From the NCBI GenBank assembly GCA_009783355.1, contig WRHH01000001.1, forward strand, positions 62,001 through 126,000: a DNA stretch of 64,000 nt, written 5' to 3'. Each line of letters opens with the position of its first letter. Position 1 is the stretch's first letter. Position numbers and translations under genes: made by a program. Source of the DNA: Synergistaceae bacterium. GTDB taxonomy: Bacteria; Synergistota; Synergistia; Synergistales; Aminobacteriaceae. Under the pieces are notes generated by a model. It saw nothing but the letters and a program-made list of their open reading frames with translations. It was not told the DNA's origin and ran no database searches. Below, in pieces: positions 1-64,000 of the stretch.

Positions 1-378
1 ACAATCAAAGACGCGTGTCTGCACGACGGAATGTGGCTGACGTTCTTCTTCTACGATGACCTGAAAAATGAGCCTATTCCAATCCTCAAGCAGGTGTTCG
101 AAGGCGAAGAGCCCGGGACGTACAAAGCAGTCTTCACGTTCGAAGAACTCAAGGAAGAAGGGCTCAAATATGGAGTCCCTTATGCCGTTCACTACAGCAA
201 TGAGGGCGGAGACATCACCGGGTACGGCACGTTCACAAAAGGCGTTCTCGGATTCAATGAAGCCAAAGACGGAGACGGAGACGGCGACGGAGACGGCGAT
301 GACGATGATAAAGGATGCAACGCTGGATTTGCAACGCTTGCGGTATCGGCGCTCATTCTTTTCGTGAGAAAGAAATAG
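1..378 (+). CDS. Synergist-CTERM surface protein, C-terminal part (5' end outside window)
   Basis: The reading frame is open from base 1, so the gene begins upstream of the window and only the last 125 or so codons are seen; an internal ATG at 31 is not the likely start. The body of the fragment is not recognisable. The end is diagnostic: an Asp-Gly run (DGDGDGDGDDDD), then KGCNAG, then about 14 hydrophobic residues and RKK. This is the architecture of the Synergist-CTERM sorting signal, a GlyGly-CTERM-like tail thought to anchor proteins at the cell surface in Synergistetes. The same tail closes the M14 peptidase at 36476-39703. The acidic run is a spacer or metal-binding linker. Function of the mature protein is unknown. 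Confidence 0.8.
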   Translation, partial: TIKDACLHDGMWLTFFFYDDLKNEPIPILKQVFEGEEPGTYKAVFTFEELKEEGLKYGVPYAVHYSNEGGDITGYGTFTKGVLGFNEAKDGDGDGDGDGDDDDKGCNAGFATLAVSALILFVRKK

Positions 379-388
379 TACAAAAGCA

Positions 389-467
389 GTGAGGAGTGAG
401 GAGTTAGGAGTTAGGAGTTTAAAAAAAGAAAAAGCAAATTTTTGATTTTTCACTCCTCACTCCTAAC
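389..467. repeat. Opposed GGAGTGA/GGAGTTA heptamer arrays
   Basis: Just after the stop codon of the first gene lie four heptamers (GAGGAGT twice, TAGGAGT twice, 391-418), then an A-rich tail. A shorter inverted copy (ACTCCTC, ACTCCTA) is at 452-467. The two arms can partly pair across a loop of about 30 bases, so they could act as a transcription terminator. The unit length (7) and the A-rich tail match the other gene-end arrays in this window. Confidence 0.8.
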
Positions 468-507
468 TTTCTTCGCTCTTCACACTATTATTTAGGAGTG
501 AAACGTA

Positions 508-1932
508 TTGAAGAGATTACTATTTTTTACCGTGATTGCGTTGTATCTTGCCATCGCGCCATTGGTTGCGCAAGCGGTGGACAAAGCGGGCGATATGGCT
601 ATGGGCGCATGGACGGAGGATCCGCGCTATTTGACCTTTGGCAGCTGCAATGGTCATCCGTTGGTGTGGCGGGTACTGGAGGTAAAGGACAGCGATTCGG
701 ATTTCAGCGGCGTTAAAACGGCTTTCTTGCTGCTGGACGATTTACTGCGGAGCAACGTCGGCGAAATGGAAGCGTTTGAATTTGGCTCGTCAAACAGTTT
801 TCCCAACAGCAAGATTAAAAAATGGCTGAATGACGGAGAAAAAGGATTCATGGCAGGGCTTGTTGAATATCAGGCGGATATACTCGACACGACTTACAGC
901 CCCGGTAATGCTCCCCGTAAATGGTCGGGAGGCCCTGTAAGCGGTACGTCAAAAATATTTTTGTTAAGCGCGGAGGAAGCCAATAATGTAAGCTATTTTG
1001 CAAGCGACGCCGATCGCGTAGCAGATAATAAAGTATGGTGGCTGCGGTCACCGGGCTTCAAAAAAGACATTGCAGCTATTGTAATTGTTATTGGCAGCGT
1101 CGCCCAAAATGGTCTTTACGTCAGTAGCAGAAATGGAGTTCGCCCTGCTTTGAAAATAAGCCTTTCGCCTTCTTCTGTTTTTGCTGATTTGCCCGTTTCT
1201 TACGGATTAAGCGTTAAAACGGATGACGGAAGCAACCCTATTGGCGGCGCGAAAGCTATTTTGGCGCCTTCTTTAACATCGCAAAGCAAGGAGAGTTACT
1301 CAAATTCCGTTGGTATTGCGCGTTTTGCAAATGTTGCGCCAGGCGCTTATACTGTCGCTGTATCTAAACCAGGGTTCGAGACAAAGTCAGAGGACATCAT
1401 CGTTCCGGCAGCTCCTGCGGTAACTCTGACGCCTGACGCGGCTGCTCTGCCGGGCAAAGTAAAGTTCGGCAAATATAACGGAGAGCCTATAGAGTGGGAC
1501 GTACTGGACATCGTGAACAGCAAGGCGCTACTGTTAGCGGGAGCGTTGTTCGAGATGTATTTTGACAATAGCGGGAGCAGCACATGGGCGAATTCTTCGC
1601 TTCGCGCCTATATGAACAGCGCAAATGCCGGAGGTTTCCTGAATGAAACCAACTTCACCGCTGAGGAGGCCGCTGCCATAAATGTCGCTGCGTCGGCTAC
1701 GGGAGATTCCGTTTTTTTGCTTTCAAGCGAGGAAGTATTCAAATATATGCCCGATGCGGACATGCGGGCGTACAATGGTATAAAATGGCACATGCGCACT
1801 CCTTTCGACGGAGCGGATGTGGAGGCAATAAGCCCGAGCGGAGATTACTGCACAAATCCGGCGTATGAACGCGGGATATTCGCCTGGAGCCGCCCCGCCG
1901 CGTGGGTGGATTTGGAAGCAATTCGGAATTAG
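508..1932 (+). CDS. Secreted protein with two DUF6273-like domains
   Basis: The TTG start at 508 is chosen because AGGAGTG lies at 494-500 and a clean signal peptide follows (basic MKR, hydrophobic core, cut near AQA). Residues about 30-215 and 315-470 each look like the DUF6273 family: an FG-x-Y/C-x-G opening, a WxVL motif, a WLN or LRAYMN stretch, VFLLS-x-EE, and RPA near the end. Between them, about 225-305, is a carboxypeptidase-regulatory-like beta domain (AYTVAVSKPGF). The protein is exported; its activity is unknown. The last codons (ATT CGG AAT TAG) lie within a heptamer array, so the stop is repeat-derived. It converges with, and overlaps by three bases, the minus-strand gene at 1929-2225. 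Confidence 0.75.
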   Translation: MKRLLFFTVIALYLAIAPLVAQAVDKAGDMAMGAWTEDPRYLTFGSCNGHPLVWRVLEVKDSDSDFSGVKTAFLLLDDLLRSNVGEMEAFEFGSSNSFPNSKIKKWLNDGEKGFMAGLVEYQADILDTTYSPGNAPRKWSGGPVSGTSKIFLLSAEEANNVSYFASDADRVADNKVWWLRSPGFKKDIAAIVIVIGSVAQNGLYVSSRNGVRPALKISLSPSSVFADLPVSYGLSVKTDDGSNPIGGAKAILAPSLTSQSKESYSNSVGIARFANVAPGAYTVAVSKPGFETKSEDIIVPAAPAVTLTPDAAALPGKVKFGKYNGEPIEWDVLDIVNSKALLLAGALFEMYFDNSGSSTWANSSLRAYMNSANAGGFLNETNFTAEEAAAINVAASATGDSVFLLSSEEVFKYMPDADMRAYNGIKWHMRTPFDGADVEAISPSGDYCTNPAYERGIFAWSRPAAWVDLEAIRN

Positions 1933-1946
1933 GAATTCGGAATTGC
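1920..1946. repeat. AATTCGG heptamer array shared by two convergent stop codons
   Basis: Units AATTCGG, AATTAGG, AATTCGG and AATTGC follow each other without spacing. The plus-strand gene stops at TAG 1930-1932 and the minus-strand gene at TAA 1931-1929, both in the second unit. The outer edges (GCAATTC and GAATTGC) are complementary, so the array is also a near-palindrome. Confidence 0.85.
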
Positions 1947-2225
1947 TTTTTCCATAAACCACCTGGCGCCGATTTTATCTTCTTCCAGGAAAAGATATGC
2001 CTCGCGGCTTCCGACCCTTACGGTGTAGCGCAGCCCTGCGCCGCCGGCTTTGAGCGATGCGGCAGGACGCGCGTCGAGCACCTTGTCTATTTTGTAGCGG
2101 CAGCCGTCCTCCCATACGAAGGACAGCGGCACGATCCGTCCGTCCTTCAGCCTGTTCTCATTAACATCGACGTAGAGCTTGCAGTCGTTGTCCATGTAGG
2201 GTTTGTAGTCGATGATATTAACCAT
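1929..2225 (-). CDS. Small protein downstream of dinB
   Basis: A 98-residue protein encoded 86 bases after dinB on the same strand, so probably cotranscribed with it. The motif PLSFVWEDGCRYKIDKV resembles the short beta-rich DUF6504-type proteins found beside translesion polymerase genes in other phyla; this is recalled similarity, not a search result. There is no signal peptide or membrane segment, so it should be cytoplasmic. No ribosome binding site precedes the ATG; the strong AGGAGG upstream instead drives a 16-codon reading frame ending 6 bases before this ATG, suggesting translational coupling. The C-terminus (AIPNS) is encoded by the AATTCGG heptamers. Confidence 0.6.
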   Translation of the reverse strand: MVNIIDYKPYMDNDCKLYVDVNENRLKDGRIVPLSFVWEDGCRYKIDKVLDARPAASLKAGGAGLRYTVRVGSREAYLFLEEDKIGARWFMEKAIPNS

Positions 2226-2229
2226 AGCG

Positions 2230-2280
2230 TTATACCAATTTGCTTTCAGGTCGCGCGTAAATTTCGATTTTTGATATCAA
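2230..2280 (-). CDS. Possible 16-residue leader peptide
   Basis: TTG at 2280 is preceded by a perfect AGGAGG (2293-2288) with 7-base spacing. The frame MISKIEIYARPESKLV ends at TAA 2232-2230, 4 bases before the ATG of the 98-residue gene. Either it is a leader that couples translation, or the downstream gene once began here and a one-base frameshift separated the two. Confidence 0.35.
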   Translation of the reverse strand: MISKIEIYARPESKLV

Positions 2281-2311
2281 GTTGAAACCTCCTGAAACAA
2301 CATAACATATT

Positions 2312-3556
2312 TTAAAGATACCCTATGGGGTGTATGACATTCTCGTCCTTGGCGTTAAGCTTTCCAAGTTTTGGGTCGCTTCGCATGAACGCGCGTTCTA
2401 TCGCGAAATGCCCGAACCGGCGCCGAATATCGTCAATGGCATATTCAAGCTTCTCCGCGCGTTCCCGTTTCGCCTCATCTTCAAAAATGGAAAGCTGCCA
2501 TGTAGATCCGATTGGGACAAGGTTTGTCCCTCGTATGCCGATACTGCGCAGAGGCTTCTCCCATTTATGATTTTCCCGCAGGAGCCTCATAGCGGCGGAG
2601 CATAGTTCGCCCGAGATGTGAGTCGGGCGGGGGAGCGTCGTTTGCCGGGTAAACCGGAACAGTTCATTATTTCGCAAAGATATTTCGACGGTCCTTGCCT
2701 GCAATCCGAGATCCCTCATTCGTTCGGCGACGCTTTCCGCAAGGTTCTGAAAGACGATATGCGCGTCCATGTCGTTTTCAAGATCGCGCGGGCAAGTGGT
2801 GCTGTTTCCTACGGACTTTACGACATTCTCCTCTCCGGCTTCGGCAACGGGCGACTCGTCCAGTCCGTTAGCGAACGTGTGCAGGAATATCCCCCACTTG
2901 CCGAACCATCTCTTTAAGAGAGCGACGTCGCATGTCGCGATGTCCCCGATAGTTTTGATTCTGTACTTTGACAGCTTGACCTGCGTAGCCCTGCCAACGC
3001 CGAGGAGTTCGGCGGCGGGAAGCGGCCAGATAACTTCGCGGAAGTTGTCCTCCGCGATAACGGTTGTTGCGTCCGGTTTTTTTATGTCAGAGCCGAGCTT
3101 TGCGAAAATCTTGTTGTAGCTCACTCCGACGGATACGGTTATGCCAAGCTCAAATTTGACGCGCTCCCGTATCTCGTCGGCAATCGCTTTGCCGTTCCCG
3201 AAGAGGTTCAGGCTCCCTGTCACGTCTACCCACGATTCATCCAGCCCGAACGGCTCGACCTGCGGGGAATAGTCGTGCAGGATTGAGCGGAACATGCGGG
3301 AGAAGCGAAGGTACTTGTCGTAATCGGGCGGTACAATGATAAGGTCGGGGCATTTCTGCCGCGCCTCCCATAACGCCTGCCCGACTTTTACGCCGTAAGG
3401 GCGGGCTTCATAGTTACGCGCCAAAATAATCCCATGCCTCTCCTCGACGCTGCCGCCAACAGCAACCGGGCGCCCGCGCAGCTTCGGGTGATGCAGCATC
3501 TCAATGCTCGCATAACAGTTATTCATATCCGCGTGAAGAATTGTACGGCAAGTCAT
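2312..3556 (-). CDS. dinB: Y-family DNA polymerase IV (DinB)
   Basis: A 414-residue translesion DNA polymerase that copies past damaged bases in the cytoplasm. The catalytic carboxylates are visible: Asp10 in HADMNNCYASIE and Asp106-Glu107 in DESWVDVTGS; the fingers motif NYEARPYGV and the palm motif VSVGVSYNKIFAKLGSD are intact, and the little-finger domain occupies about 240-350. Length is slightly above E. coli DinB. The ATG overlaps the stop of an upstream coding remnant (ATGA). The small gene at 1929-2225 follows it. About 760 bases away, divergently oriented, is an XRE regulator with an ImmA/IrrE protease, and then an SRAP protein, so a damage-inducible cluster is likely. No LexA-type box was recognised. 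Confidence 0.93.
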   Translation of the reverse strand: MTCRTILHADMNNCYASIEMLHHPKLRGRPVAVGGSVEERHGIILARNYEARPYGVKVGQALWEARQKCPDLIIVPPDYDKYLRFSRMFRSILHDYSPQVEPFGLDESWVDVTGSLNLFGNGKAIADEIRERVKFELGITVSVGVSYNKIFAKLGSDIKKPDATTVIAEDNFREVIWPLPAAELLGVGRATQVKLSKYRIKTIGDIATCDVALLKRWFGKWGIFLHTFANGLDESPVAEAGEENVVKSVGNSTTCPRDLENDMDAHIVFQNLAESVAERMRDLGLQARTVEISLRNNELFRFTRQTTLPRPTHISGELCSAAMRLLRENHKWEKPLRSIGIRGTNLVPIGSTWQLSIFEDEAKRERAEKLEYAIDDIRRRFGHFAIERAFMRSDPKLGKLNAKDENVIHPIGYL

Positions 3557-3654
3557 TTGCTTGTCGAGTAAACGAACTCGACGTTCACCTCACTTTCATC
3601 AAACACCGCGCGCGTAAGCGGGAGCGCGGTCAATACGGTCTGAATTTCAGCAGC
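3553..3654 (-). pseudogene. 3' remnant of a gene once coupled to dinB
   Basis: On the minus strand an open stretch of 33 codons (containing TALPLTRAVFDESEVNVEF) ends in a TGA that overlaps the dinB ATG as ATGA. Such an overlap usually marks translational coupling, and the peptide has normal protein-like composition. The frame is closed by TGA just upstream (3657-3655), while a neighbouring frame continues the upstream coding look, so the gene appears frameshifted and truncated. The family is not recognised. Confidence 0.4.
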
Positions 3655-3811
3655 TCAAAGCTACTAGTACTGGCGGCAAATAAGCAGGGAGCCAACGAGC
3701 TTGCGAGTTGTGCGAGTCGCTTAGTTTCTTCATCAATACCGCCCCTACAAAACTACCTTTGGCAACTTGAAGCCTTTTGTCTTTACCATGAAATATCAGT
3801 GCCAAAAATCA

Positions 3812-4102
3812 CTGGATTGCCGCGCCCATACGTCTTTGCGAGGAGCGTCTTTTTGCGACGAAGCAATGGTCACGAGTTAAACTCGCCACAGTGAACGAAA
3901 CTTGCCTAATCCACGTCTTTGCGAGCTGCGTCTTTTTGCAGCGCGGCAATCCAGTGGTTTTTGGTACTTTGGTACTATAGTTTCATGGTAATCCAGTGTT
4001 CTTTTGCCTTTGCTTCTATCGTCATTGCGCCTCGGCAAAGCCGCTCTTCACGCCCGCGTCCTTTTGCGGCAATCGCGGCTAAAGGCAGCTCGCAATGACG
4101 TG
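3812..4102. repeat. Interspersed GTCTTTGCGA palindromic repeats
   Basis: The gene-free stretch 3657-4185 holds two copies of an element of about 45 bp (CGTCTTTGCGA, GCGTCTTTTTGC, GCAATCCAG; at 3829-3866 and 3915-3956) and a larger inverted pair opening with CGTCATTGCG (4020) and closing with CGCAATGACG (4091-4100). More copies lie at 55010-55190. This type of near-palindromic sequence is common between genes in many bacteria and resembles REP or small non-autonomous elements. No coding capacity was seen here. Confidence 0.65.
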
Positions 4103-4185
4103 AAAATTAAGCCGCTTATGTCTTTTTTGCTTAACTTAATGACATTTAACTCCACACTGTTTTTCTCGCCCCTGTTTCTGCTGCA

Positions 4186-4294
4186 TTGACAGAATAACAC
4201 TTCTTATATATAATTATTCCAGAAGCACACTTCCGAATTTGTGCGAGGGTAATATAACCCAAAATCGGAAGTATGTCAATACGTAATCGGAAGT
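4186..4294 (+). promoter_or_regulatory. Consensus promoter with CGGAAGT operator-like sites
   Basis: A perfect sigma-70 type promoter is present: TTGACA 4186-4191, 17-base spacer, TATAAT 4209-4214. Downstream of the expected start lie ACTTCCG (4229-4235) and its inverse CGGAAGT at 4266-4272 and 4288-4294; the two direct copies sit in a common context (AATCGGAAGT) and are 22 bases apart, close to two helical turns. The layout suggests autorepression of the XRE gene that follows. Confidence 0.65.
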
Positions 4295-4314
4295 TATATT
4301 CTGGAGGGGTGATC

Positions 4315-4764
4315 ATGACATTCGGCGAAAAGATCAAAAGCGCGCGGCTTGCGCTGAACCTGTCGCAGATTGAACTGGCGGAAAAGGCTGGAGTAACGGA
4401 ACGCTCAATTTACAGTTACGAGCAAACGGGTACTTTCCCTAAATCAACTGTGCTGAAAAAACTTGCGGGGGCTTTGGACGTCACTGTGAGCTATCTGCTT
4501 GACGAGAGTGAAACCGATAAACGCGCAAATATTGATCAGGAGTTGTTTTTCGTCGGCGCAAAAAGTGGTTTTGGCTACAAGGGCGCCCGGGAAGCGCGCG
4601 AAGTTGTGTCGCGGGCAGCGGCGCTATTTGCCGGCGGCGAACTGGACAATGAGGCAAAGGACGTTTTCTTTCAAAGCCTCATGGAAGTCTATCTGGAGTC
4701 AAAAGCTGAGGCGCGGGAAAAGTTTTCGGGCAAGCGCCGCCGTAAAAGCAATATATTGCCTTGA
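4315..4764 (+). CDS. XRE-family transcriptional repressor paired with ImmA/IrrE
   Basis: The ATG at 4315 is chosen because GGAGGGG lies at 4303-4309; an in-frame ATG at 4273 has no such site and would start inside the operator region. Residues 1-65 form a helix-turn-helix of the XRE/Cro type (SQIELAEKAGVTERSIYSYE). The remainder is mostly helical and charged, ending KRRRKSNILP. The gene is followed 18 bases later by an ImmA/IrrE metallopeptidase, the classic pairing in which the protease cuts its partner repressor to induce a regulon (DdrO/IrrE in Deinococcus, ImmR/ImmA in ICEBs1). Probably binds the CGGAAGT sites upstream and represses itself; wider targets are inferred. Confidence 0.8.
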   Translation: MTFGEKIKSARLALNLSQIELAEKAGVTERSIYSYEQTGTFPKSTVLKKLAGALDVTVSYLLDESETDKRANIDQELFFVGAKSGFGYKGAREAREVVSRAAALFAGGELDNEAKDVFFQSLMEVYLESKAEAREKFSGKRRRKSNILP

Positions 4765-4782
4765 AGCTATGTCGTAAGCGAG

Positions 4783-5343
4783 GTGACGCCTGTGTCGTCC
4801 ATTGACCATATATCAAGGGCGGTTGATAAACTCCGCCAAAAATATAAAACACGGGATCCTTATGAGCTGTGCCGCGCGCTTGGCGTCCGGGTCAGGCTGA
4901 AAGATTTGGGCGCAGGCATCAAGGCGTACTACTTTTATCAGTCCCGGATACGGAACATTGTATTAAATTGGCGCGTGCCCGAAAACATCAGGAGCATTCT
5001 TGCGGCGCATGAGCTCGGGCATGACCGCTTGCATAAGGAAATTGCGATGTTGAAAGGCTTTCAGGAAATAGAGCTTTTTGATATGATTAGACCTGCCGAA
5101 TATGAGGCGAATGTCTTTGCCGCAGAGCTATTGATTGCCGACGACGAGCTTCTGGAACTGCTCAACGACGATAACAAGTCTTTCTTTGACGTGGCGCGCG
5201 AACTCTATATCCCCGCCGCTCTTTTGGATTTCAAATTTCGCGTGCTGAAGCATAAAGGCTATCGCATTGAAGCGCCGTATATTGCTAACGGGGACTTTTT
5301 GAAGAATGATATTGAGGGTTGCTATGAAGAGGAACAATATTAG
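4783..5343 (+). CDS. ImmA/IrrE-family zinc metallopeptidase
   Basis: A 186-residue cytoplasmic protease-like protein. HELGH at residues 76-80 is the zinc-binding HExxH motif, and the following EYEANVFAAELL supplies the conserved third-ligand region (E of the YEA motif), as in ImmA and IrrE/PprI. The N-terminal 70 residues form the usual small helical and beta region; there is no extra C-terminal GAF domain, so it is closer to ImmA in length than to full IrrE. The start is GTG 4783, preceded by AGCGAG; a second GTG at 4792 is possible. Its likely substrate is the XRE repressor encoded just before it. SRAP follows 28 bases downstream, so all three may share a transcript. Confidence 0.87.
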   Translation: MTPVSSIDHISRAVDKLRQKYKTRDPYELCRALGVRVRLKDLGAGIKAYYFYQSRIRNIVLNWRVPENIRSILAAHELGHDRLHKEIAMLKGFQEIELFDMIRPAEYEANVFAAELLIADDELLELLNDDNKSFFDVARELYIPAALLDFKFRVLKHKGYRIEAPYIANGDFLKNDIEGCYEEEQY

Positions 5344-5371
5344 CTATGATCACTCGTCAGACTGATATAAG

Positions 5372-5980
5372 ATGTGCGGAAGATATCTGGTCGAGATAAA
5401 CGAAGAAGAGCTGCGCGAGATAGTTACAGCGGCTGAAAAGAGCGTCATTGGACATTCCGGGCGGTTTTCATTCACTTCAAGTAACGGAGAGGTATTCCCC
5501 GGCAGCAGTGCTCCTGTAATTACAGGAAATAACGAAGTGCGCTTTATGACGTGGGGATTTCCGGGCCATAACCGCCCTCCGCATATCAACGCGCGAAGCG
5601 AAACCGCCGCTGCTTCAAGGACGTTCGGCGAGGCGATGGCAGAGAGACGATGCATTATACCCGCGTCCGGCTACTTCGAATGGAGGGCGCTTGATAAGAA
5701 AAATAAAGCTAAGTATAAGATAACGCTTTCAAGCGGGAAAGCGATGTACATGGCGGGGATACACTCCGCCGACGGGCGGTTTGCCATTCTGACCCGCGCT
5801 GCCGCAGGGGCGGTTACTGAAATTCACGACCGTATGCCGGTTATCATCCCTAAATCACTTATTGGCGCATGGCTCCGGGAATCGCCGGACGCGATAATGG
5901 AAGCCCTGACCGATTTACGGTTCGCGTTGCTCCAAACAAGCGATAAACAGAAGCCTGAACAGATTAGTTTGTTCAAATGA
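5372..5980 (+). CDS. SRAP/HMCES-type abasic-site DNA-protein crosslink protein (YedK family)
   Basis: A 202-residue member of the SOS-response-associated peptidase family. Cys2 follows the initiator Met, so it becomes the N-terminal residue that attacks abasic sites in single-stranded DNA. The other expected active-site residues are present: Asn73 and Arg75 in HINARSE, Glu103 in SGYFEW and His152 in EIHDRMPVI. Length matches E. coli YedK. It shields abasic sites during replication. No clear ribosome binding site is seen; the gene sits 28 bases after the ImmA-type protease, in the same direction, and a few kilobases from dinB, which fits a shared DNA-damage response. Confidence 0.93.
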   Translation: MCGRYLVEINEEELREIVTAAEKSVIGHSGRFSFTSSNGEVFPGSSAPVITGNNEVRFMTWGFPGHNRPPHINARSETAAASRTFGEAMAERRCIIPASGYFEWRALDKKNKAKYKITLSSGKAMYMAGIHSADGRFAILTRAAAGAVTEIHDRMPVIIPKSLIGAWLRESPDAIMEALTDLRFALLQTSDKQKPEQISLFK

Positions 5981-6168
5981 GTTTAAGTCTGTTCGATTTT
6001 GAGAAAAAACAAAAGGCATTATGTACTTTTTTTCACTTTTCAAGTAGGATGTGACAAAGAACGCTGCTTTTCAGAATTTTTTGTTTTTGGTATCATTAAC
6101 AGAACGATGATAACGGACTTTTGTTTAAATCACTCGAAAAATATATTATTTAGGAGGCAGATTTTGTC

Positions 6169-6210
6169 ATGCAAACAGTTCTCGAATTTAAAAAGGCGGC
6201 GCAATCCTAA
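6169..6210 (+). CDS. 13-residue leader peptide coupled to the flavoprotein gene
   Basis: A strong ribosome site (TAGGAGG, 6151-6157) precedes ATG 6169; the frame MQTVLEFKKAAQS ends at TAA 6208-6210, whose last base is the first base of the next ATG (TAATG). The downstream gene has only a weak site of its own, so translation through this peptide probably delivers ribosomes to it. No attenuator hairpin was recognised. Confidence 0.45.
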   Translation: MQTVLEFKKAAQS

Positions 6211-6779
6211 TGAGCACGATTTTAGCTGTCAACGGAAGCCCGCGAGTGGATGGCAACACAGCGCATATGCTGCAAATGGCGCTTAATATTTGCGCTCAAG
6301 CCGGGCATCAAACCGAACTGTATCAGGCAGGCGGCAGGACGGTGAACGGCTGTAAGTCTTGCGGAGGCTGCGGAAGCCACATTGGCCGCTGCGCCACTGA
6401 CGACTGGATAAACGAGTTGTACCCAAAGATGATGAAGGCCGATGCTATCCTGTTGGGCTCGCCAACCTATTTCTCCGACCTCACCCCGGAATTAAAAGCA
6501 GTTATCGACCGTACAGGTTTCATTTCCCGCTTCGACGGTATGCGCTTTTCGCGCAAGATAGGCGCCGGCGTCTGCGCCGTACGCCGTGCCGGCAGCATTC
6601 ATGTACTGGATTCCATCAATCACTTTTTCTTAATAAACGACATGATCGTACCGGGCAGCAGCTATTGGAACATGAGCCTGTCGCGCGACATGGGCGAATT
6701 TCAAAACGACAATGAGGGCATGAGGACGATGAAGCGATTAGGAGAAAACATCGTCTGGCTGCTTGAAAAACTAAGTTAA
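6210..6779 (+). CDS. NADPH-dependent FMN reductase-like flavoprotein
   Basis: A 189-residue flavodoxin-fold protein. The N-terminus AVNGSPRVDGNTAHML is the FMN phosphate-binding loop of the NADPH-dependent FMN reductase and iron-sulfur flavoprotein group, and GSPTYFSDLTPELKAVIDR is the second flavin-binding region. A Cys-rich stretch CKSCGGCGSHIGRC (about residues 48-61) resembles the compact cysteine motif that holds a [4Fe-4S] cluster in iron-sulfur flavoproteins of anaerobes, but spacing was not compared with a family model. Expected in the cytoplasm, moving electrons to an unknown partner. Translation is probably coupled to the 13-residue leader. The thioesterase gene follows 22 bases later. 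Confidence 0.8.
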   Translation: MSTILAVNGSPRVDGNTAHMLQMALNICAQAGHQTELYQAGGRTVNGCKSCGGCGSHIGRCATDDWINELYPKMMKADAILLGSPTYFSDLTPELKAVIDRTGFISRFDGMRFSRKIGAGVCAVRRAGSIHVLDSINHFFLINDMIVPGSSYWNMSLSRDMGEFQNDNEGMRTMKRLGENIVWLLEKLS

Positions 6780-6801
6780 GCACTTACGAATAATCCTAAA
6801 G

Positions 6802-7554
6802 ATGAAATTCGAGTGTACTTTCAGCGTTCCATATTATGGCCTCGGCGCGGATGAGCAGGTTAAGCCGGATACTCTGCTTCAATTTCTGCAGGAAGCGGCG
6901 GCGATTCATGCAAATTCTGCGCGCGTCGGCGTTGCTGATTTATTAAAGGACGACTTAACGTGGGTACTCAGGCGTTACCGTGTCAATATCAAGAGTTCCC
7001 TCGTCAGGTGTGACCTGAATATAAGGACATGGTACGAACCGCAGCGAAATCTGTTTTCCGTCCGCGTGTTCGAGGGCAGATCCCCGTCGGGAGATGTGGT
7101 TATCGACGCATGGTCGGCGTGGATAATTGTGGATCTGAAAAGGGGCCGCCCAATTCGGCTTGACCGCGTTCTGCCGGACGCGTATTTCGCGAATGCGGAG
7201 CCGACCGGTAGACCGGTAACGGATGAAATCACGCCGATTGGGGACAGCTTTGATTACGAGAGCACGCTCCAAGTCCGCAGGAGGGAACTCGACCTGAACG
7301 GTCACGCTAACCACACCGCCTATTTTGATTGGGCGTTGGAAAGCATCCCCGAAGAGGTAATAAACAGGTTCTTCCCCGTGAGGCTGGACGCGGAGTATCT
7401 ATCCTCGGTCAAGAGGGAACGCGTAACGATAAGGACAAAAAAAATTTGCGACAGCCCGCTGAGCTTCGGGCATGAGATAATTGCAGAAGAAGGCGTGTCA
7501 GCAGCGAAAATTTCGACTGTCTTTCAAATTGCATACGAGGATGTGATAGCATGA
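6802..7554 (+). CDS. Acyl-ACP thioesterase (FatA/FatB type)
   Basis: A 250-residue protein with two hotdog domains, the usual length of bacterial acyl-ACP thioesterases. It should hydrolyse acyl-ACP to release fatty acids in the cytoplasm. Domain one spans about 1-130 (ending in SAWIIVDLKRGRPIRL), domain two about 150-250. The motif DLNGHANHTAYFDW near residue 165 carries the conserved Asp, Asn and His of the family's active site. Free short or branched acids may feed lipoate or lipid supply, but the substrate cannot be told from sequence. The stop overlaps the rarD start (ATGA), so the two are translationally coupled. Confidence 0.87.
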   Translation: MKFECTFSVPYYGLGADEQVKPDTLLQFLQEAAAIHANSARVGVADLLKDDLTWVLRRYRVNIKSSLVRCDLNIRTWYEPQRNLFSVRVFEGRSPSGDVVIDAWSAWIIVDLKRGRPIRLDRVLPDAYFANAEPTGRPVTDEITPIGDSFDYESTLQVRRRELDLNGHANHTAYFDWALESIPEEVINRFFPVRLDAEYLSSVKRERVTIRTKKICDSPLSFGHEIIAEEGVSAAKISTVFQIAYEDVIA

Positions 7555-8474
7555 AAGAAAGCGCTCGCGGCGCCATTGTAATATTTTTAACGTATGTTCT
7601 TTGGGGAATTCTGCCTGTTTACTGGAAGGCTCTAGCGTCTATAAACTCTTCGGAGATTCTTGCACACAGGATTGTATGGTCGTGTGTGTTTTCGTTTATT
7701 CTAGTGGCCGCAGCCCGAAAGACACGGGACTTTGTTTCTCTGTTTCGAAACCGTCGCGAGCTCGTGACTCTTATGGTTTCAAGCGTGGTCGTTACGGGTA
7801 ACTGGGGCCTTTATATCTGGGCAGTCAACAGCGGCAAAATACTTGAAAGCAGCCTCGGTTATTTCATAAACCCCTTGATTAGTATATTGCTGGGCACAAT
7901 GGTTTTTAAGGAACGTCTTAGTATGATTCAGTGGTTGTCAATTGGAGTCGCAACGGTTGGCGTATGCGCCGAGGTAGTTGAGCTCGGGCATTTTCCTTTT
8001 GTCTCGCTCGGCCTTGCACTATTATTTGGAATTTACGGTCTTTTCAAGAAGCTCTCGGCTATAGAATCCACTGTCGCTTTTACAGTTGAAACGTTGTTAA
8101 TAACGCCATTTGCTCTCTTATGGCTAATATGGCGCCAATCCTCGGGAGCCGCGCACTTCCCGTATGACTTGTGGACTACTGTTCTGCTGATTGGAACGGG
8201 GATAGCGACTTCAATGCCGCTCATAATGTTCGCATGGGGCGTGAAAAGAAGCGCCATGACCACCGTTGGGCTCATTCAGTATACTTCTCCCATCCTGATG
8301 TTCATTACCGGCACGCTGGTGTATCACGAGCCCGTATCGAATGTACGGCTCTTGTCATTTACCCTCATCTGGATAAGTATAATCTTTTTTACAGTCGATT
8401 CATTCCTGCGCGCGAAGAAGGTCAGCAGAACAGGTCAGCAACAAAAATGCAATAGAATACGCCGCCGGAAATAA
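7551..8474 (+). CDS. rarD: RarD-like EamA-family permease
   Basis: A polytopic inner-membrane protein of about ten hydrophobic segments, with the opening signature GILPVYWKAL and SEILAHRIVWS typical of RarD proteins in the drug/metabolite transporter superfamily. Substrate unknown. Its ATG overlaps the thioesterase stop. The natural C-terminus appears to be near residue 290 (SFLRAKK); the last 17 or so residues, rich in Arg and Gln, read out of frame through a fragment of an ankyrin gene (see 8431-8526). That indicates a deletion or recombination that joined the rarD 3' end to foreign sequence, though it should not affect the membrane core. Confidence 0.85.
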   Translation: MKESARGAIVIFLTYVLWGILPVYWKALASINSSEILAHRIVWSCVFSFILVAAARKTRDFVSLFRNRRELVTLMVSSVVVTGNWGLYIWAVNSGKILESSLGYFINPLISILLGTMVFKERLSMIQWLSIGVATVGVCAEVVELGHFPFVSLGLALLFGIYGLFKKLSAIESTVAFTVETLLITPFALLWLIWRQSSGAAHFPYDLWTTVLLIGTGIATSMPLIMFAWGVKRSAMTTVGLIQYTSPILMFITGTLVYHEPVSNVRLLSFTLIWISIIFFTVDSFLRAKKVSRTGQQQKCNRIRRRK

Positions 8475-8526
8475 ACATCTAAAAGGCTCCAACGCGCTCA
8501 AAAAACTGGAAGAATCTGGAGTTTAA
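8431..8526 (+). pseudogene. C-terminal fragment of a third ankyrin-repeat gene
   Basis: In a frame different from rarD, bases 8431-8526 encode NAIEYAAGN followed by ALKKLEESGV and a stop. This matches the capping end of the two intact ankyrin proteins here (MAIDYAMEN...ALLKLEKL and MAIDYAREN...ALKQLEEA). Only about 31 codons survive and they overlap the 3' end of rarD, so it is a relic. Confidence 0.6.
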
Positions 8527-8581
8527 TACCCTCATATAATAACATTTGGCAGGATACTCTGGAGTGAAATACACATTATCA

Positions 8582-8615
8582 ACATACTCCTTCGGCTTTA
8601 GTCGTGGGAGTATGT
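8582..8615. terminator. Bidirectional terminator-like hairpin between rarD and yhcG-like gene
   Basis: ACATACTCC (8582-8590) and GGAGTATGT (8607-8615) form a perfect 9-bp stem with a 16-base loop, sitting between two convergent genes. The plus side is followed by CAAACTATTTTT. The stem overlaps the last codons of the minus-strand gene. Confidence 0.5.
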
Positions 8616-9641
8616 CAAACTATTTTTCATGTCCGGCAAAAATAGCTTCCTGCGTTCCAAGCGTTCACGCTCTTCAAGCAAAAGAGCGTGAATTTTTGCC
8701 TCAAATTCTTTTTTCGGTGGTAGTGCCGTCCAGTATTCCGCGACCATAATCCCGTCTCTGTCCAACTTCAAAAACTCTATTTGCTCTCGACTGCTCTCAG
8801 CGCAGAGAATAAGGCCGACGGGAGCATTTTCGCCTTCCTGCCGCTCATATTTGTCGAGCCACCCTAAGTAAAGTTTCATCTGTCCATTGTATTCGGCTTT
8901 AAATTTCCCCTGCTTCAACTCAATCGCAACTAAGCGCTTTAAAAATCGGTTATAAAAAAGCAAATCCAGATGATAGTCGTCTCCGTCAATAATCATACGC
9001 TTCTGGCGATCAACAAAAGCGAATCCTTTGCCAAATTCGAGGATGAATTTCTCCAATTCCCGTAAGATTGCTTTTTCCAAATCGGCTTCGAGGAACTCAT
9101 CTTTTAACCCAAGCATGTCAAACAAGTACGGGTCTTTGAACGCCCCGGCTGGAATTGATGACGCGGTGGTGATCTGCGTGTCAGCGATTTCTTTTCGTTC
9201 AAACGCTTTTCGGGATATGAATTTTCGTAACTCTCTCACACCAAGGCCGCCAATAATTGATTCTCTGGCATAAAACATTTTCGCCTCAATGGACTTCAAC
9301 GGAATCAGCGCGAGAAAATGCGACCAACTTAATTGTCGTGATAGTGAAACGACAATTTCCTCGTCAACAAATTGATCGGTAAATTGAAGCATCCGTCGTA
9401 AATTTTTTTCTTCAAAGCTCCGTCCATACTTTTCAGTTAATTGTCGTGACAGAGTAACGACAATCTGTTTACCGTAATCAGCGCGCTTATTTTTCAATAT
9501 TTCATTGCTGATACGTTGTCCGATTCTCCAAAACAACATGACAGTTGTGCTATTGACCTGTGTATATATAGCACGTTTGCTTTGTTCAATCAAAGCAGAT
9601 ATTTCATCAAACAGCGCCTGTCCAGGGTTCATCAACTCCAT
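8598..9641 (-). CDS. YhcG/DUF1016-family PD-(D/E)XK nuclease
   Basis: A 347-residue protein of the YhcG type. The N-terminal half (about 1-170) is the DUF1016 helical DNA-binding region with the repeated VVTLSRQL and VVSLSRQL motifs; the C-terminal half (about 175-330) is a PD-(D/E)XK nuclease fold with Asp in YHLDLLFYN and the E-x-K of AIELKQGKF. These proteins are frequent in defence islands and near restriction genes and mobile elements, and are often horizontally moved. Here it stands alone beside integrase, intron and IS remnants, which supports an accessory origin. Target is unknown. Confidence 0.85.
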   Translation of the reverse strand: MELMNPGQALFDEISALIEQSKRAIYTQVNSTTVMLFWRIGQRISNEILKNKRADYGKQIVVTLSRQLTEKYGRSFEEKNLRRMLQFTDQFVDEEIVVSLSRQLSWSHFLALIPLKSIEAKMFYARESIIGGLGVRELRKFISRKAFERKEIADTQITTASSIPAGAFKDPYLFDMLGLKDEFLEADLEKAILRELEKFILEFGKGFAFVDRQKRMIIDGDDYHLDLLFYNRFLKRLVAIELKQGKFKAEYNGQMKLYLGWLDKYERQEGENAPVGLILCAESSREQIEFLKLDRDGIMVAEYWTALPPKKEFEAKIHALLLEERERLERRKLFLPDMKNSLTYSHD

Positions 9642-9935
9642 TTTTCACCATCCAAATCATCACGTTGTAAATATTTTCTGCATTGAAATATTAACACCTT
9701 CATTAACATTTTGCCAAATAGGGAAACAAGCAAAACAAGCCAAAATGGCGTATTCATTGATATAAATCATGGAATAGCTCACGTCGATATGCTTTTTTAA
9801 GCAGGGTATAATATCTCGACGATAAAAAAAGGTCATCGGTATAACGTTTAGGATAATTGTTCTGAACCTATCGCTTAACGATGTTTCGTATGAGGATCAA
9901 ATGTTGGAACATCTTAATCCAAAAACGAAAATCTA
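9642..9935. other. Gene-poor stretch with a possible coding relic
   Basis: No intact gene is seen. On the plus strand a short frame (9849-9970) encodes a protein-like run containing NLSLNDVSYEDQMLEHLNP but has no upstream start in frame and stops inside the integrase remnant region. It may be a fragment of a lost accessory gene. The sequence is AT-rich and unlike the neighbouring coding regions. Confidence 0.3.
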
Positions 9936-10372
9936 CTATTTATCAAATGGATTTGCTATTACGTCTTGAACTGTAATGGACGTTATAGACTTGCCTTCAA
10001 GCTGAGGCATAAGGTAGGCGTCTAATTTATGCCGTACATCAGTGGCGTGAGTTTTAGACCATGAGGCGGCGTTTTTTGTGTACCAATGCTCGGCCAATTC
10101 TCCAAACGTAGCAGTTACAGGAGGGTTCAATATTTCTCTCGCTTGTGCACCGCTGTTTAATGTTAATTTGCGCCTAACGTCGGTACACATTTCCCGCGCA
10201 TCGACCAAGCTGATAATAGGGTATTCCCCAAGCGTCAACTTTTCTTCTTTTTCCCTTTTCTATAGCGCATTCGCCAAAACTTATTCCCCGAAGCCATAAC
10301 TTCGACGTAAAGGCCAAGACCATCGTCAACGCAAATCATTCTACGCTTTTCTTCAGGCTTGAGCGCCGCCAC
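9936..10372 (-). pseudogene. Truncated, frameshifted phage-type tyrosine integrase
   Basis: The minus strand encodes the start of a P4-like integrase: MAALKPEEKRR and KFWRMRYRKGKKKK (10372 to about 10240) belong to the DUF4102 N-terminal domain, but a frameshift to TAG/TGA follows; the next frame continues with LTLGEYPIISLVDAR and the core-binding region (HWYTKNAASWSKTHATDV) to 9936, where it stops after ANPFDK. The catalytic C-terminal domain with the R...H-R...Y residues is absent, so roughly one third of a 400-residue enzyme remains. It marks a decayed integrated element upstream of tRNA-Ser. Confidence 0.8.
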
Positions 10373-10409
10373 TTGTCAATCATTCAGTTTAACGCTCGAA
10401 CCCTCCTTT

Positions 10410-10520
10410 AGCGGTACACAAATTTTTAGAAGCAAATGCTTTAGTATTAGAACTTTATGCTTGCGGTACGCAAATAATTTCTATTTTTCTTGTGCCCGCT
10501 ATGTGTACCATTTTTGCATG
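10410..10520. repeat. GCGGTACRCAAAT imperfect repeats upstream of the integrase relic
   Basis: GCGGTACACAAAT (10412) and GCGGTACGCAAAT (10463) are direct repeats about 50 bases apart, with an inverted TGTGTACC at 10502. They lie just upstream of the integrase remnant, where arm-type or att-related sites would be expected. No complete attachment site can be defined because the other end of the element is gone. Confidence 0.3.
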
Positions 10521-10565
10521 GATTGTATCATATTTGGCTATATTTCAATGGAGGTTTATAATTGC

Positions 10566-10591
10566 AAAAACCCGCCATTTTAGCGGGTTTT
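10566..10591 (+). terminator. Intrinsic terminator at the group IIC intron insertion point
   Basis: AAAACCCGC (10566-10574), loop CATTTTAG region, GCGGGTTTT (10583-10591) then CTTA. The intron begins four bases after the T-run. Group IIC introns characteristically insert just downstream of such terminator hairpins, so this is probably the original target. Confidence 0.75.
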
Positions 10592-10673
10592 CTTAGTGTG
10601 CCCGGCATGGGTGATAACTCGGCGGTGAGAGTCCGCTACAGGCTTGGCAGTAGGAACTGTTAGCTGAAGGGAG

Positions 10674-11172
10674 GGCACTGAAAAAGCGGGGTATTTTGTT
10701 TGTAAAAGTCCCCTGTAAATTTTAGAGATTATGAAGGGAACCTGAATTTCAGTTATACAAAAAAGAAAGGGTTAATTATGCTGTAACCCTTTCATTTAAC
10801 TTAACAATTCTCTTAATATTAGCCACAATAGCAGTAATATAGCTTTGTAATCGCATAGCAACTAATCCCCTCGAATCAGCCTTATCTAATCCATGGGCTT
10901 GCTTTAGTTCGGCATTCTTTGCCTCAATTTTATATCGTTCGCGTGCACGTTCCTTAAAGTATTCACTTTCTTGAAACTCTTTTTGTTCTTTGTGCGCTTC
11001 GGATAAAATCGCTATACTATATGTTTTTATCTTTGCCCCATCTTTGTAGCAGCCTTCTTTCATATGGCATGACTTACATCTATTTATATCAAAATAATAC
11101 TCTATTCTATTATTTTTGCCCTCTTTGCTTCGATTATCTTTTGCTTTTTTTATTGCAAGGTGACCGGTAGTG
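10674..11172 (-). mobile_element. IS1182-type insertion sequence remnant inside the intron
   Basis: Between the two intron parts lies about 500 bp of unrelated sequence. Its left edge, GGGCACTGAAAAAGCGGGG (10676-10694), looks like an IS terminus, and the minus strand encodes the last part of a DDE transposase. The right edge falls near 11165-11173, where the maturase frame resumes; no second terminal repeat was recognised, so the IS was truncated or the intron deleted at that side. Confidence 0.6.
10776..11170 (-). pseudogene. C-terminal part of an IS1182-family transposase
   Basis: About 130 codons read KKAKDNRSKEGKNNRIEYYF, then the Cys motif CKSCHMKEGC, KTYSIAI and ERYKIEAKNAELKQAHGL, matching the C-terminal region of IS1182-type DDE transposases, where the last acidic catalytic residue (E of RYKIEAKNAELK) is found. 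The frame runs further upstream to 11264 but that part is antisense to the intron maturase tail and is not transposase. The N-terminal two thirds with the first catalytic Asp residues are missing. Confidence 0.75.
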
Positions 11173-11173
11173 C

Positions 11174-11341
11174 CTTGGGATTCCCGATAATATGGCTTGG
11201 GAGTGGGCGAACTCTCGTAAAGGATACTGGCGTATTGCCGGTAGTTGGATTCTTGCAACATCACTTACAAACAAATACCTCGCATCTTCTGGATATGATG
11301 ACATATTCAAAAGATACGAGGCACTGCACTTAAGGCATTGA
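11174..11341 (+). pseudogene. C-terminal end of the group II intron reverse transcriptase/maturase
   Basis: Fifty-five codons in the intron's own direction encode LGIPDNMAWEWANSRKGYWR, then a segment with LTNKYLASSGYDDI and KRYEALH, and stop at 11341 immediately before domain V. This is the conserved LtrA-like maturase end (LGI-x-x-x-x-AW-x-WANSRKGYWRIA). A stop codon and non-intron sequence precede it, so the reverse transcriptase domain is gone. Confidence 0.85.
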
Positions 11342-11445
11342 ACCGCCGTATACCGAACGGTACGTACGGTGGTGTGAGAGGTCGGGCGGCCAATTAATGA
11401 CCGCCCTCCTACTTGATTTTGTTCAAGCTTGCTTTGATATTCATC

Positions 11446-11533
11446 TGGCGGAGATGTAGAGATTCGAACTCTAGGAGCCTCACGGCTCAGACGCTCTCCA
11501 AGCGCCCGCCTTCGACCACTCGGCCACATCTCC
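11446..11533 (-). tRNA. tRNA-Ser(GGA)
   Basis: Read on the minus strand the gene starts GGAGATG at 11533, with D-arm GCCGAGTGGTCGAAGGC, anticodon stem GGCGC/GCGTC around loop TTGGAGA (anticodon GGA, reading UCC and UCU), a long class II variable arm (TGAGCCGTGAGGCTC), T-arm with TTCGAAT and acceptor CATCTCC plus G. CCA is encoded at 11448-11446. Its neighbourhood, full of mobile-element remnants, suggests it served as an integration hotspot, although no att duplication is seen. Confidence 0.95.
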
Positions 11534-11658
11534 GCGCGTCAACAATGCGTTATTATACCAAAAAAAACAAAAAAATGAATTTTTTTGTGAAAAAAGCATA
11601 AAATATACGCAAGAAAATTTCCATAAAAGACAAATAACAAAAGGAATGGCTAATCTAA

Positions 11659-12498
11659 TTGATTGTAAAAGACCTGATAATCAATGTGAAAGAGAAACTG
11701 CGCTCTTCGGGAATAGTGAATGCTGAGTATGAGGCAAAAATACTTATGTTCAAGTTTTCGGGATTGTCCGAAATTGAGATTATGGCGCATCCGGAAAGAA
11801 ATGTCGAAACGCCGAATTGTATGAAAATCTTTGAATTGGTCGAAAGGAGAATGAAAAGGGAACCGCTTCAATATATATTGGGTGCGGCGTGGTTCTGGGG
11901 AAGGGAGTTTTCGGTTGGCGAGGGGGTATTGTGTCCCCGCCCTGAAACTGAGCTGCTGGTCGAAGCGGCTCTTGAAGAGGATTTCGATTCATTCTTGGAC
12001 TGGGGGACGGGCAGTGGATGCATAGCCGCCACTCTGCTCAGCGAGCGTCCGGGTGCTCATGGCGTGGCTGCTGAAGTGAACCCTCTTTCGATAATAAAGG
12101 CTTATGAAAATTTAAGACGCCTCGGAGTTATTGACCGTTGTGTTTTATGGCATTCCCGCTCTCCCGATGATATACCTGTGTGGCAGACTGATTTAATAAT
12201 AAGTAATCCTCCTTATATTGAGACCGATAAAATACAGAGCCTTATGCCCGAAGTGCAGCGCGAGCCTTTCGTTGCCCTTGACGGAGGCTCGGACGGGCTT
12301 GATTATTATAGGAAGCTCGTTAGGTATGCGCCGACGAAACTTCGCGCTGGAGGGAGATTATTACTTGAAATTGGGGAAGGACAGGCCGATTACTTCAGGA
12401 ATAATTCGTTCGATAAGCTTAAGTTGAATTATATACGTAAAGATTTTCAGGGCATTGAGAGGATAGCATCGCTTGTTTTGCGGGATGAAAACGGATAA
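11659..12498 (+). CDS. prmC: Peptide chain release factor N5-glutamine methyltransferase
   Basis: A 279-residue SAM-dependent methyltransferase that modifies the glutamine of the GGQ motif in release factors 1 and 2. Residues 1-75 are the helical N-terminal domain that binds the release factor (EPLQYILG at its end); the catalytic domain shows the SAM site FLDWGTGSGCIA (usual DLGTGSG) and the catalytic NPPYI near residue 185. The start is a TTG at 11659, with AAAGGA further upstream than usual; a later start would cut the N-terminal domain. It is not beside prfA here; trxB follows 64 bases later in the same direction. Confidence 0.9.
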   Translation: MIVKDLIINVKEKLRSSGIVNAEYEAKILMFKFSGLSEIEIMAHPERNVETPNCMKIFELVERRMKREPLQYILGAAWFWGREFSVGEGVLCPRPETELLVEAALEEDFDSFLDWGTGSGCIAATLLSERPGAHGVAAEVNPLSIIKAYENLRRLGVIDRCVLWHSRSPDDIPVWQTDLIISNPPYIETDKIQSLMPEVQREPFVALDGGSDGLDYYRKLVRYAPTKLRAGGRLLLEIGEGQADYFRNNSFDKLKLNYIRKDFQGIERIASLVLRDENG

Positions 12499-12562
12499 GT
12501 TTTATGCGTTATCAGGTATAATTTAAAGGTTAATATTACAGAATATTGAGGAGGATATTATC

Positions 12563-13504
12563 ATGGAAAAGAGAGAACTTGTAATTATCGGAGCAGGCCC
12601 TGCAGGCTTGACGGCCGCCATTTACGGACGACGCGCCGGACTTGATGTCTTACTTTTAGAAAAAGGAGCGACCGGCGGGCAGATAAATACAACGGAAGAA
12701 ATTGAAAACTGGCCGGGAGTCCAACATGCTACAGGCCCGGAATTGGCCAACATGTTCCGTGAACATGCCCTCAAATTCAAAACCGAAATCCGTACAGCAA
12801 ATGTAGAAAAAGTGGAGCTTAGGGATGACAAAAAGATAATAATCACTGATAAAGGAGAGATTGAAGCTGAGACAGTCATTATAGCAACCGGAGCTTTCTT
12901 CCGCCGACTTGGCTGCGAGGGGGAAGCCGAGCACATAGGGCAGGGCGTTAGCTTCTGCGCTGTATGCGACGCGGCGTTCTTTGAGGATGAAGTCGTTGCG
13001 GTAGTCGGAGGTGGAAATACGGCAGTTGAGGAAGGGGACTATCTAACTAAATTTGCTTCCAAAGTATATATAATTCACCGCCGGGACGAATTCAGAGCGG
13101 ATCGGGCGGCTGTTGAACGCGCTATCGCAAACCCCAAGATAGAATTCGTAATGGATTCTGTCGTTGAAAAAATCGAAGGGGACGGGATGGTAGAAAACCT
13201 CGTCATAAAGAATGTTAAGAGCGGAGAAATATCAAATCTTAAGGTAAGCGGCGTATTTATGTTTGTAGGACAATCGCCGCACGACGAATGCGTGAAAGGC
13301 CTGTTCGAGACGGCTAATGGCGGATGGATAAAGACCAACGCCGATATGGAGACCTCAATAAAGGGTATATTCGCGGCGGGAGATGTATGTGAAAAACATC
13401 TGCGTCAGGTTGTGACAGCCGCAGCTGACGGAGCGATTGCTGCAATGAGCGCTTCTGCGTATATCAGCGAATTGCGCGGTAAGATTATTCCAAATCGCAG
13501 TTGA
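12563..13504 (+). CDS. trxB: Thioredoxin reductase
   Basis: A 313-residue cytoplasmic flavoenzyme that uses NADPH to reduce thioredoxin. The FAD site GAGPAG is at residues 10-15, the redox-active CAVC at 132-135 in the FCAVCDAAF context, the NADPH site GGGNTAVEEG just after, and the C-terminal FAD motif GIFAAGDVC near residue 275. GAGGAGG precedes the ATG with good spacing. Length is that of the low-molecular-weight bacterial enzymes. It stands in a run of same-strand genes but neither a thioredoxin gene nor glycine reductase genes are adjacent. Confidence 0.95.
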   Translation: MEKRELVIIGAGPAGLTAAIYGRRAGLDVLLLEKGATGGQINTTEEIENWPGVQHATGPELANMFREHALKFKTEIRTANVEKVELRDDKKIIITDKGEIEAETVIIATGAFFRRLGCEGEAEHIGQGVSFCAVCDAAFFEDEVVAVVGGGNTAVEEGDYLTKFASKVYIIHRRDEFRADRAAVERAIANPKIEFVMDSVVEKIEGDGMVENLVIKNVKSGEISNLKVSGVFMFVGQSPHDECVKGLFETANGGWIKTNADMETSIKGIFAAGDVCEKHLRQVVTAAADGAIAAMSASAYISELRGKIIPNRS

Positions 13505-13620
13505 GCGAAAAAACAATTTTTCTTTTTCCGAAAATAAATTCAGCTTTAGTTTTCCTCTGAATCTGCCGAAAATTACAGTGAAGTGTATAGGAGTCACTGA
13601 AAATTAGGAGGAAAAAAATA

Positions 13621-14172
13621 ATGGAGAACATCGTTGAGAACAAAATACATCATGGTGCACAGGAAAATTATCAGGCAACTCAAATTTCAACAGCTACTAA
13701 AGAACAGCTGCTCCTCATAACCTATGATATTGGTATTCGTTCATGCCAGATAGCTGAAGGGGCTCTTGAAGAAAAAGATTACGAACTATCAAATAGAGAA
13801 CTTGTTCGCGCTCAGAGCGTCATACGGGAACTCATGGTTACGCTAAACGTTGAACGCGGAGGAGATATTGCTGAAAATTTAATGAAACTTTATGACTTTA
13901 TGCATCGCTACTTAGTTCAAGCGAATATCGATAAAGATGTTGAAAAGGTTTCAATAGTAACTAACATGCTCAAGGATCTTCGCCAGACTTGGGAGGAGGC
14001 GCTTTTAAAACTGCTTGAGGAGTATAGGGCGGAAAACCCTGATGATGCTACGGACATGCGCAGCCGTGTAGTTTCTTCCGCCGAAAGCAAGGCGGCGCTC
14101 TCGAATGTAGTTCAGCCTTCCATGAAATCCGCTGTTCCTCCGGAACGAAAAGAGGTAAATTTTGCAGGTTGA
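13621..14172 (+). CDS. fliS: Flagellar export chaperone FliS
   Basis: A 183-residue chaperone that holds flagellin in the cytoplasm before export. The helical family core covers about residues 15-130: YQATQISTATKEQLLLITYD, then the RAQSVIRELMVTLN and MYRYLVQAN-like (FMHRYLVQANI) motifs. The C-terminal 45 residues are longer than in most FliS proteins, low in complexity and probably disordered. TAGGAGG precedes the ATG. It overlaps the next gene by 11 bases, and that gene looks like another flagellar chaperone, so both probably belong to one flagellar transcript. Flagellin and hook genes are outside the window. Confidence 0.88.
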   Translation: MENIVENKIHHGAQENYQATQISTATKEQLLLITYDIGIRSCQIAEGALEEKDYELSNRELVRAQSVIRELMVTLNVERGGDIAENLMKLYDFMHRYLVQANIDKDVEKVSIVTNMLKDLRQTWEEALLKLLEEYRAENPDDATDMRSRVVSSAESKAALSNVVQPSMKSAVPPERKEVNFAG

Positions 14173-14650
14173 TGAAATTGCAATTTTGGATTTAGCTTCT
14201 TCTGAATTGGAGTTTTTTCGTTCTCTCGAAAAATTGATCTTGCGGTCTGCCGATCATATAAAATCTGAAAATATGGAGGAGCTCATATCCATTCTGCAAG
14301 AAAAACAAGCAATGATTTCCCGATATGGCGTAATCTTGGAAGAATGGAATAAGATAGGCTTATCCCTTGAAATTGAAGATGGTTGTAATAATCCGGATTT
14401 TGTGAACCTTTTATTTCAAATGTTTCCGGCTGAGTCGTCTCAAAAGAGTGCTTTTTCTGTTAAACTTGAATTATTAATTGAACAAAGAAAAACTCTTATT
14501 GAAAAATTAATTAAAATAGAAGACGATTCGCAGGAGGTTTTGAATGAGTATGTTAAGAGATTGCGGGGCCGGATATCTCAAGTATCAAAAGGAAGGGATG
14601 CATGTAAGGGGTACGCAAGAGCAGGAGGCTCGCCTCTATACGGTCATTGA
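14162..14650 (+). CDS. FlgN-like flagellar chaperone
   Basis: A 162-residue, almost wholly helical and coiled-coil protein starting at TTG 14162, inside the end of fliS. The pattern (long amphipathic helices, EEWNK, IEQRKTLIEKLIKIEDDSQEVL) and the position next to fliS agree with FlgN, the chaperone for hook-associated proteins, but no signature residue proves it. The last 35 codons (to PLYGH) overlap the start of the next gene by 107 bases, and their composition differs from the helical part, so the true C-terminus may be out-of-frame extension left by loss of an earlier stop. Confidence 0.55.
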   Translation: MQVDEIAILDLASSELEFFRSLEKLILRSADHIKSENMEELISILQEKQAMISRYGVILEEWNKIGLSLEIEDGCNNPDFVNLLFQMFPAESSQKSAFSVKLELLIEQRKTLIEKLIKIEDDSQEVLNEYVKRLRGRISQVSKGRDACKGYARAGGSPLYGH

Positions 14651-15842
14651 TACGGTTGACTTGAGCGAAAATAGCCTGATTACCGCGTCTCGTAAACAGG
14701 CTGGTCGGCAACCGGAAGGTGCGATTTATGCAGGTTATACATTCACATTCATACGTTCGCTTATCGGAAGGGGTGTTATTATACCCCTTCTGTTGTTTCT
14801 TTTATTTACGTTCGTAAACTGTGGATTTGCCTTTGCGGAGGGTATATCTCAGAAGGAGATTGATAGGGAAGCGGCTACGGGGCGCAAGGTAGCGGAAAAG
14901 ATTGATAAGGAATTTGAATTAGTCTCCGACCCGGCGCAGGTTGTGAGATTGTCCTCAATCTTAGGCCGCCTCACGGATATGCTTGACGTTAAGTACCCAT
15001 GGGAGGTCAAAATTATCCGGCGGGAGGAGCTCAATGCGTTTTGCCTGCCTGGAGGTTACATATATTTTTTTACGGGGCTTATCAATAAACTTAGATCCGA
15101 CTCTGAGATAGCAGCGATAATGTCTCATGAAATCGCTCATATAATTGAGCGCCATGGAATGAAGCAATCTGCGCGCAACACAAAGCTTTCGCTAGCGAGC
15201 CTTATTTTAATAGTGGCAACCGGAGGCGCGGCTGCTCCCGCAATTGTCGCGCAGCTGGCTCAAGTCGCAGTAATGAATTCTTATAGCATTGAGTATGAAC
15301 AGGAAGCGGATGTTAAAGGCGTAAAAATGCTCATAGAAGCGGGGTATTCACCTTCCGCAATTGTCACTACAATGGAAACGTTTATGGCGGAGGAAATAAA
15401 GACGCCTATTTATAACTACGGCATATATATGAGCCATCCGGAGACGCGGAAAAGAGTAGAGTATCTGGCTAAATACCTTCGTGATAATTTAATTCCGTTG
15501 AAGCGCAAGGAAGCTCTTCTATCTTTGCGTTCAAGAATAACGCGCAGCGACGGAAATGTGATTCTTAAGGTGGATGACGTTGAAGTTTTGTATGGTCCAT
15601 ACAATGAAGGTGTCATTGAAGTAATTGAAAGTGTAAAAAAAGTCATAGACTCGTCGCTTCAAATGGAGCTCGCGCCTTATGATATAGAAGTCGATAATGG
15701 AGTTTTGAGAATAAGAAACACCATTGTGGCGAAAGACCCTCTTCCAGAAGGAATGCCCCCTCTCATCTCAGTACGTGAAAAACTGCTCGAATCTGTGCTT
15801 GCTGCACAAAGAAAGCATCCCATGGCAAAATATTTTAGATAA
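14544..15842 (+). CDS. M48-family metallopeptidase with N-terminal extension
   Basis: A zinc peptidase of the M48 type (BepA/Oma1-like), likely acting in the envelope on misfolded or assembling outer-membrane proteins. HEIAH at about residues 195-199 is the zinc motif; the third ligand is in EYEQEADVKGVKML. A hydrophobic segment at about 72-96 would be a signal or anchor. Before it are some 70 hydrophilic residues, unusual for this family. The ATG at 14544 is supported by GGAGG at 14533-14537; a later ATG at 14598 is possible, but no start lies close to the hydrophobic segment. The C-terminal 120 residues are an unassigned domain. Overlaps the preceding gene by 107 bases. Confidence 0.85.
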   Translation: MSMLRDCGAGYLKYQKEGMHVRGTQEQEARLYTVIDTVDLSENSLITASRKQAGRQPEGAIYAGYTFTFIRSLIGRGVIIPLLLFLLFTFVNCGFAFAEGISQKEIDREAATGRKVAEKIDKEFELVSDPAQVVRLSSILGRLTDMLDVKYPWEVKIIRREELNAFCLPGGYIYFFTGLINKLRSDSEIAAIMSHEIAHIIERHGMKQSARNTKLSLASLILIVATGGAAAPAIVAQLAQVAVMNSYSIEYEQEADVKGVKMLIEAGYSPSAIVTTMETFMAEEIKTPIYNYGIYMSHPETRKRVEYLAKYLRDNLIPLKRKEALLSLRSRITRSDGNVILKVDDVEVLYGPYNEGVIEVIESVKKVIDSSLQMELAPYDIEVDNGVLRIRNTIVAKDPLPEGMPPLISVREKLLESVLAAQRKHPMAKYFR

Positions 15843-15915
15843 GCAGTGCACACAATTTACGACAAAGCTTTTGATAAACTTGGCGGTTTTCACGACGCTC
15901 CGTATTCCTCTGTTA

Positions 15916-15961
15916 ATAATAAAGAAATTCGGTTATAATATAAATAGAATTTCTTTATTAT
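15916..15961. promoter_or_regulatory. Operator/promoter of the toxin-antitoxin pair
   Basis: A perfect 15-bp inverted repeat, ATAATAAAGAAATTC (15916-15930) and its complement (15947-15961), flanks a TATAAT at 15934-15939. This is where a Phd-type antitoxin would bind to autorepress the operon that begins at 15979. Confidence 0.7.
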
Positions 15962-15978
15962 GAATGGAGGATATGAAT

Positions 15979-16251
15979 ATGCCTATCATTAAGTCCAGCA
16001 CCGACCTTAGGAATAACTACAACGAAATCTCAACATTCTGTCATGAAAACGCGGAGCCTGTTTTTATCACAAAAAACGGACAAGGAGATTTAGCAGTAAT
16101 GAGCATTGCAACGTATGAGCGGCTGAACGGGAAAAACGAGCTTTACAGTCTTCTTGCAAAGGGGCGGGCTGAAATAATATCCGGCTTAGGTATCCCTTTT
16201 GATGAGGCGATGCGAACGATTAGAAAAGAGTTGGGCAAAGGTGAATTATAA
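15979..16251 (+). CDS. Phd/YefM-type antitoxin
   Basis: A 90-residue antitoxin. The start ATG 15979 (MPIIKSSTDLRNNYNEIS) is preferred because GGAGG at 15966-15970 is 8 bases away; in-frame ATGs at 15964 and 15973 are too close or within that site. The N-terminal half is the Phd/YefM fold that binds DNA (PVFITKNGQGDLAVMSIATYE), the C-terminal half the toxin-binding helix. Overlaps the toxin gene by 11 bases. Expected to repress its own promoter at the inverted repeat upstream and to neutralise the ParE/RelE-like partner. Confidence 0.88.
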   Translation: MPIIKSSTDLRNNYNEISTFCHENAEPVFITKNGQGDLAVMSIATYERLNGKNELYSLLAKGRAEIISGLGIPFDEAMRTIRKELGKGEL

Positions 16252-16540
16252 GGTCATAATTGCTCCCTCAGCTTTAGAAGATTTGCGCGATATATTGCGT
16301 TATGTCGCACAAGAGCTTGCATCTCCTGAAACGGCTGTCAAAACATTGGATGCTATTGAGTGTGCTATTTTTTCTTTATCAGATATGCCTAAAATTCACG
16401 CTTTAGTATCCGACGACCGGCTTTTCGCTTTAGGTTATCGAAAACTGAACATCAAAAATTACATTGTATTTTTTATCGTGAACGATGCTTATAAAACAGT
16501 TGAGGTTGACAGAGTATTATATGCGCGTCGCGACTGGTAG
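16241..16540 (+). CDS. ParE/RelE-superfamily toxin
   Basis: A 99-residue toxin starting at GTG 16241 (MNYKVIIAPSALEDLRDI), inside the antitoxin's last codons. The pattern is that of the ParE/RelE fold: N-terminal strand, two helices (ALEDLRDILRYVAQEL), then strands FALGYRKLNIKNYIVFF and VEVDRVLYARRDW. The C-terminal RVLYARRDW is typical of the ParE and YoeB-like group. Target (gyrase or ribosome-bound mRNA) cannot be told from sequence. A frame extending upstream to 16199 overlaps the antitoxin and is not used. Confidence 0.87.
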   Translation: MNYKVIIAPSALEDLRDILRYVAQELASPETAVKTLDAIECAIFSLSDMPKIHALVSDDRLFALGYRKLNIKNYIVFFIVNDAYKTVEVDRVLYARRDW

Positions 16541-16899
16541 CACATTCTGTAACTTATCTTTGTCATAAAGCAGTACCCCTTCGTTTGCGATATCATAATA
16601 AATAAGAGAGCTTCTCCTGTTTTTCAGGTACGTTCCCTCAGAACGAATGAGCGGAGAGATATACCCTGTGGTCGTTCAGTTCCTCGACTTCGGACGCTAT
16701 GCCAAGAATTCTCTCTTTGATCGTAACTTTTTCTATTCCTGTATCATCCATAGTTCTTAAGAAGAATAAAAATATCAATGTCGGAATCATCGCAGTCATC
16801 CCCTCGTGCCACGGAACCGAACAAAACCACTTGCAACAGATTATCGCCTTCCGCCAAGTGAAGGCGATGAATGAATTCCTCAATAGTCTTATGGAACAT
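16517..16899 (-). pseudogene. Broken nucleotidyltransferase (MNT-type antitoxin-like)
   Basis: Three minus-strand frames together encode one small nucleotidyltransferase: MFHKTIEEFIHRL and the catalytic GSVARGDDCDDSDIDIFIL (two Asp in D-x-D) up to a stop near 16750; then DDTGIEKVTIKERILG and NDHRVYLSAHS; then EGTYLKNRRSSLIYYDIANE to LLYDKDKL and a stop at 16517. At least two frameshifts disrupt it. In intact form this is the MNT half of HEPN-MNT toxin-antitoxin pairs; no HEPN partner remains. It overlaps the end of the ParE-like toxin gene on the other strand. Confidence 0.75.
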
Positions 16900-16913
16900 T
16901 GAACACTGCTTTT

Positions 16914-18197
16914 CTATTTTCCCATCAACAGATTCGGTAAAAACATGCTAATCGCGGGTATATATGTTATCGCGAGCAGAGCTATCACCATAGCTATTAT
17001 AAATGGCACGAGCGCTTTTGAAAGCTTTTCCAGCGAAGTGTCGCATATGCTGCAGGTCACGAACAGGTTTACCCCCACGGGTGGTGTGAACATGCCTATT
17101 GCCAGATTAACCACCATGATTACGCCAAACAGTATAGGATCCACGCCGAGTTTGGTTAGCAGCGGCAGGAAAATCGGCGCCATTATCAGTATGGCTGAAA
17201 TGGTCTCCATTAAACATCCCACGACTAAGAGCAAGGCGTTTATCATCAGCAGCACCATATACTTGTTCTGAGACGCGCTTAATATGGCGTTTGCAATGGC
17301 GTCGGGAATACGCTCTCTGGTCAGCAGCCACCCGAATAGCGTTGCTGTTGATACAATAAACATTACAACGGCTGTGCTTACTGCAGTGTTTATGAAAACC
17401 CGGGGCAGATCCCTCAGTTTCAAGTCTTTATATACGAAAACGCCTATTATAAAGCCATATGCTACCGCTACCGCCGCGGCTTCCGTGGGGGTAAATACTC
17501 CTCCATATATGCCGCCCAGAATGATTATCGGCATCAAGAGCGCCCAAAATGCATCAGCGCCGGCTTTCAACACAGCTTTTGCGGAAAACTTCTCCTCTGA
17601 TCCCCCGTATCCCCGCTTCTTTGAAATGACATAAACTACAGCCATCAGCGATAGCCCGACAACTATCCCCGCGCCGAAACCTCCCAAAAATATGCTTCCT
17701 ATGGAGACCCCGCCAACAACGCCGTAGGTGACCATCGGTATGCTGGGAGGGATTATAACGCCAATGGAACCGGCGGACGCCGCTATGGCGGCTGAGAAAT
17801 CTTTGTCATAACCAGCTTTGATCATGGCAGGTATCATTATGGAGCCTATGGCCGCCACCGTGGCGGCGCCGGAACCGGAAATAGCCGCAAAAAACATACA
17901 TGTCAATACACATGCAAGGCCTAGCCCGCCTGATATGGATCCCACCAGCTTGTTGACGAAATTGATGAGTCGGCTCGAAATGCCGCCTCCTTCCATCAAT
18001 GCCCCCGCTAACGTAAAAAACGGTATTGCCATCAATGGAAATGAATCCGTGGCGGTAAACATTCGTTGCGCTACTACCATCAGCGTTATGTCGCTGGTCA
18101 GAAATAAGGCTAAGGCCGATGAAAGCCCAAGTACAATAGCGATGGGTATATTTAGTATCAGCAGTATGGCAAAGCTTACAAAGAGTACCGCAGCCAC
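16914..18197 (-). CDS. dctM: TRAP transporter large permease DctM
   Basis: A 427-residue inner-membrane protein with about twelve hydrophobic segments, the sodium-driven transport subunit of a tripartite ATP-independent periplasmic transporter. Family features include PFFTLAGALMEGGGISSRL, the small-residue run AAISGSGAATVAAIGSIMIPAM, GGIYGGVFTPTEAAAVAVAYG and FTPPVGVNLFV near the end. It follows dctQ after two bases and is the last gene of the dctP-dctQ-dctM transcript. The stop TAG is followed by AAAAGCAGTGTTCAATGTTC, one of the gene-end heptamer motifs. Confidence 0.95.
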   Translation of the reverse strand: MAAVLFVSFAILLILNIPIAIVLGLSSALALFLTSDITLMVVAQRMFTATDSFPLMAIPFFTLAGALMEGGGISSRLINFVNKLVGSISGGLGLACVLTCMFFAAISGSGAATVAAIGSIMIPAMIKAGYDKDFSAAIAASAGSIGVIIPPSIPMVTYGVVGGVSIGSIFLGGFGAGIVVGLSLMAVVYVISKKRGYGGSEEKFSAKAVLKAGADAFWALLMPIIILGGIYGGVFTPTEAAAVAVAYGFIIGVFVYKDLKLRDLPRVFINTAVSTAVVMFIVSTATLFGWLLTRERIPDAIANAILSASQNKYMVLLMINALLLVVGCLMETISAILIMAPIFLPLLTKLGVDPILFGVIMVVNLAIGMFTPPVGVNLFVTCSICDTSLEKLSKALVPFIIAMVIALLAITYIPAISMFLPNLLMGK

Positions 18198-18199
18198 AA

Positions 18200-18697
18200 T
18201 CAGTCCCTCTTTTCCGTATTTAAAGCTTTATTTAAAGCCTTAGTTTTTAATAGTATCTGGATGAATCTTACGGTCATTAAAAAAGCCCCCGCCGGAACAG
18301 CGGCATACGCCCACCACATGGGTATCCGCATGGCGGGGGATATTTGGTTGTTCATTATCAGTCTTTGTATTAAGCCTATACTTGCGACAAACACGACGAC
18401 GCAAAATATTATTGAAATAATGAGCCCAAGATACTTGACAATGACTTGAACGTTTTTTGGAAGGTTCGCCACCAGCATCTCGACCCCAACGTGAGCTCCC
18501 CTTTTTACTCCGATGCTGGCGCCCACAAATGTCACCCATACCATTAGATAACGGGCAAGTTCTTCAGACCACGAAAGGGATTCCTTCAGAACATACCTGC
18601 AAAACACTTGCACTATTATCACCGTGGCCATCACTGCCACAAGCGGCACGACAACAAACTCTTCGAAGTTGTTCAGGAGCTTCTTTACAGCATTCAT
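18200..18697 (-). CDS. dctQ: TRAP transporter small permease DctQ
   Basis: The small four-helix membrane subunit, with the family stretch YVLKESLSWSEELARYLMVWVTFVGAS compactly visible as SLSWSEELARYLMVW. The ATG at 18697 (MNAVKKLLNN) is preferred; an upstream in-frame ATG at 18727 would add ten basic residues and overlap dctP by 14 bases. It links the permease DctM to the binding protein. Sits between dctP and dctM with almost no spacing, so the three are one operon. Confidence 0.92.
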   Translation of the reverse strand: MNAVKKLLNNFEEFVVVPLVAVMATVIIVQVFCRYVLKESLSWSEELARYLMVWVTFVGASIGVKRGAHVGVEMLVANLPKNVQVIVKYLGLIISIIFCVVVFVASIGLIQRLIMNNQISPAMRIPMWWAYAAVPAGAFLMTVRFIQILLKTKALNKALNTEKRD

Positions 18698-18713
18698 TTT
18701 CTCTTTATTTCCT

Positions 18714-19688
18714 TTATTTTTGAGCATCCTGCACTTGTTTTATCAATTCTTTGCCTATTTCGCCCTCATATTCTGCGTAAACGGGTTGAACGGCATTAAT
18801 AAAAAGCTGTTTATCAACGGTATTTATCTCCATCCCGGCTTTCTGCAATTCTTCCCTGAGCTTTGTGTTCATATCGTCCAGAAGTCCTCTTTCATAAGCT
18901 CGTGCTTCGATGGCGGCGTCATTTAAGGCTTTCTGTACGTCAGCGTCAAGGCGGTCAAAAAATGACTTACCTATCAGAAGAGGCGCCGGCGCGTAGAAAT
19001 GTTCAGTTATTGAAAGGTATTTTTGGACCTCATAAAACTTTGAGGTATTGATTATTGCCAAAGGGTTTTCCTGTCCGTCCACGGTGCCTTGCTGCAAAGC
19101 TGTGAACAGTTCGCCCAACGCCATAGGGGTAGGGTTGGTTCCCATTGCTCTGAAACTTGCCATATGAATTGGGCTTTCCATAGTCCTGATTTTTAGTCCT
19201 TGTAAATCCTCCGGCTTTGTTATTGGTCTCACATTGTTGGTGATGTTTCTGAATCCGTTTTCAAAGTAGCATAATCCAACAATACCCTGAGCGCTAAGAG
19301 AGTCCAAAATTCCCTGACCTATGGGGCCGTCCAGAATTTCTCTGGTTTTATTAGTTTCACTGAAAATAAACGGTAGATCAAATACCCCAAATTGTGTGGT
19401 GAAACCGGACAGGGGCGCCGTGGAAACGATGCACATCTCTACGCTTCCGAGCTGCAGACCTTCAATAAGATCCCTTTCGTTCCCGAGCTGCGAGCTGTGG
19501 AAAACTTCGACTTTCACGTTGCCGTTGGTCTTTTCACTTGCGAGTTCGCTGAACTTTTCAAGTCCAAGCTGGTATGGATGCGTCGGCGCCAACACATGAC
19601 CGACGCGGATGGTTGTTGCCGCGCTGCTGCAACCCGCCACTAACATGAGGACTACCAATGCTAACGCCAAAACTTTTGTTTTTTTCAT
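18714..19688 (-). CDS. dctP: TRAP transporter substrate-binding protein DctP
   Basis: A 324-residue exported solute receptor. The N-terminus carries a lipoprotein signal with lipobox LMLVAGC, so it is tethered by Cys20. The DctP fold is indicated by GHVLAPTHPYQLGLEKFSEL, the FRNITNNVRPITKPEDLQGLKIR-type segment (NVRPITKPEDLQGLKIRTM, with the Arg that binds carboxylate) and the FTALQQGTVDGQENPLA motif. Substrates are usually organic acids such as dicarboxylates or sialic acid; which one cannot be told. First gene of the TRAP operon, with AGGAGG before its ATG. Confidence 0.94.
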   Translation of the reverse strand: MKKTKVLALALVVLMLVAGCSSAATTIRVGHVLAPTHPYQLGLEKFSELASEKTNGNVKVEVFHSSQLGNERDLIEGLQLGSVEMCIVSTAPLSGFTTQFGVFDLPFIFSETNKTREILDGPIGQGILDSLSAQGIVGLCYFENGFRNITNNVRPITKPEDLQGLKIRTMESPIHMASFRAMGTNPTPMALGELFTALQQGTVDGQENPLAIINTSKFYEVQKYLSITEHFYAPAPLLIGKSFFDRLDADVQKALNDAAIEARAYERGLLDDMNTKLREELQKAGMEINTVDKQLFINAVQPVYAEYEGEIGKELIKQVQDAQK

Positions 19689-19730
19689 TTTTTTATCCTC
19701 CTAAATTTACAAATATTTTTAAAATGCTTT

Positions 19731-20864
19731 TCACATTTTACTATATATCGACGTTAATTTTTCCAATTTTAAGAGCGCGTCAGTATTTCTTAGATTGCTA
19801 TTTTCCATTGCGTAATCTATCGCCATTTTGCCTGAGTAATCTTTCGCTTTCGCTTCCGCTCCATGATTCAGAAGTGTTGTTATAACTTCAGGATTGCGAT
19901 TAATCCAAGCTGCGCATATAAGCGGCGTCTGTCCCTCATTATTCTTTGCATTAATGTTCGCTCCTGCATTAATAAGAACTGCTATCACTTCAGCTTGTTC
20001 CTGATTAAGATTCCAACTCACTGCTGATATAAGCGGCGAGTTTCCTCTTATATCCATAGCGTTGACTTCGGCGCCTGCTTTTATCAGGGCTGAAATCACT
20101 TCCTTATTGGAGGCTCGCTCTGACGCATGTATAAGCGGTGTCTTGCCTCCTTCATCCTTCGCATTGACGTCTGTTCCAGCACTGATAAGGGTAGATATCA
20201 CTTCAGGATTGGAGTTCGCGCTTCTTGCTGCACACATGAGCGGCGTCAATCCATTCTTGGTCTTTGCGTTCACGTCAGCCCCCGCTTTTATAAGAGCTGT
20301 CACTACTTGCGGATTGGATTTCATGCTTCCCGCCACAAACATGAGTGGTGTATATCCTTCATTTGACATTACATTAACTTCGGAGCCTACGTTGATAAGA
20401 GCTGTTACTGCTTCCGGGCTGGAGTGAATCAACGCTGCAAACATAAGAGGAGTCCATCCATTTTCATTTCGCTCATTGATATCCGCGCCCGCTTTGGCGA
20501 GGGCGATTATCACTTTCTCCGGGTTAGGATTGCCTGCTGCCCGCATAAGCGGCGTCATTCCATCCTTATCCTTTGCATTGATATCCGCGCCTGCCTCAAT
20601 AAGGGCGGTTATCACTTCCGATATTATGTTGTCGCGCGCTGCAAACATAAGAGGAGTCCATCCGTCATTATTTTTCGCGTTTACGTTTGCCCCTCCTCTT
20701 ATAGCGTTGTTTATTTGCTTTAATGAGCCTTTTTTGCAAAGCTCAAAAAAATTCGAATCGCTCATTGAAGACAAATTGGAGTCTGTGAACAGGAAATAAT
20801 ATCCTGCGAGCAATACAATTACGCCTAAAAGCACCATTTTTAAAACGGAAATGTTTTTTTGCAT
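19731..20864 (-). CDS. Membrane-anchored ankyrin-repeat protein
   Basis: The ATG at 20864 (MQKNISVLKM) follows GGGGAGG by 6 bases and is preferred to the ATG at 20879. One hydrophobic segment (about residues 8-25) anchors the protein, with the rest probably outside the cytoplasm. After a cap, DSNFFELCKKGSLKQINNAI, come about eight ankyrin repeats of some 36 residues (consensus NPEVITALIKAGADVNAKxxxGxTPLMxAA, extended by the Asn-rich turn), then a C-terminal cap GKMAIDYAMEN. Its paralogue is at 53915-54931 and a relic of a third copy is at 8431-8526. Role unknown; such repeats bind proteins. The high similarity between repeats suggests recent expansion. Confidence 0.85.
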   Translation of the reverse strand: MQKNISVLKMVLLGVIVLLAGYYFLFTDSNLSSMSDSNFFELCKKGSLKQINNAIRGGANVNAKNNDGWTPLMFAARDNIISEVITALIEAGADINAKDKDGMTPLMRAAGNPNPEKVIIALAKAGADINERNENGWTPLMFAALIHSSPEAVTALINVGSEVNVMSNEGYTPLMFVAGSMKSNPQVVTALIKAGADVNAKTKNGLTPLMCAARSANSNPEVISTLISAGTDVNAKDEGGKTPLIHASERASNKEVISALIKAGAEVNAMDIRGNSPLISAVSWNLNQEQAEVIAVLINAGANINAKNNEGQTPLICAAWINRNPEVITTLLNHGAEAKAKDYSGKMAIDYAMENSNLRNTDALLKLEKLTSIYSKM

Positions 20865-21040
20865 GACATACCTCCCCATTTTTCAGAACGATTAGAGAAA
20901 AATCTTAGCACAAAAGCGCTCTCTTTTGTACTAATTTGCACATAATGGGTTATTAGCCTATAATGAAGCAGTAAATCGCGGGCGGTGTTTATTTGGCAGA
21001 ACTCTTGACTATCCGGTTTTTAAATGGGAGGGTATAGTTT

Positions 21041-21073
21041 ATGACAGTATACGAGACATTAATGATTACCTAA
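21041..21073 (+). pseudogene. Possible start of a holin-like toxin gene
   Basis: After GGGAGG (21026-21031) the frame MTVYETLMIT ends at TAA 21071. The first eight residues match the opening of the small holin-like toxin family (MTVYETLMIM followed by a hydrophobic helix), but the membrane helix is absent. It looks like a truncated relic. The rest of 20865-21124 shows nothing else recognisable. Confidence 0.35.
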
Positions 21074-21124
21074 ACTTTAATTAATAATTTGGAATAATCC
21101 ATATCAATTGATATAATTACTAAC

Positions 21125-21403
21125 ATGGCGAGAAAAAAGAGGGATAAAGCTGCTGCTCTTAAATATGATAAAGTTAAGTCCGCTGTGCCGGAGGTTACGG
21201 CAAAGGGGTATGACTCTCTTGCGCGAAGAATTGTTAAAAGGGCTAAGGAGGTTGATGTTCCTGTAGTTGAGGACGTTGCCCTTGTTTCGGCTCTGTTGTC
21301 CCTTGAGATAGGAGATTCCGTTCCGGAGAATTTGTATCGCGCCGTCGCGAAAGTTTTGAGTTTTTTGTATAATCTTGACAGAGATAAATTTGTTCGTGGG
21401 TGA
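21125..21403 (+). CDS. FlhB C-terminal-like protein (YlqH type)
   Basis: A 92-residue protein equal to the cytoplasmic C-terminal domain of FlhB/YscU export-switch proteins without the membrane part (AALKYDKVKSAVPEVTAKGYDSLARRI, shown here as KSAVPEVTAKGYDSLA). The NPTH autocleavage motif of full FlhB is not present; the corresponding AVPEVTAKG stretch replaces it. Stand-alone copies like this (B. subtilis YlqH) lie next to yraN, as here. Role is not established; may interact with flagellar export. It precedes the YraN-ComM fusion by 13 bases. Confidence 0.85.
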   Translation: MARKKRDKAAALKYDKVKSAVPEVTAKGYDSLARRIVKRAKEVDVPVVEDVALVSALLSLEIGDSVPENLYRAVAKVLSFLYNLDRDKFVRG

Positions 21404-21416
21404 GGATCGATTTTAA

Positions 21417-23369
21417 GTGGCCAAAAACTTGGAAGTAGGACAATTGGGGGAGAATTACGCCGCCCAATACATTGAAGGTCTCGGATGGGAAATTTTTGAA
21501 AGAAACGTTTCATTCTCCGTCGGCGAAATAGATATAGTAGCAATGAATGGTGAACAGCTTGTTTTTGTTGAAGTTAGAACGCGCTCTCATTTTTCAATGG
21601 GGGAGACAATGCAAAGCGCAGAGGATTCTATAGGGCCGAAAAAATTACACTCACTTGAACTTGCAGGCAGATGTTATGTGCAAAAACACTGTTACGAGGG
21701 AAATTGGAGAATAGATTTAGTTGCTCTTACAGCAAATGAAGGCAATACGGATTATAAGGTTGAGCATATACGTAATATTGTCGGCTTTGGAGGTAATGAG
21801 ACATTAGAATTTGAATCTGTTTTAAATAATGAATTAATGCCCGCGCATAATGACGTTAAGGCAACCGTCGGTATGAGCAGCATAGGAGGAATTACACTGC
21901 GCGGGATTGAAGCGCTTCGTGTTGAGATTGAAGTCGAGATAACGGGAGGGCTTTTTTCAATTTCAATTGTTGGGCTCCCTGATGTATCGGTCAAAGAATC
22001 CAGAGAAAGAGTGAGGGCAGCCTTAAGAGTAATGGGATACCCTCTTAAAGGAAGGATTGCCGTGAACCTTGCTCCGGCAGACCTTCCAAAAGAAGGAGCG
22101 CTTCTTGATCTGCCAATCGCGCTTGGAATGCTTTGTGCTCAAGGAGTATTGCCTTCTCTCGCACCAGCTTTATATATGGGCGAACTTGCGCTTGACGGGC
22201 GCTTGCGCTTCGTTAGAGGGGCTGTTCCCGCTGCTATTTTGGCGAGGAAATTGAATATCCCTCTTTTCGTACCTCATGAAAATTCGTATGAAGTCGGTCT
22301 TGTCCGGGGCGTGTGCGCTTATTCCGTCTCTTCTCTTCAGGAGCTTGTGCAAGTATTGCAGGGTGAGTCCGAACCAAGTCGTATTTCTTCGTCGTTTCCG
22401 GATGAAGATTCATTTGCTGAAGGCCCTGATTTTGCAGACATCAAAGGGCAGATGGCAGCAAGGCGCGCTCTTGAGATAGCTGCAGCCGGGCATCATAATG
22501 TTTTGCTTGTAGGTTCCCCGGGCAGCGGAAAAACTCTTCTTGCCAAAGCGTTGAATAGCATACTTCCTCCGCTTTGCGACGAAGAATTGACGGAAGTGTT
22601 GCTTATTCGCAGCACTTTGGGAATGAACTGGAATGACGGAAGAAGGCGCCCGTTCCGCACGGTTCATTTTACGGCAAGCTCCGTTTCTGTTTGCGGCGGG
22701 GGGACTAACCTTCGTCCCGGAGAGATTTCTCTTGCCTCAAGAGGAGTTCTGTTTTTGGACGAGTTTACGGAATTCAGGCGCGACCTTACCGAGAGTTTAC
22801 GCCAGCCCATTGAAGATGGTAAAATCTTCGTGAGCCGTGTTTCAGGGACAGTGGAGTATCCCTCGCGGGTATTGTTAGTTCTTGCTGCGAACCCATGCGC
22901 GTGCGGGCATTTAGGAGACCCGGCGCGCGAGTGTATATGCTCTGCGCGGGAAGTTGAACGGTATAAGCGCAAACTGTCAGGGCCTATGCTGGACAGAATT
23001 GACCTGCAAATATCAGTTCCAAGACTGCTTCCGGAAGAATTGCTGTCTTTTGGCGGAATTGCGGAGAGAAGCGCAGATATCAGAAAACGCGTCTGTAAAG
23101 CAAGGACAATTCAACAGAATCGATGGAGTGAGTTTGGATATAACTGCAATGCTGAATTACCTGAAAAAATCGTTCGCAGGAACTTTAATTTATCAGGAGA
23201 ATGCAGAGAATTTTTGACAAGAATGGCGGGGAAACTTCATATTTCAGGGCGCGGAATAAGCCGGGTTCTGAAAATAGCGAGAACCATAGCAGATCTTTCT
23301 GAAAACGAGAATATTTTACCTTCTCATATAGCAGAATCTCTTATGTACAGGCAGGCAATTAATAAATGA
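21417..23369 (+). CDS. comM: YraN-ComM fusion: nuclease-like domain plus Mg-chelatase-like AAA+ ATPase
   Basis: One uninterrupted 650-residue frame joins two usually separate proteins. Residues 1-125 are YraN (UPF0102), a PD-(D/E)XK-like fold with GEIDIVA and FVEVRTR (the usual EVKTR lysine is Arg). Residues about 150-645 are ComM/YifB: GIEALRVEIEVEITGGLFSI opening, Walker A GSPGSGKT near 366-373, Walker B FLDEFTEF, and the C-terminal domain ending in SRVLKIARTIADL. ComM is the hexameric helicase that drives branch migration during integration of transforming DNA. The start is GTG 21417 with GAGGATC upstream. No ribosome site precedes the internal Met near the ComM start, so translation as one chain is likely. 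Confidence 0.9.
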   Translation: MAKNLEVGQLGENYAAQYIEGLGWEIFERNVSFSVGEIDIVAMNGEQLVFVEVRTRSHFSMGETMQSAEDSIGPKKLHSLELAGRCYVQKHCYEGNWRIDLVALTANEGNTDYKVEHIRNIVGFGGNETLEFESVLNNELMPAHNDVKATVGMSSIGGITLRGIEALRVEIEVEITGGLFSISIVGLPDVSVKESRERVRAALRVMGYPLKGRIAVNLAPADLPKEGALLDLPIALGMLCAQGVLPSLAPALYMGELALDGRLRFVRGAVPAAILARKLNIPLFVPHENSYEVGLVRGVCAYSVSSLQELVQVLQGESEPSRISSSFPDEDSFAEGPDFADIKGQMAARRALEIAAAGHHNVLLVGSPGSGKTLLAKALNSILPPLCDEELTEVLLIRSTLGMNWNDGRRRPFRTVHFTASSVSVCGGGTNLRPGEISLASRGVLFLDEFTEFRRDLTESLRQPIEDGKIFVSRVSGTVEYPSRVLLVLAANPCACGHLGDPARECICSAREVERYKRKLSGPMLDRIDLQISVPRLLPEELLSFGGIAERSADIRKRVCKARTIQQNRWSEFGYNCNAELPEKIVRRNFNLSGECREFLTRMAGKLHISGRGISRVLKIARTIADLSENENILPSHIAESLMYRQAINK

Positions 23370-23385
23370 ATTAAGCAAACGGATT

Positions 23386-24192
23386 ATGATGAACACATCG
23401 GAAAAGAAAACTTACCTGATTGCTGTAATAATAGTTATTGTTGGAACCTTAGTAATTGCTGTCGGCTTTACCGTTGGATTATTATTCCTGACGGAGTCGG
23501 ACAATCGAGCGCTTACTGAGGACAGGATTGCTTTTGACATTGAAAACAAGAGCTCGGACATAAGCGGTGATATGACGATTGATAGCGATGATATGCCTAC
23601 AGATAGCAACGAATGGGAAATACCCGTCGAAATTTCGAGCATAGATGAAAGCATTTTTAAAACAGATTTAGAAATAGATTTAGAAGCTGAATTGGAAGAA
23701 GCCCCGGCATCTTTGGATGAATATAGGCAAGCAGTCAAAGCAATTGAGAATTTAAGAAAATCGCGCGCTGTTGACCGAAGAACCGGGAATAGATGGATAC
23801 TTATTGACAAAAGTAATTTCAGCCTTTGTCTTTATAACAGGAATGGAGTATTGCGCGAATGGGAAATTGCTGTTGGCTTGGGCAAGGGAAACAAGCGAAA
23901 CAAAGGCGATAATAGGACGCCCACAGGTACTTTTATGATAAGTCAAATTCAGGATTCAAGTAAATGGACGCATGACTTCGGGGATGGGAAAGGTGAAATT
24001 GAAGGAGCGTACGGTCCCTGGTTTATAAGACTTAAAACGCCGCCATGGACAGGAATAGGCATACATGGAACTCATGACCCTGATTCAATAGGCGAGCGCG
24101 TGTCTGAAGGCTGTATAAGAATGAATAACAAAGACGTATCGGAGCTTAAAAAACTGGTTAAAGTGGGCATGGCAGTTATTATTGTAGAATAG
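23386..24192 (+). CDS. L,D-transpeptidase (YkuD/ErfK family)
   Basis: A 268-residue membrane-anchored enzyme: hydrophobic segment at about 8-32, an acidic spacer to about residue 110, then the YkuD domain (about 130-268). The active-site motif is HGTHDP...SEGCIRM, with catalytic Cys in GCIRM and His in GIHGTHD. It forms 3-3 peptidoglycan cross-links or attaches proteins to the wall, outside the cytoplasmic membrane. Two adjacent ATGs (23386, 23389) are equally possible. The stop TAG (24190-24192) is the end of the first heptamer of a GGRWTAG array. Confidence 0.9.
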   Translation: MMNTSEKKTYLIAVIIVIVGTLVIAVGFTVGLLFLTESDNRALTEDRIAFDIENKSSDISGDMTIDSDDMPTDSNEWEIPVEISSIDESIFKTDLEIDLEAELEEAPASLDEYRQAVKAIENLRKSRAVDRRTGNRWILIDKSNFSLCLYNRNGVLREWEIAVGLGKGNKRNKGDNRTPTGTFMISQIQDSSKWTHDFGDGKGEIEGAYGPWFIRLKTPPWTGIGIHGTHDPDSIGERVSEGCIRMNNKDVSELKKLVKVGMAVIIVE

Positions 24193-24345
24193 GGAATAGG
24201 GATTAGGGATTAGAAAAGACAAAGGCAAAAACAACTACAAAGGCTTTAACCACGAACCAGACGAACAAAAGCATAGATTTGTTATATGCAAATCCCAAAT
24301 CCCAAATCCCTAATCCCTAATCCCTAATCCCTAATCCCTGTATCT
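24187..24345. repeat. Facing GGATTAG heptamer arrays between convergent genes
   Basis: GAATAG, GGAATAG, GGATTAG, GGATTAG (24187-24213) end the L,D-transpeptidase gene and run into AAAAGACAAAGGC. The mirror array, CTAATCC repeated (about 24297-24341), ends the acetyltransferase on the other strand. Between them is CCACGAACCAGACGAACAAAAGC (24250), a repeat also found at 34083. The arms are long enough to pair as a hairpin. Confidence 0.85.
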
Positions 24346-24962
24346 AAAGGTTTCCCCCACAAAAATAATCTATTGGACTCTATTTTACGCGTATCAGATC
24401 TCATCCACTTTCTTTCAATGGGGTCATTTGTGATTTTTGTATATCCGAATTTTTCCCAAAGAGAATCTCCCGCTCTTTTGTATCTGTCAATCATCTTTTC
24501 GCGCTCAACGTATGAAAATACTACGTTCTTTTTTCCGGCAAATTTAGCTTGTTTCTCCGCGAATGACAGCATATTTTTGAACAGGCCTCTGTCGCGATAA
24601 TCTCTTAGCAGCATGGCTTCTCCAATGTACATATAGTCAGATATGTTCAACCCTTTTATGATAAATGGCTCTTTTATCTCGTTAGGAAGCATGTCAAGCG
24701 GAGTTATTCCAATACATCCTATTACGCCGGCGCTTGAAAGGTAAAGCAAAAACCATGAATCATTTGATGAAAGATAAGTTTTCTCCAAATGCTCCACTTC
24801 TTTTTCTATATCTCCTTTGTATAGATATGGATAATCTTTTAGAGTATCAACTCTAAGTTTTGCTATATCCTTCAAATATGGAGAAACAGCGAGTCCTCTG
24901 AAAACTCTGTCTGCAAGTCCGTCATGCTTGTGCTTGCTTAAGAAATCGTTGACAAAATTCAT
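24324..24962 (-). CDS. GNAT-family acetyltransferase
   Basis: A 212-residue protein with the GNAT fold: central strand GVIGCIGITPL and the acetyl-CoA binding region YIGEAMLLRDYRDRGLFKNML, where RDRGLFK stands in for the usual Q/RxxGxG/A. The segment ending in YKRAGDSLWEKFGY is the C-terminal part of the fold. Substrate is unknown. Expected in the cytoplasm. The final codons, encoding DTGIRD and the stop, come from the GGATTAG array, so the natural end of the protein may have been slightly earlier or later in other strains. Confidence 0.75.
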   Translation of the reverse strand: MNFVNDFLSKHKHDGLADRVFRGLAVSPYLKDIAKLRVDTLKDYPYLYKGDIEKEVEHLEKTYLSSNDSWFLLYLSSAGVIGCIGITPLDMLPNEIKEPFIIKGLNISDYMYIGEAMLLRDYRDRGLFKNMLSFAEKQAKFAGKKNVVFSYVEREKMIDRYKRAGDSLWEKFGYTKITNDPIERKWMRSDTRKIESNRLFLWGKPLDTGIRD

Positions 24963-25162
24963 TTTTGATATTGACCTGCCTTTATATTTCGCTTGCTTAC
25001 ACCGAATACTAGGTGTCTATTATACTAAATATTAAAATATATGATTAATTATGAGAATATCAATTGGAAAATTTTCCAGTTTTTTTTAACTTTGTAGCGA
25101 TTATATGTTATATACTAAAAATTGAAAATTATAAATTGGTTTATACGAAAAGGAAAATACAT

Positions 25163-26101
25163 ATGGATAGCTTTATTAACATAAAGAATGATGAAATGAA
25201 AAAAATAATGGAATACCTCTCTAAAATTTTACATGGGAAGGGTAAATCTATTGCAAAAATGCTTGTCTGCATTTTATCCCGCGGTCATATACTCCTGGAA
25301 GACTTGCCGGGGCTTGGGAAGACGACTATTGCCATTGCTTTAGCGAAAGCGCTGGGATTAAGTTTCGGACGTATTCAATGTACGAATGACCTTTTGCCGG
25401 GAGATATAACGGGTCTTAACATACTCAGAGGAGAGCGCGGAGAATTTGAATTCAGAGCAGGCCCGATATTCAATAATCTGGTTTTGGTAGATGAAATAAA
25501 CCGCGCTACGCCAAAAACTCAGAGCGCTCTACTGGAAGCCATGGGAGAGGAACAAACCACGATAGACGGAGTCACTTATAATATGCCCAATCCTTTCATA
25601 ACAATAGCGACGCAGAATCCGGCAGAACACTCGGGCACTTTTCCATTGCCGGAGTCACAGATAGACAGGTTCATGATGAAAATTTCAATCGGCTATCCTG
25701 TAAGCAATGCTGAACGCGAGATACTTCGTTTTGGCAGTCAGCGCGAAGAGATCCAAAATATTAAAGCTGTAGTTTCCGTTGATGAACTGTTAGAAATGCA
25801 GGGGAAAATAGTCGAAACGGTAAAAGTATCTGAGAAAATATTGGACTATGTATTGGGAATTACGGACATTACACGTAACCACAGCGACATTGAGGTCGGG
25901 ATATCCACTCGCGGAGCAATGACTTTGCTGCAAGCCGCAAGAGCTTGCGCATGGATACAAAATAGAGACTATGTTATCCATGAGGATATCAAACTTATTG
26001 CTGCAGATGTGCTGCTTCACCGGTTGCAATTCAAGAGAAGCTCGACTGCGCAAAAAAGGGAAGTTCTAAAGAATATCATGTTTGGAATAACTGTTTTTTA
26101 A
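25163..26101 (+). CDS. MoxR-type AAA+ ATPase
   Basis: The ATG at 25163 (MDSFINIKND) follows AAGGAAAA; a frame reaching back to 25064 is AT-rich and lacks a ribosome site. The 312-residue protein shows Walker A in LPGLGKTTIA, Walker B LVDEINRA, sensor TQNP and the C-terminal lid of the MoxR family. These chaperone-like ATPases help assemble or activate partner proteins encoded next to them. It heads a MoxR, DUF58, transglutaminase operon, a conserved gene trio whose exact role is unclear. Confidence 0.92.
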   Translation: MDSFINIKNDEMKKIMEYLSKILHGKGKSIAKMLVCILSRGHILLEDLPGLGKTTIAIALAKALGLSFGRIQCTNDLLPGDITGLNILRGERGEFEFRAGPIFNNLVLVDEINRATPKTQSALLEAMGEEQTTIDGVTYNMPNPFITIATQNPAEHSGTFPLPESQIDRFMMKISIGYPVSNAEREILRFGSQREEIQNIKAVVSVDELLEMQGKIVETVKVSEKILDYVLGITDITRNHSDIEVGISTRGAMTLLQAARACAWIQNRDYVIHEDIKLIAADVLLHRLQFKRSSTAQKREVLKNIMFGITVF

Positions 26102-26108
26102 GAAAGAC

Positions 26109-26999
26109 ATGAATTACAAAGTAGTAGGTATTCGCATTACCGGTGTTTTATATGCTCTTATTTCCGCCGGTCTCGGATTAGTGGCGGTAAATAGCGGAAA
26201 TAACTTGATGTATCTTATTACTACTATGCTGCTTGGCTTTTTGCTTTCCTCCGGCGTAGCCGGCAGAAGAAATTTGTACTCATCGAAACTTTCTGTTACC
26301 TTCCCTGATGAAATTTATGCCGAAGAACAATGTGCGATAAACGTTTCTGTTACTAATAAAAAACACTCTGTTTCACTGTTTTTAATAAGCGTCGAATTTG
26401 GAAAGGGCGAGGCGTTCTTTCCTGTTATTCGGTATGGGCAGACTCTCGAAGGCGCAATATTTACTAAGTTCAATAAAAGAGGAAGGTATAATAACAGTCT
26501 TTTTTATATAACGTCAATATATCCTTTCAACCTATTCAAGCGCTATAGGCACATTTATATTGACGGTAGCTTCGCGGTTTTTCCGTCACCTTACAAATGC
26601 TCGCCTGACGCTGTTTTTATGAGAGATGACCACGAAGATAACGATGACGCTGAGAAACCCGGCTTGAATCACAACGAAACTGATATAGTCGGGATACGTC
26701 CATATGAAGAGGGGGACTCCATTAGACGCATACATTGGAAATCTTCTGCAAAGACCGGAAAATGGAATACAAAGCTTTACGAAGGAGAAAGCGCAGGCGT
26801 TGGCAGAATTATAGAGCTTGACAGGATAATCTCCGCCGGGGTCGAAAAAGGGCTTTCAATGGCTTCATATGTTATATCCGAGTCAATAAAAAGCGGAGTT
26901 CCAATAGGTATGCTGATACAGGGCGTGATAATTCCTCCGGCTGCAGAACGGTCGCATAAACTGAAGCTACTAGAGATGCTTGCAGATTATCATGAATAA
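26109..26999 (+). CDS. DUF58-family membrane protein
   Basis: A 296-residue protein. Two hydrophobic segments at about 8-50 anchor it; the cytoplasmic or extracytoplasmic domain that follows contains the DUF58 hallmark VGIRPYEEGDSIRRIHWKSS (about 195-215), then KLYEGE. In operons like this it works with the MoxR ATPase encoded 8 bases upstream. Its last eight bases overlap the transglutaminase start. Confidence 0.88.
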   Translation: MNYKVVGIRITGVLYALISAGLGLVAVNSGNNLMYLITTMLLGFLLSSGVAGRRNLYSSKLSVTFPDEIYAEEQCAINVSVTNKKHSVSLFLISVEFGKGEAFFPVIRYGQTLEGAIFTKFNKRGRYNNSLFYITSIYPFNLFKRYRHIYIDGSFAVFPSPYKCSPDAVFMRDDHEDNDDAEKPGLNHNETDIVGIRPYEEGDSIRRIHWKSSAKTGKWNTKLYEGESAGVGRIIELDRIISAGVEKGLSMASYVISESIKSGVPIGMLIQGVIIPPAAERSHKLKLLEMLADYHE

Positions 27000-28908
27000 T
27001 ACGGTTTCAATAAATAAGCTATTGGTTTTATCAGCGTTCTTATGCTCATTACTTTCTGCGGTCATGGCTTCGGGAGAGATAAACCCAATGTACCTGATTT
27101 TGTTTTTAATCTCTATTATCGTTGGACTTGGCATGGAATTTAACTATCTTTCTTTCCCTTCGCGAAAAATGATTAATTTATGTGCAATAGCCCTCCTTGT
27201 CATTTTATTATCTCAGCTTAGAAGCAATGAGATTGTTGAGCCTTTTATGAAAGTTATTCTTGCAATGACTGCTGTTAAGATGCTTGAAAATAAAGCTGCG
27301 CGCGATTATATGCAACTGCTGCTTCTAAACCTAATGATGCTTATATGTTTCGCAATGGTTTCCATTGATATAAGCTTTATTTTATTCTGCTTTGGAGAGG
27401 GGATAATCTGCTCGTTTGTTATGGTGTTGTCCGCTTGGTTGATAAAAGATCCAAATGCGGAAATATATTTTAAAGATATTAAGCAACTGTTTTCCCGGCT
27501 GCTATTTATGTTCTTAATGATGATCCCTCTATGTTTATTAATGTTTATTATAACTCCGCGTATCCGTTCTCCGTTTTTTGGAAATTATGGTTCTCAGGGA
27601 ATGTCGCAAATAGGTTTTACTGACCAGGTAAGTTTGGGCGGCGTCAGCGAAATTCAAAAAAATAGTAAGCTTGCTTTTCGCGCGGAAATGGATAGGCGAT
27701 TGTTTACTCCGTACTGGCGCGGCGTTGTTTTGGATTTATTTGACGGAAGAACTTGGATATCTTTATCAAACCCGACGCGTCAAAGGCGAGTTTCAGACAA
27801 CAGTAACTTGGTTATACAGAAAATATACCTTGAACCGGGCAGGCGCAAATATTTATTTGCATTGGATATCCCTGAGTCAGTTTTAGATGTTGACGCTATT
27901 GTTTATGAAAACGGAGTAATTTCCTATAGCGGGAGAAATGACGGCAGAAGACTTCAATATACAGCTTTTTCTAATCCTTCAAACGTTATGCCAATGGAAA
28001 GAGAAGGCTTCAGAAGAAGACGTTACCTTGAGCTTCCCCCGGACTATATTCCTGTACTCAGGAGCGAAGTAAAAAGGCTTACTGAAGGGCTTGATCAACC
28101 CGGAAAAGTTACAGCTATACTAAATTATTTGTCCCCTCCGAATTTCGAATACTCTCTAAAGGAAATGTCAGAAGGTGCAGATGCGCTGGAACACTTTATG
28201 TTTGTAAACAAAAAAGGAAATTGTGAATTCTTTGCTTCCGCGATGGGAGTTATGTTACGTATGGCCGGTATACCTTCAAGGCTTGTAGGTGGCTATAAAG
28301 GCGGGTTATATAACGAAACAGGCGGATATTACGCTGTTTACGAGGAGTACGCGCATGTGTGGGTTGAATTGTGGGATGAAGAAAGAGCTTACTGGGTTCG
28401 TTATGACCCGACTCCATATTCTCCTGCAGACGATTGGAGCCCGGTTGATTATGGGTTCTTTGAGGCTTTTTTTGACTTACTGGACTACCAATGGACAAAA
28501 TTTGTCCTGAATTACAATCTTGAAATCCAGGGAGAGATAATTCAGTCCGTAAAGAATATAATCAGCAATCCCAATAGCTCTAATTTTGACGGATTTTTTG
28601 AATACTTCCCCATCGTTTCTGGAGTTGTATTTCTAATTTTTCTTGGTATATATTTTATACGGAGGATAGTAACTGAGGATAAGAGCAGAGTTATATTACT
28701 TAATTTTATACGAATAATGAAAAGAAAAGGTTACAATAAGCACAAAAGCGAAGGGCTTCGCGAGTTTTCCGCCCGCCTGCCGGTTCATGAAAGGACGAAA
28801 GTAATGCCGTTCATAGAGCGCTTTGAGGAGCACTACTATAAAGAAAAAGAGTTCGACGAAACGACCGTAAGATTGTTGAAGGAAACCCTAAAAACGCTAA
28901 AAGGCTAA
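26992..28908 (+). CDS. TgpA-like membrane transglutaminase
   Basis: A 638-residue inner-membrane protein starting at ATG 26992 (MNNTVSINKLL), overlapping the DUF58 gene. About six N-terminal membrane segments (DUF3488 region, to about 190), then a transglutaminase-like domain with catalytic Cys in KGNCEFFASAMG, His in YAHVWVELW and Asp in YDPTP, then another membrane segment near 540 and a DUF4129-like cytoplasmic tail. The periplasmic domain may cross-link or cleave proteins; in Pseudomonas TgpA is essential, but substrates are unknown. Last gene of the MoxR operon. Confidence 0.9.
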   Translation: MNNTVSINKLLVLSAFLCSLLSAVMASGEINPMYLILFLISIIVGLGMEFNYLSFPSRKMINLCAIALLVILLSQLRSNEIVEPFMKVILAMTAVKMLENKAARDYMQLLLLNLMMLICFAMVSIDISFILFCFGEGIICSFVMVLSAWLIKDPNAEIYFKDIKQLFSRLLFMFLMMIPLCLLMFIITPRIRSPFFGNYGSQGMSQIGFTDQVSLGGVSEIQKNSKLAFRAEMDRRLFTPYWRGVVLDLFDGRTWISLSNPTRQRRVSDNSNLVIQKIYLEPGRRKYLFALDIPESVLDVDAIVYENGVISYSGRNDGRRLQYTAFSNPSNVMPMEREGFRRRRYLELPPDYIPVLRSEVKRLTEGLDQPGKVTAILNYLSPPNFEYSLKEMSEGADALEHFMFVNKKGNCEFFASAMGVMLRMAGIPSRLVGGYKGGLYNETGGYYAVYEEYAHVWVELWDEERAYWVRYDPTPYSPADDWSPVDYGFFEAFFDLLDYQWTKFVLNYNLEIQGEIIQSVKNIISNPNSSNFDGFFEYFPIVSGVVFLIFLGIYFIRRIVTEDKSRVILLNFIRIMKRKGYNKHKSEGLREFSARLPVHERTKVMPFIERFEEHYYKEKEFDETTVRLLKETLKTLKG

Positions 28909-28928
28909 ATTTGTAAACTCCATTTTGA

Positions 28929-29672
28929 CTATGTTTGATATGAGCCCAATTCCATAGCTCTTTTTATATCCTGTATGATCTGCGGTTCTTTAATTAATTT
29001 GATTTTTAATCTATGTACCTCAAATCCTATCTTTAGAGCTGCGTACATGAATTTGTCCATTTTGGCCTTGCCATTTCGGCTTAAATCCCACCATTCTTTT
29101 CCATCACTTGATTTTTCTTCGGCGACCCAACTTTTGCTGGCTGATTTAATAACATCAGAAAATTCATTCCATTCTTTCTCGTTAGCAGGATAACCATATG
29201 ACCGTAATAAATCGGTCTCTAAGCAGCCTTGCCCTGAAGCCGGTGCACTTAGTCCATATATTGGTAACTTTCGACCGCTTGTTCCCTTGATTGTGTCCAG
29301 CCTCATGATAGAAGGCGCAATATTTTGAGGCTGTTGCCAATCAGCATAGCTAGCCAATGTTGAGCGGCATTCTTGAGAATATTCCGCGTAGTTTTGTGAA
29401 AGGGTTTCCTTTACATCGGAATCGACCACCAGAATAACACCCATAAAACCAGGTCTGACTTGGTCGTTTCGTAAAGTCAACTGTGAAACAATCCGATTTT
29501 TAGCTGTATTTGGCAACTTATTCCATTGGTTCATGCGAAAGACATTACCTTTTCCGCCAACATAGTTCATATGAACATCCTTAACTTCAAACTGAATGAG
29601 TAATTTCGTAAATCTGTTTAAATCATTGTTGCCTTCCCCCACGATCAGCCATTTATAATTAGCTTCGCTCAT
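28929..29672 (-). CDS. TOPRIM-like (DUF3226-type) protein, candidate nuclease partner
   Basis: A 247-residue protein beginning MSEANYKWLIVGEG at an ATG that overlaps the ATPase stop (ATGA). TOPRIM features: Glu13 in VGEGNND and the Asp-x-Asp of LVVDSDVKE near residue 93. A later motif GQGCLETDLL recalls the DUF3226 group. TOPRIM domains cut or join nucleic acids with metal ions, as in OLD nucleases and the AriB effector. Two-gene coupling to an AAA15-type ATPase suggests a split OLD-like or PARIS-like defence module; this is inference. The frame 15 bases longer at the N-terminus lacks a better ribosome site. Confidence 0.7.
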   Translation of the reverse strand: MSEANYKWLIVGEGNNDLNRFTKLLIQFEVKDVHMNYVGGKGNVFRMNQWNKLPNTAKNRIVSQLTLRNDQVRPGFMGVILVVDSDVKETLSQNYAEYSQECRSTLASYADWQQPQNIAPSIMRLDTIKGTSGRKLPIYGLSAPASGQGCLETDLLRSYGYPANEKEWNEFSDVIKSASKSWVAEEKSSDGKEWWDLSRNGKAKMDKFMYAALKIGFEVHRLKIKLIKEPQIIQDIKRAMELGSYQT

Positions 29673-30805
29673 CCTCGTACCTCCCATTTGTCAGATAGAA
29701 TGGTGTCGAATGCTTTCTGCGGGTACACGGTGGTTTGAACTCCTTCATTCTCGTCAAATTTATGCAACCGCACTATATGAGCCATGCCGGTTTTTTCGTT
29801 TTGAAATGTCTTGCAAAAGGCGCTGATGCAGTCTTGGCTGTGTGTCGTCATCACCATTTGAATTTGCGGATGTTTCAATGAAAACTTAAAAAGGAAGTCC
29901 CACATCTCTTCAAGTTTGCTGTAATGTATTCCCGCTCCGATTTCGTCCGACAGGAACATTTTTATCGGCAAATGCTTCTCATCCGTGCTAACCAACTCCG
30001 TAAGCATAAGCAACATACTTGCCCATGTTTCAGCGCCGACTCCCAAAGTTCCCAAAGAGTATTCGGATTCGTCGTTGATGATGACTCTAAGTCGGCCCGG
30101 GTTTCCATCACAACGAACGCCTGTCACTTCAGGGTTGATAATTTGCAGCGCCTCAGTCAAAAATCTTTCACTTTGCAGGGACAGTTTATTAGGACAGTAC
30201 CTAACAGAGGACATATCAACGTAGCGGCATATCGAAGAATTTGTTTGCATTATGATATTCTGGGCGAAATGCTGTTGCAATGACAATTGCATAACAGCTT
30301 TTATTCTGTCATTGACGTCAGTAAAACCGTAACTACTATTATCATCCTTTCTTTTACCCATGCATCTCCATTCCCAAAACACATATTGAGCGCCAATACT
30401 GTTTTGAAGGCCATAAGTAGCCGCTTTGCTCTTAAATTCTGGATCAAGTTCTGCAAATTCTGATATTCTCATCTCCCATGAGAGTTTGAGATACTCAGAA
30501 TTTGCTTCAGCTTGACAATTATTGGCGCCATCTGTTGGGCATTCTTCCCAGAACGAAAGATAATCATATCCTTGAATGACAGGAATCTGCTTACTTGAGA
30601 ATCTATTTTGCGCTAAGTTTATTATTAGTGGATATCTTGGAAACACTGCCGCATCAGGATATTGTGATGATAATAAAAAAAACAAACCCTCCAGAACGGA
30701 TGTTTTACCGATGCCGTTTGAACCTGTAAGTAACGTTATCGGCGCCAAAGGTATGGTCGTGTCCTTCAATCCCCGATAGTTTAATAAACGTACATTTTGT
30801 AACAT
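29669..30805 (-). CDS. AAA15/21-type ABC-like ATPase, candidate sensor of a defence pair
   Basis: A 378-residue cytoplasmic ATPase of the RecF/OLD-like type: Walker A GSNGIGKT (28-35), Walker B around MFLSDEIGAGIH (near 290), followed by the switch MVMTTHSQDC. Between them a long insert (about 60-230) contains helical and Cys-bearing regions. GGAGG precedes the ATG. It is cotranscribed with the TOPRIM gene, with overlapping stop and start, in an otherwise housekeeping stretch between a transglutaminase and alr, next to a broken AlbA-HTH gene. ATPase-TOPRIM pairs of this sort act in phage defence (Gabija, OLD, PARIS), but membership in a named class is unproven. Confidence 0.8.
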   Translation of the reverse strand: MLQNVRLLNYRGLKDTTIPLAPITLLTGSNGIGKTSVLEGLFFLLSSQYPDAAVFPRYPLIINLAQNRFSSKQIPVIQGYDYLSFWEECPTDGANNCQAEANSEYLKLSWEMRISEFAELDPEFKSKAATYGLQNSIGAQYVFWEWRCMGKRKDDNSSYGFTDVNDRIKAVMQLSLQQHFAQNIIMQTNSSICRYVDMSSVRYCPNKLSLQSERFLTEALQIINPEVTGVRCDGNPGRLRVIINDESEYSLGTLGVGAETWASMLLMLTELVSTDEKHLPIKMFLSDEIGAGIHYSKLEEMWDFLFKFSLKHPQIQMVMTTHSQDCISAFCKTFQNEKTGMAHIVRLHKFDENEGVQTTVYPQKAFDTILSDKWEVRG

Positions 30806-30897
30806 GGTATGCCTCCATATTTTTTGATAAGTCTTAAAATTTCATTTTAACCTATAAAGCAAATGATTTCCATTATCCTCACAAATAAAATTATTTA

Positions 30898-31504
30898 TCA
30901 TAGCATAACTATCCAACAACCGTTTTTCTTTGCGCCATCACGCTCTAGCTGACCGTTCTTTTTCAATTTACTGACGTGGTATTCAACGCTGCGCCTTGAA
31001 AGGCCAAGTGAGTCAGCTACTGCCTGAGTCGTGATCGTTGGATTAGTGGAAAGCAGTTCTATGATTTTACGCCCTGTTTCGTTTATTCCACCTTTTATTC
31101 CGAAGTCAGTGTTGCGGTTATCGGCTTGGCTGCCTGTGTAGTTTACGTTTTTCAGCACAACAGTAAACGAAGAAACCGTGGAATAAAACTCTGGCAGGAA
31201 ATGTTCGTCATATCCCGGCAGTTTTTTCGTCTCTGTAACTATTTTTTTCAGCCCGCTCCCGCGCCGCTCCATATATTTCATGCGGGGTAATACGATCCTT
31301 AATTCTACAGCTGATAAAATCTGCGTCAGATTGTGCGTCGTCCAAACCGATAATACTGTTGTCGTTGCCGACGCCGAAAAATAGTGTGCCTCCAATACCG
31401 TTGGCAAACGCGCTCACACTTTTTAACCAGCTAATCGGTTTGTTCCGTTCCAGTTCGCTCTTAAAGTCACTCTCGGTAGCTTCAGCTATTAAGGAAAAAA
31501 GCAT
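30898..31504 (-). pseudogene. AlbA_2/HTH regulator gene with internal deletion
   Basis: The N-terminal piece (31504 to about 31270) is an AlbA_2-type domain: ESDFKSELERNKPISWLKSV, ANGIGGTLFFGVGNDNSI. The C-terminal piece (about 31275-30898, in another frame) has the family motif MERRGSGLKKI and a winged helix ending in TQAVADSLGLSRRSVEYHVSK. In intact proteins a central domain of about 250 residues joins them; here the pieces meet directly with a frameshift, so the gene is broken. It is upstream of the AAA/TOPRIM operon, same strand, and might once have been its regulator. Confidence 0.75.
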
Positions 31505-31559
31505 TATCCGTTCCTCCGATTATAAAAATCTGTACTATAGTGTACTATGACCTTGACGC

Positions 31560-32699
31560 TTAAATATAAAACCTCGGCATTCGGAACGGGAACATGGCGA
31601 GCGTCTGCGAGTAAATTGTGTTGAGCTTTTTCGCAATCTCGGTGAGCGTTATCTCATCGTTTCCCTGTTTGCCTAAGATGACTACTTCGTCGTCAATTGC
31701 CGCGTCAGGTACGCTTGTGAGGTCTATCATTGTCTGGTCCATGCATATCGTTCCGACAGCAGGAACTCGGACTCCGCGTACAAGGACGACGGGGTCGGGG
31801 TTTAGTCTAGTAAATCCGTCAAGCGTTCCGATTGGGATTATGCCGATTCTTTGTTCTCCTCTGGTGATGTATTTCAGACTGTAGCTTATTCCCGACCTTG
31901 GCGGAAGAGTTTTTATATCCGCTATTGCTGTTTTTACTTCTGCTATTGTCCGTACCGGGAAAGGACGCGGTTTCCCCGGCAGGGGGATCCCATATATCAT
32001 TTTACCTGTCCTCACAGCGTCAAGGTACATGCCGGGGCAGCTCAAAATGGCGCCGCTATTGCATACATGCTTGAAAGGTATTTTTATACCGGCGTTTTCT
32101 ATTGAGTCGACAGTTTCCATAAACTGCCTGAATTGCCAGTGCGTGTAATCCATATTGTTTTCTTCGGACGTTGCAAAGTGTGTTAGGGCGCCTTCAATGG
32201 AAAGCCCCATCCCGGAAAGCTTAACAGCGGCGTCTTGCGCCATGTCGGGAAAAAATCCAAGCCTGCCCATTCCTGTGTCTATCTTTATATGAACTCTTGC
32301 CCGTTTCGAGAGTTTTCTTGATGCTTCCGCGAGGGCGGAAGCAAATTCAAGGCTTCCGCATGCGCAGATGATATTATTCTTCACGATGGCCTCAGCCCCG
32401 GAACGGGGCGCCGCTCCTAGAATAATTATATTCCGGTCTATCCCTGCTTCCCTTAAGGCAAGCGCTTCTTCTATGATGGCTGTGCCAAACCAGTTGCATC
32501 CTTCTTCATAAAGAATTTTTGAGATGGGGATTATACCATGAGAATAAGCGTTGCCTTTAACTGTAGCAATAACTTCACTTCTCCCGGCCAGCTTTTTTAT
32601 GTCATGGAAATTCTCCCGTACGAACCTCGTATTTATCTCCATGCGAGTTGGGCGGTAGCATTCGTCTTCGTTAAATCTAAATTGTTGTCCAAGATACAT
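31560..32699 (-). CDS. alr: Alanine racemase
   Basis: A PLP enzyme that makes D-alanine for peptidoglycan. The ATG at 32699 (MYLGQQFRF) is chosen because GGGGACG lies about ten bases upstream; a TTG start at 32723 is possible. The PLP lysine is Lys48 in ATVKGNAYSHG, where most relatives have VKADAYGHG, so two positions around the cofactor differ. The family segments GRLGF, VRTGKMIYG and GTICMDQTMIDL are present, and SGISYSLKY holds the catalytic Tyr region. Length, 379 residues, is normal. The gene is monocistronic and converges with nothing nearby; FAH hydrolase is divergent. Confidence 0.9.
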   Translation of the reverse strand: MYLGQQFRFNEDECYRPTRMEINTRFVRENFHDIKKLAGRSEVIATVKGNAYSHGIIPISKILYEEGCNWFGTAIIEEALALREAGIDRNIIILGAAPRSGAEAIVKNNIICACGSLEFASALAEASRKLSKRARVHIKIDTGMGRLGFFPDMAQDAAVKLSGMGLSIEGALTHFATSEENNMDYTHWQFRQFMETVDSIENAGIKIPFKHVCNSGAILSCPGMYLDAVRTGKMIYGIPLPGKPRPFPVRTIAEVKTAIADIKTLPPRSGISYSLKYITRGEQRIGIIPIGTLDGFTRLNPDPVVLVRGVRVPAVGTICMDQTMIDLTSVPDAAIDDEVVILGKQGNDEITLTEIAKKLNTIYSQTLAMFPFRMPRFYI

Positions 32700-32783
32700 A
32701 ATTTGTCGTCCCCTTTTTTTCAATATGTAATAGAATATCAGAAAACAGTTACTATATCCTAAAATTTATGAGGAGATATGATA

Positions 32784-33551
32784 ATGAATAGAAAATTTTT
32801 ACGTTGTATAAAAGATGGAAAGATTGTGAGCGGGTATGTGGAAGATGAAAATGTGTTTCCAATTGATGGAGAATTCTGGGAAGATTTCAAAGTAACCGGA
32901 GAGAGTTTTCCTATGGCGGAGATTGAAAAATGGCTTCCGCCTGTTACACCATCCAAGCTTATTGCTATAGGGCTGAATTACCGCGCGCACGCAGAAGAAG
33001 CTAAACATCAGATACCGGAAACGCCGGTGAGTTTTATAAAATCCACCACGAGCATAACGTCTCATGGAGCGGACATAATATATCCGGTTGGATTGTCTAA
33101 AGCTGTCGATTATGAAGCGGAACTTGCGGTCGTTATCGGTAAACGCGCTTATAAGGTTGATGAAAAAGAAGCTCTCGACTATGTACTTGGGCTTACTTGC
33201 GCCAATGATGTTTCCGCAAGAGATATACAGAAAAGGGATGGACAATGGATGCTTGCCAAATCTTTTAATACTTTCACCCCTCTCGGACCGTGGATAGTTA
33301 GCGGAGTTTCTCCTTTAGACCTGCGCGTGACTTCAAGATTGAACGGACAAACGCGTCAGGATTCGCGCACTTCAGATATGATTTTCAGCGTTCCTCACCT
33401 TATTCATTTTCTCTCTCAAGTAATGCCTCTTTTACCCGGGGATGTCATCATAACGGGTACTCCTTCAGGGGTCGGCAGGCTGAGCGATGGGGATGTAATA
33501 GAAATTGAGATTGAAAATATTGGAGTCCTTTCAAATACGGTTAAGGGATAG
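32784..33551 (+). CDS. Fumarylacetoacetate hydrolase-family protein
   Basis: The ATG at 32784 is 8 bases from GGAG (32772-32775) and preferred to ATG 32778. The 255-residue protein has the FAH fold: IAIGLNYRAHAEEA near residue 70, metal ligands in DYEAELAVVIGK (E-x-E) and the conserved KSFNTFTPLGPW and ITGTPSGVG motifs. Members hydrolyse or decarboxylate acylpyruvates, or isomerise aromatic degradation products; the substrate here is unknown. The stop TAG is in the first unit of a seven-unit heptamer array. Confidence 0.88.
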   Translation: MNRKFLRCIKDGKIVSGYVEDENVFPIDGEFWEDFKVTGESFPMAEIEKWLPPVTPSKLIAIGLNYRAHAEEAKHQIPETPVSFIKSTTSITSHGADIIYPVGLSKAVDYEAELAVVIGKRAYKVDEKEALDYVLGLTCANDVSARDIQKRDGQWMLAKSFNTFTPLGPWIVSGVSPLDLRVTSRLNGQTRQDSRTSDMIFSVPHLIHFLSQVMPLLPGDVIITGTPSGVGRLSDGDVIEIEIENIGVLSNTVKG

Positions 33552-33672
33552 GGAATTGGGAATAGGGAATAGGGATTAGGGAATAGGGATTAGAAAAAGC
33601 AAAAGAAAAAGCAAAAGCAAAAGAAAAAGCAAAAGCAAAAGAAAAAGCAAAAGCAAAAGCAAAAGCATTTGC
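33545..33672. repeat. GGRWTAG heptamer array followed by AAAAGC hexamer array
   Basis: Seven unbroken heptamers (GGGATAG, GGAATTG, GGAATAG twice, GGATTAG, GGAATAG, GGATTAG) occupy 33545-33593 and include the FAH stop codon. They run directly into about a dozen AAAAGC or AAAAGA hexamers (33594-33668). The hexamer tract looks like an expanded form of the A-rich tail seen after the other heptamer arrays. Confidence 0.9.
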
Positions 33673-33839
33673 AAAGGCTAAATTATTTTGAATTTTCCAT
33701 TTGCTAAGTGCCTCGTTGAAACGCTAGTAAGGAGTAAAATTTCTTAGGAAGATGAAAAAAATTCTGCTCCATGCGTTATAATTATAAGACTAGACCGGAA
33801 ATATTCGGTTCTTATGGTAAATGAAGGAGGAATTTAGCA

Positions 33840-33998
33840 GTGAAATATGTTTGTACGGTTTGTGCATATGTTTATGATCCTGCGGTTGGAGACGCTGATT
33901 CTAGTGTTGCAGCAGGCACTCCTTTTGAAGAAGTCCCCGGTGATTGGGCTTGTCCTGTATGCGGAGTAGGAAAGGACATGTTTGAACAAGAGGGTTAG
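33840..33998 (+). CDS. Rubredoxin
   Basis: A 52-residue one-iron protein that carries single electrons in anaerobes, often to oxygen- or superoxide-detoxifying enzymes. Both CxxC motifs are present: [10 protein letters not shown] at residues 5-14 and [12 protein letters not shown] at 38-49, with the conserved [20 protein letters not shown] region between. The start is GTG 33840, with GGAGGAA at 33826-33832. A TATAAT-like box at 33775-33781 could be its promoter. It stands alone; no partner reductase is adjacent. Confidence 0.95.
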
Positions 33999-34082
33999 TT
34001 TTTTAATATGTTATGCGGGCGGCAAAATGCCGCCCCAACAGTTTATTACTGCACACTATACGCGAAAAACAAAAGCCATTTA

Positions 34083-34128
34083 CCACGAACCACACGAACA
34101 AAAGCAAATACAAAAGGATTTGTTCGTG
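34083..34128. repeat. CCACGAACCACACGAACAAAAGC repeat
   Basis: CCACGAACCACACGAACAAA begins at 34083 and ends in GGATTTGTTCGTG (34116-34128), which can pair with CACGAACAAA. A sister copy is at 24250-24285. Upstream, GCGGGCGGCAAAATGCCGCCCC (34014-34035) is a separate GC-rich hairpin. No gene lies in 33999-34216. Confidence 0.6.
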
Positions 34129-34216
34129 AATAATGTTTTTGTCTTTTTCTTTTTTCTCGCCACCCGCCGCTCACCTCTCACCACTATATTTTTATTCTGA
34201 AAGCGAGCATGTTACA

Positions 34217-34876
34217 ATGTTAAATTTTATTAATCGTTTTATTAGGCTTATATTTGGTCTTTTTCTTTATTCATTAGGGGTTGTTCTCACAATAAAAGGC
34301 GACATAGGACTTTTGACATGGGATGTCCTGCATCAGGGAATCTCAATTCATGTCGGCATTACTATGGGGCAGGCTAGTATAACTGTTGGGTTTGTGATTG
34401 TCGCCATAGCGTTTTTTATGGGGGAAAAAATCGGATTCGGAACGGTCCTTAATATGCTGCTTATTGGAACATTTATGGATATTTTACTTGAGAGCGGGCT
34501 ATTTCCGAAGATGGACACGCAAGTATCAGGTTTTGCCATGGTAACAGCCGGACTTATTGTCATAGCCTTTGCAAGTTATTTCTACATCGGCGCCGGTTTT
34601 GGCGCTGGGCCGCGGGATTCCTTAATGGTGATGCTTGTGAGAAAAATGAACTGCAGGGTAGGGGTGGCGCGAGCGATTGTCGAAGGTACGGCTGTTGCAT
34701 TAGGCTGGCTTCTTGGAGGCTTTCTTGGAGTTGGAACTCTTTACTCAGTATTTGGAGTAAGTATTGCCGTTCAATTTGTTTTCTTCCTGCTGAAATTTGA
34801 TGTGAAGAAGGTCAGGCAGGAATCGCTTGCGGATACATATATCAATTTAAAGGAAGCTTTTAAGACAAGCAAATGA
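34217..34876 (+). CDS. YczE/YyaS/YitT-family membrane protein
   Basis: A 219-residue inner-membrane protein with five or six hydrophobic segments. The start ATG 34217 (MLNFINRFIRL) fits the first membrane segment; the longer frame to 34133 is repetitive non-coding sequence. The family pattern GLFLYSLGVVLTIKGDIGLLTWDVLHQG and FGAGPRDSLMV is typical of YczE-like proteins, here seen as LGVVLTIKGDIGLLTWDVL and GAGFGAGPRDSLMV. Function is not established. Its stop overlaps the ATG of the DUF4403 gene, so they are coupled. Confidence 0.85.
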   Translation: MLNFINRFIRLIFGLFLYSLGVVLTIKGDIGLLTWDVLHQGISIHVGITMGQASITVGFVIVAIAFFMGEKIGFGTVLNMLLIGTFMDILLESGLFPKMDTQVSGFAMVTAGLIVIAFASYFYIGAGFGAGPRDSLMVMLVRKMNCRVGVARAIVEGTAVALGWLLGGFLGVGTLYSVFGVSIAVQFVFFLLKFDVKKVRQESLADTYINLKEAFKTSK

Positions 34877-36306
34877 AAAAGGTAATATTTCTATTATTTG
34901 TTGTTGTATCAGGCTGCTTGACTGCGATTTACTTTTCTTTTGGCGCGACTCGCGGGAATAGTCCAATTGTAATACCGGAGTTCCCGGAACCAAAATTGGT
35001 TCGCTCATTTATTCCTCCAAGTCAGGTAGCGCCTTCTAAAATATCCGTTCCGATTAAATTATCAATTGACGATTTGCAGTCTTTTGCCAACAGGAACCTT
35101 GTCAGGCAATATACCGGAGATACTGAGTATCTTGACGGAACTGTCAGGGGCAAATTAAACTACAAATTTAAGAGGGAAGAGGACGTAAAGGTAACAGCTG
35201 AAAAAGGGAAAATCAAGATATCTCTTCCTGTCAAGTTTGATGTGCGCTTTGTGGGCAATGTCCTTGCGGCAATTGTGAGGGTACCTTTCAGCGCTAAGAC
35301 CGACGGAGAGCTCAGAGTTAACATTGCAGTCAAACCAAGCATCAGACGCGACTGGAGCATTAAGACCGAGGCAGAAGTTGATTTCGAGTGGATAAAACCT
35401 CCAAGGCTCAAAGTTGCAGGTATCCAGATAGGCCTCCGTAATGAGTCCGACAGGTTTTTAAGGGAAGCTATTCGCGATAACTTATATAGAATTGACGATG
35501 CAATAAACAAGGAAGTCAGGCTCAGGGAAGTAATGCAAAGGGAATGGGATAATCTGACTGTTCCGATCATGGCGGCGGATACGATATCCCTTCATATCGA
35601 CCCTCGCAGCGTAGCGGCGTCTCCTCTTGAAATAACTCCAAAAGAAGTGACATTAAGGGCATACGTGGAAGCGGGGATATCGTTGTCAATGGGCGTGGGC
35701 AACGTTGCGGGGGCGCGTAAAAAAAGTTTGCCTCCGCTTGAGGAATATGTACCCGGAGAAGAATCCATCAATTTGAACGTGAAAGCTTTGTTGAATTATG
35801 ACGCCCTTGAGCAGGAAGCCATGAAAGCGCTCCAAGGGTTCGAAATCGATATGGGTATTACCTCGGTTTTCGTGAGGTCTCTGCGAATAATGGGAAGCGG
35901 AGAGCGCTTGATAACGGCATTTAATATTGATGCAGCAGATTCAAAAGGAACAATATATGCTGTGGGAGAACCATATTTTGACGAGGAGACGAGGGTTCTA
36001 TCAGTAAAAAATTTTGAGCTTGAAGAGGGCACGCGCTCCGGACTTGTTGAAAAAGCGGCTTGGTTGCTGCGCCCGGTGCTCATGAGCATTTTAAGCGGAA
36101 GATTGAGTTGGGAGCTAGGCGCTAAAGTTGACGAACTGACCAACGACGCGCGCGAAATAATTGCTTCACGTGAATTAAACGATGAAATTGAGCTGAAAGG
36201 GACGTTAAAGTCCGCAAAATTCGACGGACTGCGCGTCACCAGTCAGGGAATTGAAATCGGATTGAATCTTGAAGGCGCGGTGACGCTAACATATACGCCG
36301 AAGTGA
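34873..36306 (+). CDS. DUF4403-family exported protein
   Basis: A 477-residue protein with an N-terminal hydrophobic segment carrying VVSGCL, which might be a lipobox or just a signal anchor. The body matches the DUF4403 pattern: early PSKISVPIKLSIDDL, then SIKTEAEVDFEWIKPPRLKV and the repeated lipid-binding-like barrel halves (AINKEVRLREVMQREWDNL, and VNVKAL-type second half). These two-domain folds resemble TULIP lipid-binding proteins in the envelope; that is an inference for this protein. Coupled to the YczE-like gene upstream and followed by an intrinsic terminator. Confidence 0.75.
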   Translation: MKKVIFLLFVVVSGCLTAIYFSFGATRGNSPIVIPEFPEPKLVRSFIPPSQVAPSKISVPIKLSIDDLQSFANRNLVRQYTGDTEYLDGTVRGKLNYKFKREEDVKVTAEKGKIKISLPVKFDVRFVGNVLAAIVRVPFSAKTDGELRVNIAVKPSIRRDWSIKTEAEVDFEWIKPPRLKVAGIQIGLRNESDRFLREAIRDNLYRIDDAINKEVRLREVMQREWDNLTVPIMAADTISLHIDPRSVAASPLEITPKEVTLRAYVEAGISLSMGVGNVAGARKKSLPPLEEYVPGEESINLNVKALLNYDALEQEAMKALQGFEIDMGITSVFVRSLRIMGSGERLITAFNIDAADSKGTIYAVGEPYFDEETRVLSVKNFELEEGTRSGLVEKAAWLLRPVLMSILSGRLSWELGAKVDELTNDAREIIASRELNDEIELKGTLKSAKFDGLRVTSQGIEIGLNLEGAVTLTYTPK

Positions 36307-36311
36307 AAAAT

Positions 36312-36346
36312 AAAAAGGATGCTATAAAAGCACCCTTTTTTGTTTT
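36312..36346 (+). terminator. Intrinsic terminator after the DUF4403 gene
   Basis: AAAAAGGATGC (36312-36322), loop TATAAAA, GCACCCTTTTT (36330-36340) and further T's. One A-C mismatch interrupts an 11-bp stem. A second hairpin, CACTCTTCACA/TGTGAAGAGTG (36379-36408), follows between the convergent genes. Confidence 0.8.
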
Positions 36347-36442
36347 ATTGTATTTAAACGACTCCAATTTTTAACTTCCACTCTTCACACTGCTTTTTGT
36401 GAAGAGTGAAGTGAAATGCAAAAGATGTTAAGTTTTTGTCTT

Positions 36443-36470
36443 TAAACTCCACACTCCACACTCCACACGT
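36443..36470 (-). repeat. GTGTGGA heptamer array at the 3' end of the M14 peptidase gene
   Basis: On the minus strand, a few bases after the peptidase stop, GTGTGGA repeats three times and runs into GTTTAAAGACAAAAAC. Length of unit, place and A-rich tail match the other gene-end arrays although the unit sequence differs. Confidence 0.8.
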
Positions 36471-36475
36471 TTTTA

Positions 36476-39400
36476 TTAACCTTTTCTTCTCATAAACAAC
36501 GGGCAAAGCGCAAGCAAAGCAAATATTAATGCCCCGGCATTGCAGCCTGCCTTGTCAAATATCCTGTCCCAAATGCTCTCTTTCTCTCCGGAGAACTTAA
36601 TTTCAATATCCATCGTTTCAGTTGTTCCGATTTTTTGAAGCGTAACGGTCACGGCTTGATCGTATGCATCTCCGGTGAACTTTACATGAAGCTGGCCTTT
36701 TGCAAAGCTAGATTTCCAGTTGGCGCCGCTGTGCGGAGTTGAGCCAATGATTTCCCAGCCGTCAAGCATGCCTTCGCACAGTATTAAGCTCGTACCGCTA
36801 AGCATTTCCGTATACTTAATTCCGGTCTCGGTCAATACGGCGTCCTTAGGAAGTTTGCCGTCTTTAAACAAATCCAGTATCGGAGAAGCCATTACTTCAA
36901 CTATACGCACACCGATAAGATCGTCCCACGTCGGCAATGCTACCGGGAGCGTACGGTCGCTTCCGTCGCCTACTGCAGGGCGGTCATTGCTTGCCAAATC
37001 CACAGTGAACGGTTTCTGTCCGTGTCTGTCCACGTCGATTGTCGCTACGTCCCAGCCCACCATTTTGTTTGCCTGAACGGGCAGAACCTCATAACTCCCG
37101 TCTATCTTCTGGATCAAATAGTTCTTTACGCCTTCGGATGTTGGCAGGATCATGTCGAATTTGCGGTCTTTCAGCGCGGGCGCCGTCGTATTTCTTCCAG
37201 CTCTTGCGTGTACCTGAATATCGTAATCGTAAGCCTTTATGTTATATTTTCCGCAGGCTGCCGCTATAGCGGCAAGTTCTTCCTGTGTATGGAAGCTGAA
37301 GAAACGCGGTACTGCGCCTCTATTGATCAACGGAAGGAAGAAGTCCATATCGTAAGTTTGAAGCGCATTCACGTCGCCGATGTAACGATATATGGGCATC
37401 TCTACGCCAACGATATTTGGAGACAGCGCGCCCGTACCGGCGCCGCCAAGCGCCACGCTCATGTACTGAAGCATAATGCCGTTTCCAGCGCTGAAGGGCA
37501 TGTCGGGTTCCAGATACATAGGTATGAGATGTGTCATAAGCTGACTGAGGAAAACGACAAACACGTCTTTCTTAAACGGCCTGTTTGGAATATCGAAAAG
37601 AGTTACGTTCCGGTTATTCGATCCCCAGCCGCCTCCTCCGCTGTTACGGAAGTCAACAGTCGGGCGGGCGTTAAATTTCCAACCCGTGACGTTGACTGTC
37701 ACGTCCTTAGCGAGGCGCTTCACATTGATGCCGGCAATCAACATTCGGCTTGCAACCTCTTCGGCGTATGGCCCTTCGAAGATGTACGCCGTTGGGCGGG
37801 CGCGCTCTCTTAAGTTCCATCCCTGAGTCAGTATTTCGGTCTTCAGAGGCTGGTATCTGCCTTCGCCTGAGCCGTCAAGAACGAACGAATGTACCTCGCC
37901 GCCCATATTGAATGTCGGGCGACCTTCGACAACGCCTTTTTTAATGGATTTCGTCAAGTTAAACCGTGTTACGCCTACGATATCGTCAGCCGAAGCGTTG
38001 GGAACGGTACCGGTTGTGCCGATGTCTATTGCCCAATACGACAGGTCGCCCCTTTCATACGGGAAGCCGTCGCCTTGATCAATAGTTTCATTCCAATAAG
38101 TCGGAAGGTGCGGAATTGTTAGAATCGGTATCATGTCGGTCGGGTCGTAGACCTTGCCTTTTTCCGCCCAGCGCGTCCTCATCTCTTCAAGCAGCGGAAC
38201 TATCACTTCGCCCCGGTTCGCGGCAGTCGATATCGTTGAAAGCATGCAGACATAGCCGGTCGCTACACGGCGTTCCCACATGCCGCGGCTTCCCGTGTTC
38301 TGCGGATACGACCTGTTCTCAAACAACTGGCTGATAACGCCGGGCATTGAGTTGATGTTGCGGCTGCTTCGGTGATTGTACGTGCCCTCTGGCGCCAGAA
38401 TGAAAGGCGAATCGGGGTCAAAAACCTGGCTGTTAACCCAAGTGCCGCCCGAAGCAACTCCGCCGCCGCTTGGGCTTATTCCTCTGCCGGAATACGGCCC
38501 GTAAGGCCCTCCGACCGTATCGTCCGGGCTAGGAACGTAGTTGTTCCAAACCTGATAGGCTGAGCCAAGACCGCTTGAGTAATCGTCAAATCCCTCGACG
38601 ATATACGACCCCATGTAGATGGAGTACTGCTCGGCGAATTTGGAAAGATCCGGTTCCACATACTTGTAACGGAGATAGCTGAGTTCTTTGGGGGTTTGAA
38701 GTATAGTCGTTCCGCCCGCGCTGATGTCGCCGGCGTCCCAGTCGAACTTCACGCCAAAAAATGACGTGGCGCTTGAGTTGATTTGCTCCTGGTTGCGCTC
38801 GTGAAGGTCGATGGCGAAATGCGGCCCGTAAGCCATGTTCATTTTACGCATAGAGCGCGTCACGTGATGGTCAAGCAGCACGTTGTCGCGGTTCAAGTCT
38901 CTGGCTTCCGGCACCGGCGTCCACTGAAGGGCTACCAGGTCGTGCGTTTCTCTGCGCGGCACTTTCGCGCCGTCGGCGGTAACGCGCGGGACGACTATGA
39001 CGTTGACTTTGTCGAGAAGATCGTTATATCTGCCATTTGCGAGGTCATAGGCGCAGGCAAGCGCTCCCTCGCCGCCCGACCACTCGCCGCCGTGAATGTT
39101 GCCCTGAATCCAGACGAGCGGCTTCTTGGTCTTCTTCAACTCTGCGGGAGAACGGTCCTTCGCGTCAACTCCCCCCGCAATAGTCGGATGCTTTTTGAGG
39201 TTGGAAAAAACGAGCATAGGGAAGGGGAAACCTCTCGGAATCTCGCCCAAATATTCAACCGTCATGTTCGTTCTCGGCATTGCTTCAATACACGCTACAA
39301 GTTCGCTGTGGGTGGTAAACATGGAAACGCCAACCGATGCGGGAACGGCTGTTCCCGGGTTTGCGCTCTTAAACGCCCACGCGTCATTCTGTTGTTTCAT

Positions 39401-39703
39401 TTTCTCTTCGCTAAAACTGGGGGTGTTCCATATTTTCATATCGTTAACGCCGCCCGGGCCGCCGTTAGCTGCGAACTCTTTTACCATATAATTGTGAAGT
39501 CGCATGGATTGGGCGTTATTGCTGGCGAACGTTCTGCTCCATGTACCCGGGAACAGGTTGGTCGCACTGGGGGTTGTGACGGTTCCAAGCGCGGGAAGAG
39601 TTCCGTCTATTTCACTTGGATTCGGGTCATAAGGAAAAGCGAACGCGACGCTTACCAGTAAAAGAATTACCGTAAACGCCAAAAACATCTTACGTATTGA
39701 CAT
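36476..39703 (-). CDS. Secreted M14-type zinc carboxypeptidase with Synergist-CTERM anchor
   Basis: A 1075-residue exported protein with signal peptide (cut near AFA-F). The catalytic domain, about residues 90-450, is M14: zinc ligands His and Glu in GNIHGGEWSGGEG, then RDLNRDN (substrate-binding Asn-Arg) and the His of HFAIDLHERNQEQ. The long C-terminal half (about 600-1030) is not recognised and is probably a set of beta domains. The tail DKAGCNAG, a hydrophobic stretch and RRKG is the sorting signal, so the enzyme should be surface-attached. It would trim peptides for an amino-acid-fermenting life. Long open frames on the opposite strand are shadows of its GC-rich codons. Confidence 0.88.
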   Translation of the reverse strand: MSIRKMFLAFTVILLLVSVAFAFPYDPNPSEIDGTLPALGTVTTPSATNLFPGTWSRTFASNNAQSMRLHNYMVKEFAANGGPGGVNDMKIWNTPSFSEEKMKQQNDAWAFKSANPGTAVPASVGVSMFTTHSELVACIEAMPRTNMTVEYLGEIPRGFPFPMLVFSNLKKHPTIAGGVDAKDRSPAELKKTKKPLVWIQGNIHGGEWSGGEGALACAYDLANGRYNDLLDKVNVIVVPRVTADGAKVPRRETHDLVALQWTPVPEARDLNRDNVLLDHHVTRSMRKMNMAYGPHFAIDLHERNQEQINSSATSFFGVKFDWDAGDISAGGTTILQTPKELSYLRYKYVEPDLSKFAEQYSIYMGSYIVEGFDDYSSGLGSAYQVWNNYVPSPDDTVGGPYGPYSGRGISPSGGGVASGGTWVNSQVFDPDSPFILAPEGTYNHRSSRNINSMPGVISQLFENRSYPQNTGSRGMWERRVATGYVCMLSTISTAANRGEVIVPLLEEMRTRWAEKGKVYDPTDMIPILTIPHLPTYWNETIDQGDGFPYERGDLSYWAIDIGTTGTVPNASADDIVGVTRFNLTKSIKKGVVEGRPTFNMGGEVHSFVLDGSGEGRYQPLKTEILTQGWNLRERARPTAYIFEGPYAEEVASRMLIAGINVKRLAKDVTVNVTGWKFNARPTVDFRNSGGGGWGSNNRNVTLFDIPNRPFKKDVFVVFLSQLMTHLIPMYLEPDMPFSAGNGIMLQYMSVALGGAGTGALSPNIVGVEMPIYRYIGDVNALQTYDMDFFLPLINRGAVPRFFSFHTQEELAAIAAACGKYNIKAYDYDIQVHARAGRNTTAPALKDRKFDMILPTSEGVKNYLIQKIDGSYEVLPVQANKMVGWDVATIDVDRHGQKPFTVDLASNDRPAVGDGSDRTLPVALPTWDDLIGVRIVEVMASPILDLFKDGKLPKDAVLTETGIKYTEMLSGTSLILCEGMLDGWEIIGSTPHSGANWKSSFAKGQLHVKFTGDAYDQAVTVTLQKIGTTETMDIEIKFSGEKESIWDRIFDKAGCNAGALIFALLALCPLFMRRKG

Positions 39704-40085
39704 ATATCATACCTCCTTGATTTAAGGCAAATTCCAATTTTGAAATTTACCCGTCTAATATATTATTATAGTGGAACTTTGTTGCTTTTGTCCAATAAAA
39801 ATATTAAACTGCAAATATTATCTTTATTTCAATAAAAATACAAAATATAAGAAAAAGGCTATGAATTATGTATATTAGGAAAAAAACAGAAGGTGCTACT
39901 AATATGAGCGGCAAACATCCCATCGCTTCGCGCCACCCCTCCAAAAGCTTACCAACAGCTTTTGTTACAGCCCCAAATGAAAAAGTCGGCTACCCAACTA
40001 ATAGGTAGCCGACCACTCAATTCTTTCATCTTTTATCTTTGTCTTTCCTAATCCCTAATCCCTAATCCCTAATCCCTGTCTTTCC
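39704..40085. other. Intergenic region between M14 peptidase and lpxA
   Basis: It holds the peptidase ribosome site (AGGAGG near 39713), an AT-rich upstream region likely to contain its promoter, a terminator hairpin at 39985-40013 and a heptamer array at 40049-40098. A 34-codon frame at 39904-40008 runs through the terminator and has no good ribosome site, so it is not called as a gene. Confidence 0.6.
39980..40013 (-). terminator. Intrinsic terminator after lpxA
   Basis: GTCGGCTACC (39985-39994) and GGTAGCCGAC (40004-40013) form a perfect 10-bp stem. On the minus strand the stem is followed by TTTTTC, so it ends transcripts coming from the lpx genes. Confidence 0.85.
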
Positions 40086-40098
40086 CTAATCCCTGTCT
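40049..40098 (-). repeat. GGGATTA heptamer array ending lpxA
   Basis: Four CCCTAAT units in a row (minus strand GGGATTA), then a single unit after TCTTTC. On the minus strand, lpxA finishes GAC AGG GAT TAG inside the first unit, and the array is followed by GGAAAGACAAAG, close to the tails of the other arrays. Confidence 0.85.
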
Positions 40099-40886
40099 TT
40101 ATTGCCTACCCAGAATGTAATTCCGCGTTTTGAATCCTTATAAAAATTCAATACTTTAAGCACCTCCGCTGGAGTATCTTCCGCGTTTTCCAGCTTTGTG
40201 CGAAGATTCTCGAGCGAAGAAGAGAAAACTACACTTGTGTCATATAATTCCTTGTAAACCAACAATATCTTTTTACGCAGTTCTGATGAGAAATTTGCCC
40301 TTCGAAGCCCTATTACATTCGTTCCCATAAGGCGTAAGGGTTCTCCTGCTGCAAGCGTGTAATGCGGAATGTCTTTTGTCACGCGGTACATTCCTCCCAC
40401 CATACAGTAAGTTCCAATCCGCACAAATTGATGGATTCCTACCATCCCTCCAAGAACCGTGTAATCATCAATTTGCACAAAACCGGATATTCCGACTTTG
40501 TTAGCTATTGTGACATTATTCCTGATATCTGCGTTGTGCCCTACATGAACGCCTTCCATAATGAGACAGTCATTGCCTACAGATGTTACAAAGCCTTCTC
40601 CGGTGGCTCTGTTAATTGTGACATTTTCACGGAAAATATTCCTGTCTCCAATTTTTACATATGATTTTTCGCCGCTGTATCCATGGTCCTGCGGTTCTCC
40701 CCCGATGACGGCGTGGCTGTGTACTTGATTGTCAGAACCCATTTCAACATAGCTGCATACTCGGGAATAAGGTTCCAGTATAGTATTATCTCCTATACGA
40801 GCATTTTCAACTATGCAATAAGCTCCAATTTTAACTCCCTTTCCTAATTCTGCTCCAGGAGAAACTATTGCCGTAGGATGAATCAT
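40086..40886 (-). CDS. lpxA: UDP-N-acetylglucosamine acyltransferase
   Basis: A 266-residue cytoplasmic enzyme that adds the first 3-hydroxyacyl chain to UDP-GlcNAc in lipid A synthesis. The N-terminal two thirds are hexapeptide repeats of a left-handed beta helix (IHPTAIVSPGAELGKGVKIG opening); the catalytic His is in GVHVGHNADI; the C-terminal helical part includes GLRRANFS. Follows fabZ after two bases. The last residues DRD and the stop are supplied by a GGGATTAG repeat, so the C-terminus has been trimmed or extended by the array. Confidence 0.95.
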   Translation of the reverse strand: MIHPTAIVSPGAELGKGVKIGAYCIVENARIGDNTILEPYSRVCSYVEMGSDNQVHSHAVIGGEPQDHGYSGEKSYVKIGDRNIFRENVTINRATGEGFVTSVGNDCLIMEGVHVGHNADIRNNVTIANKVGISGFVQIDDYTVLGGMVGIHQFVRIGTYCMVGGMYRVTKDIPHYTLAAGEPLRLMGTNVIGLRRANFSSELRKKILLVYKELYDTSVVFSSSLENLRTKLENAEDTPAEVLKVLNFYKDSKRGITFWVGNKDRD

Positions 40887-40888
40887 AA

Positions 40889-41347
40889 TTATTCCTCCAT
40901 TCTTTGCTTCTGTAGCGTCGGAGCTACGAAAAACAAGTATTCCGCCTCAGCTATCATTTCTTCATCCACAAACGCTTCTATTCGTGCCTTACCGACAGTT
41001 GAGCGCCGCTTTAACATTTTTGCTTTAATCATTATCCTGTCGCCGGGGCGAACAGGTTTTCGGAACTTAGCTTTATCTATTCCGGTGAGAAAAACAATTT
41101 GGTCCTTTATATATTCTCTGTCCGCCTGAGCTATAGCCATTATCGACCCGACCTGTCCCATTGATTCCAATATGAGCACGCCCGGCATGACGGGTTCTTC
41201 GGGGAAATGTCCCTGGAAGAAAGGTTCATTTATTGTGACGTTTTTATATCCTACAGCATGTTCAGTATCGCATTCAATTATTCTATCGACCAACAGAAAA
41301 GGATAACGGTGCTTCAGAACCTTCATCACTTCGTAGATATCCAACAA
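40889..41347 (-). CDS. fabZ: 3-hydroxyacyl-ACP dehydratase FabZ
   Basis: A 152-residue hotdog-fold dehydratase of fatty acid synthesis. The opening IYEVMKVLKHRYPFLLVDRI and the active-site stretch GHFPEEPVMPGVLILESMGQ (catalytic His and Glu) are textbook FabZ. It lies between lpxC and lpxA, one base after lpxC, the common order in diderms where FabZ and the Lpx enzymes compete for 3-hydroxyacyl-ACP. Confidence 0.96.
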   Translation of the reverse strand: MLDIYEVMKVLKHRYPFLLVDRIIECDTEHAVGYKNVTINEPFFQGHFPEEPVMPGVLILESMGQVGSIMAIAQADREYIKDQIVFLTGIDKAKFRKPVRPGDRIMIKAKMLKRRSTVGKARIEAFVDEEMIAEAEYLFFVAPTLQKQRMEE

Positions 41348-42154
41348 TTAAGATAACCTCCTTAATTTTTCAATTAATTGCAGGTGAGGTATATGTCCCG
41401 CGCGTATAGCTGTTATCCTCGCGCATACCGGCATTCCAACCAATGCAAGGTCGCCGATTAAGTCAAGTACCTTATGCCTTACAAATTCGTCTCTATATCG
41501 TAACGAGCCGTTTGTCATAATTTCAGATTCTCCGACCAATATAGCGTTATCAAGCGAACCGCCAAGAGCCATTCCATTTCGCAGCAATTGTTCTATATCT
41601 TTTTCCAGCGCAAAAGTTCTGGCTCGTGAAATCTCGTTTATATATAATTCACAATCAGCGTCGTTGTAGTCATATAGCATTGTACCTATCAAATCATTTT
41701 GATACTTTATTACGTAAGTTATGCTCAGTTTTTCGCTTGGGACGGCTGAAATAAATGCGCCCCCTGCTCCCTGGCAATAGATTGGAGAATAAAGCTCCAG
41801 CGGTTTTACAGCTTCGCATTCCTCCGAGGACGCAAATAATGTTCGTGAGAAAGTCTCTGAACAGCCGTCAATTGCCGGAAATTCGACTCCTTCAACTTCT
41901 ATGTTTGTCTCCCAAAGCCCAAGCCCGCCTATTGCGGACATAAGGTGTTCCACAGTACGCACTTTTGACCCGTCAGGAGTAATCAAGTCTGAACCTCGGG
42001 AGCTCCCTTCAAATCTCAGTTCCTTTATTGAAGTACAAATACCGTTCAATGACAGAGAAAATTCTTTATATGGCGAAAGAGTAACTCTGCACTCGCTGCC
42101 CGAATGAAGCCCTTTTCCTTCCCAGCTTACATTTTTCTTAAGGCGGCGGCTCAT
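41348..42154 (-). CDS. lpxC: UDP-3-O-acyl-N-acetylglucosamine deacetylase
   Basis: A 268-residue zinc amidase, the committed step of lipid A synthesis. Family features: GKGLHSG near the start, TVEHLMSAIGGLGL (zinc His), FPAIDGCSE and the C-terminal HKVLDLIGDLAL, with the zinc-binding His and Asp, and a final GHIPHLQL with the catalytic His. It is shorter than the typical 300 residues, mostly in the second domain loops, but no key residue is missing. Its ATG overlaps the lpxD stop by four bases. Confidence 0.95.
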   Translation of the reverse strand: MSRRLKKNVSWEGKGLHSGSECRVTLSPYKEFSLSLNGICTSIKELRFEGSSRGSDLITPDGSKVRTVEHLMSAIGGLGLWETNIEVEGVEFPAIDGCSETFSRTLFASSEECEAVKPLELYSPIYCQGAGGAFISAVPSEKLSITYVIKYQNDLIGTMLYDYNDADCELYINEISRARTFALEKDIEQLLRNGMALGGSLDNAILVGESEIMTNGSLRYRDEFVRHKVLDLIGDLALVGMPVCARITAIRAGHIPHLQLIEKLRRLS

Positions 42155-43164
42155 ATTTTCTCTCTTCCAATCAAATTTTCCAGCTTCTTTACTCTCTCAT
42201 ACAGTTTAGGAAGCCGCGACACATGCGCCTGCAGCTTTAATTCCTTTTTATGTTCCTGAGCGGGGAAGCCTGATACTATTGCGTCTTTTGGTATATCATG
42301 CGTAACTCCCGCGCGCCCTCCTAATTGAGTATTAGAGCCTATCTTTACATGATCGCGCGCGACAGCTTCGGCTGCAAAAATCACATTATCTCCGATAATA
42401 GTACTGCCTGCAACGCCTGATTTACTGCAAAAAATGCAATTCTTTCCTATCTTGCAATTATGGCCTATTTGCACGAGGTTATCAATTCTTGTTCCGTCAC
42501 CTATTTCAGTGTCTCCAATTGTCCCGCAGTCAATGGTAGAACACGCTCCGACCTCGACATTATCTCCGATTATCACGTTGCCTAATTGCGGTATTTTTAA
42601 TATTCCCGCAGGTGTTGGAATGAATCCGAATCCCTCGCACCCTAACGCGCAATTTGAGTGCAGAATTACGTTGCTCCCAATTTTGGAACGTCTTACCGAG
42701 ACATTCGATTCAATAACGGTTCCTTTTCCAATCGCGCAACCGTCGTCAATATATACATTTGCTTCAAGCTGTACAAGTTCATCAATTCTCACATTGTTTC
42801 CTATCACACAATATGGCCCAATCCAACACTCCGGTGATATTTCACAATCTTTTCCTATAACGGCGCTTGGGTGAATACCGATATATTTTGTTTTTTTAAC
42901 TTCAAATAAAGACAACAGCGCCGGAAGAATTAGTTTGGGATTTTCTGATACTAGTCCGTCCCGATTTGCCTCTCTCACACTGAGGACAGGGATATCTTCA
43001 GAAATCCTTTTAAGTTCCCTTAAGTCCCATACAACGCATATTTTATCCGGAGAAGCTTCTTCCGGCGTAGAAATTCCATTTATTTCACGGTCTTCTCCCC
43101 GGAGCTCTGAGCCAATAAGCTTTCCAAGCTCTGAAAGAAGTATTCTTATATTGCTATTGTGCAT
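42151..43164 (-). CDS. lpxD: UDP-3-O-acylglucosamine N-acyltransferase
   Basis: A 337-residue enzyme that adds the second 3-hydroxyacyl chain in lipid A synthesis. N-terminal uridine-binding domain (about 1-95), then hexapeptide repeats from IHPSAVIGKDCEISPEC onward, with the catalytic His in VQIGHNCKIG and a coiled C-terminal helix (LPKLYERVKKLENLI). First of the lpxD-lpxC-fabZ-lpxA group, following a putative outer-membrane protein gene after 71 bases, in which a GGAG-type site is weak. Confidence 0.95.
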   Translation of the reverse strand: MHNSNIRILLSELGKLIGSELRGEDREINGISTPEEASPDKICVVWDLRELKRISEDIPVLSVREANRDGLVSENPKLILPALLSLFEVKKTKYIGIHPSAVIGKDCEISPECWIGPYCVIGNNVRIDELVQLEANVYIDDGCAIGKGTVIESNVSVRRSKIGSNVILHSNCALGCEGFGFIPTPAGILKIPQLGNVIIGDNVEVGACSTIDCGTIGDTEIGDGTRIDNLVQIGHNCKIGKNCIFCSKSGVAGSTIIGDNVIFAAEAVARDHVKIGSNTQLGGRAGVTHDIPKDAIVSGFPAQEHKKELKLQAHVSRLPKLYERVKKLENLIGREKI

Positions 43165-43235
43165 GTCTATATATCACCCAAATATTATTTTCCCGGTAAA
43201 GTGTAAAAAAATGGTAAAAAATAAAACTGTATAAA

Positions 43236-44480
43236 TTAAAACTGGAAAATACCTCTGATGCTTATTTTATCCCTGTATGTATCGTCAAAATGGAGTTCTA
43301 ACGCCAGATCATCCCGGAGGCGTACGCCGAGTGCGAAGTTATGCCCTAAATCCGCATTCCAGCGCCACCAGAAATAAGGTTTTCTTCTCCTGTCATCCCA
43401 CCATAATCGATACCATAGACTATCTCCCGGAAAAGCTATTTCCGCTCCTATCATTACCCCGTTGTAAACTTCGAAGCGTCCTCCCAGTCTTGTGTAAAAC
43501 TTAAATTCGTCAAGCGTAATGTAAGATTCGCTGTATATATCAAGCGGCATATTGGTAAAATTAGCAGTTTTCCATCCTGCAGTAAGCCATAGTTCCGGTG
43601 TTCTCTCCCTGACTCCCGCGTAGCCTGCTAGTTTTAAGCTGAAAAAGAATCTTTCGCTGTCAATCGAAGTGTCTATCTTAGATATCTGTTCCGGAGAGAA
43701 TGTTGCACTGACAGACGCGTGTATGTTAGTGACCGCGTTACGCGCTTCAAGCATACTTATGGCAAATTGTGATATATCTTCTTCATGCTGTTTCGCCCAT
43801 GACACCGGAATTCCTATTATAGGAGACATGTCGGCTATCAGTTTTGCGGAAAGATCCGAGTGAAACATTACCGGGAGAGCGTTTGATGTTACTTTTGGCG
43901 TTAAGGCAAGAATAAAGGGTTGCAGAGGCGTAAAGGAAATCTGCATTTGTTTGCTTTCGTCGCTCACACGAACGACAATGGAAAAATCCCATCCTGACAG
44001 CTTTTCATCTATCAGTTTTTTGATTTGTTCGCGCAATGACGCGTCCATCCATGATAACGCTTCAATTGGAACAGAATCAATGAGCTCGAATATCTCTCTA
44101 TCGATTCCTTCAATGTCTTTGATAAACCATTCATTAACCGGATGGCGCAATTGCGGAAGATTAATTTCCGTGCCCCAGCTCGAACTGTCTCCTGTACTAA
44201 CGAATACAATTCCCGGGTCTTTTGTATTTGATAAATTTAATTCTGAAATTTCATACCCTCGGAAAAGTTGTTCAATAACTATCTTAAGCGTACCTTCCTG
44301 TTCCTCTTTTGGTATTGAAAGTTCAATTTCTTTCCATACAGCCTCAATACTCCGAACAGCAGAAGAAGCTGCCCAATTTGGCATACCTTTTAAGAAAAAC
44401 GCGCAGGATTCGGATGGTACATACAAAAAAAAGACTGCGGCAATAAAGCCCACAGTCTTTTTAAGCTTCAAAATATTCAT
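43236..44480 (-). CDS. Putative outer-membrane beta-barrel protein downstream of bamA
   Basis: A 414-residue protein not recognised as a named family. It has a signal peptide (KKTVGFIAAVFFLYVPSESCA) and a C-terminal region, about residues 280-414, of alternating aromatic strands ending FQF, as in outer-membrane barrels recognised by BamA. The first 270 residues contain Trp- and Glu-rich helical stretches. A terminator-like hairpin is embedded in its signal-peptide codons (44425-44462). It follows bamA after five bases. The likely place is the outer membrane; activity unknown. Confidence 0.6.
   Translation of the reverse strand: MNILKLKKTVGFIAAVFFLYVPSESCAFFLKGMPNWAASSAVRSIEAVWKEIELSIPKEEQEGTLKIVIEQLFRGYEISELNLSNTKDPGIVFVSTGDSSSWGTEINLPQLRHPVNEWFIKDIEGIDREIFELIDSVPIEALSWMDASLREQIKKLIDEKLSGWDFSIVVRVSDESKQMQISFTPLQPFILALTPKVTSNALPVMFHSDLSAKLIADMSPIIGIPVSWAKQHEEDISQFAISMLEARNAVTNIHASVSATFSPEQISKIDTSIDSERFFFSLKLAGYAGVRERTPELWLTAGWKTANFTNMPLDIYSESYITLDEFKFYTRLGGRFEVYNGVMIGAEIAFPGDSLWYRLWWDDRRRKPYFWWRWNADLGHNFALGVRLRDDLALELHFDDTYRDKISIRGIFQF
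44425..44462 (-). terminator. Attenuator-like hairpin in the first codons of the gene after bamA
   Basis: On the minus strand AAAAAGACTGTGGGC, loop TTTATT, GCCGCAGTC and eight T's lie at codons 7-20 of the gene 43236-44480. Ten bp pair perfectly, with GGC/GCC on top. This has the full form of an intrinsic terminator inside a coding region. Confidence 0.5.
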
Positions 44481-44485
44481 TGTAA

Positions 44486-46222
44486 TTAAAACATCTCCCC
44501 AAAACCAAAGTAGAAACGGTTTTCATCTCCTCCGAAGGCGTAATCAAGCCGTATATTCCCCAACGGAGTATTAACTCTGAGCCCGATTCCATAATCTGAC
44601 TTAAGGTCGCTGTAATAGTCTATATCATCGCCGGCGTCCCCTATATCATAGAATCCGACTATGGAAAACATTGATTGAATTGGTACGCGCAGTTCAACAT
44701 TTCCAAGAACCATCTTACTGCCTTCAAAAGTTCTGTTGTTATATCCGCGCAAAGTGTTTTCCCCTCCGAGAGAGTAACGGGCAAAAGCGGGAAGGTCTGA
44801 AATTGAGGAGGCGCCAATCCTGAATCGGGTAGCTAGAATTATTGGTTTTTCATCGGATAAAGCGTCTATATCAATAAGATCTCCAACTAATTCCTTTAAC
44901 TGAAAAGGAAGATAATAACGAAGCTGAAGCCAGTATTTTAAATACTCAAATTCTCCCCCTAACATGCTGTATGCCTTTGATAAAAATATATCGGATACGA
45001 AGCCCTTAGGGTACTGCGTATATTCATCCATAATGTTGTAAGAAAGCGTCAGGTCAGTGGTGAAATTTTTACCTTCCCAAATAAACAGGTCATCGTAGTA
45101 GCCTGGGATTTCGTTCTTTCTGTTGTCATATGCTACATCTTTCCAATCAAGCGTTAAAAACCAACTGAAATTTTCATTACCTCCAAATTTTTTTCCAACC
45201 CCTGCGAATATGCCTTTAGTTGTCTCATCGTACTCAAATTGTTTTTGCCTATTGTAGTAATAATAGCGCTCCTCAAGAAAACGCCTGTACGCGCCGACTT
45301 TCCATCCATAAGTATATTTGTCCATGTATGGACTCGAATACGAAAGCCAGTATTGTTCATTGCTTCCAAGCTCGAAACCGATCTCCGCGACGTGTCCAAG
45401 TCCATTCCAGTTAATGTCTCTATAAGTTATACCGCCGCTGAATCCTCCATCGGAACCATATCCAACGTTGAATCCAATCGACGAGGTTTTTTTCTCATTT
45501 ACGGAAATTACTATATCGCTGGTCTCCTGAGTGTCTCCAGGTTCAAAACCGACGTTAACATCGTCAAAATACCCTAGGTTATTTAGTTTTCCCAGTTGAT
45601 AACGAAAAGCAGTAGCGTTAAAAATATCCCCTTTTTTCAATTTAATTTCACGGCTTATTATTTTTGTTTTAGTTTTTTTGTTTCCTTGTATTATTATGTC
45701 GCCTATGCGTGGTTCAATAATTTTTACGTAAATATTCCCACCGCTTATTGAGACATCCGCTATACGAACCATAACATATCCGTCGTTAGCATACTTTTCG
45801 TTTATCCTGTCAAGGTCGTTACGGAAAAATATTCTGTTAAACACTGCGCCTGGTTGAGTGAAAACTACTTCCATCAGTTCTTCGTCTTTATAAACGGTGT
45901 TTCCTGAAAACGATATGCTGTCGACAACAGGGTTTTCATTTACAACAAACGTCACTCCTACGCCGTTGTATGCCTGAGATAACTCCATATCAACAGTCGA
46001 AAAGAAACCCAATTCATATATACTTTCAATATCGTGCTGGAGTTTTTCTCTATCGAGTAATGTATCTGCTTTTGTCTCAACTGCTCCAAGAATGTAATCG
46101 GAATTAACATTTGTATTTCCTTTTATTTCCACAAAATCAACAACTGGTTCTTCCGCCAGAGCTGAATTGCAGATAATTGACAGTGAAAACAACAATAAAA
46201 CTGTAATAATTTTTTTTGACAC
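44486..46222 (-). CDS. bamA: Short BamA-type outer-membrane assembly protein
   Basis: A 578-residue Omp85 protein with signal peptide. Three POTRA domains are likely (about 27-95, 97-170, 172-250; VDFVEIKGNTNVNSDYI opening the first), then a 16-strand barrel ending FYFGFGEMF with the terminal Phe. The barrel motif RGY appears as LRGYNNRTFEG. It inserts proteins in the outer membrane. E. coli BamA has five POTRA domains and about 800 residues; shorter forms are usual in several deep-branching diderms. It precedes the lpx genes, a frequent neighbourhood in such bacteria. Confidence 0.9.
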   Translation of the reverse strand: MSKKIITVLLLFSLSIICNSALAEEPVVDFVEIKGNTNVNSDYILGAVETKADTLLDREKLQHDIESIYELGFFSTVDMELSQAYNGVGVTFVVNENPVVDSISFSGNTVYKDEELMEVVFTQPGAVFNRIFFRNDLDRINEKYANDGYVMVRIADVSISGGNIYVKIIEPRIGDIIIQGNKKTKTKIISREIKLKKGDIFNATAFRYQLGKLNNLGYFDDVNVGFEPGDTQETSDIVISVNEKKTSSIGFNVGYGSDGGFSGGITYRDINWNGLGHVAEIGFELGSNEQYWLSYSSPYMDKYTYGWKVGAYRRFLEERYYYYNRQKQFEYDETTKGIFAGVGKKFGGNENFSWFLTLDWKDVAYDNRKNEIPGYYDDLFIWEGKNFTTDLTLSYNIMDEYTQYPKGFVSDIFLSKAYSMLGGEFEYLKYWLQLRYYLPFQLKELVGDLIDIDALSDEKPIILATRFRIGASSISDLPAFARYSLGGENTLRGYNNRTFEGSKMVLGNVELRVPIQSMFSIVGFYDIGDAGDDIDYYSDLKSDYGIGLRVNTPLGNIRLDYAFGGDENRFYFGFGEMF

Positions 46223-46232
46223 CCTTTACCAA

Positions 46233-46844
46233 CTACCTTTCCACAATTACCGCCGAAGGTTTATTCTTTAATGCGTTTTCTCCTATTTTTAGAAGAGTGA
46301 AAATTTGTGTTTCGCTTCTTATGTCAGCCCTGCTATTTTTTAAAGGCTTTTCTTCAGTAATATTCTTTCCGGCTGAAGTCTGTCCTTTCTGCTCTCTCTT
46401 AATCTCGTCCTTTGGGCTATCCGAATAATCAATAACTGGTGAATCTGTTAAGTCAGAAACCCATCCGACATTTGCATTGCTTAATTGTTCCCGAAGGTTT
46501 CTAAGTAAAGTCTTTTCATCCGAATTTACCCATTCAAGAGAACTGTTTGTCGCTATAGCAGAAAAAGTAGTTTCCATAAATGAAATAGGAGCTGCTATTG
46601 ATAATAGTATAACAGTTGAAGCAATGGCTGTGCGAATAAATTTAAAAAAACAATATTTTTTACTTACGGGGTTATATTGTTTGTTTAATTTATTATATAT
46701 TTCCTCTCTTGCGGAGTTAAAGTCTACCCTTGCGCATTCAATATCCATAAGCGCGCTTCCGTAACTCTCGCCCCGGCACGCTAAATTACAACGTTCAAGC
46801 CATCTTACAACACGGGATATTTTTTTCTCAATTTTATCAGCCAT
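46233..46844 (-). CDS. Single-pass membrane protein, candidate anti-sigma factor
   Basis: A 203-residue protein: a soluble charged N-terminal part with CNLACRGESYGSALMD (about 20-35), one membrane segment (about 70-90), and a polar C-terminal part outside. That topology, and the location 56 bases after a sigma-factor gene, resemble membrane anti-sigma factors, although the N-terminal part does not show a clear zinc-binding HxxxCxxC motif. Lies 11 bases upstream of bamA. No family was recognised; the regulatory role is inferred from context only. Confidence 0.45.
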   Translation of the reverse strand: MADKIEKKISRVVRWLERCNLACRGESYGSALMDIECARVDFNSAREEIYNKLNKQYNPVSKKYCFFKFIRTAIASTVILLSIAAPISFMETTFSAIATNSSLEWVNSDEKTLLRNLREQLSNANVGWVSDLTDSPVIDYSDSPKDEIKREQKGQTSAGKNITEEKPLKNSRADIRSETQIFTLLKIGENALKNKPSAVIVER

Positions 46845-46900
46845 ATGCGAGCAACTCCTTACTTGTTTTTATCTCACATAAATATTATCCCTTCAAGCGC

Positions 46901-47458
46901 CTATTTTATGGCGTATATTTCTTTCAAATGAGCAACTGCATTTCTTCTGAGCCTGTAGATATGGCTAATATCTAGTCCAAGTTCTCTCGATATTTGCTTT
47001 GGATCTTTGCCATCTTTAAATATAGCTGAAATTATCTCGGATTCCCGTTTTGGCAATTTACTTATGCTTTCTTCCACGCTCATCCAGATCTCATTGTCAT
47101 CGTCATAAATTGGAGTTGTCCAGCGCTCTATTATTTCGTCTGAGACCGGGAGGGGCGCTTTATGCTCGCTCCTTTCAATCATGTTTATCATCTGACCCCT
47201 TATTCTATACCATGCGAAAGTCGAGAATTTGACTCCTCTTCTATGTTCGAACCTATCAACTGAGTTAATTAAAGCCAGCATTCCTTCTTGAATTAAGTCC
47301 TGCTTCACTAATGAAGGAACGTTAAATCTTCCTGCAAGCCAAAATACAAGAGGTCTGTACGCCACGATGATGGCCTCTCTTGCTTCGTCATCTCCGGCGA
47401 CGGCGCGCTGCCAGAGTTCTTCTTCATTTAAGTTATCGTCAGTAATAGAAAGGGACAT
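46901..47458 (-). CDS. Sigma-70-family RNA polymerase sigma factor
   Basis: A 185-residue small sigma factor. Region 2 covers about 15-95 (ARFNVPSLVKQDLIQEGMLALINSVDRF, with the core-binding DLIQEG and the melting segment KFSTFAWYRIRGQM). Region 4 covers about 125-180 with the helix-turn-helix KQISRELGLDISHIYRLRR. A region 3 is short or absent, so it is between ECF and the SigF/WhiG group. It precedes a candidate membrane anti-sigma gene, bamA and lpx genes, so it may govern envelope functions. Its ATG overlaps the stop of the phosphatase gene by 20 bases. Confidence 0.85.
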   Translation of the reverse strand: MSLSITDDNLNEEELWQRAVAGDDEAREAIIVAYRPLVFWLAGRFNVPSLVKQDLIQEGMLALINSVDRFEHRRGVKFSTFAWYRIRGQMINMIERSEHKAPLPVSDEIIERWTTPIYDDDNEIWMSVEESISKLPKRESEIISAIFKDGKDPKQISRELGLDISHIYRLRRNAVAHLKEIYAIK

Positions 47459-48080
47459 TGTCTTCTGACTCCTTATTCAAATGTAATGTATCGTTCAAAA
47501 AGACCAGATTGTTAACTCCGCTGCATATATCAATTGCGGATATTGAACAGTTGTAGACGGCCAATCGCCATGCCGATCGAGGGTCTAATTGAAGAAGGTC
47601 AACCATAAGTGCGCGTATTATACCGCCGTGCGCAACAACAATTATACGCTCTTCTTCCCGCTGAAGGCATACTTTTACTGACGCGCTAACTCTTCCGTAT
47701 ACTTGACCCCAAGGTTCAGCATTCTCAGGAATTGAAAAAAAACCATCCCGATGCCATGCGTCAAGCGCAACTTTATCTTTCTTCCTTATATCTGATACAA
47801 GAGCTCCTTCCCAATCTCCAAAGTTAATCTCTGTTAGACCATCAAGCGGAATAACCGGCGCTCCGGCGGATATTACTTCTGCTGTTTGCATAGCTCTTTT
47901 TAAGGGACTTGAGTAGACAGGAGCCCCCTGCCAGCTTTTTAGTCTTGCCGCAGTTTTAAATGCTTGTTGATATCCGTAATCATTCAGCGGAATGTCGGTC
48001 GAGCCCTGAAAACGTACATCAACATTCCAGTCTGTTTTTCCGTGTCTGATAAGAAGCATTTTCTTTTTTACCGTTAGCAT
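47439..48080 (-). CDS. Histidine phosphatase family protein
   Basis: A 213-residue phosphoglycerate-mutase-like phosphatase. The catalytic RHGKTDWN follows the start, DVRFQGSTDIPLNDYG and SSPLKRAMQTAE provide the conserved Arg and Thr, and VVAHGGIIRAL holds the second His. The family includes alpha-ribazole phosphatase and broad phosphatases; no cobalamin genes are near, so the substrate is open. GGGGGG before the ATG at 48080 supports the start. Confidence 0.85.
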   Translation of the reverse strand: MLTVKKKMLLIRHGKTDWNVDVRFQGSTDIPLNDYGYQQAFKTAARLKSWQGAPVYSSPLKRAMQTAEVISAGAPVIPLDGLTEINFGDWEGALVSDIRKKDKVALDAWHRDGFFSIPENAEPWGQVYGRVSASVKVCLQREEERIIVVAHGGIIRALMVDLLQLDPRSAWRLAVYNCSISAIDICSGVNNLVFLNDTLHLNKESEDNVPFYY

Positions 48081-48099
48081 TTAGTCCCCCCAAGAATTA

Positions 48100-49014
48100 C
48101 TATTCCTGTGTTTTCATATATCTTGAACTTATTTTCAGAGCCTGTCTCGCCTCATTAGCTCCCCATGCAACAGCAAGAAGATCTCTTCGCGTTATTCTAT
48201 TACACTCGCGTAACTCATTCCATACGGATGTCGGGTAATACGCCCATTGTCTGAAAAGCGGCGTTTTCAGCCCATCCCCATATGAAGCAAAAAGCAGATA
48301 TCCATTTTTGCTGAAAAGCAAGACAGGAGACACTTGTTGCCCTGCTATTCTATTGATGTCTTCTTCTGAGAACCCAAGCGAATTCATCTTTGCCACGGCT
48401 TCCACTTCCGGTATTTGAGTCAGGGAAAACCACACCAGAACTTTAGGTTCTGAGAACGCAATATTTTGCGCAATACGATACCATAATTTTATTCTTGATA
48501 CTGTACCATGTTCTCCTCGCGCAAGCGCAAACCTTACAGCCCAGTAAGCCGCCTTTGCCTCAATTTTTTTATCGAGTTGCATCAAGGCGTTCGCTTCATC
48601 ACTAATAAACAAATCATTACTAACTAATTCAGGCTCTAAAATTCCTTTCAGCACAGCCGCCGCTTGACAATGTATCCCTGGCGGCGGGATTAAAGCAAAC
48701 AGTGCATTTTTAAGTTTTTCTACATCTTCATGCGAAATAATGACTTGGTGACCGCCGTCAAAACTTAAAGTACGCGCTTCTCCTTCATAGAGAAAGATCT
48801 CTTCTTGCCCATCAGTTCCAATTCTACAGAGTTTCCAGTTTTCATAACCGTTCTGTACTTTCCCGCGCAGATATCTATTAAAAGGAAGAAGTAAAATTAC
48901 ATCTTCCGGTTGATAACCGCTAATAATACAAGAGTCTTCCGGCAGTTTAACAATAGCCCCGCTCGACATGAGTTCAAATATCATTTCTTCCACCTCTTGT
49001 GCATCCAAAACCAA
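48100..49014 (-). CDS. Unrecognised 304-residue cytoplasmic protein
   Basis: No family was recognised. It has no signal peptide or membrane segment. The N-terminal 110 residues look beta-rich with acidic clusters (SCIISGYQPEDVILLLPF), the middle is helical (KKIEAKAAYWAVRFALARGE) and the end has FSKNGYLLFASYGDG and AWGANEARQALKIS. Its start overlaps the acyltransferase gene by 34 bases, so it is part of the envelope cluster transcript. Possibly a partner of lipid metabolism, but nothing in the sequence shows this. Confidence 0.6.
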   Translation of the reverse strand: MVLDAQEVEEMIFELMSSGAIVKLPEDSCIISGYQPEDVILLLPFNRYLRGKVQNGYENWKLCRIGTDGQEEIFLYEGEARTLSFDGGHQVIISHEDVEKLKNALFALIPPPGIHCQAAAVLKGILEPELVSNDLFISDEANALMQLDKKIEAKAAYWAVRFALARGEHGTVSRIKLWYRIAQNIAFSEPKVLVWFSLTQIPEVEAVAKMNSLGFSEEDINRIAGQQVSPVLLFSKNGYLLFASYGDGLKTPLFRQWAYYPTSVWNELRECNRITRRDLLAVAWGANEARQALKISSRYMKTQE

Positions 49015-49838
49015 AGAGAAGGGTCACTCCTTATTACATTTTCAATCCATTTGTTAATCTCGCGTGTAATTGCCTCGGCCTTTTCTTCTCGCGTACCTTC
49101 CAGCGGAACATTAATCGGTTTCCCTATTAATGCTCTGTGGCTGAATGGCGCTTTGCGAAATAAAAAAAACGGAACTATTGGAACATCAGCAAGTAAAGCT
49201 AAAGTAGCTGCGCCAATTGAAGTTTTACAGTCCCGCCCAAAAAATGGCAGCGTAACCCCTTCGTATTCGTTTATATCTCCCGTTATTGCAACAAAGTTTC
49301 CTGATTTTAAAAGCCTTACGAACTTTAACGTTTTCGAGCTTTCATCTCTCCGGTCAAACACTGTTGCTCCGCAGTTGCTGCGATATTTCATGAACAATTC
49401 ATGCAGGTCGGGATCGTTTGGCCCGCGAGTAAGAGAATAAAGCGGATATCCGTGCTGCACTCCCCAAGCTAAAAAGAGCTCCCAATTGCCAAAATGCGCA
49501 GTAATAGCAACCATTCCGCGTTTGCACCGCAGGATTTCTTTTATGTATTCTTCGCCCTCTATCTCATTGACCCAAACTTCCGCCATGGACGGGTCGCGCT
49601 GCAATACCAACTGCTCCACTACCATCCAACTTAAGTTTCTATACATGCTCTTCAGCAATTTCACGCGTTCGTCCCTTGTTTTTTCCGGAAAAGCTATAGC
49701 AAGGTTATCAAGAACTACTTTTTTTCTTGGCCTAAATATGCGAAGTATTGAGTTAATAAAGGAGAACACAACTTTGCTTCTCCACCCGGGGGCTGCTATG
49801 AGCCTCAGTGTTTCTATTGATTTAGCCGCTAACTTCAT
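48981..49838 (-). CDS. Lipid A late acyltransferase-like protein (LpxL/HtrB family)
   Basis: A 285-residue inner-membrane enzyme. The active-site motif is HFGNWEL (H-x4-E type) around residue 118, followed by RGPNDPDLHELF and the FRKAPFSHRALIG segment of the family. Predicted to attach a secondary acyl chain to lipid A. It overlaps the glycosyltransferase-like gene by four bases and the 304-residue gene by 34 bases. With lpxC, lpxA and lpxD in the same cluster, a lipid A role is well supported, though the donor chain is not. Confidence 0.87.
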   Translation of the reverse strand: MKLAAKSIETLRLIAAPGWRSKVVFSFINSILRIFRPRKKVVLDNLAIAFPEKTRDERVKLLKSMYRNLSWMVVEQLVLQRDPSMAEVWVNEIEGEEYIKEILRCKRGMVAITAHFGNWELFLAWGVQHGYPLYSLTRGPNDPDLHELFMKYRSNCGATVFDRRDESSKTLKFVRLLKSGNFVAITGDINEYEGVTLPFFGRDCKTSIGAATLALLADVPIVPFFLFRKAPFSHRALIGKPINVPLEGTREEKAEAITREINKWIENVIRSDPSLWFWMHKRWKK

Positions 49839-50614
49839 CCTTTCTCGCCTAATATTCTATGATAGATCAAGGCTAACTTTTTTGCGCTTTCAACAGGCTG
49901 GAATTTTTCCTGAATGTTGCGCCTGGCATAGCTTGCAATTCCGGAAGAAGAGACATGAACTTCATCTTGCGTATTGTTCCCGTTTACGCTGCTCTCGCCC
50001 TGGGTTATTGTGACTTTATTATTCAAATTTGTTTCCATGTCATTAGCTGCTTTTCTTAAGTAACCGCCGCTCCCGAGGATTTCGTCAAGTATTGCAGTAT
50101 GAGGGGCAACAACGCTTGTTCCATTGAGGCTTGCGTAAGCTCCTAACATCGCGTCCGACATATTTCCATTTTCAAGATACAATTTATCGGCATTTGGAAG
50201 CCATTTAACGTTACTTTCGATCATGGATTCAAAACCCGGCGGTATGACTGTTTCTCCGTTTTCGGCTAAAGCATGAGCCATAACGGATGGGTGCCCCCTC
50301 CAAATCCCCTCGTTAATAAGTTTTGTGTGCATAGTACGCGCTCTCGTACGAATTATAGACCACCATGAGGGGGCCTCATCCGCATAGCTCCATAAATGCC
50401 AAAGCTTTGATTTTCCAAGTATAATTAAACCTTTTTCAATGGGGCGTAAAGAGAGCCAAGAAAACGCGTTAAGTTTTTCCAGTCCCTCTATTCCTCCTTG
50501 GGTATAAATCGTTATTTGAGCATCGAAATTTTCGCGCATCTCAGACGCTATACAATTTAAAGCTGCTGTTTCCCAAGAGCGCTTCAACATAACAAACCAC
50601 ACGCAGGACAACAT
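49835..50614 (-). CDS. Putative GT-B type glycosyltransferase
   Basis: The ATG at 50614 (MLSCVWFVMLKRSW) is preferred since GGAGGGGG lies 5 bases before it; a frame back to 50677 is AT-rich leader. The 259-residue protein looks like the second half of a GT-B glycosyltransferase: KLYLENGNMSDAMLGAYASL and TSVVAPHTAILDEILG resemble the donor-binding part that chooses between alternatives. The family is not certain. Translation is coupled with the acyltransferase, fitting a role in lipopolysaccharide core. Confidence 0.45.
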   Translation of the reverse strand: MLSCVWFVMLKRSWETAALNCIASEMRENFDAQITIYTQGGIEGLEKLNAFSWLSLRPIEKGLIILGKSKLWHLWSYADEAPSWWSIIRTRARTMHTKLINEGIWRGHPSVMAHALAENGETVIPPGFESMIESNVKWLPNADKLYLENGNMSDAMLGAYASLNGTSVVAPHTAILDEILGSGGYLRKAANDMETNLNNKVTITQGESSVNGNNTQDEVHVSSSGIASYARRNIQEKFQPVESAKKLALIYHRILGEKG

Positions 50615-50731
50615 AATACACCCCCTCCAGTCGAAATAAATAAGGGTATTTTTCAAAGCTAAATTATAGTATATCATTTTTCATTGACTATAACTTCAAA
50701 GAGGCTTAAACTATCAAAAAAAGAGAGGTGA

Positions 50732-51421
50732 ATGTATTTGTATCCTTATTTTGATTCTTCGATGGTAATATTGATACCGGCGCTTCTATTGGCTGGGTGG
50801 GCTCAACTAAATGTAAAGTCGACTTTTGAAAAATATTCGAGAGTTTCAACCCGCAAAGCTTCAACTGCTGCCGAGGTAGCAAGTATGCTGCTGAGTAGAG
50901 CCGGAATTTTTAATGTGCCCGTTAATAAGGTTACGGGAAGCCTGACAGACCATTATGACCCGGTGAAAAGGACTGTTAATCTGTCAGAGTCAGTGTATGG
51001 AAGCACCAGTATCGCTTCGTTGGGGGTAGCGGCGCATGAGTGCGGACATGCCATTCAACACAGTGTTGGCTATTCTCCCTTGATGGTTAGAAATGCAATT
51101 GTACCGGCAATTAATCTATGTTCGACTCTTTCCATACCGTTATTTTTTGTAGGAATACTGCTTAGCGTAGCAGGGTTGGTAACGCTCGGAATATTACTCT
51201 TTTCGGGAGTAATAGTTTTTCATTTGATAACTTTACCCGTTGAATTCAACGCAAGTACCCGCGCTCTCACAATGCTTCGCAATACAGGAGCGCTTGCGGA
51301 AGCGGAACTTGTTGGCGCAAGGTCGGTGCTTCGCGCTGCCGCATGGACTTATGTTGCAGCTGCTACGATGGCCGCCGCGCAGCTTTTACGTTTAATTGTT
51401 TTCAGTAATCGCAGAAGGTAA
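50732..51421 (+). CDS. YugP-family zinc membrane peptidase
   Basis: A 229-residue inner-membrane protein with HECGH at 102-106, the zinc motif of neutral metallopeptidases of the YugP type, between hydrophobic segments (1-22, 118-150, 155-180) and with EFNASTRAL as the likely third ligand region. Substrate is unknown. GAGAGGTG precedes the ATG. It diverges from the envelope cluster, so the two transcripts share an upstream region at 50615-50731. Confidence 0.88.
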   Translation: MYLYPYFDSSMVILIPALLLAGWAQLNVKSTFEKYSRVSTRKASTAAEVASMLLSRAGIFNVPVNKVTGSLTDHYDPVKRTVNLSESVYGSTSIASLGVAAHECGHAIQHSVGYSPLMVRNAIVPAINLCSTLSIPLFFVGILLSVAGLVTLGILLFSGVIVFHLITLPVEFNASTRALTMLRNTGALAEAELVGARSVLRAAAWTYVAAATMAAAQLLRLIVFSNRRR

Positions 51422-51433
51422 AGGTGGTGTAAA

Positions 51434-51514
51434 ATGTTCTACTTTTCAGGAAAATTGAATTACAAAGGAGAAAAAAGTTACTATCACGGCACAAATTATT
51501 TAGAACGAAACTAA
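51434..51514 (+). CDS. Possible 26-residue small protein before pckA
   Basis: ATG 51434 is preceded by AGGTGGTG (51422-51429). The frame, MFYFSGKLNYKGEKSYYHGT and six more residues, ends at TAA 51514. The composition, rich in Tyr, Lys and Asn, is plausible for a small protein. No comparison is possible without a search; it may also be a chance frame. Confidence 0.3.
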   Translation: MFYFSGKLNYKGEKSYYHGTNYLERN

Positions 51515-51544
51515 AAAAATGAAAATATAATAGGAGGGATTTTT

Positions 51545-53209
51545 GTGGCTACAATTGGGTATTACGAACCGGATAATTTTAAGAAACTAAATCAGACGAT
51601 GCTGCGAAGCACAATTGAAACGGCTTTTTACGGAAATAATGTTCACAGGGTTCAGGATTTAAAAGAAGCTTATTCTCTTGCAAAGGGTATTCCTGGAACG
51701 GTGGAGCTTACAGGTATGCCAGTTTATGAAGCTGAAGAACAAGGATTACCGGTAGGGGCAAATGTGCTCCTGTTCAATGACGGAGCCTTTTATGGGCGCA
51801 CGGCTGCAGCGAGGCGCATAATAGGATATCCAAATGTCGATCCCAATTATTTTGCTACGATAATCCGCGAGGCGATATATCAGACCCGGTTTAAGGATAT
51901 GCTGAAAGCTGACGCTTACATCGGGCTTGAGGAGGATTTTATGATTCGGGCGCACCTTCTTGTCCCGAAAGCTTTTGCGAATAATGTATACAGCTGGATG
52001 TTTAATTTTCAGTATATAAATGAACATTACAAGGATATGTACAACCGCTCACGCGTAATATCGGATGTCGACGGAGATATATTTCTTTTTGCGGATCCTG
52101 ACTGGACTCACCCTGATTTTCCGTTGGGGCTCGCGTTCTTTTCACCAAAGGAGAACGTCGCAGCAGTTCTCGGCCTGCGTTATTTCGGCGAGCTTAAAAA
52201 AGGCACACTTACTTTGGGCTGGGGTATAGGCGCCAGAAACGGATATGCTTCATGTCACGCGGGGCTTAAGCGTTATAATCTTAAGAATGGAAAAAAGTTT
52301 GTTATGGCTGCTTTTGGCCTTTCAGGCTCCGGAAAATCAACAATAACTCACGCTCGCCATGGCGGTAAATATGATATAACGGTTCTTCACGACGACGCAT
52401 TTGTGGTAAACGTAAAGGATAAGTACGCCATAGCGTTGGAACCCGCATATTTTGACAAGGTTCAGGATTACCCTATAGGATGTGAAGATAACAAATTTCT
52501 TGTTACTATGCAAAACTGCGGGGTTACTGTAAACGCTGAAGGAAAAAGAATTGCTGTTACGGAAGATATTCGCAATGGCAACGGGCGCGCAATGAAGTCA
52601 AAATTCTGGTCTCCCAACCGTATTGATCGTATTGATGAGGCATTAAATGCGGTATTCTGGCTGATGAGGGACCCAACGATACCTCCAGTCCTGAAGCTCA
52701 CCGGTCCCGCTCTTGCTTCGGTGATGGGCGCCACCCTTGCCACAAAGAGGACAAGCGCCGAAAGGCTAGCGCCCGGAGTGGATATTAATGCGCTCGTCTG
52801 TGAGCCGTACGCCAACCCTTTCAGAACATACCCGCTTGAGACCGACTTCAATCGTTTTAAACAGCTTTTTGAAGACGGGGTGGATTGCTATGTCCTTAAC
52901 ACCGGCGATTTTATGGGTAAAAAGATTAAACCGGAACATACGCTTGGAATACTTGAATCGATAATAGAAGGAAACGCGAAATTCGTAAAATTCGGCAGTT
53001 TTTCAGGCATGGAAACGATACCGATTCCGGATTTTAATATAAATCTTGAGGATAAGGATTATCGGGAGCAGCTTACACTAAGGTTCAAAGACCGGCTGAA
53101 TTTTGTAAAATCCCGGGATACTGAAATCGGAGGATACGATAAACTTCCCGAATGCGCTCACAATGCAATAGAGCTCGCTGTGGAAGAAATGGGAAAAAGC
53201 AGGGGTTAG
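51545..53209 (+). CDS. pckA: Phosphoenolpyruvate carboxykinase (ATP)
   Basis: A 554-residue enzyme that interconverts oxaloacetate and PEP with ATP/ADP. The kinase-1a loop GLSGSGKST is at about 258-266, followed by metal-site residues in LHDDAFVV and the DxD-like segments; the sequence is a divergent branch of the ATP-type family. In anaerobes it often runs toward oxaloacetate. AGGAGGG precedes GTG 51545. The stop TAG lies in AGGGGTTAGGG, the first unit of a GGGATTAG array. No neighbour shows a shared pathway. Confidence 0.85.
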   Translation: MATIGYYEPDNFKKLNQTMLRSTIETAFYGNNVHRVQDLKEAYSLAKGIPGTVELTGMPVYEAEEQGLPVGANVLLFNDGAFYGRTAAARRIIGYPNVDPNYFATIIREAIYQTRFKDMLKADAYIGLEEDFMIRAHLLVPKAFANNVYSWMFNFQYINEHYKDMYNRSRVISDVDGDIFLFADPDWTHPDFPLGLAFFSPKENVAAVLGLRYFGELKKGTLTLGWGIGARNGYASCHAGLKRYNLKNGKKFVMAAFGLSGSGKSTITHARHGGKYDITVLHDDAFVVNVKDKYAIALEPAYFDKVQDYPIGCEDNKFLVTMQNCGVTVNAEGKRIAVTEDIRNGNGRAMKSKFWSPNRIDRIDEALNAVFWLMRDPTIPPVLKLTGPALASVMGATLATKRTSAERLAPGVDINALVCEPYANPFRTYPLETDFNRFKQLFEDGVDCYVLNTGDFMGKKIKPEHTLGILESIIEGNAKFVKFGSFSGMETIPIPDFNINLEDKDYREQLTLRFKDRLNFVKSRDTEIGGYDKLPECAHNAIELAVEEMGKSRG

Positions 53210-53308
53210 GGAAAAACAGGGATTAGGGATTAGAAAAGGCAAAGACAGAAGCTTTTTTCTAATCCCTAATTCCTAATCCCTGATCCCTAATCCCTGATCC
53301 CTATTCCC
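53205..53308. repeat. Facing GGGATTAG heptamer arrays after pckA
   Basis: Plus-strand units GGGGTTAG, CAGGGATTAG and GGGATTAG run into AAAAGGCAAAGACAG. The mirror copies CTAATCC, CTAATTC, CTAATCC, CTGATCC and others fill 53262-53308. The pair can fold as a long hairpin and probably ends pckA transcription. Confidence 0.85.
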
Positions 53309-53320
53309 TGTTTTAGTGAG

Positions 53321-53809
53321 ATGTCGGACGATCAAGTGCTTATTCGGGCGAGCGAACCGGGGGACGCCGGTTATGTGTGTTATATGCACATGAAATATTA
53401 TGGGGAACGATATGGCTTCAAGCCTGTATTCGAATATTATGTGATGAAAGGGCTCGCGGAATTTCTGCGCGACCCTGGCGAAAGCCGCTTATGGATTGCT
53501 GAGATTGACAACTCCATAATAGGTTCCATTGCTATTGTGAAAACGCCGCGCGGCGCGCAGCTACGATGGTTTCTTGTGGACGCGGAACATCAGGGGAACG
53601 GCATCGGGCGAAAACTAATGAACACCGCGATGCAATTCTGCAAAGAGCGCGGGTACAAGCACATGTTCCTGTGGACTACAAATATATTGGACGCAGCGCG
53701 ACATCTCTACAAAGAATTCGGCTTTAAGCCTGTGGAGGAAAACACGAACAACGAATGGACTGACGGCACGATCATCGAAGAGCGATGGGAGTTTGTTAGT
53801 GAAGAATAA
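53321..53809 (+). CDS. GNAT-family acetyltransferase
   Basis: A 162-residue acetyltransferase with the clear acetyl-CoA site: strand AQLRWFLVDAEHQGNGIGRKLM contains Q-x-x-G-x-G (QGNGIG near residue 92). The C-terminal ARHLYKEFGFKPVEEN is the typical end. Related proteins include MarR-associated acetyltransferases, but the substrate is unknown. The gene begins 12 bases after the mirror heptamer array and ends with TAA just before a TATTGAG array; the array may serve as its terminator or follow the gene by chance. Confidence 0.85.
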   Translation: MSDDQVLIRASEPGDAGYVCYMHMKYYGERYGFKPVFEYYVMKGLAEFLRDPGESRLWIAEIDNSIIGSIAIVKTPRGAQLRWFLVDAEHQGNGIGRKLMNTAMQFCKERGYKHMFLWTTNILDAARHLYKEFGFKPVEENTNNEWTDGTIIEERWEFVSEE

Positions 53810-53817
53810 AGAGTGAG

Positions 53818-53910
53818 TATTGAGTATTGAGTATTGAGTATTGAGTATTGAGTATTGAGTATTGAGTATTGAGTATTGAGTATTGAACTCCTCACTCCTC
53901 ACTCCTCACT
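53818..53910. repeat. TATTGAG heptamer array joined to ACTCCTC array
   Basis: Nine complete TATTGAG units and a partial one (53818-53886) are followed at once by ACTCCTC repeated three times (53887-53908). It lies between the GNAT gene and the convergent ankyrin gene. Read on the minus strand the latter array is GAGGAGT, the same unit as at 391-404. Confidence 0.95.
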
Positions 53911-53914
53911 ATTT

Positions 53915-54931
53915 TTACCTGCTCGCTTCCTCCAGTTGCTTGAGCGCTTCGGTATTCTCAAATTTCGCATTCTCCCTCGCGTAATCTATTGCCATTTTGC
54001 CGGAGCTGCTCTTCACTTTCGGGTTCGCGCCAGCGTTGAGAAGAATTGTTATAACTTCAGGATTGGATTCTTTGCTGAACGCCGCCCAAATAAGCGGCGT
54101 CCAGCCGTTCTTTGTCTGCGCGTTGACTTTGGCGCCGGCTTTTATAAGAGTCGTTACCGTCTCTGGGTCAGTGTTGCTATTGGCTGCCCACATGAGGGCT
54201 GTCATTCCCGATGTATTAGTCGAGTTTGCGTTTGCTCCATTTATGATAGCGTTGCTTATTTCCCCCGGTGAGCCAGTTTTGCAAATTTCAATAAAACCCT
54301 CGTCTCTACGCGAGTCATTAGATGGTCGTATTTGGATTGTTTGCACTCGGCCTGAAGGCGTCTGTTTTGTTTGTTTTGCCTGTTTTGTTTGAGTGGTGGC
54401 AGTTTTGCCTTGTAATCTGTCTATAGCTTCTTGTCTCGCATATAATTCCGCGTAGTCCAAAGCTGTTTTACCAGAGTTATCCCTCGTTCCTGTGAGCGCT
54501 CCAACATTGAGAAGAGCCGTTATCACTTCCGGATTGCTGTTGTATATTGCATGAATAAGCGGTGTCTGCCCTTGTGCATCTTTAGCATTGACATCAGCGC
54601 CTGCTCTAAAGAGGACTTTTATCACTTCCGGATCGCTGTTGCTACGTGCTGCTACAATGATTGCAGTATAACGTTCGCTACCGCTAGAGGCTCTCGCGTT
54701 TGCGCCTTTTTTGATTGCATCCTCAATTTGCCATAAAGGGGCGGATATGCAAAGTCCGACAAACTCAGAATCGCTCATCCCGGTAGCTTTCGGTTGTTTT
54801 GGTAGTTCGTTTACTATTAGTCTTCGTTTAACTTTAGAGCTACGCACTACTACGGCAGATTCTGCGGGGTGTATCAGCGCGCATATAACTAAACTCCATA
54901 TTATTATTTTGAATAAGTTATTGTTCTGCAT
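53915..54931 (-). CDS. Exported ankyrin-repeat protein with duplicated module
   Basis: A 338-residue exported protein: signal peptide to about AES-A (residue 25), then two modules. Each starts with a cap (DSEFVGLCISAPLWQIEDAI; DEGFIEICKTGSPGEISNAI), carries two to three ankyrin repeats with the NPEVITALL pattern, and ends in a GKTALDYA or GKMAIDYA cap. Between the modules is a Thr/Gln/Lys-rich linker (TATTQTKQAKQTKQT). It is a paralogue of 19731-20864. AAAGGAG precedes the ATG. Function unknown; possibly a surface or periplasmic binding protein. Confidence 0.85.
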   Translation of the reverse strand: MQNNNLFKIIIWSLVICALIHPAESAVVVRSSKVKRRLIVNELPKQPKATGMSDSEFVGLCISAPLWQIEDAIKKGANARASSGSERYTAIIVAARSNSDPEVIKVLFRAGADVNAKDAQGQTPLIHAIYNSNPEVITALLNVGALTGTRDNSGKTALDYAELYARQEAIDRLQGKTATTQTKQAKQTKQTPSGRVQTIQIRPSNDSRRDEGFIEICKTGSPGEISNAIINGANANSTNTSGMTALMWAANSNTDPETVTTLIKAGAKVNAQTKNGWTPLIWAAFSKESNPEVITILLNAGANPKVKSSSGKMAIDYARENAKFENTEALKQLEEASR

Positions 54932-54961
54932 TACGAAACTCCTTTCCGTTATGCCCGGCTA

Positions 54962-55342
54962 ATATTTATCCTACCGTTGTTTTTCGTAGCGGTTGCCACC
55001 ACCACGCTCATACGTCTTTGCGAACCGCGTCTTTTTGCGGTGAAGCAATCCAGCGTCTTTGTTTTAAAGTATTTTCCTAATCCCTATTCCCTGTTTTTAG
55101 ACGTGAATCAAATTGCTTCGCGATGAAGCCGTTCGCAAAGGTCAATCGTCGTTGCGATTGTTGCGCTTCGCTCGCAATGGCGGCGCGGTAAACAAGAACG
55201 ACCGAAGGTCGGGGAGATTGAGAGCGACCACACCACCTCAACAATTGTTTATATTGCGTTTATTATGGTTACATGCACGGCGCGATGCGGACATCGCACC
55301 CTACATTAAAATTTGTTGCGTTTGAACATTGAACACTGTCTT
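54962..55342. repeat. Gene-free stretch with palindromic and CCCTACA repeats
   Basis: CGTCTTTGCGAACCGCGTCTTTTTGCGG (55013-55040, split by GAAGCAATCCAG) is another copy of the repeat at 3829-3956. TCGCAAAGGTCAATCGTCGTTGCGATTG and neighbours (55130-55190) form a further near-palindrome. A single GGGATTA-type unit is at 55079-55091 and the AAAAGACAGTGTTCAATGTTC motif ends livF. No gene was found. Confidence 0.65.
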
Positions 55343-56062
55343 TTACGTTTTCACTCCAAGATACGCAGCGGCGATTTCCGGATCCGCGAGGAGATCTTTT
55401 GATTTCCCTTCCTTGAAGAGGCTTCCTGTCTGCAGAACATACGTTCTGTGCGACAGCAACAAAGCCTGGCGCGCGTTTTGCTCAACTATGAGAATAGTCA
55501 CGCCCTGCTGATTTATTAACCTTAATTCCTTAAAAATATCCCTGATAACAACTGGCGCCAGCCCGAGCGACGGCTCGTCCAAAAGGAGCAGCTTGGGGCG
55601 GGACATCAGAGCGCGTCCAACCGAGAGCATTTGTTGTTCTCCGCCCGAGAGGGTTCCGGCATATTGCCCGATTCGTTCCTTAAGTCGCGGAAATAGAGTA
55701 AAAACCCATTCAATATCATTATTTATTGCTGCCTTTTCCAAGGCCGATCTTGGGAACGCCCCCATTTGAAGGTTCTCAAATACAGTCAAAGGGGCAAATA
55801 TCTTTCTTCCTTCAGGAGAAAGGGAAATTCCCTGGGATACGACTTGATAAGGTCTCGCGGAAAGAACTTTTCCGTTCAGCGTGAGCGTCCCTTTTTCTCG
55901 TTTCACGGCGCCCATTATGGCGTTCATAAACGTTGACTTTCCCGCTCCGTTTGAGCCAATTACGGAAACAATCTCGCCCTCGTCAATATGCATTGAAAAT
56001 CCATTAAGCGCCTTAATCGCGCCGTAGCTGACATGCAGATCATTCACAAGAAGCAACGCCAT
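55343..56062 (-). CDS. livF: Branched-chain amino acid ABC transporter ATPase LivF
   Basis: A 239-residue cytoplasmic ATPase. Walker A is SNGAGKST (about 37-44), signature LSGGEQQ, Walker B LLLDEPSLGL, and the family signature LGLAPVVIRDIF of LivF. With LivG it drives uptake through LivHM. Last gene of the livH-livM-livG-livF operon; its ATG immediately follows the livG stop. Its stop is followed by the AAAAGACAGTGTTCAATGTTC gene-end motif. Confidence 0.96.
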   Translation of the reverse strand: MALLLVNDLHVSYGAIKALNGFSMHIDEGEIVSVIGSNGAGKSTFMNAIMGAVKREKGTLTLNGKVLSARPYQVVSQGISLSPEGRKIFAPLTVFENLQMGAFPRSALEKAAINNDIEWVFTLFPRLKERIGQYAGTLSGGEQQMLSVGRALMSRPKLLLLDEPSLGLAPVVIRDIFKELRLINQQGVTILIVEQNARQALLLSHRTYVLQTGSLFKEGKSKDLLADPEIAAAYLGVKT

Positions 56063-56839
56063 TTAAGCCACCTCCTCATCGTCGCCAAGGTACGCTTTTA
56101 ATACCTCCGGGTTTTTCTGGATTATGTCGGGGGAACCCTCCGCTATTTTTGCTCCGAAATTCATGCATATTATGTGAGGGCATATCTGCATTATCAAGTC
56201 CATATGGTGTTCTATGACGAGTATCGTAAGAGAGTGGTCCTTATGTATGTCCTTGATGAGGTCGTTCAGGGCGAAAACTTCCTCCTCGTTCATTCCCGCC
56301 GCAGGTTCGTCGAGCATGAGCAAAGTGGGTTTGAGCGCCAGCGCGCGGGCTATTTCGAGCCTTCTCTGCATTCCGTACGGCAGGGTTCCCGCTATTTGTT
56401 CGGCTCTATCGGCAAGTCCTATGCGCTCAAGAAGCTTCATGCTGGCTATTCGGTTCTTTTTTTCCTTTGAGTTCCAACGTCCAAAATGTGTAAGTGATTC
56501 AGCAAAGGAATATTTTTCATGTGATTGAGCTGCTGTCATTACGTTTTCGAGCACCGAAGAACGTGAAAAGAGCCGCAGATTTTGAAACGTGCGCGCTATG
56601 CCGATACGTACTATCTGATAGGCGCGAAGATGCGTTATGTTTTTGCCATTAAATAGTACTTGACCTGAGTCTGAGTTATAAACACTTGAAATAACATTAA
56701 ATACGGTCGTCTTCCCGGCGCCGTTTGGGCCTATCATTCCCGCAAGTTCGCCTTGTTCTATGCAAAAGCTCATGTCCTTTATTGCCTGAACACCGCCGAA
56801 AGCCTTGTTTACGTTTTTAAGTTCCAGAAAAGCGCTCAT
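56063..56839 (-). CDS. livG: Branched-chain amino acid ABC transporter ATPase LivG
   Basis: A 258-residue ATPase with Walker A GPNGAGKT, the LivG-type ARTFQNLRLF, signature region ending LPYGMQRRLEIARAL (in place of LSGGQ) and Walker B LLMLDEPAAGMN, then VIEHHMDL. The Y-G-M-Q signature is standard in LivG. Its ATG overlaps the livM stop by four bases. Confidence 0.96.
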   Translation of the reverse strand: MSAFLELKNVNKAFGGVQAIKDMSFCIEQGELAGMIGPNGAGKTTVFNVISSVYNSDSGQVLFNGKNITHLRAYQIVRIGIARTFQNLRLFSRSSVLENVMTAAQSHEKYSFAESLTHFGRWNSKEKKNRIASMKLLERIGLADRAEQIAGTLPYGMQRRLEIARALALKPTLLMLDEPAAGMNEEEVFALNDLIKDIHKDHSLTILVIEHHMDLIMQICPHIICMNFGAKIAEGSPDIIQKNPEVLKAYLGDDEEVA

Positions 56840-57933
56840 TTTTTCACCGCCTTTCTTCTAGTGGAGAGCTCCCACATTTCACGGTTGCCAAGTATTCCTT
56901 CGGATCTCAATACCATTATAAGGACTAAAACCAATCCGTAAATTAACATACGGTACTGCGAAATATCGCGGAAGATCTCAGTTATTAGAGTGATTATTGA
57001 TGCGGCAATCAAGGTTCCGCTCATGGAGCCCAGCCCTCCGAAAACGACTAGTGACGTTAACTCCGTAGATTTTTTCATGTCGAATATGCTAGGCTGGATA
57101 AAAGATGTAAACCCCGCGAGTAGGGCGCCAGCGACACCGCAGTAGAAAGCTGAGAGCATGAGAGAAAGGGTTTTGGTCCTAAACGTATTGCACCCCATCA
57201 TGGAAGCGGCTATCATGTCGTCGCGCACCGCTTTAAACTCCCTTCCGTGTTTGCTGTATATCAGGTTAAACATCAAGAGCCCCATCACGGTAAAAAATCC
57301 GACCGCCACATGACGCGTTGTGAACGTTGTTATTCCCGGGATTCCGCGCGCGCCCCGCGTGAAGGACTGCCAGTTTTCAAGGACGAGCTTGATGACTTCG
57401 CCAAACCCTATTGATACTATCGCGAAATAGTCCCCAACTAACTTCAATGTCAGCGCTCCTATTACCCATGCAGATATCATAGCCACTACTCCACCTGCCA
57501 TCACGGCCGAAAACCAATGCACGCCATGCCGGAGCGTAAGGATGGCTGCGGTATAAGCGCCAAGCGCTAGAAATCCCGCGTGACCGAGCGAGAAAATGCC
57601 CGTGAATCCCGTTAATAACGAAAGTCCCATTGCCGCAACCGCGTTTATGCAAAGCAACGTCAATATACCTTCATGATAACCGGCTAAAGGGCAAAGCGCG
57701 AGGTATATTCCCAAACATATGAAGAGTACATTTCCGACGATAGATTTTTGGAGCGTCGATAACCTGTTCTTAATTTTGGCAAAAAACATCGAGGACCCTG
57801 CTACAATAACCGCAGTACCTAATATTATTCCCAGAATAATGGCTACTGTTTCGAGTATCGCGGTAACGGAGAAAACTTTTCCGAGGATAGTATATTGAGG
57901 AGAAAGTCCAAAAAACTCAATGATATAATTCAT
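56836..57933 (-). CDS. livM: Branched-chain amino acid ABC transporter permease LivM
   Basis: A 365-residue inner-membrane permease with about nine segments. The LivM signature GFTGIFSLGHAGFLALGAYTAA is visible near residue 115, and the EAA-like loop is in RDDMIAASMMGCN. The N-terminus has an extra region (about 1-60) that is longer than in E. coli. Twelve bases separate it from livH. It moves branched-chain amino acids or related amides with LivH. Confidence 0.94.
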   Translation of the reverse strand: MNYIIEFFGLSPQYTILGKVFSVTAILETVAIILGIILGTAVIVAGSSMFFAKIKNRLSTLQKSIVGNVLFICLGIYLALCPLAGYHEGILTLLCINAVAAMGLSLLTGFTGIFSLGHAGFLALGAYTAAILTLRHGVHWFSAVMAGGVVAMISAWVIGALTLKLVGDYFAIVSIGFGEVIKLVLENWQSFTRGARGIPGITTFTTRHVAVGFFTVMGLLMFNLIYSKHGREFKAVRDDMIAASMMGCNTFRTKTLSLMLSAFYCGVAGALLAGFTSFIQPSIFDMKKSTELTSLVVFGGLGSMSGTLIAASIITLITEIFRDISQYRMLIYGLVLVLIMVLRSEGILGNREMWELSTRRKAVKK

Positions 57934-57945
57934 CTATTTATCCCC

Positions 57946-58959
57946 CTATACCTTGTCGCCGATTTGCTTTCCGAATAGTCCGGTAGGTTTTACAATGAGT
58001 GTTATAACTAAAAGAGAATAAACCACTAGGTCTCTCAATTGGCTGCTTATGAACCCCGCAACCAACATTTCTAACAGGCCTAGAATTATGCTTCCGACAA
58101 CAGCCCCTGGGAGGCTTCCCAACCCTCCGACGACTGCTGCGACAAATGCTTTGAAAGTTATATCTCCAAGCTGCGGATAAATGGTGTAGCGCATTCCAAG
58201 GAAAATGCCGCACACTCCCGCAAGCCCTCCGGCAACAAGGAAAATAATTGAGATAAGACGTCCTACGTTAACTCCCATCAGTCCCGCTGTCCTCAGGTCA
58301 CAGGCGGCAGCCCGTATTGCAAGCCCCCACTTGGTCCTTTGCAGGAATAACTGCAGTCCGAGCAAAAACATAAAGGCCACAACAAATGTAATAATGTCGA
58401 ATGTGCTTATCGTTATTCCCTCAGCGAGTTTTATGGTATGCTGCAACGGTATAGGCTCCGGCGGCAAACCAAGGAGCCGCATCAGCCATGGGATATCCAG
58501 ATTCACCTGAGGCAGTGCTCTGAAACGTCCTCCTATAGTGACGACAAATAGATTTTCAATGACAATGGAAACTCCCATTGAAGCGATGAGCAGGTAGAGC
58601 GTCAACGAGGTCTTCTCGCGAATTGGTTTGTATGCCATCCGTTCCGTTATTACCCCCACGATACCGCTAAAGACAATAGCCGCTACTCCTCCTATTAATA
58701 ATGCAATGCCCGCTCCTAATTGCCATGGAAGATACGTGCTTGAGCTTATAAGCTCTCCCATAATCAAGTAACATGTATATGCGCCGACCACGATGAACCC
58801 TCCATGAGCAAAGTTAGAGAATCCCAAAATCGAATATACTAAGGAATATCCAACGGCGATCAATGCATAAACCGAACCAAAAGACAGTCCGTTTATGATT
58901 TGTTGTGTAAATGTCGTCCAAGAAAAATTATTTACGATTTGCTGTAAAAACTCTGGCAA
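57946..58959 (-). CDS. livH: Branched-chain amino acid ABC transporter permease LivH
   Basis: A 337-residue permease with the family pattern GLSFGSVYALIAVGYSLVY and FSNFAHGGFIVVGAYTCY near the N-terminus. GAGGAGGTG precedes the TTG start at 58959. It is the first gene of the operon, yet no periplasmic binding-protein gene (livJ/K) lies before or after, so the receptor is encoded elsewhere. Confidence 0.95.
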   Translation of the reverse strand: MPEFLQQIVNNFSWTTFTQQIINGLSFGSVYALIAVGYSLVYSILGFSNFAHGGFIVVGAYTCYLIMGELISSSTYLPWQLGAGIALLIGGVAAIVFSGIVGVITERMAYKPIREKTSLTLYLLIASMGVSIVIENLFVVTIGGRFRALPQVNLDIPWLMRLLGLPPEPIPLQHTIKLAEGITISTFDIITFVVAFMFLLGLQLFLQRTKWGLAIRAAACDLRTAGLMGVNVGRLISIIFLVAGGLAGVCGIFLGMRYTIYPQLGDITFKAFVAAVVGGLGSLPGAVVGSIILGLLEMLVAGFISSQLRDLVVYSLLVITLIVKPTGLFGKQIGDKV

Positions 58960-59422
58960 AATTACACCTCCTCAATACTATTATGTAACTTGGTAATTAT
59001 ACCATTGACAATGGAATAATACAGTTTTTTTCATTTAGTCGCATCAAATCGTCAGCAAGGCAAATATCCCGCCGCCGATGTTGACGCCTTTGATGCTTCA
59101 AGCATATTAAAATTCTGCTCTCTAAATCGGGTATAGTTCCAGCCCTAACTTGGTAAAATGTTTTCTATTGAAACTTATTACGCCTATATGTTTATCTTTT
59201 GCCACTACGGTATAGTATATCAATACGAGAGAGCAATGTATAACTCACAATGTTCAACGCACAATGAAAAGTAAAAGCAATTCAGGTGACATCTATATAG
59301 AAGGGCGGAAAGAAAGCATTTTTTGTTTTTTCGTATCATGGTATCAAAAAAGGGCGGTTGCCCGCCCCTACATTGTTTCATCTTATGCTTTTGTCTTTTT
59401 CATTGTGCATTGAACATTGCAC
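58960..59422. other. Gene-free stretch with coding relic, hairpins and heptamers
   Basis: The region carries the livH promoter area, a minus-strand coding relic (see next entry), CACAATG and TTCAACG heptamers (59248-59268), a GGGCGG...CCGCCC hairpin with CCCTACATTG (59353-59378) and, at 59398-59425, ATTGTGCATTGAACATTGCAC. The last is minus-strand GTGCAAT GTTCAAT GCACAAT plus AAAAAGACAAAAGC, directly after the HtrA stop. Confidence 0.6.
59122..59226 (-). pseudogene. Possible C-terminal relic of a PIN-domain toxin
   Basis: A minus-strand frame of some 35 codons encodes YYTVVAKDKHIGVISFNRKH then FTKLGLELYPI and a stop. The pattern (a strand, Asp-x-His in KDKH, NRKHFTKL, LELYP) looks like the last part of a VapC-type PIN domain, where RDKHF and the end GLELY are usual. 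There is no upstream domain, so it is a relic; similarity was judged by eye. Confidence 0.35.
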
Positions 59423-60838
59423 TTACTGCGGCATTTTCATTGGAACATAGAATGTTTTACCGTCGCGCCAGATCAAGAAAGCGAGAGATTTTTTGTTTGT
59501 TACGGCCTTGTTGAGGTCCTCAAAGCTATTCACTCTCACATTGTTTACGTCAAAAATCACATCTCCCTCTTTGAGTCCTGTCACATGCGCGTCGGATCCC
59601 TGCGCTATTTTTGTTATAACAAGCCCTTTATCCGAATCAATTCTGTATTGCTTTTGAAGTTCTTTATTTACAAGCGATACGGTTATCCCTAATTTACCGA
59701 GTATCTCCTGTCCTTTTCCTTCTAAGGCGACTTCCGCGCCGGGCATCATGCCAAGCTCCACTTCTACGCTCAAAGGAGCTTTTTCTCGAATAATATCAAG
59801 TTTTATTTTTGTATTTGGAGAGAAGGAACGGATCATATTTACAAATGTATTTACGTTCTTAACTTTTTCTCCGTTGACATGCGTTATGACGTCTCCGCGC
59901 TTAATACCTGCTTTTTCTGCGGCCTCTCCCGTCAAAACATCGCCAATTACCACGCCTTCTTCTGATTCAAGTTCGAACGCTTCAATGAACTCCTTGTTTA
60001 AATTCTGTACTGATACGCCAAGATAGCCTCTTTTCACTGTTCCGAACTCGACAAGGTCATTCATTATTTGCTTTGCCATATTGACGGGGATGGCAAATCC
60101 GAGTCCCTGCGCAAACGGAACAATAGCCGTATTGATGCCGACTACTTTGCCGTCAAATCCAATAAGCGGTCCTCCGCTGTTCCCCGGGTTTATCGCCGCA
60201 TCGGTCTGAAGGAATCCGTCGAAATTGATATTTTGGGCGTGTATGCTCCTGTTCTTAGCTGAAATTACGCCTACGGTCACAGTATGCTCAAGCCCGAAAG
60301 GATTTCCAATAGCAACAACCCAATCTCCGACTTCAATTGCATCCGAATCTCCCATTTCAATAACAGGGAAGTTTTCGTCACTGTCAATTTTTATTATTGC
60401 AAGATCAAACGTGGGGTCTTTGCCAATGACTTTGGCCTCGTAAGTCTTTCCGCTAGATAGAGTTACAGTAATTTTATTTGCTCCGTCAACGACATGATTA
60501 TTAGTTAGTATTTGCCCCTCCTTAGAGACAATAAAACCGGAACCGCGCCCTTTCATCGGGATTGAGCGCGAGAAGCGGTTAAATTCTTCTCCAAAGAAAC
60601 GTCTGAAAAACGGGTCGTCTTCAAGTCCGCCAAATCCGCCAAAGGATTGGGTTACTATGGACTCTACATCAATATTGACTACTGCCGGGGAAAGTTCCTT
60701 CGCTATTTTCTTTACAGGATTATCCTGTAATAGCAGTTCGTTGAAAGGCGCGCTGCTTGACGCAAATACGACTGTGGAAAAAACCACAACAAAGCATACT
60801 GCAAGAGATACGAATAAAAGTTTCTTTTTTGTTGCCAC
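59423..60838 (-). CDS. HtrA/DegP-family periplasmic serine protease
   Basis: The GTG at 60838 (MATKKKLLFVSLAVC) has GGAGGTG upstream and opens a signal peptide; an ATG at 60868 is less good. The 471-residue protein has the trypsin-like triad: His in LTNNHVVDG, Asp in FDLAIIKID and Ser in GNSGGPLIG, then two PDZ domains (about 270-360 and 390-465). It degrades or refolds damaged envelope proteins. Just after its TAA come GTGCAAT-type heptamers and an A-rich tail. Confidence 0.95.
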   Translation of the reverse strand: MATKKKLLFVSLAVCFVVVFSTVVFASSSAPFNELLLQDNPVKKIAKELSPAVVNIDVESIVTQSFGGFGGLEDDPFFRRFFGEEFNRFSRSIPMKGRGSGFIVSKEGQILTNNHVVDGANKITVTLSSGKTYEAKVIGKDPTFDLAIIKIDSDENFPVIEMGDSDAIEVGDWVVAIGNPFGLEHTVTVGVISAKNRSIHAQNINFDGFLQTDAAINPGNSGGPLIGFDGKVVGINTAIVPFAQGLGFAIPVNMAKQIMNDLVEFGTVKRGYLGVSVQNLNKEFIEAFELESEEGVVIGDVLTGEAAEKAGIKRGDVITHVNGEKVKNVNTFVNMIRSFSPNTKIKLDIIREKAPLSVEVELGMMPGAEVALEGKGQEILGKLGITVSLVNKELQKQYRIDSDKGLVITKIAQGSDAHVTGLKEGDVIFDVNNVRVNSFEDLNKAVTNKKSLAFLIWRDGKTFYVPMKMPQ

Positions 60839-61002
60839 AATAATACACCTCCGAAAAGTATCGCTCAAAAAGAGCCTTTTTTATGCCGGAATTTTAGCAA
60901 TAAATTGTGAAGATTTTGTGTAAAATCAAACTTCGCTTTAATTTGTTGCGTTTATAGTTTTAACATGGGACGCCCATGGGCGCCTCCTATACCCGTAAAA
61001 CC

Positions 61003-61725
61003 TTATGCGTTTTCTTTAAGCTTTTGTTTTTTCATAAACGAAATTGTAAGCCATACTAAACATACGGCAGCGCTTACAGCAAGAACCTTATCGGACATTA
61101 TTATTCCTTGTGTATTAGCTTCAATACGGTACGGATCAATAAACAGCCTCATTACAGAATAAAGGCCAACGCTAACGGGAGAAACTATTCCGTATTTAAA
61201 TATTATTCCGTTCCTCTTGATATAGTTTTCAATCGTAAGCACTATTGAAAGTATTATAGCGGCGGAAAAAGAATAGTAAAGTTGCGTGGGGCGCCCATCT
61301 ATTCCTCTGCAACAGCCTTCTAAGTAACATCCCCATCTTCCAATTGCTACAGTGAGAAGTCCTGCAGGCGAGACCATTTCAGAAAGTTTCCAAAAAGAAA
61401 CATTCTTTACTTTGCACATAATAAATGCAACTATTATGGCGCCAAGCGCAGCTCCGACTTCAGATATTCCGCCGCGGTTAATATCAAGAAAAAATGATGG
61501 GTTTTCGAAATACAACCGCCAGTTTAAAAAGTACTCAAAACAACGCGCTCCAAGTATCATTCCAAAAAATGCGTATGATATGACTGAGGAGGCTTCTTTT
61601 GCCGGTAGACCGCTTCTATCAATGCGTTTGTTTGTCCATAGTATTGCTGCTATGAGAGCGATGCTCCAGAAAACATAATAGCTTTCAATTTCAAAAAAGC
61701 CAATTTTGAAAAGTACGCGATACAT
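61003..61725 (-). CDS. lgt: Lgt-family prolipoprotein diacylglyceryl transferase-like protein
   Basis: A 240-residue membrane protein with about seven hydrophobic segments. The Lgt signature GRIGNFxNxExxG appears in altered form as GRWGCYLEGCCRG; the Arg is kept but Asn and the usual Glu are replaced by Cys-rich residues. MRLFIDPYRIEANTQGI is close to the family's C-terminal motif. It is a member of the divergent branch whose transfer activity is not proven. True lgt function is likely but uncertain. It follows jag after 13 bases in the yidC transcript. Confidence 0.75.
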   Translation of the reverse strand: MYRVLFKIGFFEIESYYVFWSIALIAAILWTNKRIDRSGLPAKEASSVISYAFFGMILGARCFEYFLNWRLYFENPSFFLDINRGGISEVGAALGAIIVAFIMCKVKNVSFWKLSEMVSPAGLLTVAIGRWGCYLEGCCRGIDGRPTQLYYSFSAAIILSIVLTIENYIKRNGIIFKYGIVSPVSVGLYSVMRLFIDPYRIEANTQGIIMSDKVLAVSAAVCLVWLTISFMKKQKLKENA

Positions 61726-61738
61726 ATTTAGCCAGCCT

Positions 61739-62632
61739 CTACCTGCGCGATCTTCGCCTTGGGCGCGATCTTACTTCATAGTGGTTCACCTTAGGCATTA
61801 TTACAACTTTTCTATCAGGCGGCTCTCCTATTGACTCCGTAAACACGTCGCTGCTGTCTTGAAGAGTTAAATGAACAATCCTTCTTTCCCAACTGGCCAT
61901 AGGTTCAAGTTTTATAGGAATTCCGCGCGTGGCTGCTTTTTTTGCCATTGAAATTGCAAGCCGCTGAAGGTTTCCAGCTCTGCGGTCACGATATCCGTCA
62001 CTGTCAAGCCTTATTCTTGGAACATCTTTAGTCTCTCTGATACACAAGTTTGAGATGTATTCAATTGCCTTTAGCGTATCGCCGTATTTCCCTACAATAA
62101 TTGCCGCATCCTCTCCTTCTATTGAGATAAAGTAATTTTCCGTTACTTCTGCTGAAACATTTAAATCCATTTTTACAATAAGCTCATTAATAAACTTTAC
62201 GCTTTCCTTTATTAATTCAAGTCGAGCTTCATCATTATTATCTTCGTTATCATCTATTTTGTTTTCTCTAACATTATCCGGCGCGACCTGTATTTCCTGC
62301 TTAACTTCAGGTTTTTTCTTTTTCTTCGAATTATCCGCCTGTTTTTCTTGTTTGGCGTCTCTTGTTCCCTTCTTTTCAGGTTTTTCAACCGGTGTTTCTT
62401 GTTTAACTTGTGGAGCGTTCTTTACTCCTGTATCTTCTGTTTCTGTTTGTCCAGCGTTTACTGTTATTTCAAGCTGTAATCTTTTCCCGAAAATGCCCAA
62501 AAAGCCTTTTCCCTCCGATATGATTTTTGCCTGAAGGCATGATTCCGGAACTTCAAGCTCTAATGCTACTCTTCTAATTGCATCCTCTATTGATGAAGCT
62601 TCCAGATTAATTTTTTTTATATTTGTATACAT
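61739..62632 (-). CDS. jag: RNA-binding protein Jag (KhpB)
   Basis: A 297-residue cytoplasmic protein. Jag-N covers about 1-60 (KKINLEASSIEDAIRRVALE; KGFLGIFG), a long Lys/Glu/Asn-rich linker 60-145 is probably disordered, then a KH domain (ISIEGEDAAIIVGKYGDTLK, with the GKYG loop) and an R3H domain (NLQRLAISMAKKAA; MASWERRIVHLTLQ). It binds RNA and affects cell division and envelope growth in Gram-positives; here it follows yidC, the usual order. Its ATG overlaps the yidC stop. Confidence 0.93.
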   Translation of the reverse strand: MYTNIKKINLEASSIEDAIRRVALELEVPESCLQAKIISEGKGFLGIFGKRLQLEITVNAGQTETEDTGVKNAPQVKQETPVEKPEKKGTRDAKQEKQADNSKKKKKPEVKQEIQVAPDNVRENKIDDNEDNNDEARLELIKESVKFINELIVKMDLNVSAEVTENYFISIEGEDAAIIVGKYGDTLKAIEYISNLCIRETKDVPRIRLDSDGYRDRRAGNLQRLAISMAKKAATRGIPIKLEPMASWERRIVHLTLQDSSDVFTESIGEPPDRKVVIMPKVNHYEVRSRPRRRSRR

Positions 62633-63855
62633 CAGTGATTCCCCATTGGTTTATCTTTATAAAGAGCCGGTTTTTCTTTCATTTCCTGCTTTGTTCGTTT
62701 TGCAGTTAATAACTGCTGGGCCGCTGCAAGCAGTGAAGATACTCCCCAGTAAAGCAATACCCCTCCAGGCAAGCTTAAGCATATGAACGTAATAAGTATC
62801 GGCATCATTATACTCATCGCCGCCATTTGAGGGTTTCCGCTTGAAGTTAGTTTTTGCTGATACCACATTAGGCCCCCGTTAGCAAGAAGTATTAACGAGT
62901 TAGCCAGATAGAAATTTACATTGACCAATCCTGCAGGGTTATTCAACACTGCGTATCCAACGTTAAACATTCCGATACTATTTGAAGGCATGACCTTAAG
63001 TATATAAAGATTTTTAATAACTTCCTTTGTAAACCCCGTATTGCTCGCAAGCTCTCTCATTGCTCCTTCTGTAAGCCCCGCATTAAAAACAATATCTCTC
63101 AGAACATCTCCTGTAAGTTTCGTATTAACAACAAGGCTATTAATAATATCCTCAGCAATGCCCGCATTAATAACAGAATCTTTCAAGACGTCTAATGTAA
63201 GATCCTTGCTCATAATAATACTTTCAACAATGCCTTCAGTCTGCTCCATATTAATAACAAGGCCATTTAGTGTTTCTTCAGTAAACTCAGCAATAGCTAT
63301 AAGGTTATTTAATACTTCTTCAGTAATTCCTGAATTAGTAATAAGTTTATTAATAACATCAATAGTTAGCCCCGTATTATCAACAATTCCTTTAATAGCT
63401 TCTTCTATGTAGCTTGCAGTAGAAGCATTACACGCCTCAATTACCATTGTGTAAACTGATCCGCCCAAATCGATCCCAAGAAAAGTCGCTGAAAAACCCG
63501 CTGTTGAGACAAGTTTGATTAATACTTGATACAACAGGATAAAAATTGGAAGTTGAACCAATAATGGTAAACAGCCTGCCATAGGGTTAATTTTATGATC
63601 CTTGTAAAGCTGCATTGTTTCCCTGTTCAGAGCTTCCTTGTCGTTTTTGAATTTTTCCTGCAGCACTTTAATCTGCGGTTGCAGTCGCTGCATTTTTTGC
63701 ATGCTTACCGCCTGTTTTTTGTTTAGCGGATGCGTGATAGCGCGAATTAGAAGTGTAAACAGGATTATTGCAATTCCCCAGGAACCAGTAAATGAATACA
63801 AGATATCCAGAAGTTTTGCCACCCAGTCACTTATCATTTCCCACAAAAAAATCAC
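62632..63855 (-). CDS. yidC: Membrane protein insertase YidC with repeat insertion
   Basis: A 407-residue Oxa1/YidC insertase that places proteins in the inner membrane. The conserved Arg in the hydrophilic groove is in LLIRAITHPL (R38); the cytoplasmic hairpin with KMQRLQPQIKVLQEKF and the LPLLVQLPIFILLYQVL segment are standard, and the final segments are near 310-380. Between segments two and three, where other YidC proteins have a short extracytoplasmic loop, residues 149-288 hold ten 14-residue repeats. The start is GTG 63855 or TTG 63846, both after AAGGTG. yidD precedes and jag follows, as usual. Confidence 0.92.
   Translation of the reverse strand: MIFLWEMISDWVAKLLDILYSFTGSWGIAIILFTLLIRAITHPLNKKQAVSMQKMQRLQPQIKVLQEKFKNDKEALNRETMQLYKDHKINPMAGCLPLLVQLPIFILLYQVLIKLVSTAGFSATFLGIDLGGSVYTMVIEACNASTASYIEEAIKGIVDNTGLTIDVINKLITNSGITEEVLNNLIAIAEFTEETLNGLVINMEQTEGIVESIIMSKDLTLDVLKDSVINAGIAEDIINSLVVNTKLTGDVLRDIVFNAGLTEGAMRELASNTGFTKEVIKNLYILKVMPSNSIGMFNVGYAVLNNPAGLVNVNFYLANSLILLANGGLMWYQQKLTSSGNPQMAAMSIMMPILITFICLSLPGGVLLYWGVSSLLAAAQQLLTAKRTKQEMKEKPALYKDKPMGNH
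62992..63411 (-). repeat. Ten 42-bp (14-residue) repeats within yidC
   Basis: Units of 14 codons follow the consensus hydrophobic-T-E-E/D-V-I/L-N-x-L-V/I-x-N-x-G, for example LTIDVINKLITNSG, ITEEVLNNLIAIAE and LTGDVLRDIVFNAG. All are in register, with no frame change. Amino acid identity is moderate while DNA identity is lower, indicating that selection has kept the protein repeat. Confidence 0.9.
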
Positions 63856-63870
63856 CTTCTTTTAGATTGT

Positions 63871-64000
63871 TAAGGAGAGCAAATTCGTTTCTCCTCCTGC
63901 TCTTCCTTTTTGCTCTTCGGGACCGGGTCATACCCGCCTTTGCACCAAGGCGCGCAACGTAATAAGCGAATTATCGTGAGATATAACCCTTTTATAAAAC
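63871..64000 (-). CDS. yidD: YidD membrane insertion factor, C-terminal part (5' end outside window)
   Basis: The minus strand at the right edge encodes the end of Yid[21 protein letters not shown], the family's RxLRCxPxxxGGYDPVP motif, then a charged tail and a stop at 63871. The gene extends beyond 64000. It is a small amphipathic protein that aids YidC insertion. Upstream, rnpA and rpmH are expected. Confidence 0.93.

Follow-up and report, generated by a model that had tools for sequence, protein, structure and literature searches.

Sense-oriented heptamer arrays with an A-rich tail form a gene-end cassette in a Synergistaceae genome

Gene ends throughout a draft Synergistaceae genome carry a cassette composed of tandem 7-nt units of fixed polarity followed by an A-rich tail, and the evidence supports this cassette as a real, genome-wide feature. 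The arrays lie at or just past stop codons, are absent from genes, and share one tail behind unrelated unit words. Their positions turn over between congeners, and a sister genus places arrays of other words by the same rule.

Materials and methods

The focal genome (G000) is a draft Synergistaceae MAG of 2.1 Mb in 46 contigs, 80% complete; the window, the whole 64-kb stretch of DNA analysed here, lies in contig 1. The LpxA of this genome shares 80% identity with that of the nearest named relative found, the Synergistaceae MAG Lab288P3bin103, presumably of termite-gut origin as its sample name reads. G001 is a congener, and the sister genus, g17, includes G017, G068, G070, G076, and G079. Repeat scans cover 789 kb of the focal genome, 536 kb of G017, and 132 kb of G068. 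Relatives were sampled partially, and the regions of G068, G023, and G005 were picked partly around matches, which biases array density and leaves the position test unaffected.

Gene calls came from a simple script based on hexamer scores rather than from Prodigal; stops are more certain than starts. Array statistics in the focal genome refer to 105 placed non-tail arrays, compared with random placement in spacers (200 trials). The hairpin test scored a complementary 6-nt arm within 70 nt of an array, with reversed arrays serving as the control. An Rfam search of the 64-kb window returned a single tRNA and nothing else.

Results

Thirteen gene ends in the window carry an array or a two-unit remnant (Table 1). 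The first-pass annotation had counted at least eleven; the ends at 1932, 53809, and 53915 lie beyond its list. The GGRWTAG module that it described at five gene ends is present at all of them, with the stop codon inside the array or at its edge. The repeats do encode extra residues, as it had read: the product of the GNAT acetyltransferase gene at 24324, whose Pfam GNAT match is weak, ends LDTGIRD-stop, and LpxA ends GNKDRD-stop. The other heptamers assigned to the ends of the first gene and of the M14 peptidase, HtrA, LivF, and DctM genes were recovered as well, those of LivF and DctM comprising only ~2 units. Past lpxA, the array is followed by the tail and, further downstream, by a strong ordinary GC hairpin terminator. 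Inverted array pairs occupy 388-468, 24187-24339, and 53191-53310.

A single GGAATTC array (1920-1944) supplies both stops of an overlapping convergent pair, TAG on the plus strand (1932) and TAA on the minus strand (1929). Between the convergent GNAT and ankyrin-repeat genes, two families abut at 53814-53910, with ten GAGTATT units on the plus strand and three GTGAGGA units on the minus strand.

Table 1. Heptamer arrays, tails, and partner arms in the window
Position	Strand	Feature	Evidence
388..419	+	GGAGTGA/GGAGTTA array past the gene ending at 378	TRF, sequence
420..440	+	A-rich tail separating the two arms of the 388-468 pair	sequence
450..468	-	Partner arm in inverted orientation (TCACTCC on +), ahead of the next gene; predicted hairpin with 388-419	TRF, fold MFE -33.7
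1920..1944	+	GGAATTC (AATTCGG) array with the stops of both convergent genes	TRF, gene ends
16894..16913	-	Short (~2-unit) CAATGTT-type array headed by AAAAGCAG, past dctM (stop 16914)	sequence
24187..24213	+	GGGAATA/GGGATTA array spanning the YkuD transpeptidase stop (TAG 24190-24192)	TRF, Pfam YkuD
24214..24232	+	A-rich tail AAAAGACAAAGGCAAAAAC behind the transpeptidase array	sequence
24291..24339	-	GGGATTA array, 7 units, spanning the GNAT acetyltransferase stop (24324-24326); inverted relative to 24187-24213	TRF
33544..33593	+	GGGAATA/GGGATTA array spanning the FAH-family stop (33549-33551, GGGATAG)	TRF, Pfam FAA_hydrolase
33595..33667	+	Expanded AAAAGC/AAAAGA hexamer tail, 18-nt period, 4.1 copies, 98% matches	TRF
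36446..36468	-	GTGTGGA array past the M14 peptidase gene (stop 36476), then tail TTTAAAGACAAAAAC	TRF, sequence
40047..40100	-	AAAGACA-headed GGGATTA arrays spanning the lpxA stop (40086-40088)	TRF, Pfam hexapeptide LpxA-type
53191..53233	+	GGGGTTA/GGGATTA array spanning the pckA stop (53207-53209), tail AAAAGGCAAAGACAG	TRF, Pfam PEPCK_ATP
53259..53310	-	Array in inverted orientation (CTAATCC on +), ahead of the next gene; predicted long hairpin with 53191-53233	TRF, fold MFE -31.6
53814..53886	+	GAGTATT array, 10 units, 4 nt past the GNAT gene stop	TRF, gene ends
53887..53910	-	GTGAGGA array past the ankyrin-repeat gene	TRF, Pfam, gene ends
55322..55342	-	Short CAATGTT array with AAGACAG head, ~2 units, past the livF-type ABC gene (stop 55343)	sequence
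59401..59422	-	GTGCAAT/CAATGCA array past the HtrA-type protease gene (stop 59423), tail AAAAAGACAAAAGC	sequence

Across the 789 kb of the focal genome, period 7 yields 94 tandem runs with a score of at least 12; the remaining periods between 4 and 13 yield 0-17 each (period 14 being a multiple). Shuffled sequence yields no such run, excluding chance. Arrays span a stop codon or lie within 30 nt of one in 75 of 105 cases, where 21.7 are expected and the random maximum is 31. None of the 105 falls inside a gene, and two are near a start yet not near a stop. Convergent spacers hold 33 of the 105 arrays, though they make up only 14% of spacer bases, and six of 62 such spacers have arrays at both ends; divergent spacers hold four arrays. 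The distance past the stop has its mode at 3-4 nt, and in several cases the cassette sits clearly between the stop codon and a terminator.

Relative to the gene, GGGATTA arrays are sense in 28 cases and antisense in one, CAATGCA arrays split 9:0, and the smaller families keep one orientation entirely or almost entirely, the G- or purine-richer strand usually being the mRNA strand. The earlier claim of an invariable gene orientation thus nearly holds, with 53259-53310 running opposite. A stop-codon artefact, arising from TAG within the unit, was rejected as the full explanation: arrays lying wholly past the stop are oriented 36:2 (families with at least two members), and 23 of 50 after-stop arrays have a sense unit without a stop codon in any frame, so the polarity is not a by-product of the unit's TAG. 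Replication-strand bias is contradicted by convergent inverted pairs such as 24187-24339, which indicate that polarity follows transcription. The pattern that would have refuted the first-pass reading did not appear, the arrays of the focal genome being neither spread evenly nor free of orientation bias.

The typical cassette opens with an A-rich head, frequently closed by CAG, continues with 7-nt units, in most cases two to seven of them, and finishes with an A-rich AAAGAC/AAAAGC tail. CAG stands just before or at the array start in 39 of 80 arrays, often as AAAGACAG. An A-rich tail (AAAGAC, AAAAGC, AAAGAT, etc.) occurs within 40 nt downstream of 61 of 80 near-stop arrays, compared with 37 of 220 control genes, while the opposite strand gives 6 of 80; the common tail proposed earlier therefore accompanies most arrays and not all. 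It is shared by unrelated families (GGGATTA, 26/28; CAATGCA, 7/9; GTGTGGA, 4/4; AATTCGG, 6/6) and can itself expand, as at 33595-33667 and C7:5403-5493. Four units are present in 17 of 39 GGGATTA arrays and in 31 of 61 arrays of G017, the other families of the focal genome peaking at three.

Other dispersed, partly palindromic repeats often lie behind the tails in spacers of the focal genome, for example at window position 59340 and at L019:10680-10800. These repeats are GTAGGGGCGGCATTTTGCCGCCCC, GGGGCTGTAACAAAAG (10 spacers), AAAGACTTTGGGTTGYC, CTACAAGCCGCCCCTA (14 spacers), and CACGAACCACACGAAC.

Comparison with relatives revealed rapid turnover. GGGATTAGGGATTAG is present in 178 copies in the focal genome, one in G001, one in G017, and none in the 38 other relatives that were searched. 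The focal genome and its congener G001 do not keep arrays at the same positions, and wherever the orthologous site could be read in G001 or Lab288P3bin103 the array is missing, apart from one possible remnant. The cassette has taken the place of the original C-terminus, which the relative retains, at lpxA and C5:83389, explaining extra residues such as NKDRD. A CAATGCA array in G001 (L052, ~2275) separates a stop codon from a putative selenocysteine-type tRNA gene.

The exact cassette pattern found no match in the genome collection, from which the focal genome itself may be absent. The degenerate four-unit pattern (SRRTKNN)x4 matched arrays of other heptamers in many Synergistales genomes, strongly in g17. 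Of the 52 spacer arrays in the 536 kb of G017, 43 are close to stops (15.3 expected), mostly as GGAGTTA/GGAGGTA in sense, with 11 of 47 near-stop arrays in the opposite orientation; in the 132 kb of G068, all 12 arrays lie near stops. The focal genus and g17 follow one placement rule with different unit words. An empty-site comparison of G017 and G068, which have little overlapping sequence, gave one informative 7-nt length step between near-identical species.

Many G017 and G068 arrays have a complementary arm within ~10-30 nt, sometimes with a T-tract, as in GGAGTGAGGGATAATAACCTTGCTCCTAATTTTTT past secF. Such an arm lies within 70 nt of 22 of 47 arrays in G017 (control 8) and 10 of 15 in G068 (control 4), directly followed by a T-tract in 8 of 47 (control 2) and 6 of 15 (control 1), respectively, and array-to-downstream pairing has a mean z of -1.9 in G017 and -2.3 in G068. 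In the secF-ddl spacer, G017, G068, G079, and G070 have an array hairpin and T-tract exactly where most other g17 species, G082 and G087 among them, have an ordinary GC hairpin with its T-tract. At the 3' site of enolase, seven g17 species have predicted array-type hairpins, and comparison of the arms reveals that both words vary by species and still pair. At conserved sister-genus sites, predicted array hairpins, with a T-tract at secF, hence stand where ordinary intrinsic terminators stand. Past secF in G076 (L137), a (GTGAGTA)3 array lies between the stop and the otherwise conserved ordinary terminator.

In the focal genome, a complementary 6-nt arm lies within 70 nt of 11 of 80 near-stop arrays (control 7), and a T-tract past the arm occurs in 0 of 80 within 70 nt and in one within 200 nt (control 1). 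The median z of pairing with downstream sequence is near 0, and terminator-like sites follow 23% of genes with arrays and 23% of genes without. Given the few complementary arms, the lack of T-tracts, and this equal terminator frequency, the sequences of the focal genome do not support the arrays themselves acting in termination. The role in 3'-end formation implied by the first-pass annotation thus lacks support for most arrays of the focal genome, and the sequences support a putative 3'-end role at several sister-genus sites.

Discussion

We tentatively interpret the arrays as 3'-UTR heptamer microsatellites that grow in 7-nt steps and are locked in sense as 5' arms of transcript-end hairpins, mostly single-armed in the focal genome. 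Arrays would lengthen and shorten through slippage, one such 7-nt step being visible between near-identical species. The array strand may have originated as the 5' arm of a hairpin at the transcript end, or may act as one, whether for termination or for 3'-end protection, which would account for the sense polarity. Most copies in the focal genome would then be single-armed derivatives that lost the 3' arm and came to occupy many gene ends while having no terminator function themselves. Weighing against the hairpin arm are the 11/80 arms and 0 T-tracts of the focal genome and the 11/47 arrays in opposite orientation in G017. The lack of conserved positions between the focal genome and G001 also counts against it, conservation being expected of an essential element.

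Somewhat unlikely, in our assessment, is that the arrays are functionless, neutral 7-nt microsatellites gathering where they do no harm, with 3' spacers tolerating repeats that promoters and coding sequence do not and with polarity stemming from transcription-linked mutation bias. Lineage-specific units, fast turnover, the 7-nt step change between species, and the missing link to terminators in the focal genome all fit this account, and the bacterial excess of heptameric repeats has been ascribed to polymerase slippage (PMC4692102). Neutrality alone, however, does not yield the near-perfect orientation or the 3-4 nt mode past the stop, the common tail behind unrelated units, or the array hairpins at orthologous sites across species.

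An origin as a dispersed mobile cassette (REP/MITE-like), inserting at gene ends in an orientation-specific manner, perhaps through stop-codon or terminator microhomology, is unlikely. REP/BIME (REPIN) elements are intergenic, prefer 3' ends and convergent spacers, form inverted pairs, and possibly protect mRNA 3' ends; REPs are palindromes that do not occur in tandem and are linked to a Y1 transposase. The arrays resemble them in intergenic location, 3'-end and convergent-spacer preference, and inverted pairs, and differ from REPs in being tandem heptamers. Near-identical multi-block cassettes (AAAGACAGGGATTAGGGAAAGACAGGGATTAGGGATTAG) at several loci, the replaced C-termini at lpxA and C5:83389, and inverted pairs in G017 with conserved termini CAGGTA...TACCTG are consistent with mobility, but units differ wholly between sites while the tail stays constant, and no target duplication was seen. 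A REP/RAYT origin appears unlikely: Y1_Tnp occurs once in the focal genome and was not found in the array-rich G017, G068, and G079, and thus does not track array-rich genomes, although absence from these draft assemblies is not firm. Repeats made by a reverse transcriptase were rejected, none having been found in the focal genome, G017, G068, or G079, with the same reservation for draft genomes.

Quite improbable is a sequence-indifferent, transcription-linked process that would write or extend sense 7-nt repeats plus the constant A-rich tail at 3' ends, some of which would be recruited as terminators. It is very unlikely that, in the focal genome, the arrays serve as intrinsic terminators in their own right: the hairpin pairs at 388-468, 24187-24339, and 53191-53310 favour it, against most arrays being unpaired and T-tracts numbering 0 within 70 nt and one within 200 nt (control 1). 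A Rho/rut element on the antisense strand is weakened by reasoning from sequence, since the CAATGCA and CAATGTT families have no YC dinucleotides there. DNA uptake words are non-tandem and occur within genes as well. Pairs of them reportedly act as terminators, as Kingsford et al. are said to have found in 2007, and the present arrays likewise include short repeated words as putative terminator arms at gene ends; unlike uptake sequences, they are tandem, comprise many different words, and, in the focal genome, number 0 inside genes, and an uptake function was rejected.

Among known heptamers, the STRR repeats of Calothrix and Anabaena form several families within one genome, as do the arrays of the focal genome. 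These heptanucleotide repeats are mentioned by Rehm et al. 2015, who described GGGAATC in Xanthomonas and GGGGA(C/T)T in Nostoc on the sense strand, within 50 bp of the stop or spanning it, rare between divergent genes, often in inverted convergent pairs, and with a four-unit preference (PMC4692102). Gene-end polarity, presented in the first-pass annotation as lacking precedent, is thus already known. The arrays of the focal genome share with these repeats a period of exactly 7, intergenic location near sense-strand stops, and scarcity between divergent genes; inverted convergent pairs recur as well, and the four-unit preference is shared by its GGGATTA arrays and by the arrays of G017. Unlike the Rehm repeats, which have one G-rich unit type per genome, the focal genome combines many families, most not G4-capable, under one polarity and a common A-rich tail, and some sister-genus array hairpins appear to replace intrinsic terminators. 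The TAACTGA heptamers of Beggiatoaceae, Cyanobacteria, and Bacteroidetes are likewise direct repeats, dispersed, intergenic, and of patchy taxonomic distribution, but have a single sequence and lie mostly just upstream of start codons (MacGregor 2015, PMC4679880); only 2/105 arrays of the focal genome are near a start without a stop nearby. A literature search found no report of gene-end heptamers in Synergistota.

The Xanthomonas and Nostoc heptamers were discussed as G-quadruplexes, and the authors could not identify a function (PMC4692102). Extending that proposal to the present arrays is the least probable of the readings: allowing an RNA G4 improves the predicted fold of the lpxA stretch (-35.1 versus -27.0) and GGGATTA arrays prefer four units (17/39), but four GGG tracts occur in only 22 of 105 arrays in the focal genome and in none of 61 in G017, where position, polarity, and the four-unit peak (31/61) are unchanged. 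G4 formation therefore cannot be the general reason, and the arrays are Rehm-like in placement without being classed as G4 repeats.

What is new is that many unrelated units, mostly not G4-capable, come under one polarity and tail, with turnover between congeners and a placement rule shared with a sister genus, in which array hairpins plus T-tract at secF occupy the position of other species' ordinary intrinsic terminators. Until now, gene-end heptamers were viewed as a G-quadruplex trait of two groups. Here, units that are not G4-capable have the same placement and polarity and, in the sister genus, the same peak at four units, which points away from G-quadruplexes and towards the transcript end. 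Sister species carrying either an ordinary terminator or an array hairpin at one site offer a chance to watch microsatellites replace terminators.
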